Virus record (IMG/VR): IMGVR_UViG_3300009151_000492
Coordinates: 1 to 20,939 of that record
DNA length: 20,939 bases
Strand: one strand, 5' to 3'
DNA from: a virus
Both the position numbers and the translations under genes were made by a program. Numbering within the stretch: the stretch's first letter is position 1; the number at the start of each line of letters is the position of its first letter. The notes beneath the pieces are model-generated. The model saw only the letters and a program-made list of their open reading frames with translations. It had not been told where the DNA came from and did no database searches. Shown here in pieces: positions 1-20,939 of the stretch.

Positions 1-815
1 AAACCTCTAAATTTGTATTTCTTAGCCATTTCCATTACAAATCTTGTACGCTCTTCAAAGTTAGCTGCATCATCTAGACCTGGCATACAAACCACTTTGG
101 AAAGCGGTATATTAAATGGTACGACAAAGTCACGGAATAATTCTTCAATATCTTCTTCATTGCTGATAACAAATTTGAATTGGTAATTGGAATGTTCCAT
201 TATACGCTTAATTGCGTCTGGATTAATACGTTGTTTAGCTGACATACCTGAGTTAGATAACTTAGGAGAGCAATTAATTTGATTAATAATGGTAAATAAA
301 TCATCTTCAATTACAATTGTGCCATTTGTTTCTATTTCTTGAAATTGACCCATCCAACCGCCAGTTTCGTTACTATCAAAGAAATATTTATTAAAATTGA
401 CAATTGCTTTTTGATGCTGTTTAATTGTCGGCTCTCCTCCTGTCCATATAATATGGATAGTTCCATTTTTGATGTCTTCATAGATGCCTTGCTCTACCCA
501 TCTATCAATAATGTATTGAAAGTCTTTATCTTCACCTCGCAATGCCCATTGGGATGTTGAATCGCAAGTCCAAGTTGCATTTCCCTGTTGATGTAAATCT
601 CCTTCAAATATTTGTCCATCAGGCATTTTATTTGATTCAGGTAAATCATTGTTTATTTTAACTAATTCATTAAACCATTTTTTAGACATTCCGCAAGTTA
701 AATTACAAACGCCTAAACGTATAAAATATGATGGAATACCTGTTGAAATTCCTTCTCCTTGCACTGAAAAGAAATCACTTGTTATTAATAATTTATTTGT
801 ATCTATTTTTGACAT
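1..815 (-). CDS. queE: QueE-like 7-carboxy-7-deazaguanine synthase (radical SAM), 3' end outside window
   Basis: About 271 codons are open from ATG at 815 to the left edge, so the C-terminus is missing. The family converts 6-carboxytetrahydropterin to 7-carboxy-7-deazaguanine, a step toward preQ0, with a 4Fe-4S cluster and SAM. Near residues 16-22 is FSVQGEG, the QueE signature; near 120-127 is WTGGEPT, the radical SAM SAM-binding motif. The cluster cysteines are unusual: C37 and C41 form CNLTC, but the next candidate, C84 in TWTCDS, lies 42 residues later instead of two. About 40 residues, beginning SKKWFNEL, are inserted in the cluster loop. The gene follows queD with a 15-bp gap, so the two are probably co-transcribed and act in successive steps. 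In phages this pathway usually serves deazaguanine modification of DNA (family knowledge). Identity is confident; the DNA-modification role is inferred, since no transferase such as DpdA is visible here. Confidence 0.88.
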   Translation of the reverse strand, partial: MSKIDTNKLLITSDFFSVQGEGISTGIPSYFIRLGVCNLTCGMSKKWFNELVKINNDLPESNKMPDGQIFEGDLHQQGNATWTCDSTSQWALRGEDKDFQYIIDRWVEQGIYEDIKNGTIHIIWTGGEPTIKQHQKAIVNFNKYFFDSNETGGWMGQFQEIETNGTIVIEDDLFTIINQINCSPKLSNSGMSAKQRINPDAIKRIMEHSNYQFKFVISNEEDIEELFRDFVVPFNIPLSKVVCMPGLDDAANFEERTRFVMEMAKKYKFRG

Positions 816-830
816 ATTTATATTTTTGTT

Positions 831-1298
831 TTATTTTTCTTCGTAGCTAGCTGAATTTCTTTCATGCTCATAAACTTCTACTTTTACTGCTTTAACTCTT
901 CCATTTGTTTCTTCAATTAAAAATGTATTAATCGTTTCATACAAATATTGTGCAAATTTTTCACACCCAGTTGCAGGAAGTATTCTTAACTGTATGATGC
1001 CGTCTTTATCTAATTGTTGAAATTTATCTAAATAAGGATCGTCTTGTGCTATTATAGTTGTATGGTCTAATAACCAAGAAAAAAAATCTTTAGGATACAT
1101 TCCATTAATTTTTGTTTTAGATCTTTTCATTCCACCAAAATCCCATATCCAGTTTCTATGATCTAATTCACCTTCAAACCAAACTCTAAAAGATATTGCA
1201 TATCCATGTAAAAATTTACAATGAGTGTCTTCAGCTTTCCATTGACGAAAGCAAGTACTATATCCGTCAAATAATTTTGTACTTATATACTTTTCCAT
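831..1298 (-). CDS. queD: QueD/6-pyruvoyl-tetrahydropterin synthase-like protein
   Basis: This 155-residue protein belongs to the PTPS/QueD fold. QueD makes 6-carboxy-5,6,7,8-tetrahydropterin from dihydroneopterin triphosphate, the substrate of the QueE encoded next. Visible motifs are a catalytic-type Cys in HCKFLHGY (C27, H31), LDH near residue 77, and ATGCEKFAQYL near 109-119, which matches the pterin-binding TxE region. The usual zinc triad is altered: the first His of the FSAAH motif is Cys (YSTCF, C16) and the second His of HGH is Tyr (HGY, Y33). It may therefore be a divergent phage subfamily with different metal binding or specificity. It has its own promoter-like element directly upstream (1303-1333), leaving only four bases between the -7-type box and the ATG. 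The fold is confident; the exact reaction less so. Confidence 0.8.
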   Translation of the reverse strand: MEKYISTKLFDGYSTCFRQWKAEDTHCKFLHGYAISFRVWFEGELDHRNWIWDFGGMKRSKTKINGMYPKDFFSWLLDHTTIIAQDDPYLDKFQQLDKDGIIQLRILPATGCEKFAQYLYETINTFLIEETNGRVKAVKVEVYEHERNSASYEEK

Positions 1299-1302
1299 AA
1301 AT

Positions 1303-1333
1303 TAAATATAATGAATTCTTTTGAATTAAACAA
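1303..1333 (-). promoter_or_regulatory. Promoter-like element upstream of queD
   Basis: On the minus strand TTG (1333-1331) is followed by 20 bases and TATATTTA (1310-1303). The arrangement resembles the Bacteroidetes -33 TTTG / -7 TAnnTTTG promoter. The box ends four bases before the queD ATG, so a transcript from it would have almost no leader. The spacer contains AAAAGAAT, also seen at 1643-1674. Confidence 0.5.
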
Positions 1334-1619
1334 GAATATTCATTTTGCGAAGGGTATTTAATGCAATTTTTTCTCCTAGAGAAAGAAATTCTTCTTGTTT
1401 AGTAATTGACAGTATAATATCAATTAATTGATTAATGTACTCTTTTTGCTCTATATTTGCTGTTTTTAAATACGCCCCTAACGATTCTATATCTAAAAAA
1501 TCTTCTAAAATAATTTTAGGTTCAGGAGTAACTACATCTACAAATGAACCTAAATTATTGTTTTTAGCAGAACGTGAGTTTTGAGTCTTAGTACTTGTAT
1601 TAAGATTTTGCTTTGCCAT
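1326..1619 (-). CDS. Hypothetical 97-residue protein
   Basis: I do not recognise this protein. Residues 1-25 are rich in Ser, Thr, Asn, Gln and Lys and look disordered. Residues 35-97 contain acidic and hydrophobic helices (around DFLDIESLGAYLKTANIEQ, then INQLIDIILSI) and end in NILV. There are no cysteines, signal peptide or membrane segment. The start ATG at 1619 follows a promoter-like element by 23 bases. The stop lies within the spacer of the queD promoter. It may be a small phage regulator or accessory factor, but nothing visible decides this. Confidence 0.7.
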   Translation of the reverse strand: MAKQNLNTSTKTQNSRSAKNNNLGSFVDVVTPEPKIILEDFLDIESLGAYLKTANIEQKEYINQLIDIILSITKQEEFLSLGEKIALNTLRKMNILV

Positions 1620-1642
1620 AACTTTAAATTAATTAATTAGTT

Positions 1643-1674
1643 TAAATATAAGATATTCTTTTAATAAAACCAAA
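1643..1674 (-). promoter_or_regulatory. Promoter-like element upstream of the 97-residue protein
   Basis: TTTG (1674-1671), exactly 20 bases, then TATATTTA (1650-1643) on the minus strand. The spacer ends AAAAGAATATCT, nearly identical to the one at 13355-13386 (AAAAGATTATCT). It lies in a gene-free gap, just downstream of a hairpin that could end the preceding transcript. Confidence 0.6.
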
Positions 1675-1695
1675 TTACTTTAGTATAAATAGTAG

Positions 1696-1721
1696 AATAC
1701 TCCAATAAAAATTGGAGTATT
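1696..1721 (-). terminator. Hairpin between small genes, possible terminator
   Basis: Perfect 11-bp inverted repeat AATACTCCAAT / ATTGGAGTATT with a 4-base loop. It sits in the 177-bp gap between the genes at 1797-2042 and 1326-1619. On the minus strand it is followed by CTACTATTTATACT, only weakly T-rich; on the plus strand by TTAATTATTTA. It may act in either direction. A related hairpin lies at 2095-2118. Confidence 0.5.
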
Positions 1722-1796
1722 TTAATTATTTAGGTATATTTAAATCGTAAATCTTACCTAACCTGCCATTATCGTTAATAATTTTACGTGAATTAA

Positions 1797-2042
1797 TTAT
1801 TCTCCACGATATGGTTCATCAACGTAATGACTCATCATTTCATCAAATTGTTGGGCTGCTATTTTATTATCATTTAATACATCTAATAAATCAGATATAA
1901 CTTCTTTTTTAGTAGCAGGATTTTTCAACATATCGATAAATATTCTAATATTAACTTTATTATCTCTCTGTTGACCTGGAGCTTCATTTAAAGCTTTTCT
2001 AACCTCTTCTTGGATTAATTTTCTGAATTCTGTGATTTTCAT
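1797..2042 (-). CDS. Hypothetical 81-residue protein with amphipathic N-terminal helix
   Basis: This is a small, highly charged protein. It begins MKITEFRKLIQEEVRKALNE, an amphipathic helix of a type I recall at the N-terminus of many short phage proteins, whose role is unknown to me. The remainder (around IFIDMLKNPATKKEVISDLLDVL) also looks helical. There are no cysteines and no membrane segment. It is flanked by hairpins on both sides, so it may be a separate transcription unit. Coding is supported by the clean frame and by ATG after an A-rich stretch. Confidence 0.6.
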   Translation of the reverse strand: MKITEFRKLIQEEVRKALNEAPGQQRDNKVNIRIFIDMLKNPATKKEVISDLLDVLNDNKIAAQQFDEMMSHYVDEPYRGE

Positions 2043-2094
2043 GTTTTTATTTTATGGTTTTATTTTAAGTTTTTATTTTAATATAAAAATCAGC

Positions 2095-2118
2095 ATACTC
2101 CAATTTTCATTAGAGTAT
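2095..2118 (-). terminator. Hairpin downstream of the 444-residue gene, probable terminator
   Basis: ATACTCCAAT / ATTAGAGTAT pair with one mismatch around the loop TTTC. On the minus strand the stem is followed by GCTGATTTTTATATT, which is T-rich, so it fits a rho-independent terminator for the gene ending at 2132. The stem sequence is almost the same as that at 1696-1721. Confidence 0.5.
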
Positions 2119-2131
2119 TTTAAAATTTATT

Positions 2132-3466
2132 TTATAAGTCGAATTTGATAATAGCTTGATTAAGTGTAAATCCTACTAATCTAGGATTATATGTACTGTC
2201 ATTTACAAAAACAGGCTTACCTAATTTTCCTTTTGTCGGCTCTAAAAAGATAATAAATCCTGGATCTTTAATAAGTTTTAAACAATCGTCTTTTAAAACT
2301 ACCTCAAATGATCCTATAGTTTTAATAAATGGATGAGTTTTCAATTTATGTTCAAATTGCTGGAATACTTTTACAGCATCTTCAGATTTTGAAACAATTT
2401 TCATTGTGACATCTGAATTTGGTTTGATAGCTTTGATTGATTTTGGTGCTGTTAACTTTGCTTTCATTAACACATCAGATCCGTCTTGAGCATCCATATC
2501 GACATATACATCTCCAGTCTCATCGCCTTGACCTGAAAAGTACTTATTACATCCTTTAAAGAATAATTTAAGATTATTGAATTCTGTTTGATTAATATCT
2601 GTTACTGACTCGCCTCTAAAATAAGTTCCATCTTTTTGAGGTTTCATTTTCTCGCCTTCAGGAAGCGCTGCTTGAATTGAAGTTAAAAACTTTTGATACT
2701 CAGGCAATGTATTTACATCTGATATCCATGTATAAATTTTACGAAGTGCTGCTTGACTATTTAATCTAGGAACCCGTGCTGCAGCTAATGGAATTTTAAA
2801 TTCTTTAATATCATTTGATTTAATTTCTGCGTTAATACTTCCAGCTAAATCTGTACCAGCAGTGCCGCCTGATTCTCCGCCTTTAGTTAAAAGCACACAT
2901 AAAACTTCTCCTTTACCTAAACCACCTCTACCTGATTTAACGTCTTCTCCTCCTGCAGCTCCTGACACTGAAGATACATTAAATAAAGCTTGAAATAATG
3001 GATTAGTTACATTAGAAGAAATGGTTACCATTAATTTAGGAATTGTAGTAATAGTATCAAATAAATTTAATACTTTTAACTTGTCATCCGACACTTTATT
3101 TGGATTTGGTACGTATGCTTTAAAAATTTGCATAATTTCCTTTCCGTGCTTAGGATATAATCTATTAATGTTCTCTGGGCTAAATACTTGTTTCCAATGT
3201 GCTGATACAGTTGAATCTGGAGCTTCTGTTATTTTAATTTTAGGAAATGGATTTTCAATTCCCATTTCTTCTAAAACTTCTTGCAAATGAATCATATCTT
3301 CTTTTTTACCCATTACTGGATATCCAGAATCACAACGATAACTCCATTCTTTAAGAATAGCATCAAAGTCAGGTAAAGGTTTAGATGTAACTGATTCCTC
3401 TGTAATAACAGAATTTGTTTTAGTTGTTGATTCTGATAAAATAGAATTTAAGCTGATTTTTGTCAT
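2132..3466 (-). CDS. Conserved-looking phage protein, possible PD-(D/E)XK nuclease fold
   Basis: I cannot assign this 444-residue protein to a named family. A central region has the order GKGE (E187), GTDL (D206), then AEIKS (E214, K216). The spacing E-x18-D-x7-E-x-K resembles PD-(D/E)XK nuclease-fold proteins, in which an acidic residue, a second Asp and the ExK pair bind metal. Between residues 165 and 211 is a Gly-rich stretch. The C-terminal 120 residues look like alternating beta strands. The N-terminus (MTKISLNSILSES, then Ser/Thr-rich) looks flexible. The gene follows the helical protein at 3468-3839 with one base between them, so they are probably translated together. It could equally be a virion or accessory protein; the nuclease idea rests on motif spacing only. 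Confidence 0.65.
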   Translation of the reverse strand: MTKISLNSILSESTTKTNSVITEESVTSKPLPDFDAILKEWSYRCDSGYPVMGKKEDMIHLQEVLEEMGIENPFPKIKITEAPDSTVSAHWKQVFSPENINRLYPKHGKEIMQIFKAYVPNPNKVSDDKLKVLNLFDTITTIPKLMVTISSNVTNPLFQALFNVSSVSGAAGGEDVKSGRGGLGKGEVLCVLLTKGGESGGTAGTDLAGSINAEIKSNDIKEFKIPLAAARVPRLNSQAALRKIYTWISDVNTLPEYQKFLTSIQAALPEGEKMKPQKDGTYFRGESVTDINQTEFNNLKLFFKGCNKYFSGQGDETGDVYVDMDAQDGSDVLMKAKLTAPKSIKAIKPNSDVTMKIVSKSEDAVKVFQQFEHKLKTHPFIKTIGSFEVVLKDDCLKLIKDPGFIIFLEPTKGKLGKPVFVNDSTYNPRLVGFTLNQAIIKFDL

Positions 3467-3467
3467 A

Positions 3468-3839
3468 TTATGCTAAATTTTCCAATTTGTATTTTGTAGA
3501 GTATAGCAACTCTTCTACATTATCTAATTGATTTTGAATCCAAGTATCTTGCAAATTGTCTCCTTTTCTTAATTTATCTAAAACAGAAATTAATTTATCA
3601 AAATACTTAATAATATTATCAATGGCGGCATTGTTATCAATACCGTCTACATCTTGAAATTCAATTAATCCATTTTTACCTTGATACGATTCTACTAAAC
3701 CATCTATCAATTCTATTATATTTTCATAATATTCCTGTAAAGCTTTATGTGCTGCATATGCACCTGGGCCTTTCACTCGCAAATGAAACACGTGTGTTTG
3801 TGTTCTTGAGTGAAAAAATAACGACGCTAGTTCTTTCAT
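3468..3839 (-). CDS. Helical protein, ferritin/Dps-like architecture (DUF5856-like?)
   Basis: This 123-residue protein appears almost entirely helical. The N-terminus reads LFFHSRTQTHVFHLRVKG, with His at about 9, 15 and 18, followed by AYAAHKALQEYYENIIELIDGLVESYQG. Such His/Glu-rich paired helices recall ferritin-like or Dps-like phage proteins, and I associate the pattern with DUF5856, from memory only. If it binds metal, the His and Glu residues in helices 1 and 2 are candidates. It lies between dUTPase and the 444-residue protein, with a TATATTTA box at 3848-3855 just before the start but no good -33 partner. Function unknown. Confidence 0.65.
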   Translation of the reverse strand: MKELASLFFHSRTQTHVFHLRVKGPGAYAAHKALQEYYENIIELIDGLVESYQGKNGLIEFQDVDGIDNNAAIDNIIKYFDKLISVLDKLRKGDNLQDTWIQNQLDNVEELLYSTKYKLENLA

Positions 3840-3863
3840 TTTTAATATAAATATATTTGTGTG

Positions 3864-4397
3864 TTAATTTCCAGTTGATCCATACGCACCACTTCCTCTT
3901 TGCGAGTCTGTTAATTCTTCAACTTCTTCAAATTCAATTAATGGATAAGGTACAATTATTAATTGACCAATTCTGTCTCCTATTTCGTAAGCAGTTTCAG
4001 ATGCTACCCAAATTGAATTTTCAGATGGGCCTGTCAATAAAGGAAGATTTTTTCTTTTTCTGTCTTCTTGAAGAATTTTCAATATTGAACTGTCCATTTT
4101 TTGTACTCTCATATTTAATTCTTTAAATCGAAATTTAATTTCGCCGCGATAACCTGAGTCTACAACTCCTACATGATTTGCTAGAATTAATGAAGTTTTA
4201 GATAGCGAGCTTCTAGGAAATAACAATCCTACATACCCTTCTGGTATTTCAACAGAAATTCCAGTTCCATATTCAATAAATAATCCAGACTCGTCTATAT
4301 AGGCGGTTACTGCTGTCATATCCATACCTGCATCACCCTGAGTAGCGTAACTTGGTATAATAGCGTCGATGTGCAATCTTTTAATTTTTACTTTCAT
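3864..4397 (-). CDS. dut: dUTP diphosphatase (trimeric dUTPase)
   Basis: Hydrolyses dUTP to dUMP and pyrophosphate, keeping uracil out of DNA and feeding dTMP synthesis. All five motifs of the trimeric family are present in order: DAGMDMTA near residue 22, PRSSLSK near 61, GVVDSGYRGEI near 76 with the catalytic Asp, YEIGDRIGQLII near 136, and the C-terminal P-loop-like RGSGAYGSTG. At 177 residues it is longer than typical enzymes (about 150); the excess is a charged, Lys/Arg-rich insertion of roughly 35 residues between motifs 3 and 4, around KILQEDRKRKNLP. The ATG overlaps the 3' end of the thioredoxin gene by 17 bases, so the two are translationally linked. It appears to be an intact, active enzyme. 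Confidence 0.95.
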   Translation of the reverse strand: MKVKIKRLHIDAIIPSYATQGDAGMDMTAVTAYIDESGLFIEYGTGISVEIPEGYVGLLFPRSSLSKTSLILANHVGVVDSGYRGEIKFRFKELNMRVQKMDSSILKILQEDRKRKNLPLLTGPSENSIWVASETAYEIGDRIGQLIIVPYPLIEFEEVEELTDSQRGSGAYGSTGN

Positions 4398-4650
4398 ATT
4401 CCGTAACTATTTTTTTAAATTTAGTAATTGATTGAACTCCTACAAATCGTTTAATTATTTGTTCATTTTGTTTAAAAATAAACGTAGGAATGTTTTTAAC
4501 GTTATATTTTTCAGTTAATTCTGCTTCAGTGTCGACATTAATAACTGTTAATTTAACTTTATCGCCCATTTCTTCTGCAAATGCTTGAAGTCTAGGCTTC
4601 ATCATTTTGCAAAGGCCACACCAATCTGCTGTAAATTGTAATATTTCCAT
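4381..4650 (-). CDS. Thioredoxin
   Basis: A compact 89-residue thioredoxin fold. The active site WCGLC is at residues 11-15 and the cis-proline motif NIPTF near 53-57, with FTADWCGLC matching family strand beta-1 and helix alpha-1. GL between the cysteines differs from GP of canonical thioredoxin and may shift redox potential. The likely role is reducing the C-terminal cysteine pair of the class II ribonucleotide reductase encoded at 6285-8141, plus general disulfide reduction. A TTG-N20-TATATTTA element ends six bases before the ATG. The gene overlaps dUTPase, forming a dNTP-metabolism pair. Confidence 0.9.
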   Translation of the reverse strand: MEILQFTADWCGLCKMMKPRLQAFAEEMGDKVKLTVINVDTEAELTEKYNVKNIPTFIFKQNEQIIKRFVGVQSITKFKKIVTEYESKN

Positions 4651-4656
4651 AATACT

Positions 4657-4687
4657 TAAATATATGTAATTCTTTAGTATTTAACAA
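4657..4687 (-). promoter_or_regulatory. Promoter-like element upstream of thioredoxin-dUTPase
   Basis: TTG (4687-4685), 20 bases, TATATTTA (4664-4657) on the minus strand. The spacer contains TAAAGAATTACA, in the same position as AAAAGAAT in the 1303 and 1643 elements. The -33 part lies inside the end of the preceding gene. Only six bases separate the box from the thioredoxin ATG. Confidence 0.5.
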
Positions 4688-5474
4688 TTTTTTTATTTGA
4701 AATAATTTCAATTGGTTTAACAATTATTTCATTCCATAAATAAGTTGATCTATCAGAATCGCTACACAATGTAGTTGATAAACATAAATTAGATTCTTCT
4801 CCTGGAAATCCAAATCTAAATACATTTGCTGCTCTGTTACCTCTGTCAGTAACGATTGATTTTACGTCTGATTTAAAAGCAGCAATTAACTTTCCTTTTA
4901 ATTTAACTAGTATATTTGATTCTGGTCTAAAGAATGATTTATACTGTTTAGTGAAAGTTGATATAGCATACAAACCTCCATTATCAATAGAGTCACGTAA
5001 ATTAATTAGTCCTTGTTCTGATGTCCAATGTAATGTAGTAACTACATCATTGGTAGTTCCATATACAGCATCAGTAAATGTTTCATCTAATAAGACGTAA
5101 GGTTCTAACGCACCGCGAGAATAAAAAAAAGCTAATTTAACTTGCTCCAAATAAGATTGGTTGCTAGCGTCATTATAAAATGTTCTTTCAAACTCTTGCC
5201 GTAAAGACCAAACTCTATGATTGACAAAGTCCTCAATGAAATCTAAAACGTGTTTTTGAGTTAATTCATCATAACGTTGAGTTTCAACGTAAAGTTGATA
5301 ACCAAACCATCTATTAATTAACTTTACTAATAAATGATTGTTATCAATAACTCCTCCTCGAGTATCATACCCTTGCTTCTCTAATTTTAAAAATTGATTA
5401 GCTATTTCTTCCCATTCTGCAATAGTTGCGAAAGCGTCTTCCGGGTGATAATAACCTCTTACAGGATATAACAT
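4674..5474 (-). CDS. Hypothetical 266-residue protein, possible ADP-ribosyltransferase-like C-terminal domain
   Basis: Residues 1-125 are helical, rich in aromatic and charged residues, and match nothing I know. Residues 145-255 have an order of motifs suggesting an ADP-ribosyltransferase fold: LHWTS (H149), AISTFT (S172) and WNEIIVKP (E249). These would correspond to the first-strand Arg/His, the STS motif and the catalytic Glu. Between them lie KLKGKLIAAFKSDV and DRGNRAANVFRFGFPGE. Phages such as T4 use such enzymes to modify host RNA polymerase (family knowledge). The assignment rests on motif order only; no ExE doublet is visible. It ends just upstream of thioredoxin, and its start ATG overlaps the stop of the DUF5522-like gene (ATTTTTTATAATGT region), indicating coupled translation. 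Confidence 0.6.
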   Translation of the reverse strand: MLYPVRGYYHPEDAFATIAEWEEIANQFLKLEKQGYDTRGGVIDNNHLLVKLINRWFGYQLYVETQRYDELTQKHVLDFIEDFVNHRVWSLRQEFERTFYNDASNQSYLEQVKLAFFYSRGALEPYVLLDETFTDAVYGTTNDVVTTLHWTSEQGLINLRDSIDNGGLYAISTFTKQYKSFFRPESNILVKLKGKLIAAFKSDVKSIVTDRGNRAANVFRFGFPGEESNLCLSTTLCSDSDRSTYLWNEIIVKPIEIISNKKIVKY

Positions 5475-5680
5475 TATTTTTTAATATAAATATCTTGAAG
5501 TTGAGAATTTCCTTTTACATGCAAAGGTTCGTATGGACAATGACGGCATTTACTGCCACAACATTCACTTCGTTTAATATGATAGTCAGGAGTAAAAACA
5601 ATTGCCCCATTTTCTAAATAATAAAATGAACTGTCATCATTTTCATGCAATTTTAATATACTATTTTCGTCTTTTTTCAT
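5474..5680 (-). CDS. DUF5522-like small Cys-rich protein
   Basis: This 68-residue protein has the pattern YYLENGAIVFTPDYHIKRS followed by ECCGSKCRHCPYEP. The second part contains four cysteines (CC-x3-C-x2-C) and a His, a likely metal site. The combination of ENGxxVFTxxYHxKR and CCGxxCRHCPY is what I recall for DUF5522, a small family common in Bacteroidetes chromosomes, which supports the host assignment. Function is unknown. The stop and the start of the next gene overlap at 5474, and it lies five bases after the HNH gene, so it is in an operon-like run. It may be a captured host gene. Confidence 0.72.
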   Translation of the reverse strand: MKKDENSILKLHENDDSSFYYLENGAIVFTPDYHIKRSECCGSKCRHCPYEPLHVKGNSQLQDIYIKK

Positions 5681-5685
5681 TGCTA

Positions 5686-6237
5686 TTATTTTACCGTTTC
5701 AGAAACAAGTTTACAAATCATAATAAAATATGTTTGATCATATTTATTTTTCATATGATTTACGTGTTTATGTACCCATTGTATATTATCTTTAAAGTAG
5801 CCTTTTGTACTATCAATTCTGTCTAATGATGAAGTTCTTTCAAATCCTCCAGAAGATTTTCGATTGCCATGAAATGTTAGATCCATTCCTGTCAAAGCAC
5901 ATTTGCGATTTTGAGATAAAAATAATTCCCATAAGTAATTAAAATCAACATCAGAGTCTGCAAATCCTAATTTTTTATTACGCTTTGTCAAATACTCTGG
6001 CCAATTGCCTCTAATATCTTCAAATCCAGCAAATGACGGATTATCTTTACCCATACGACGATTACCACATTCTGTACATTTTCGTTTTTCTAAAACATAC
6101 CATATATCCATAACTCGCGGACTACTTCCACATTTGCATTGAACTGTAACTAATCGATCTTTAATTTTTAATATCGTATTCGTACCTACTACGTCTCCAA
6201 TATTAATATCATATTTTGTCTGGCCTTTTCTTCCCAT
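5686..6237 (-). CDS. HNH endonuclease, probably free-standing homing type
   Basis: At 183 residues the protein has a putative zinc ribbon near 34-58 (CKCG, later CTECG) and an HNH core near 113-165: CALTGMDLTF, then SLDRIDSTKGYFKDNIQWV and a helix VNHMKNKY. The LDRID..KGY..DNIQWV pattern is typical of phage-encoded HNH proteins that behave as homing endonucleases. It sits between the ribonucleotide reductase gene and the DUF5522-like gene. A stable hairpin lies eight bases before its ATG; in T4, homing endonuclease genes often have structured leaders limiting their translation (established knowledge). Its target is not visible. Adjacent reductase or the split helicase would be plausible homing sites. 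Confidence 0.85.
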   Translation of the reverse strand: MGRKGQTKYDINIGDVVGTNTILKIKDRLVTVQCKCGSSPRVMDIWYVLEKRKCTECGNRRMGKDNPSFAGFEDIRGNWPEYLTKRNKKLGFADSDVDFNYLWELFLSQNRKCALTGMDLTFHGNRKSSGGFERTSSLDRIDSTKGYFKDNIQWVHKHVNHMKNKYDQTYFIMICKLVSETVK

Positions 6238-6245
6238 TTAATATA

Positions 6246-6280
6246 TTTATGGTACTAGATTAAATTTCTAGCACCATAAA
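6246..6280 (-). terminator. Hairpin between nrdJ and the HNH gene
   Basis: TTTATGGT pairs with ACCATAAA and CTAGA with TCTAG, separated by one A/C mismatch, around a 7-base loop. On the minus strand it follows the reductase stop by four bases and is followed by TATATTAA and the HNH ATG. It could terminate the reductase transcript or mask the start of the HNH gene. Confidence 0.55.
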
Positions 6281-6284
6281 TAAA

Positions 6285-8141
6285 TTATGATATCTCACAA
6301 TTGTTTCCACCACAAGCAGCTTGATCTTGCAAATTAGTGTTGTCTGCTAATTCAATAACATGAGAAAGGTCAATATTAGACAAAGATTTCATCATTTCTT
6401 CATATTTTTCTTTAGTACAATCTTCAAAAGGAGCTTGCATATATGTTCCTCCGTCATAAGGCAGTACAGACAATCCGTTATAGAACTTTCGATTCTGCCA
6501 CATCCATTCTCCAACTTCTTTCCATTCGTCATTTTTAATTGACACTGTAGCTGAAATATTGTGTGTATTTTGTCCATTGCAATGGCCTGGCTTAACCCAA
6601 TTAATGTAAAACCATTTAACTCTTTCTAATAATTCCAATGCAGATTCTGTTCTTAAAATAGATCCTATAGGAGATTTTTGAGGAACTGAAATTACTGCAG
6701 TATCATGAGGTCGAAAATAATCATCTTCAATTAATTCAGGATGATTAACAATTAAATAAGTGTAAATTGCTTCATTTTTTCCAACTCGAATTCTGCGAAT
6801 GTAATAGTCATTGTGTCTAGCATGAATTCCTGATGACGTACCTAACACCAATGATGAAGTTCCTGAAGGTTTAATAGTCGTACATCTAGCTGAAGAATTA
6901 ATTCCTATTAATTTTGCAACTCTAGAATTTTCTTCTTTTACAATTTCAGCGGCTTCTTTTAAATTGTATTTTTGAGCAACTCCTGAACCAATTCCTGTCA
7001 TACCTATACCAATTAAAGCGTCTTTTTCTGTAGTTCGTTGCCATACAGGACGTAAATAATGAAAATTGGTGTAACTTGCTTGAATCGTTCCTACAAATGC
7101 AGCTGCTTTTACTCTTTCATTTAAATCTTCTTGAGATGTAATATCAGACACATTTACTTCACATAAATTACAAAACTGAAATGGTCTCAATGCAATTTCG
7201 CAACATGGATTAGTTCCCCAATCTTTATCATTAGATAAATAAATTCCAGGCTCTCCAGCTCCAGAAGCTTCAATTTTTTTCCAAAGATTTAAAAAGAATT
7301 CTTGAGTAATTTTATTTCTTAAAAGCACAGCTGAATTATTTGCTCTTCCTCTTTGCGGATTCAATTCCCACCAAGATCCTGATTTGCAAGCAATCATTTC
7401 GCTATCATCTGCGCTAAATAAACAAATTAAAGCAGCTCGACGAATTCCTCCTGCTAAAACTGCATCTGCAATATGACACACAATATCATGCACTTCAATA
7501 GAAGATAATTTATCGTTGTCTTGTTTAGCGTCTAATATTCCTTGAATTTTTACTAAACATTCTTTTAATGGCTGAGCACCTGGAGCTTTACCCCCTGAAG
7601 TAACTAACGCAGCTCCTTTAGATCGAATGTCTGAAAAATCAAAATTAAGTTTACTACCTCCTTGAAAATAAGATTTCATTAACATTTTTATTGCGTCAGC
7701 CCATCCTTCAATCGAATCTCCAATTAAAAATCTTCTTGATTTTTTAGAATCTGGTTTTCTAATTTCTGGAAGTTTTTCAATGTGATGTTTTTGCACTGAA
7801 TATCCTACACCTGTTCCTCCTAACAATAAAAACATTACTTCGCCAAACGATCTCCAATCGTCAATAGGTAAATAAGCACAATTGTAAATTCTATTTGGAG
7901 AAATTTCAATTGGTTTACCTCCAAACTGCAAACTTCGCATTGATGGCAATATTTTTTTATTAAAAACTTGATGATATGCATTAGTAATTTCATCATTTAA
8001 TTCAGGATACTTTTTAATGTGCATATTCATGTTTCTTGAAACTAATTCTTCCCATGTTTCACGTCGTTGAAGTTCTGAAAAAAACTTAGCATATTTCATA
8101 TGAACTGTTATGTCCGATAATATTTTATTTGATAATTCCAT
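6285..8141 (-). CDS. nrdJ: Adenosylcobalamin-dependent (class II) ribonucleotide reductase, monomeric type
   Basis: Reduces ribonucleotides to deoxyribonucleotides using a cobalamin-derived radical. Key residues fit the Lactobacillus leichmannii enzyme: C88 in YNCAYLP and C324 in FCNLCE as the redox pair, C313 as radical cysteine and E315 as catalytic Glu in NPCCEI, and a C-terminal shuttle pair C610/C615 in ACGGNNCE. The 11-residue spacing between C313 and C324 equals that of C408 and C419 in the Lactobacillus enzyme. LGGTGVGYSVQ near 107-117 and the PSGTSSLV loop near 423-430 are also family features. At 618 residues it is shorter than the 739-residue reference; about 64 of the missing residues fall between the first redox Cys and the radical Cys. 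It needs host B12, common in marine phages, and no intein interrupts it. The neighbouring thioredoxin is the likely reductant. Confidence 0.93.
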   Translation of the reverse strand: MELSNKILSDITVHMKYAKFFSELQRRETWEELVSRNMNMHIKKYPELNDEITNAYHQVFNKKILPSMRSLQFGGKPIEISPNRIYNCAYLPIDDWRSFGEVMFLLLGGTGVGYSVQKHHIEKLPEIRKPDSKKSRRFLIGDSIEGWADAIKMLMKSYFQGGSKLNFDFSDIRSKGAALVTSGGKAPGAQPLKECLVKIQGILDAKQDNDKLSSIEVHDIVCHIADAVLAGGIRRAALICLFSADDSEMIACKSGSWWELNPQRGRANNSAVLLRNKITQEFFLNLWKKIEASGAGEPGIYLSNDKDWGTNPCCEIALRPFQFCNLCEVNVSDITSQEDLNERVKAAAFVGTIQASYTNFHYLRPVWQRTTEKDALIGIGMTGIGSGVAQKYNLKEAAEIVKEENSRVAKLIGINSSARCTTIKPSGTSSLVLGTSSGIHARHNDYYIRRIRVGKNEAIYTYLIVNHPELIEDDYFRPHDTAVISVPQKSPIGSILRTESALELLERVKWFYINWVKPGHCNGQNTHNISATVSIKNDEWKEVGEWMWQNRKFYNGLSVLPYDGGTYMQAPFEDCTKEKYEEMMKSLSNIDLSHVIELADNTNLQDQAACGGNNCEIS

Positions 8142-8176
8142 AATTTATTTTATTCTTATTTGTATATAACTATTTG

Positions 8177-9340
8177 CTAACCTAAAGAATCGCTAGATAT
8201 TTCTTTATATTTCTGAGACAAAGATTTTCGCAATAGCGATTCTCCATTTTCCATATCTTTTTTCGTGTCTTTTCCTTGAACTGACGTTTCTTCATAGATG
8301 TGAATTTGTCCATTAGACATATTCATTTTAGCTGGAAGAGTTAATCCATCAGGGCCAAAACGATTTTTAATAATATGCCATCTACCTGTACCTGCTATTT
8401 TATCTGTAACTTTTCTAGACAATGATAATACAAAGTCAGCAATCATTACCTTAGAATAAGACTCTGAAATTTTATCTGCTTCAATAACATCTTGCTCTAA
8501 TGCACTTCTATTTGCCTGTGATGCTGTAAACATAGGCACTTCATATTCTCCTGCTATTCCACGCAAATCTTCATAAATAGATTCTAACTCATGACGCATT
8601 TCTTTTCTAGATACAGCCCCTCTTAACAAATCAGCATAATCGACAATAACTAAATCTGGTTTTTTACCTAACATAATCATTTTTTCAATATGAGCTCTAA
8701 TTGTCGAGCATGAAGCTGTTTTAGTAGGATAATATTTAATTGTTAAATTTCCTTTTAATTTAGATACTACATTTGCAACTTCATCTAAATGATATTTTAA
8801 ATTTTGATTTGCAATTCCAGTTAATACAGCATCATATCGCCGACCTACATATCCTTCATTTAGCTCTAAAGTATAATGAAGAACGTTTAATCCATGTTTA
8901 ACTGCATGAGCTCCTACATTTATCAATCCCCATGAGTTATGTGACAATATACCATTAGAATAATAACAATGAACTTCTTCTACTGCAACATCATATAAAA
9001 CTTCATCTTTTACATATCTAACTTCTTTTAAATAAGTTACGCCATTTTCCGTTTCAATAATATCATTTCGAGTGATATCAACTACATGTTTCCATCCACT
9101 TTGTGTCATAAATCGATGGTTTGGAGAACATTTTACAGTTACGTTATTGCCAAAATAACAAGTTACTGATTGCTGCAATTCAGTTCGAAATAATTCATTA
9201 ATACGTTTAAACCCATATGGTGTTTTTATATTAATATCATACGTCGGAAAATGATTAGCTAACGCTTCGTCAGCAATTCCGATAGCGTCGAACAAGTCTT
9301 TAATTTGAACTTCTTCTGTAATAGTACGCTTATACGTCAT
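8177..9340 (-). CDS. C-terminal half of split-intein replicative helicase (IntC plus gp41/DnaB C-extein)
   Basis: Residues 1-135 are the C-part of an intein and 136-387 the helicase C-extein. The intein part has block B (VKCSPNHRFMT near 69-79), block F (LYDVAVEEVHCYYSNG near 115-130) and block G ending SHN135, followed by Ser136, the usual +1 nucleophile. The extein starts SWGLINVGA, completing the P-loop of the N-half. It carries TLELNE (catalytic Glu 159), Walker B PDLVIVDYADLL (D234), SQANRS and KNRFGPDG, all as in gp41/DnaB-type 5'-3' helicases. Joined to the N-half, the mature helicase would be about 455 residues, near T4 gp41 (475). An in-frame TAA lies directly before the ATG, so this is a separate start. 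TAG stop. Without splicing neither half has a complete ATPase. Confidence 0.88.
   Translation of the reverse strand: MTYKRTITEEVQIKDLFDAIGIADEALANHFPTYDINIKTPYGFKRINELFRTELQQSVTCYFGNNVTVKCSPNHRFMTQSGWKHVVDITRNDIIETENGVTYLKEVRYVKDEVLYDVAVEEVHCYYSNGILSHNSWGLINVGAHAVKHGLNVLHYTLELNEGYVGRRYDAVLTGIANQNLKYHLDEVANVVSKLKGNLTIKYYPTKTASCSTIRAHIEKMIMLGKKPDLVIVDYADLLRGAVSRKEMRHELESIYEDLRGIAGEYEVPMFTASQANRSALEQDVIEADKISESYSKVMIADFVLSLSRKVTDKIAGTGRWHIIKNRFGPDGLTLPAKMNMSNGQIHIYEETSVQGKDTKKDMENGESLLRKSLSQKYKEISSDSLG
8936..9340 (-). other. Split intein C-fragment (IntC, 135 residues)
   Basis: Encodes intein blocks B, F and G with terminal His-Asn. It is much longer than the 35-40 residue C-fragments of canonical split inteins such as Npu DnaE or gp41-1. 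It begins before a YDINIKTPYGFKRINELF segment, so the break lies between blocks A and B, as in atypical inteins like AceL-TerL. Confidence 0.82.
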
Positions 9341-9378
9341 TTAAAAATTTTTTAATTTGTTCTAATACTAATAATTTA

Positions 9379-10161
9379 TTATGCCTGATTCAATAAAGAT
9401 TCCACTTCCCAACCATACAATTCAAAACCAGCTCCAATTTGGAATTTTTGCCATGGCTTAATCCATATAATAATTTCGTTACCTGATATTCCTTTGACAG
9501 GTATTCCAATTTCTTCATATTGAATTTCAATTTTTGTTTTTGGCCCTATACATTTACCAATACCTGCCGGGGCTACGAATACTACTAACTCTCCTTTACC
9601 AAAACCTCCGTCTGCTAAATCATTAATAACTGGCCATGGAGTTGAAATTGTACTTCTGACATTTGCAGAATAACGAGCTTCAACATTTACAGCTTCATTA
9701 TATTCATGACCAATTTCTTTGTCAGCTCCTGCTTTCATTGCAGCATCAATTGTAGCTTTAATTTCTTCATATCGACCTTTATTTAATAAATTTACAGAAT
9801 CTAAAATTGCTCGCTTAATACATTGGTTTTTACAAAAAGCTACAGTTTCAGTTTTAACAAATTCTAAATCTTCTGCTTCAATATACTTAAATACATCTTT
9901 TAAACATTCAATGATAGATATTTTTAATACGTCTCGATCGATTTCTTGAACTTTAATTTTAAAAACATCTAATGTCGGAGATACTTTATATTCTTTAAAG
10001 TATTTATTTATTGTCTCGACAATCCATTGATTAGATTCTGATTCAAAAAAATCTGGTAATAAAATATCAGTAACTTGCTGCAAAAATGACTTATCAGTCA
10101 ACAATGAAGATATTACTTTTATTTGAAACCCATAACCAAAATTTGTTAATTTATCTGACAT
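9379..10161 (-). CDS. N-terminal half of split-intein replicative helicase (gp41/DnaB N-extein plus IntN)
   Basis: Residues 1-203 are the N-terminal domain and start of the RecA core of a gp41/DnaB-type helicase; residues 204-260 are an intein N-fragment. The start NFGYGFQIKVISSLLTDKSF and the following helices match the phage helicase N-terminal domain. GGFGKGELVVFVAPAGIGK (residues 185-203) is the approach to Walker A and breaks after Lys203. Cys204 then begins CIGPKTKIEIQ, intein block A. The C-half resumes with SW, restoring the P-loop AGIGKS. The last 40 residues (WIKPWQKFQIGAGFEL and on) match no intein block I know. The frame ends in tandem stops TAATAA. A TATATTTA promoter-like box lies four bases before the ATG. 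Function after splicing: 5'-3' replicative unwinding ahead of the leading-strand polymerase. Confidence 0.86.
   Translation of the reverse strand: MSDKLTNFGYGFQIKVISSLLTDKSFLQQVTDILLPDFFESESNQWIVETINKYFKEYKVSPTLDVFKIKVQEIDRDVLKISIIECLKDVFKYIEAEDLEFVKTETVAFCKNQCIKRAILDSVNLLNKGRYEEIKATIDAAMKAGADKEIGHEYNEAVNVEARYSANVRSTISTPWPVINDLADGGFGKGELVVFVAPAGIGKCIGPKTKIEIQYEEIGIPVKGISGNEIIIWIKPWQKFQIGAGFELYGWEVESLLNQA
9382..9552 (-). other. Split intein N-fragment (IntN, 57 residues)
   Basis: Starts at Cys204 of the N-half gene within the Walker A motif and contains only block A. Canonical split-intein N-fragments are around 90-110 residues and include block B, which here lies on the C-fragment. The distal part is rich in Trp and Ile and may be a remnant of the broken region. 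Confidence 0.78.
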
Positions 10162-10165
10162 AAAT

Positions 10166-10197
10166 TAAATATATAATTTTCTTTTGATTGTTTTAAT
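10166..10197 (-). promoter_or_regulatory. Weaker promoter-like element upstream of helicase N-half
   Basis: TATATTTA (10173-10166) ends four bases before the ATG on the minus strand. Its spacer has AAAAGAAAATTA as in the better elements, but the -33 position reads ATTA instead of TTTG. Confidence 0.38.
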
Positions 10198-10202
10198 AAT
10201 AT

Positions 10203-11261
10203 TTATTTTTTAAATGCAGTTAATGAATTAAAACTGTTTGCTAACCACGTGTCTACAGCAGGAATTGCAGTGTATGCTTTATCAATCATGAACATTTTTT
10301 TAAAATTATATGCATCTAATTTTGGAACGTCTCTTTCTGCTATATCAGCTATTAACAATTTAATATTAGATGAAATATCTAAATTTTCCAATGACATTAA
10401 CGACCAATTAAGACGCATAGTCGCTTCATTTTCTAATACAGTCTTGTATATTTTATGTTCATCTTTTTTAGCGTTGCAATATTCAAACAGTTCATCTAGC
10501 GAAATTTGATTGGCTTCTAACAATATTGGAAATTTAGATTGCATTGTTTTAATTCCAATACCATTAATTCCTTTAATGTTATCTGAGGCATCTCCCATAA
10601 ATACTTTATAATGTATAAAGTTATGTGACGGAATTCCAAATTTTTCAGCAACCTCTCTAGGAGTGTAAAATTTCTTTTCTACAGGTCTCCATACAGAAGT
10701 TTTTTCATCAATTAATTGGATAAAATCTTTATCATCAGACATAATAATTACTTCACTTTTTTTAGGTCTGAAAATTTCTGTTGTTAAATAAGCAATAGTA
10801 TCATCAGCTTCAATATTATCAATTGAAATTAATGTTATTGGCAAACATTGTAAATATTCTGATAATTTACCCATTTGCAATCGCATAGAAGCAATTTCTT
10901 CTTCTGTTGTAAGTTCTCCAACATCATTTCGTCTATTAAATCTTGTAGACATTGATCTTCCTTCTTTATATCCAGAATGCATTTTTTTTCTTCTAGCAGA
11001 TCCGCCTTTACCATCAAAAGTAATAATTACTCTAGTAGGTTTAAATTGTCTAATTACAGCAGCTATAGATCTTAAAAAACCCATGTAACCTCCAATATGC
11101 TCTCCATCGTCATTGACTAATGGAACTGCTGAAAATACTCGAATAAATGAATTTAGTCAAAGGCCGTCGACTATCAAAACTTTAGAATTTTGATTTAAGT
11201 CGACGGCATTTTGATTTTCTTGTGAAAGCTGACGCAGTAAGTCAGCGTAATGTTTAAGCAT
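10203..11261 (-). CDS. FEN-family 5'-3' nuclease/RNase H with in-frame TGA (candidate recoded gene)
   Basis: The full reading frame runs from ATG at 11261 to TAA at 10203 (352 codons) and is interrupted only by TGA at 11159-11157. Before it lies a 34-residue N-terminus ending SKVLIVDGL; after it LNSFIRVFSAVPLVNDDGEHIGG. VDGLN(T/S)FIR is the first active-site motif of this family. Downstream are VIITFDGKGGSARR, EADDTIAYL, MSDDKDFIQL, GDASDNIKGINGIGIKT (helix-3-turn-helix), all intact. The family removes RNA primers and flaps at the replication fork. A hairpin abuts the stop and the context is CTT TGA CTA. Initiation at the internal ATG at 11084 would give 293 residues lacking the first catalytic Asp. 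That ATG follows GGAGG by four bases, but the bases also encode the conserved IGGYMG. Recoding, nonsense mutation and sequence error are all possible; conservation on both sides argues the gene is or was recently functional. Confidence 0.82.
11157..11159 (-). other. In-frame TGA within the 5' nuclease gene, context CTT TGA CTA
   Basis: On the minus strand the codons are GAC GGC CTT TGA CTA AAT TCA. Both flanking codons are Leu. Moving peptidyl-tRNA-Leu from CTT to CTA would skip the stop and give DGL-NSFIR, which fits the family without an insertion. TGA followed by C is a slow termination signal. Confidence 0.9.
11163..11207 (-). promoter_or_regulatory. Two-part hairpin directly upstream of the in-frame TGA
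   Basis: On the minus strand GCCGTCGACT (11207-11198) pairs perfectly with AGTCGACGGC (11172-11163). Inside it ATCAAAA pairs with TTTTGAT around an 8-base loop, with a 3-base TAA bulge. The stem ends exactly at the base before the CTT codon. The arms contain two GTCGAC palindromes and are strikingly GC-rich for this genome. Confidence 0.75.
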
Positions 11262-11275
11262 AACTAATTAAGTGA

Positions 11276-12439
11276 TTACGATTCTTCGCCATCAAATTCA
11301 GTGTCAATTTGAATATCATCAATACCAAAATCATCACCGGCTCTGTAATTAAGAATATATTTTTCGCAAATTGTTTTGTAAACTTGCTCTTTCATTTCAA
11401 TATCATCAATTAATTTAGATTTAAAATCTTTAGATTGAAATTTAACTGATTCTCCAGTGTCAGTGTTAATGTATGTATACCAAGCTCCTGCTTGAGTCAC
11501 TAAATTATAATTTTTTAACATTGTTAACCAACTACCATAATCATCAATTCCAGAATCAAAATAAATATCATAATCTACAGTACGCAAAGGCGGGCCCATA
11601 CGATTTTTAATTACTTGAGCTCGGGTAGTAATACCTACAATAGCCTCAGGCTTGTCTGCAGATTTTGCTAATTTAATTTGTCCTACTGATTTTAATCTAA
11701 GACGAACTGAAGAGTGGAAAGCGATTGCTTTTCCTCCTGAAGTTGTCCATTGGTCTCCAAATGTGACGCCCAGTCTAGTACGCAACTGATTTGTAAATAT
11801 TAAACAAATTCGCTCTCTGCCAACAAAATTAGTAATTTTACGCATTGCTTTTGATAAAATAATTGCTTTTGAAGTTGCCCAACCATCTTTATCATAATCA
11901 GCTGACATTTCTTGTTTAGTAGAAGCTCCTGCAACAGAATCTACTACTATAGTTACTATTCTTGATTTTGAAGCTTTTCTTACAGATTCTACAATTGTAT
12001 CCATTGCTTCAAAAATATCTTCAATAGTTTCTAAAGGAATGTATAACATATCTTTTAAATCAACTCCGATAGCTTCTAAAAATTCTCTAGAAATTGCATT
12101 TTCAGTGTCAATATACACTGCTAATCCGCCTTTTCGTTGAGTATCAGCTAAAGCGTGTGCCGCTAATAAAGATTTACCAGAAGCTTCTAACCCGGTAATT
12201 TCAATAATTCTTCCAACTGGAAGTCCTCCATTAGGTCGATTTGAAATTGCTAAATCTAACATTGTCGAGCCGGTGGAAATCCATTCACTAACTTCAGACG
12301 GCGCGTCGGTGTCTCCTTCTAAAAAATAAGCTACTTTGTAATTGGAACTTTTAAATTTTTTATTAAGATTATCTGCTAGCACTGAAGCTAAATTGTCTTG
12401 CACTTCACCTTCATGAACTGCTAATTTACTTTTTGCCAT
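11276..12439 (-). CDS. uvsX: UvsX/RecA-family recombinase
   Basis: This 387-residue ATP-dependent strand-exchange protein has Walker A GLEASGKS (residues 83-90), the catalytic Glu in YIDTENA (E113), Walker B IVTIVVDSVAG (D167) and the DNA-binding loop region LIFTNQLRTRLGVTFGDQWTTSGGKAIAFHSSVRLRL (about 213-249, described as NQLR...GGKA). The acidic C-terminus (DDIQIDTEFDGEES) is typical of RecA-like proteins and may regulate DNA binding. Length is near T4 UvsX (391) and E. coli RecA (353). It follows the gp32-like SSB by 14 bases and precedes the 5' nuclease by 14, giving a recombination-dependent replication cassette. It appears intact; whether closer to RecA or UvsX cannot be settled by eye. 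Confidence 0.93.
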   Translation of the reverse strand: MAKSKLAVHEGEVQDNLASVLADNLNKKFKSSNYKVAYFLEGDTDAPSEVSEWISTGSTMLDLAISNRPNGGLPVGRIIEITGLEASGKSLLAAHALADTQRKGGLAVYIDTENAISREFLEAIGVDLKDMLYIPLETIEDIFEAMDTIVESVRKASKSRIVTIVVDSVAGASTKQEMSADYDKDGWATSKAIILSKAMRKITNFVGRERICLIFTNQLRTRLGVTFGDQWTTSGGKAIAFHSSVRLRLKSVGQIKLAKSADKPEAIVGITTRAQVIKNRMGPPLRTVDYDIYFDSGIDDYGSWLTMLKNYNLVTQAGAWYTYINTDTGESVKFQSKDFKSKLIDDIEMKEQVYKTICEKYILNYRAGDDFGIDDIQIDTEFDGEES

Positions 12440-12453
12440 AAACTTTTAATTTA

Positions 12454-13245
12454 TTATTTATTAAATAATGAATCAAATGCTGCAGATACGTCGTCAATTT
12501 TAGCTGCTTGCGCAGATTCTTTCAATCCTGTTTTATTTGAATTTGAAGAATTGTCTTCTGATGTCGTTGATGAATTATTATTAGATTCAGCATTATCCGG
12601 ATCTAACCAGTTATGTAACATAGTTTTCATTTCATCATACGAATATTCTTTAAACAATTCTGAAATTTTTGGTTGATTACCTAATTTTTCTAATATTGAT
12701 TTATTGTCAGTGACAGGAGTTTGATTTGGTTTAACTCGAATTGACGTTTCAGGATACGATTTGTTAGTTTGGTCAGCTGGTTTAAATTCAATTGTTATAT
12801 CGCGACCTGTCATTGGATCTGTAATATCTCCATAATCAGGATCTGCAATAAATCCTAATAATTCTTGATACACTGATTTTCCAAAGCCCCAAAATTTAAC
12901 ACCTTCTGATTCTTTACCACGAATAATAATTGGAACGTAGCAACGCATGGTCGGCTCTAATTGTTTTCCAGCTTTCCAATCATCAGAATTTCCTGTCGAT
13001 TTTAATTTTTCTCCAAACTCTAAAATTGGATCAGGTCTACCAAATGAAATTGGAGAAAGAGTAGATTTGCCTCCAAAGTTGTAATGAAAATAAAGTTCAA
13101 TAAAAGGATTTTCTCTGTTGTGTTGAAAAGGCACAATTCGTACTACTTGAGTACCAACTTCAGGTTTCCAAAGATTGTTTTGTTTTTGCGTTACCGTTTG
13201 TAACGAATTAAGTTTTTGTTTGATTTGGTCAAGATTAATTGCCAT
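12454..13245 (-). CDS. gp32-like single-stranded DNA-binding protein
   Basis: This 263-residue protein has the T4 gp32 layout: a short basic N-terminus (MAINLDQIKQKLNSLQ) of the kind used for cooperative binding, an OB-fold core with LWKPEVGTQVVRIVPF, FWGFGKSVYQELLGFI and DYGDITDPMTGRDITIEF, then a Ser/Asn/Asp-rich linker and a C-terminal tail AAFDSLFNK. The T4 zinc ligands are absent: the region ELYFHYNFGGKSTLSPISFGRPDPI has Ser where related phage proteins have Cys, and the protein contains only one Cys (RCYV). It therefore probably folds without zinc. The ATG follows ten A residues, and a promoter-like element lies about 110 bases upstream, leaving the longest leader in the window. It coats ssDNA and recruits helicase, recombinase and nuclease. 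Confidence 0.9.
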   Translation of the reverse strand: MAINLDQIKQKLNSLQTVTQKQNNLWKPEVGTQVVRIVPFQHNRENPFIELYFHYNFGGKSTLSPISFGRPDPILEFGEKLKSTGNSDDWKAGKQLEPTMRCYVPIIIRGKESEGVKFWGFGKSVYQELLGFIADPDYGDITDPMTGRDITIEFKPADQTNKSYPETSIRVKPNQTPVTDNKSILEKLGNQPKISELFKEYSYDEMKTMLHNWLDPDNAESNNNSSTTSEDNSSNSNKTGLKESAQAAKIDDVSAAFDSLFNK

Positions 13246-13354
13246 TTTTTTTTTTGGTTTTATTTGTTAATGAATATTTAATAATTAGTAATTGGTAATA
13301 TGATTTTTTAGATGTTTATAATACTATTAATACATATTCAACTGCTAACATAAC
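13246..13354 (-). promoter_or_regulatory. Leader of the gp32-like gene
   Basis: An AT-rich untranslated stretch between the putative promoter and the ATG, ending CCAAAAAAAAAATG. In T4 the gene 32 leader is an A/U-rich translational operator bound by gp32 itself (established knowledge). No clear pseudoknot could be found here by eye. Confidence 0.35.
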
Positions 13355-13386
13355 TAAATATAAGATAATCTTTTACAATTACCAAA
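13355..13386 (-). promoter_or_regulatory. Promoter-like element for the gp32-uvsX block
   Basis: TTTG (13386-13383), 20 bases, TATATTTA (13362-13355) on the minus strand. The sequence TTTGGTAATTGTAAAAGATT at its start is close to those at 15178-15209 and 1643-1674. It lies in a non-coding gap with about 109 bases between box and ATG. Confidence 0.62.
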
Positions 13387-13393
13387 TATTTTT

Positions 13394-13777
13394 TTATAAA
13401 TTTATTATTTGATACACTTTCGTTTCAAAAATTTTCAATTCATTATTTGATGTAATTAAAAAACTATTTGAATATTTCACCCAATTGACAACAAAATTCA
13501 AATCTGCAATTCCGTTATTTTCTTTTTTAATTAATGCATTTAAAGAATTAATTGTATACATTGTGTTAGTTTCTTTTTTTCGATGAACTAACATTGCACC
13601 TAACAATTGTTTTTTATGATTACCTTTTTCAACATTGAAGCTGCAAATATATTCTTCAGATCCAATAATAGATAACACGAAAATTTTTTTAAATACAACA
13701 TCATACGTTTTTGAAATCATACTTACTGTATGATCTATTTCTGGTTCTGTCGTAAATAAACAAATTAATTGTACCAA
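13394..13777 (-). CDS. Conserved-looking 127-residue protein, TTG start
   Basis: I do not recognise a named family. The protein begins with beta-strand-like LICLFTTEPEIDHTVSMISKTYDVVF and has a central charged segment HRKKETNTMYTINSLNALIKKENNG, followed by WVKYSNSFLITSNN. It may be a small alpha/beta replication or transcription accessory factor, given its place between polymerase and SSB. The start codon is TTG (13777-13775); no in-frame ATG lies between the preceding in-frame stop and this point. A TATATTTA box at 13812-13819 precedes it. It is followed by the gp32 promoter, which lies just beyond its stop. Confidence 0.62.
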   Translation of the reverse strand: MVQLICLFTTEPEIDHTVSMISKTYDVVFKKIFVLSIIGSEEYICSFNVEKGNHKKQLLGAMLVHRKKETNTMYTINSLNALIKKENNGIADLNFVVNWVKYSNSFLITSNNELKIFETKVYQIINL

Positions 13778-13811
13778 AATATATTTTGTTACTGTATTCT
13801 TTTTTCATATA

Positions 13812-13843
13812 TAAATATACTAAACGTTTGCTTTTACTGTAAT
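13812..13843 (-). promoter_or_regulatory. Weaker promoter-like element upstream of the 127-residue protein
   Basis: TATATTTA (13819-13812) starts right after the polymerase-like gene stop. Twenty bases upstream is ATTA, the same departure from TTTG seen at 10166-10197. It leaves 34 bases to the TTG start. Confidence 0.33.
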
Positions 13844-15169
13844 CATATTTGAATAATTTGCTCCAATTTCTATTTTTACTGGAAATTTTCCTCCCTGTTC
13901 TAATTCTGTTTTGATTATTTTTATTAATTCAGCCCCATCATGTTTATTAAAATCCCAAAGAAAAGAATCGTATGTATAAAGTATCAGTTTACTTTTGAAA
14001 GACTGTATACGCAGAAGTATGTTATGAATAACCGCCATATTTCGCTCGGTCTCATATGATTGCAATAAATAATTTAAAAGCTTAGCAGCATTCATTTCAG
14101 AATGAAATGATTTAAATAATTTTCTTTCGAACATTGGAGTTTCTATAAATCCATTTTGCTTGTATTGAGTCCATAAAAGTTGAGTGTATTCATGAACTTT
14201 CGCAAAAAATTCAATGTTTAAATATTCTTCACTGATACCTCCATACAACTGTTTAAATGAAATTGATTTTGATTCAGAATATTCATCACTTGTTAATTTT
14301 TCTTTTTGAAAATAAAATTTTCCTAGATGTTCATGCACTGAACTATCAGGAAATTGATAATCTATCAATTCAGCTAGTAATCTTAAATGATAAGCATCGT
14401 AATCAAAAGAAAGCATAAATCCATTTTCTTTAAATCTAGATACAAAAGCAGATCTTTGACCATTGTCTTTGTTTAATGCAGCAAAATTAATTCCCCCAAA
14501 TCTATTACTAGGCCGACCTGTAGTGGTATATACATTATATTCTGAATACACTAAATTGTCGTATGAAGTAGAATTGTTGAATTTTTGTTTGAATTGGTTG
14601 CTATCTACAAATAATCCAGATTGCTCTATTTGAAATAAACTATCCAATATTAATTCATTGTACTTAATAAATGATGCACTTTCATTAAATGAATCATACA
14701 CATCTAAAAATCGATGTGCTATAGCTTGAGACTTTTCAATATGCTTAACAATTGGAATAATTGAATTTAAGTTGTTAAATGTATTGAAATTTTTTGTAAA
14801 AAATTCATGAGCTGAAGTTTCAAAATCATCTTCTATAGATTGATTTTTATAAAAATATTCAACCATGTTTATGTCAATGATATTTGTTTGGTCTAGAAAT
14901 TGCTTAAATCGCTTTTTTCCATACACAAACAATTTATTATTTTTTGGAAATTTACTTAATAAAGATTCTGGCAATGACAATCCTTCAGTATGATTGAATA
15001 CTATCATTACTTCATCATCTAAATTAATAACATACACGTAAATTACAGAAATGTTATCAGTATAGACAGGTCGGTCTCCATTACAATATACAGGAACGAC
15101 TATCCAATTGAAATCTTTTGCTGTATTAAGAAATTCATTGAATTCTGTAATTGTCTCAATAATTTTCAT
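13820..15169 (-). CDS. Short family A DNA polymerase-like protein with divergent active site
   Basis: At 449 residues it is far shorter than T7 (704) or E. coli Pol I (928). Palm and finger motifs are recognisable: TTTGRPSNRFGGINFAALN (near 215-233), motif A LSFDYDAYHLRLLAEL (D256), motif B-like SKSISFKQLYGGI (K301, Y309, G310) and motif C-like LYTYDSFLWDF (D401). Departures from the family are His for the conserved Glu of motif A (DYSQIELR) and TYDS for VHDE in motif C, though both catalytic Asp positions remain. The N-terminal 150 residues may be a decayed 3'-5' exonuclease domain; no DxE motif is visible. TAG stop. It heads the replication block, next to structural genes, with its own TTTG-N20-TATATTTA promoter-like element. 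It could be a reduced replicative, repair or regulatory polymerase. Confidence 0.78.
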   Translation of the reverse strand: MKIIETITEFNEFLNTAKDFNWIVVPVYCNGDRPVYTDNISVIYVYVINLDDEVMIVFNHTEGLSLPESLLSKFPKNNKLFVYGKKRFKQFLDQTNIIDINMVEYFYKNQSIEDDFETSAHEFFTKNFNTFNNLNSIIPIVKHIEKSQAIAHRFLDVYDSFNESASFIKYNELILDSLFQIEQSGLFVDSNQFKQKFNNSTSYDNLVYSEYNVYTTTGRPSNRFGGINFAALNKDNGQRSAFVSRFKENGFMLSFDYDAYHLRLLAELIDYQFPDSSVHEHLGKFYFQKEKLTSDEYSESKSISFKQLYGGISEEYLNIEFFAKVHEYTQLLWTQYKQNGFIETPMFERKLFKSFHSEMNAAKLLNYLLQSYETERNMAVIHNILLRIQSFKSKLILYTYDSFLWDFNKHDGAELIKIIKTELEQGGKFPVKIEIGANYSNMITVKANV

Positions 15170-15171
15170 AA

Positions 15172-15191
15172 CTTACTTAAATATAAGTAAG
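15172..15191 (-). promoter_or_regulatory. Palindrome over the -7-type box of the polymerase gene
   Basis: CTTACTTA and TAAGTAAG form a perfect 8-bp inverted repeat around TATT and contain the TATATTTA box. It ends two bases before the ATG. It could be an operator, or an RNA hairpin if transcription starts further upstream. Confidence 0.5.
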
Positions 15192-15209
15192 CTATTTAAC
15201 ATTACCAAA
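15178..15209 (-). promoter_or_regulatory. Promoter-like element upstream of the polymerase-like gene
   Basis: TTTG (15209-15206), 20 bases, TATATTTA (15185-15178) on the minus strand. The -33 part is inside the last codons of the preceding gene. The box is eight bases from the ATG. The beginning TTTGGTAATGTTAAA is close to TTTGGTAATTGTAAA of the gp32 promoter. Confidence 0.6.
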
Positions 15210-15839
15210 TTGTTTTTTAATATCTTGCGAAGTAAGCGGGGAGTAAACTGACAATTCAATGTAATCAGTTAAATAATTTTTCAATCCTGCAAATGAATTG
15301 TCTTTTAACATAACCATTCTAAAGTTAGTATCATACACACCTGGAATTACATTTAATTCAGTGTAAATATCGTTTAATGGTCCAGTTAATTTCCAATCTA
15401 GTTCAATTGAGTTGTATAGTGCAAAATCAATTCCGCCTGATTTAGATTTCCAAAGTTTATATTGATTTTTATCAATTTCAAATATATCTTGAAAAGTAGA
15501 ATAATTTCTTCTTTTAATAAAATATCTAGTAATTTTACCTATTTCAAAATCATCTACGTTAGGAAATGTATATTTAACAATTGGTGTGACAGATCGAATT
15601 TTATCTTTAATTGAATTGTATATATGATTATCAGGTTGATTAGTTTTATCTATATATGGTATTAATTTTTTAGATTCAGTGTAGTTAAACACAGCTCCTG
15701 ACATTACATTTCCATCAATGTATTTATGATAATATCCAATAAATTCTGAGTCATCTTCAAACATCCATTCTTTTCCTGAAGTGTAAAGATTATTTACAAT
15801 GTGTGATTTTGGGTAATATAACTTAGGCGAAATGTTCAT
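15192..15839 (-). CDS. Putative structural protein of the baseplate region
   Basis: The 215-residue product begins with YYPKSHIVNNLYTSGKEWMF and then EFIGYYHKYIDGNVMSGAVFN, followed by KKLIPY. I recall similar openings in conserved proteins of Bacteroidetes phage baseplate modules, but cannot name a function. The middle carries KRRNYSTFQDIFEIDKNQYKLW and the end a beta-rich segment. There are no cysteines and no signal peptide. It starts seven bases after the hub-like gene stop, in the same operon. TAG stop. Confidence 0.65.
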   Translation of the reverse strand: MNISPKLYYPKSHIVNNLYTSGKEWMFEDDSEFIGYYHKYIDGNVMSGAVFNYTESKKLIPYIDKTNQPDNHIYNSIKDKIRSVTPIVKYTFPNVDDFEIGKITRYFIKRRNYSTFQDIFEIDKNQYKLWKSKSGGIDFALYNSIELDWKLTGPLNDIYTELNVIPGVYDTNFRMVMLKDNSFAGLKNYLTDYIELSVYSPLTSQDIKKQFGNVK

Positions 15840-15846
15840 TATTTAA

Positions 15847-17679
15847 TTATTTTGGTAACGATCTCATTACTGTTGATAAAGTTGTAGTCCAATCGTTAGA
15901 TGCAATGTTTTGCTCAACTTTTGTAACTGTAAATGCAAATTCATCTTTACGATATATAGTTGGCAAATAATTACAAGTAATTGCATTTCCAAATATAAAT
16001 CCTTCAATTCCATCTAATGTGCATGAAAAATCAAGTGGAAATGGAACAGCTTCATTTTTTGGTTTACCATCAAGGGCATCTATATCTCCTATATACAATC
16101 GCTTAATTGCAGCTTGCATTAATTTAACGTTATCTGGTGTAGGATTGGCATCTATATTTTTTTTTGCTGAATTAAAATCTTCTTGAGCTGTTGTAGTGCT
16201 AGCTTTAGCGCCAGCAGCTTCATTTGCAGTTTGTGTAACTACACCCATTGGAGCTAAAGTATTAGAATTTGCTACAAACGCGGCAGTTGCCATTTCTGAA
16301 GGAACTTTTGCTGTTAATGAAACTGATCGGCAAATACTATCTGCTAATACAGCTGTAATTTCATATGGAATAATTTTATGCTCAATGTAATTTGTATCAG
16401 AAATAAAACATTCATTTTCATTTTTTGGATTTGATGTTACTGCTAACTTAAATCGTTCCCCGCTATTAATATAAATCATTTCAAGTAAATTTTTAAAAAA
16501 TTTGCCAATTGATTTATCTGGTGATTTTTGATAATCCGCAGTTAATGTTCCTGTTTCACTTAGTAATTTTTTCAACCAATTTACATTGATCATTGCTTTG
16601 CTTAAATCTCCATTAAGTACATCTGAAGAATAATCAGCTGAAAAGAACTTATGAGTTCCATAATCTCCAAATCCAGGAAATAAAACTTCTAATGGATGTC
16701 CAGATACTAATTTATCTGTAGTTGGCACATTACATTTAGTTACATCTTTATTACATAAAATAGTTAACTTATCAAATTTAGGACCTCCCGCTGCTTGCAA
16801 TACTTTTTTATTAATAAGCTCTGTAATTTTTTCTAATGAAATGTAATATTGAGCTGAATCTTCTTCTTTAACAGTATTTTTATTTTCTTGATTTTGTGTT
16901 GAATTTTCATTACTTCCCCATGATGTTGGAAATTTTACAGCTCCAATTCCATCTGAATTAATTGAATTGCTAGCTAATGAAGTTGCTTTTTGAACTAATT
17001 GATCAATTTCTGAACTAATAGTAAGAGCTTTAACTTCATTTCCATTTTTATCTTTTGATGAATGCCCTGCTGAATCAGAACCAGCATTAACATTACCACT
17101 TAAAATATTAATGCCTTTTCCCATTCCATATGATATACAATCAAACCCTCCATTTGAATTAACTGAATAGGAAAAATTATATATTATTCCAGTAAAATTT
17201 CCTTGAGGCCCACCCGCGCCGCCTGCGTCGTTCCAACCCCATTGAATTGATAAATTTGCTCCTAAATCTAAAAATGGTTGGCAGGAATTAAGGTCAGCTC
17301 TGCTGTATACAGTAAATGCAATTTCACATTTTCTAATAGACCCAAAATCTCCTTCATTTGAAACTTTAACTGTGTTGATGTGTGGTTTAGGAATAAATCT
17401 GCCAGCATCAGAATATCCAGAAGTTGGAAAAGCAGGATTTTCATACAACCCATCTATTCCATTAGGAACTTTTCCTAAACCTCCTTTTTGAGGTGTTACT
17501 AGCGAAAATGATTTTTTAGAAACTTCATTAACAGCTTGAGCTGTAGCATACGCCATTTTTTGAAATAGCCATTTATGAGCAGCAGAATTTCTATTTTCTG
17601 ATTTATAATAATTTTTTCTAGCGTTTAATGCATTTTTTACTTGAGCATCTACTTCTGTATAAAATATTGTATCTGACAT
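15847..17679 (-). CDS. Baseplate hub-like structural protein
   Basis: This 610-residue virion protein has features of tail hub proteins. Near residues 113-195 is a beta-rich domain: CEIAFTVYSRADLNS, LGANLSIQWGWND, GNFTGIIYNFSYSVN, GGFDCISYGMGKG. Near the end is LDGIEGFIFGNAITCNYLPTIYRKDE then FTVTKVEQNIASNDWTTTLSTVMRS, a closing pattern shared by many phage hub or tail-tip proteins. Residues 490-540 are Ala/Thr-rich and probably flexible. There are no enzymatic motifs. It lies three bases upstream-to-downstream of the gp53/LysM-like gene in a tightly packed virion operon. Role inferred: part of the central baseplate, at the base of the tail tube. Confidence 0.75.
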   Translation of the reverse strand: MSDTIFYTEVDAQVKNALNARKNYYKSENRNSAAHKWLFQKMAYATAQAVNEVSKKSFSLVTPQKGGLGKVPNGIDGLYENPAFPTSGYSDAGRFIPKPHINTVKVSNEGDFGSIRKCEIAFTVYSRADLNSCQPFLDLGANLSIQWGWNDAGGAGGPQGNFTGIIYNFSYSVNSNGGFDCISYGMGKGINILSGNVNAGSDSAGHSSKDKNGNEVKALTISSEIDQLVQKATSLASNSINSDGIGAVKFPTSWGSNENSTQNQENKNTVKEEDSAQYYISLEKITELINKKVLQAAGGPKFDKLTILCNKDVTKCNVPTTDKLVSGHPLEVLFPGFGDYGTHKFFSADYSSDVLNGDLSKAMINVNWLKKLLSETGTLTADYQKSPDKSIGKFFKNLLEMIYINSGERFKLAVTSNPKNENECFISDTNYIEHKIIPYEITAVLADSICRSVSLTAKVPSEMATAAFVANSNTLAPMGVVTQTANEAAGAKASTTTAQEDFNSAKKNIDANPTPDNVKLMQAAIKRLYIGDIDALDGKPKNEAVPFPLDFSCTLDGIEGFIFGNAITCNYLPTIYRKDEFAFTVTKVEQNIASNDWTTTLSTVMRSLPK

Positions 17680-17681
17680 TA

Positions 17682-18002
17682 TTATCGTGAACTATTTTGA
17701 TTTTGATATAAATTTAATGCAGCGTGGTAATCTCTAGGAATTCGCACTTGCGTACCTGGTTCTAAATATAAAGAATCCTTTTGTAATTCTGGATTTGCGG
17801 CAGAAATAATCCACCATAATTCTGCATCGCTATAATATTGCCAAGCTAAAAGATCGTATCTATCTCCAATTACAGTTATAACGTAAATATCTGTTGAATT
17901 TTTATCAATTGTAGGATCTAATAACGTTTCATAAAATCGTTTTTTAGTAGTTGAATCAATTGATTCTTTTTGCGTAAATAAGTAATTGCTATATCGACTC
18001 AT
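17682..18002 (-). CDS. gp53/LysM-like baseplate wedge protein
   Basis: A 106-residue protein with IYVITVIGDRYDLLAWQYYSDAELWWIISAANPEL followed by SLYLEPGTQVRIPRDY. This matches the small T4 gp53-type/LysM-domain baseplate proteins (tail protein X kind), in which a LysM fold joins baseplate parts. The first 40 residues (LFTQKESIDSTTKKRFYETLLDPTI) resemble the N-terminal arm of gp53. No catalytic motifs are visible. It lies between two large structural genes with gaps of 13 and 2 bases. The LysM-like fold is likely; placement in the wedge is inferred. Confidence 0.78.
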   Translation of the reverse strand: MSRYSNYLFTQKESIDSTTKKRFYETLLDPTIDKNSTDIYVITVIGDRYDLLAWQYYSDAELWWIISAANPELQKDSLYLEPGTQVRIPRDYHAALNLYQNQNSSR

Positions 18003-18015
18003 ATTATTTTATTTG

Positions 18016-20844
18016 TTATTTTGCTACAATTGAATCACCTAACCATTGACCAGGCGCTTTTTTTCCTTTTGCTCCAAAATCAGATAAACTATAAACTCTT
18101 CCATGCATTTGAGGTCTATAATCTCCTACTATTGTAAATGACACTGCAACGTCTACTAACATTGGTAATTGTTTAGATTCTTTATTATTAGCAATATAAT
18201 CTTCTGCAATATCCCAAGTAGCGTCGTCTGGAATTGAATAAGACAATGAAGATATAAATCCAGGCGTTTGCTGAAATAAATGACCAATTGTAATTCGCAT
18301 AAAAGGCCCTGACGGTTTTGAATTTCCATTGAAATCAGGCATTGTATATGAAGCTAAATAATTTAACTTTCTCCACATTGGCATCATTTCTGAGCGAGAT
18401 AATGCCGCTACTGTAAAATTAAATGATATACTTCGTTCAAATGAATTGTATAAATACGCTCCATCCGGACGACCCATAATATCTATTTTTTCCCATCCTG
18501 GAGAAAATGAATCAGTAAATCCTGTTAGTGTCGCTCGAAATGCCATTACAGCAACATTTGAATTTACATTATCCATTGCCCCATCTTGAAAATAAAATTT
18601 AATTAAATCATTTCCATGCGTATCATAAATTTCTTCTGATGATGTTTTTTCTGTAAGATGTACATCTAAACCATTTACTTTATCACCCCTAAATTTGCTA
18701 TTGGTAATTATAATTTTTCTATTAGTCCCTAATTGACCACTTTTTACTAAAAATGCATTTGGATCTGTTCTGTCAACCCCTATTTGACCTAAATTCCCAA
18801 ATCCATATTTAGTTTCTAAACTATTATTTGTATAATAATTTTTATCAGCTTTTTTACCAGTAAATCCTTTTTTATCTTTTTCTAATGCATTACGGAAATC
18901 TCCGTTTAATGAACTTTTATCATTTGCATTTTTAGGAATTTTTCCATAAGCCATTGTAATGTAATTGTTAATATCACTTTTTGGACTCTTTGGATATGCA
19001 ATAACTTTACCTTCATTAGTTTCAATTGAATTTCCTTCTCCAGCCCCTGGTGTTGTATTAATTTTAGATAATCTAGTTTTTAATGAATCTCTTTCATTAG
19101 ATTTACTTAAATGATCCATAGAACTGATTGCTTGTCGAGCGTCAACTTTAATTTTATCAGAAATTTCTGTATTTGCAGAATTTGCTGATTTAAATATAGC
19201 AGATGAGTCTCCAGAAGCATATTGTTCATTAATATTATACGTTTGAATGAATTTTAAGTTTGATGCTCGAGTTACTGCATCTGTTTTAGTATCTACCACT
19301 CTTCGAATTTGAGTAAATCCAATTCCATACACGGAATTTGGACCTCCTAATCCTGATAATATTTCAGATCCTAATGATTTAGTTTTAAGTGATTTAATTT
19401 CTGAAACTGCCTTCCCAATTAAATTATTAGTATAAAATTTACCAGGTTCTCCAAATTCATAGCGTAAATCAATCAATCGACTGTAGCTAGTATTTCCAAT
19501 TATTGGTAATTGTTTAGTTTTAATTACATTTTCATAACTAGCAAATTCATTTGCAAAAGGAATTCCATGAGTTGTAAAATGCAATCCTAATGGGGAACCC
19601 GCTACTGAAAGCAGTGAAGTTAATCCAGTATGAATTCGAGTTTGACGTCCAAAAGTACCGGCTATAGCTTCTACTTTCGGATTGGTTAAACCTAATCCTA
19701 CTTGCTTGCTAGTCCATAAAAGACCTTTTGGAGATGACATCCATTTTGCAATTCTTTCTGAATCAGCTGCTATTCTATCTGCGACAGTAGCAGTGCCTCC
19801 TTGAATTAATCCATCGTCAAATCCAGCTTTTGAACCAAACCCCCAATATTGAGTAGTCTCTTTTCCTTTTCTTTGAATACCTCTTAAAATTAAAGGAGCT
19901 TTGATATATGTCGGGTTATACGCTTCATCACGTAAATTAAATTTCTTATATTGCTCATCAATAGCCGATGGTGAATTTTGTTCTGTAGATCTTACAAACA
20001 TCAAAGACTTATCAGATTGTCCTTTTATTGATTTAATATTGTCACTGTATTTTCTTTTTTCAGAATATCCTTCTGTTGAAAATTTCTTCGATGCAATTAC
20101 TCCATCTTTTGCATAATGAAATACAGAGCCCATTGGCAATTGGTTTGCTAAAGTAGCTGTCCCTGAATTTGGAAATTTAGAATTAGTTAATGGCCTAGAA
20201 ACTAATCTATCTCCTAAACCTAATAAATTAGGATATGTATATGATGCTAGGGTAGCCCCAATAAATTTAGTTAATTTTGAATCTGTAAAGTTTCTAGTAA
20301 ATCCAACTGCTCCTGATTTTGTATCATTGAAAAAATTAACTTCTGGAGCTAACTTTCCCGACCACCGTGTTGACGTTGGTTTAATTTTTGATTCAGGATA
20401 TAGTGATGTTGGAGTGTATTTAGTGTTTGTGCTAAATTTACTAGGTAATGAATCTATGTTAAATTTAGATTTGTTTACTACTGAATTTGAATTGAATTTA
20501 CTAGGAGTATACATCCCTTGAATGCTAAATTTACTAGGTAAATTATCTATGTTAAATTTAGATGAATTTATTACGATTTGAGTAAATTTTGTTTTTCCTG
20601 TATATTTAAAAATTAACGAATCAGGTCGATCAAATTTAGAAGTGTCAGTAAACAATTTACTAAATCGAGTTTTTTCATTGTAAGATTTTGGAATTGAATC
20701 AATATCTAATTTACTGTCTGAAGCTTTGTATACATGCGTCTTTGATGGATGATTTAAATTATTTACAGTTTGATTTGCAACGCTAGGTGTTGTAAATGTT
20801 GAGCGAAAGTTCGCTAAATTAGATTTTAAGTCGACTAGTGCCAT
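18016..20844 (-). CDS. Large virion protein (probable baseplate/tail), N-terminal tandem repeats
   Basis: This 942-residue protein is the largest in the window. Residues 44-155 hold four degenerate repeats of about 28-31 residues; the best two read SKFNIDNLPSKFS and SKFNIDSLPSKFS with YTP and Ser/Lys-rich spacers. A long low-complexity, polar middle follows. Residues 780-930 form a conserved-looking domain: YNSFERSISFNFTVAALSRSEMMPMWRKLNYLASYTMP, GPFMRITIGHLF, PGFISSLSYSIPDDATWDI, LPMLVDVAVSFTIVGDYRP, typical of phage baseplate or tail-tube-associated proteins. I cannot name the exact homologue. It lies 13 bases before the gp53/LysM-like gene and clearly belongs to the baseplate operon. The repeats may form a fibrous or docking extension. 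Confidence 0.72.
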   Translation of the reverse strand: MALVDLKSNLANFRSTFTTPSVANQTVNNLNHPSKTHVYKASDSKLDIDSIPKSYNEKTRFSKLFTDTSKFDRPDSLIFKYTGKTKFTQIVINSSKFNIDNLPSKFSIQGMYTPSKFNSNSVVNKSKFNIDSLPSKFSTNTKYTPTSLYPESKIKPTSTRWSGKLAPEVNFFNDTKSGAVGFTRNFTDSKLTKFIGATLASYTYPNLLGLGDRLVSRPLTNSKFPNSGTATLANQLPMGSVFHYAKDGVIASKKFSTEGYSEKRKYSDNIKSIKGQSDKSLMFVRSTEQNSPSAIDEQYKKFNLRDEAYNPTYIKAPLILRGIQRKGKETTQYWGFGSKAGFDDGLIQGGTATVADRIAADSERIAKWMSSPKGLLWTSKQVGLGLTNPKVEAIAGTFGRQTRIHTGLTSLLSVAGSPLGLHFTTHGIPFANEFASYENVIKTKQLPIIGNTSYSRLIDLRYEFGEPGKFYTNNLIGKAVSEIKSLKTKSLGSEILSGLGGPNSVYGIGFTQIRRVVDTKTDAVTRASNLKFIQTYNINEQYASGDSSAIFKSANSANTEISDKIKVDARQAISSMDHLSKSNERDSLKTRLSKINTTPGAGEGNSIETNEGKVIAYPKSPKSDINNYITMAYGKIPKNANDKSSLNGDFRNALEKDKKGFTGKKADKNYYTNNSLETKYGFGNLGQIGVDRTDPNAFLVKSGQLGTNRKIIITNSKFRGDKVNGLDVHLTEKTSSEEIYDTHGNDLIKFYFQDGAMDNVNSNVAVMAFRATLTGFTDSFSPGWEKIDIMGRPDGAYLYNSFERSISFNFTVAALSRSEMMPMWRKLNYLASYTMPDFNGNSKPSGPFMRITIGHLFQQTPGFISSLSYSIPDDATWDIAEDYIANNKESKQLPMLVDVAVSFTIVGDYRPQMHGRVYSLSDFGAKGKKAPGQWLGDSIVAK
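20431..20562 (-). repeat. Direct repeat within the large virion gene
   Basis: Two 39-bp copies at 20431-20469 and 20524-20562, differing in only a few bases, 93 bp (31 codons) apart. Each encodes SKFNID.LPSKFS. Two more distant repeats in the protein lie upstream, between about 20580 and 20715. In-frame spacing suggests duplication of a structural unit. Confidence 0.75.
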
Positions 20845-20855
20845 ATTATTAATAA

Positions 20856-20939
20856 TTATCCAAATATGCCATATCCGCTATCTACTTTAGTTGAATAAGT
20901 TTTTCTTAAAGTAGTTTGTTTTTCAATTTCATCCATAAC
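20856..20939 (-). CDS. C-terminal end of an upstream gene (partial)
   Basis: Twenty-seven codons are open to the right edge and end at TAA (20858-20856). The residues are polar and finish DSGYGIFG. An ATG at 20936 is in frame, but the gene most likely begins outside the window. It lies 11 bases before the large virion gene and is probably another virion gene. Confidence 0.6.
   Translation of the reverse strand, partial: VMDEIEKQTTLRKTYSTKVDSGYGIFG

Follow-up and report, generated by a model that had tools for sequence, protein, structure and literature searches.

The interrupted FEN-family gene

The window, that is, the whole stretch of viral DNA analysed here (20 939 nucleotides; IMG/VR record IMGVR_UViG_3300009151_000492), carries a gene for a 5'-3' exonuclease of the FEN family next to a uvsX gene. 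The latter is the conserved left neighbour of the FEN gene both in loci with the interruption described below (hop loci) and in uninterrupted ones (plain loci). The features of the locus are the following.

10203–11261, minus strand: FEN-family 5'-3' exonuclease gene, for which a +6 hop is predicted to give VDGL^NSFIR and a product of 350 amino acids
11154–11156, minus strand: putative landing codon CTA (Leu); the next decoded codon is AAT (Asn)
11157–11159, minus strand: in-frame stop TGA
11160–11162, minus strand: putative take-off codon CTT (Leu)
11163–11207, minus strand: mRNA hairpin abutting the take-off codon, with arms 11198–11207 and 11163–11172 and an inner stem 11188–11194 and 11173–11179
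11166–11168, minus strand: codon of the Asp in VDG, located before the stop and identified as the first conserved Asp of the active site by aligning solved enzymes of the FEN family, Taq among them
11154–11270, minus strand: exchanged cassette segment, in comparison with L003 and L002, made up of the 5' coding end of FEN, the hairpin and the stop, with no endonuclease part here
11276–12439, minus strand: uvsX (RecA-like; Pfam RecA, 188.5 bits), the left flank of the cassette site

The FEN gene starts with the ATG at 11261–11259, and the frame from there to 10203 holds a single in-frame stop, the TGA at 11159–11157. The sequence-only reading had reported a TGA between CTT and CTA in the FEN motif, and this is confirmed: the window encodes VLIVDGL-LNSFIR around the stop, the catalytic motif being split by CTT TGA CTA. 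The Asp of VDG, presumably catalytic here as in the FEN family generally, is encoded before the stop, so that a functional FEN needs continuity across it. As that reading had proposed, a hop from CTT to CTA would give exactly the family motif. Against the Pfam domain 5_3_exonuc_N, the hop product scores 115.6 bits, the read-through product 109.2 and the ORF beginning at an internal ATG 91.2, and VLIVDGLNSFIRVF of the hop product aligns without gaps to VLLVDGHHLAYRTF of Taq polymerase.

The internal ATG (11084–11082) would allow another solution, in which the stop ends a short leader peptide and FEN is produced by internal initiation. This codon is ATA or TTT in hop relatives, and internal initiation is thus not the conserved solution. 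Its product would also be deprived of the first active-site Asp, as had been pointed out from the sequence, and we regard this explanation as very unlikely.

The strong hairpin noticed earlier is equally present. It combines a perfect basal stem of 10 bp (GCCGTCGACT/AGTCGACGGC) with an inner stem of 7 bp, its last base lying immediately before CTT. The folding energy of the 143-nt region is −40.6 kcal/mol, compared with −20.8 ± 3.2 kcal/mol for shuffled sequences (z = −6.2; none of 200 shuffles as good). RNAfold additionally pairs an upstream UCAAA with UUUGA in the window, which places the stop itself at the foot of the stem.

Conservation of the stop, the flanking codons and the hairpin

A homologue search yielded 80 FEN loci, of which nearly all those inspected encode VDGLNSF without an insert. 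Two relatives with N-termini almost identical to that of the window share the interruption: L046 (76% identity; CTT TGA CTG) and L050 (58% identity; CTT TAA CTG). By DNA pattern scans and the open sampling of homologues, the arrangement DGL-stop-LN was found in 85 IMG/VR contigs from many independent metagenomes, grouped into 40 FEN clusters at 85% protein identity. False positives of the pattern (L093, L110 (TGG), L103, L119, L388, the L396 type and L422/L427) were excluded. A mechanical scan of loci L001–L432 and the window for two codons of the same box separated by a stop, with both frames open and an abutting hairpin, found 32 distinct sites in FEN and a single site elsewhere. Since the same layout recurs in 85 contigs, the association of stop and hairpin is far beyond chance.

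All three stop codons are used in the 40 hop clusters (TAG 19, TGA 11 and TAA 10), and they interchange within lineages: TGA in the window and TAA in L050, TGA in L084 and TAG in L089, TAA in L098 and TGA in L111. A sense codon at this position in relatives, which the sequence-only reading would have taken as a sign of mutation or error, occurs in none of the 16 two-codon inserts among openly sampled homologues; all 16 hold a stop, and about 296 homologues have no insert.

The identity of the flanking codons is strongly constrained. The take-off codon is CTT in 35 hop clusters, CTG in three and CTC in two, and never TTA or TTG, while only five of 85 plain clusters use CTT at this Leu. At the landing position, CTC is found in 15 clusters, CTT in 11, CTG in seven, CTA in six and TTC in one; counted by distinct loci, 61 of 63 have CTN there, the exceptions (TTC in L415 and GTA in L421) being single contigs. 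Plain homologues, by cluster, encode this Leu by CTN and by TTA/TTG in a ratio of 40 : 36, and 81% of the Leu codons in the window are TTR. The preference for CTN is highly significant at both positions (Fisher's test, p about 4e-7 for take-off and about 9e-7 for landing), as is that for CTT at take-off (p about 3e-14), and the rule holds too among matches of a pattern permitting any NTN codon. In all, 39 of the 40 FEN hop clusters present a take-off codon, a stop and a landing codon for the same tRNA.

The hairpin is conserved as well. A stem of at least 6 bp is present at the site in all 39 testable hop clusters compared with 10 of 85 plain clusters. Where enough upstream sequence was available, in 61 distinct copies, the longest stem measures 6–18 bp; no nucleotide separates its 3' arm from the take-off codon in 56 of them, 1 nt does so in four and 3 nt in one. 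Since the 3' arm encodes the conserved V/I-D-G, variation is free at the third codon positions of that arm, and the 5' arm covaries with these positions. Pair 4 is GC in 26 clusters and AT in 13 and is never broken, pair 7 is GC in 11, AT in 21, CG in three and GT in two with two breaks, and pair 1 is paired in 36 of 39; the 5' arm was located by complementarity, which makes the paired share partly a matter of construction, but not the long stems, which most plain relatives lack, or the variety of pair types. Two plain FEN clusters, L205 (13 bp) and L051 (10 bp), retain a long stem with neither stop nor insert; these stems are possibly relics of lost cassettes.

In all eight clusters whose hairpin starts 36 nt before the take-off codon (L084, L088, L100, L115, L363, L364, L379 and L394; the −36 clade), the sequence GGAG lies 3 nt before the hairpin and comes to lie about 3 nt from CUU once the hairpin has folded. 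A Shine–Dalgarno-like element is spaced 3 nt from the shift site in RF2 +1 frameshifting (PMC5009743), and in T4 genes 38 and 25 a hairpin brings a Shine–Dalgarno sequence close (PMC3014915). GGAG at this spacing is missing from most other lineages, including the window, which makes such an element auxiliary at most.

The sequence-only reading had retained a plain alternative, namely a nonsense mutation or an assembly error in the window contig, to which a decayed pseudogene may be added. The 6-nt insert is indeed missing from most FEN homologues. However, the stop, the matched Leu codons and the hairpin are all conserved across the 40 clusters; with recurrence in 85 contigs, three interchangeable stops, covarying stems, downstream FEN frames intact over about 300 codons and the sharp cassette borders described below, this alternative is refuted, and we give it practically no weight.

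Read-through agrees with part of the data. Here, a near-cognate tRNA would decode the leaky stop-C with the help of the hairpin, producing VDGL-X-LNSF. A stop followed by C is a poor termination context, and C follows the stop in nearly all copies; moreover, the 3-nt gap is in frame, and frame alone allows two added residues in the 3-nt class. Yet read-through does not explain why CTN stands on both sides, which follows if the tRNA can re-pair after the stop, or why sense codons are missing from the insert altogether. The additional residues would also fall inside the catalytic motif, with the loss in Pfam score given above. The conservation of all three elements, the use of three stops and the covarying stems disfavour read-through, which we consider unlikely, and selenocysteine decoding alike.

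More generally, a suppressor tRNA, a reassigned stop or decoding as selenocysteine or pyrrolysine could be suspected from the observation that none of the 21 long window genes checked ends in TGA. Against this, the three stop codons are interchangeable at the site and the other long genes of the window are open under table 11; no tRNA gene was found in the window, nor any Rfam element at the locus (E ≤ 1). The probability of such a recoding appears very low.

A mobile endonuclease cassette and a second target gene

Comparison of hop and plain loci reveals an exchanged segment. Against L003, a plain phage, and L002, the window shows about 80–96% DNA identity in uvsX and the greater part of FEN; in the roughly 120 nt upstream of the motif this falls to 51–53%. 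The hop phages L118 and L086 are 86–90% identical in this stretch of about 120 nt and mostly 50–75% identical in FEN. L082 and L051 are 93% identical up to the end of uvsX and again from 30 nt before the take-off codon; between these borders, 1.17 kb replaces 50 bp, and L118/L125 and L364/L291 behave likewise. Thus, sharp borders of presence and absence separate otherwise colinear genomes, which differ by about 1.0–1.2 kb between uvsX and FEN.

The block is ordered as an endonuclease gene followed by the start of FEN, the hairpin and the stop. The cassette gene codes for about 310–335 amino acids, with NUMOD3 motifs and a Vsr-like nuclease end, which we take to be EDxHD-like, or else for an HNH/NUMOD3 homing endonuclease; the HNH-type gene belongs to a PHROG annotated as 'homing endonuclease'. 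An adjacent endonuclease is found in 18 of 37 hop clusters versus one of 83 plain clusters (Fisher's test, p = 2.5e-10), and many hop loci, the window included, have none adjacent. The single plain FEN cluster next to an endonuclease of this family is L342. On the FEN tree, a quick tree with some long branches, the hop trait requires at least 20 changes, 15 of them forced by well-supported branches. On these comparisons, the putative hop element belongs to a mobile homing-endonuclease cassette.

The intron-like behaviour of the cassette in DNA and the hairpin abutting the site could also be reconciled with a loss of the 6 nt at the RNA level, by splicing, editing or polymerase slippage. However, the locus shows no intron-like RNA (no Rfam element at E ≤ 1) and no homopolymer on which slippage could occur, and its flanking codons match by tRNA recognition (CTN with a free third base) rather than as identical DNA. 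We therefore hold this process to be highly improbable.

A second gene carries comparable sites. A search with the endonuclease and a mechanical scan for hairpins that abut a codon-stop-codon site led to a glycosyltransferase gene (PHROG 7162) next to, and downstream of, an endonuclease of the same family, with a hairpin and GGN-stop-GGN inside SDRTGVG^KFRS (loci L469, L476, L477, L479, L467, L470–L474, L481–L483, L487 and L506). Most of its hop sites are GGN-stop-GGN, for example SDRTGV-GGT-TAA-GGT-KFRS or GGC-TGA-GGT. The hairpin folds at about −28 to −31 kcal/mol, compared with −2 to −7 kcal/mol in plain relatives (SDRTGVGKFRS), which have neither stop nor hairpin. Some glycosyltransferase loci with the endonuclease have no stop.

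Other gap lengths also occur. Related sites read AGC-TGACTA-AGC (6 nt), AGC-TGAA-AGC (4 nt) and GGC-TGAATTTAAA-GGA (10 nt), and one FEN site reads CTT-TGAAGAAG-CTG (8 nt) (loci L489/L491/L511, L492, L493 and L453). In these four, the exact motif is rejoined only by skipping, and three of the four gaps are not multiples of three; read-through cannot join the matched codons across gaps of 4, 8 and 10 nt. In FEN sites with shifts of +5 or +7 (L436–L452 and L459), the landing codon is G followed by bases 2 and 3 of the take-off codon, giving the take-off/landing pairs CTG/GTG, TTG/GTG, ACT/GCT and CTC/GTC. This partial match counts against the hop reading, as do the two non-matching landing codons, the hop loci that lack an endonuclease and the glycosyltransferase loci that have one but no stop.

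A tighter form of the pattern had no match in 257 Gb of prokaryotic genomes (GTDB). Searches by tblastn of 50 697 phage records with several FEN lineages and the glycosyltransferase retrieved distant FEN homologues only and no glycosyltransferase match. The three nearest records comprise two with an annotated CDS free of interruption and an unannotated one in which the FEN gene was read as plain. No isolate carrying the element was found among the phage-record matches, the distant ones partly inspected; the carriers found are all uncultured.

Comparison with known systems and proposed mechanism

Given the conservation, covariation, codon matching, cassette borders, endonuclease association and second target gene, we infer that the stop is very probably bypassed by programmed +6 hopping of peptidyl-tRNA-Leu, encoded on a mobile endonuclease cassette. 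While the P site holds CUU and the A site the stop, the peptidyl-tRNA-Leu would release CUU, the mRNA would slide by 6 nt and the tRNA would re-pair with the CUN codon right after the stop. Asn would be read next, giving a product with the exact motif VDGL-NSFIR. The hairpin 5' of the take-off codon probably zips while leaving the mRNA exit channel, drawing the mRNA 5'-ward and supplying the forward push; a zippering motor of this kind is the published model for the 5' stem-loop of T4 gene 60 (PMC5009743). In the −36 clade, the GGAG placed 3 nt before the folded hairpin may help, as in the RF2 gene.

The homing endonuclease probably cleaves FEN genes that lack the cassette at this conserved position. 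In genes bearing the cassette, the 6-nt insert and the recoded sequence around it probably confer resistance to cutting, while hopping would preserve the nuclease function of the interrupted FEN. By analogy with T4, for which the same has been proposed, shielding of the gene that bears the cassette against the cassette's own endonuclease is the likeliest role; regulation of FEN dosage is possible.

The nearest known system is the bypassing in T4 gene 60. There too, a stop directly follows the take-off codon and the landing codon matches it (PMC3014915, PMC5009743), stem-loops in the mRNA surround the take-off site, the 5' one being the proposed motor, and a phage gene for DNA metabolism lies beside a homing endonuclease insertion (mobA/60.1), for which protection from cutting was suggested. 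T4 gene 60 skips 50 nt with a shift of frame, whereas the FEN element skips 3 nt (+6) in frame and its cousins 2–10 nt. The T4 system uses Gly and a specific nascent peptide, the FEN element Leu. The parallel drawn in the sequence-only reading stands for codon matching and mRNA structure (39 of 39 testable clusters, with covariation). No such parallel emerges for the nascent peptide: in sequence comparison, FEN hop N-termini vary from lineage to lineage and may be as short as about 19 codons, although a lineage-specific peptide effect is possible. A nascent peptide as a general requirement was rejected on the same grounds, and our claim is accordingly one of class, the FEN element working like T4 gene 60 without being identical to it. 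T4 gene 60 has been described as apparently unique among T4-like phages (PMC3014915), whereas the element described here occurs in no fewer than 40 clusters of FEN and also in another gene. The best reading of these comparisons is that the element would be T4 gene 60-like in kind and new in anatomy, target and breadth.

The synthetic +6 'stop hops' of Weiss et al. (1987), in the account of them given in PMC5009743, likewise have matched codons flanking a stop, and 9 nt give one amino acid, two residues fewer than read-through. Those were laboratory constructs, whereas the FEN sites are natural; of natural hopping over in-frame stops, a review of 2016 states that 'no occurences are known' (PMC5009743). 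No report of hops in FEN or glycosyltransferase genes was found in the openly licensed papers searched.

With RF2 (prfB), the FEN element shares the CUU-stop-C core, identical to CUUUGAC, and, in the −36 clade, a Shine–Dalgarno-like element restored by folding to 3 nt from the shift site. It differs in using all three stops, and no release-factor gene is involved. An RF2-type +1 frameshift was rejected: the +1 reading of CTT TGA CTA AAT meets TAA at once, as the +1 frame also stops immediately in L046 and L050, and the FEN frame resumes at +6. In yeast mitochondria of Magnusiomyces, short inserts in mitochondrial genes are also removed by ribosome bypassing, apparently independently of mRNA context (PMC5009743), whereas the FEN element has a conserved hairpin and a codon rule.

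Efficient bypassing in bacteria and phages has so far rested largely on T4 gene 60. The FEN element would provide dozens of natural variants in codons, stops, gap lengths and hairpins, with or without a Shine–Dalgarno-like stimulator, and thereby open forward ribosome sliding to comparative tests. That a homing endonuclease and a bypass element occur together suggests a general strategy rather than an oddity of T4; ribosomes very probably jump the stop in the FEN genes of many uncultured phages, and the jump site is passed between phages along with a selfish gene for DNA cutting, as in T4 but over a far wider range and with a much simpler build. It is likely that short-gap bypass elements ('translational introns'), composed of a hairpin, a take-off codon, a stop, 0–7 further nucleotides and a matched landing codon, are widespread and have been moved between phages by homing endonucleases into conserved motifs of at least two unrelated genes, hopping being, beside RNA and protein splicing, a recurrent third way for selfish DNA to lie hidden in genes. 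In the annotation of viral metagenomes, hop-bearing genes will appear as broken.

Split inteins in fractured genes, together with the associated homing endonucleases, were reportedly described by Dassa et al. in 2009. Such fractured genes are mended after translation, whereas FEN would be mended during it. A DnaB-type helicase gene resembling a split-intein gene occupies 8177–10161 of the window in two ORFs with a split-intein-like break (PAGIGKC... / ...NGILSHNS), and its C-terminal half matches the Pfam intein splicing and DnaB_C domains. A 183-aa ORF at 5686–6237, which adjoins a ribonucleotide reductase gene, looks by eye like an HNH endonuclease and has no Pfam match at E ≤ 0.001. Upstream of FEN in L046, L076 and L385, uvsX has a split-intein-like C-terminal piece, preceded in L046 and L076 by a Vsr-like endonuclease ORF; in L046, this endonuclease beside the split intein is a relative of that of the cassette. 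In these two phages, neighbouring genes would thus host a protein-splicing and a ribosome-hopping insertion.
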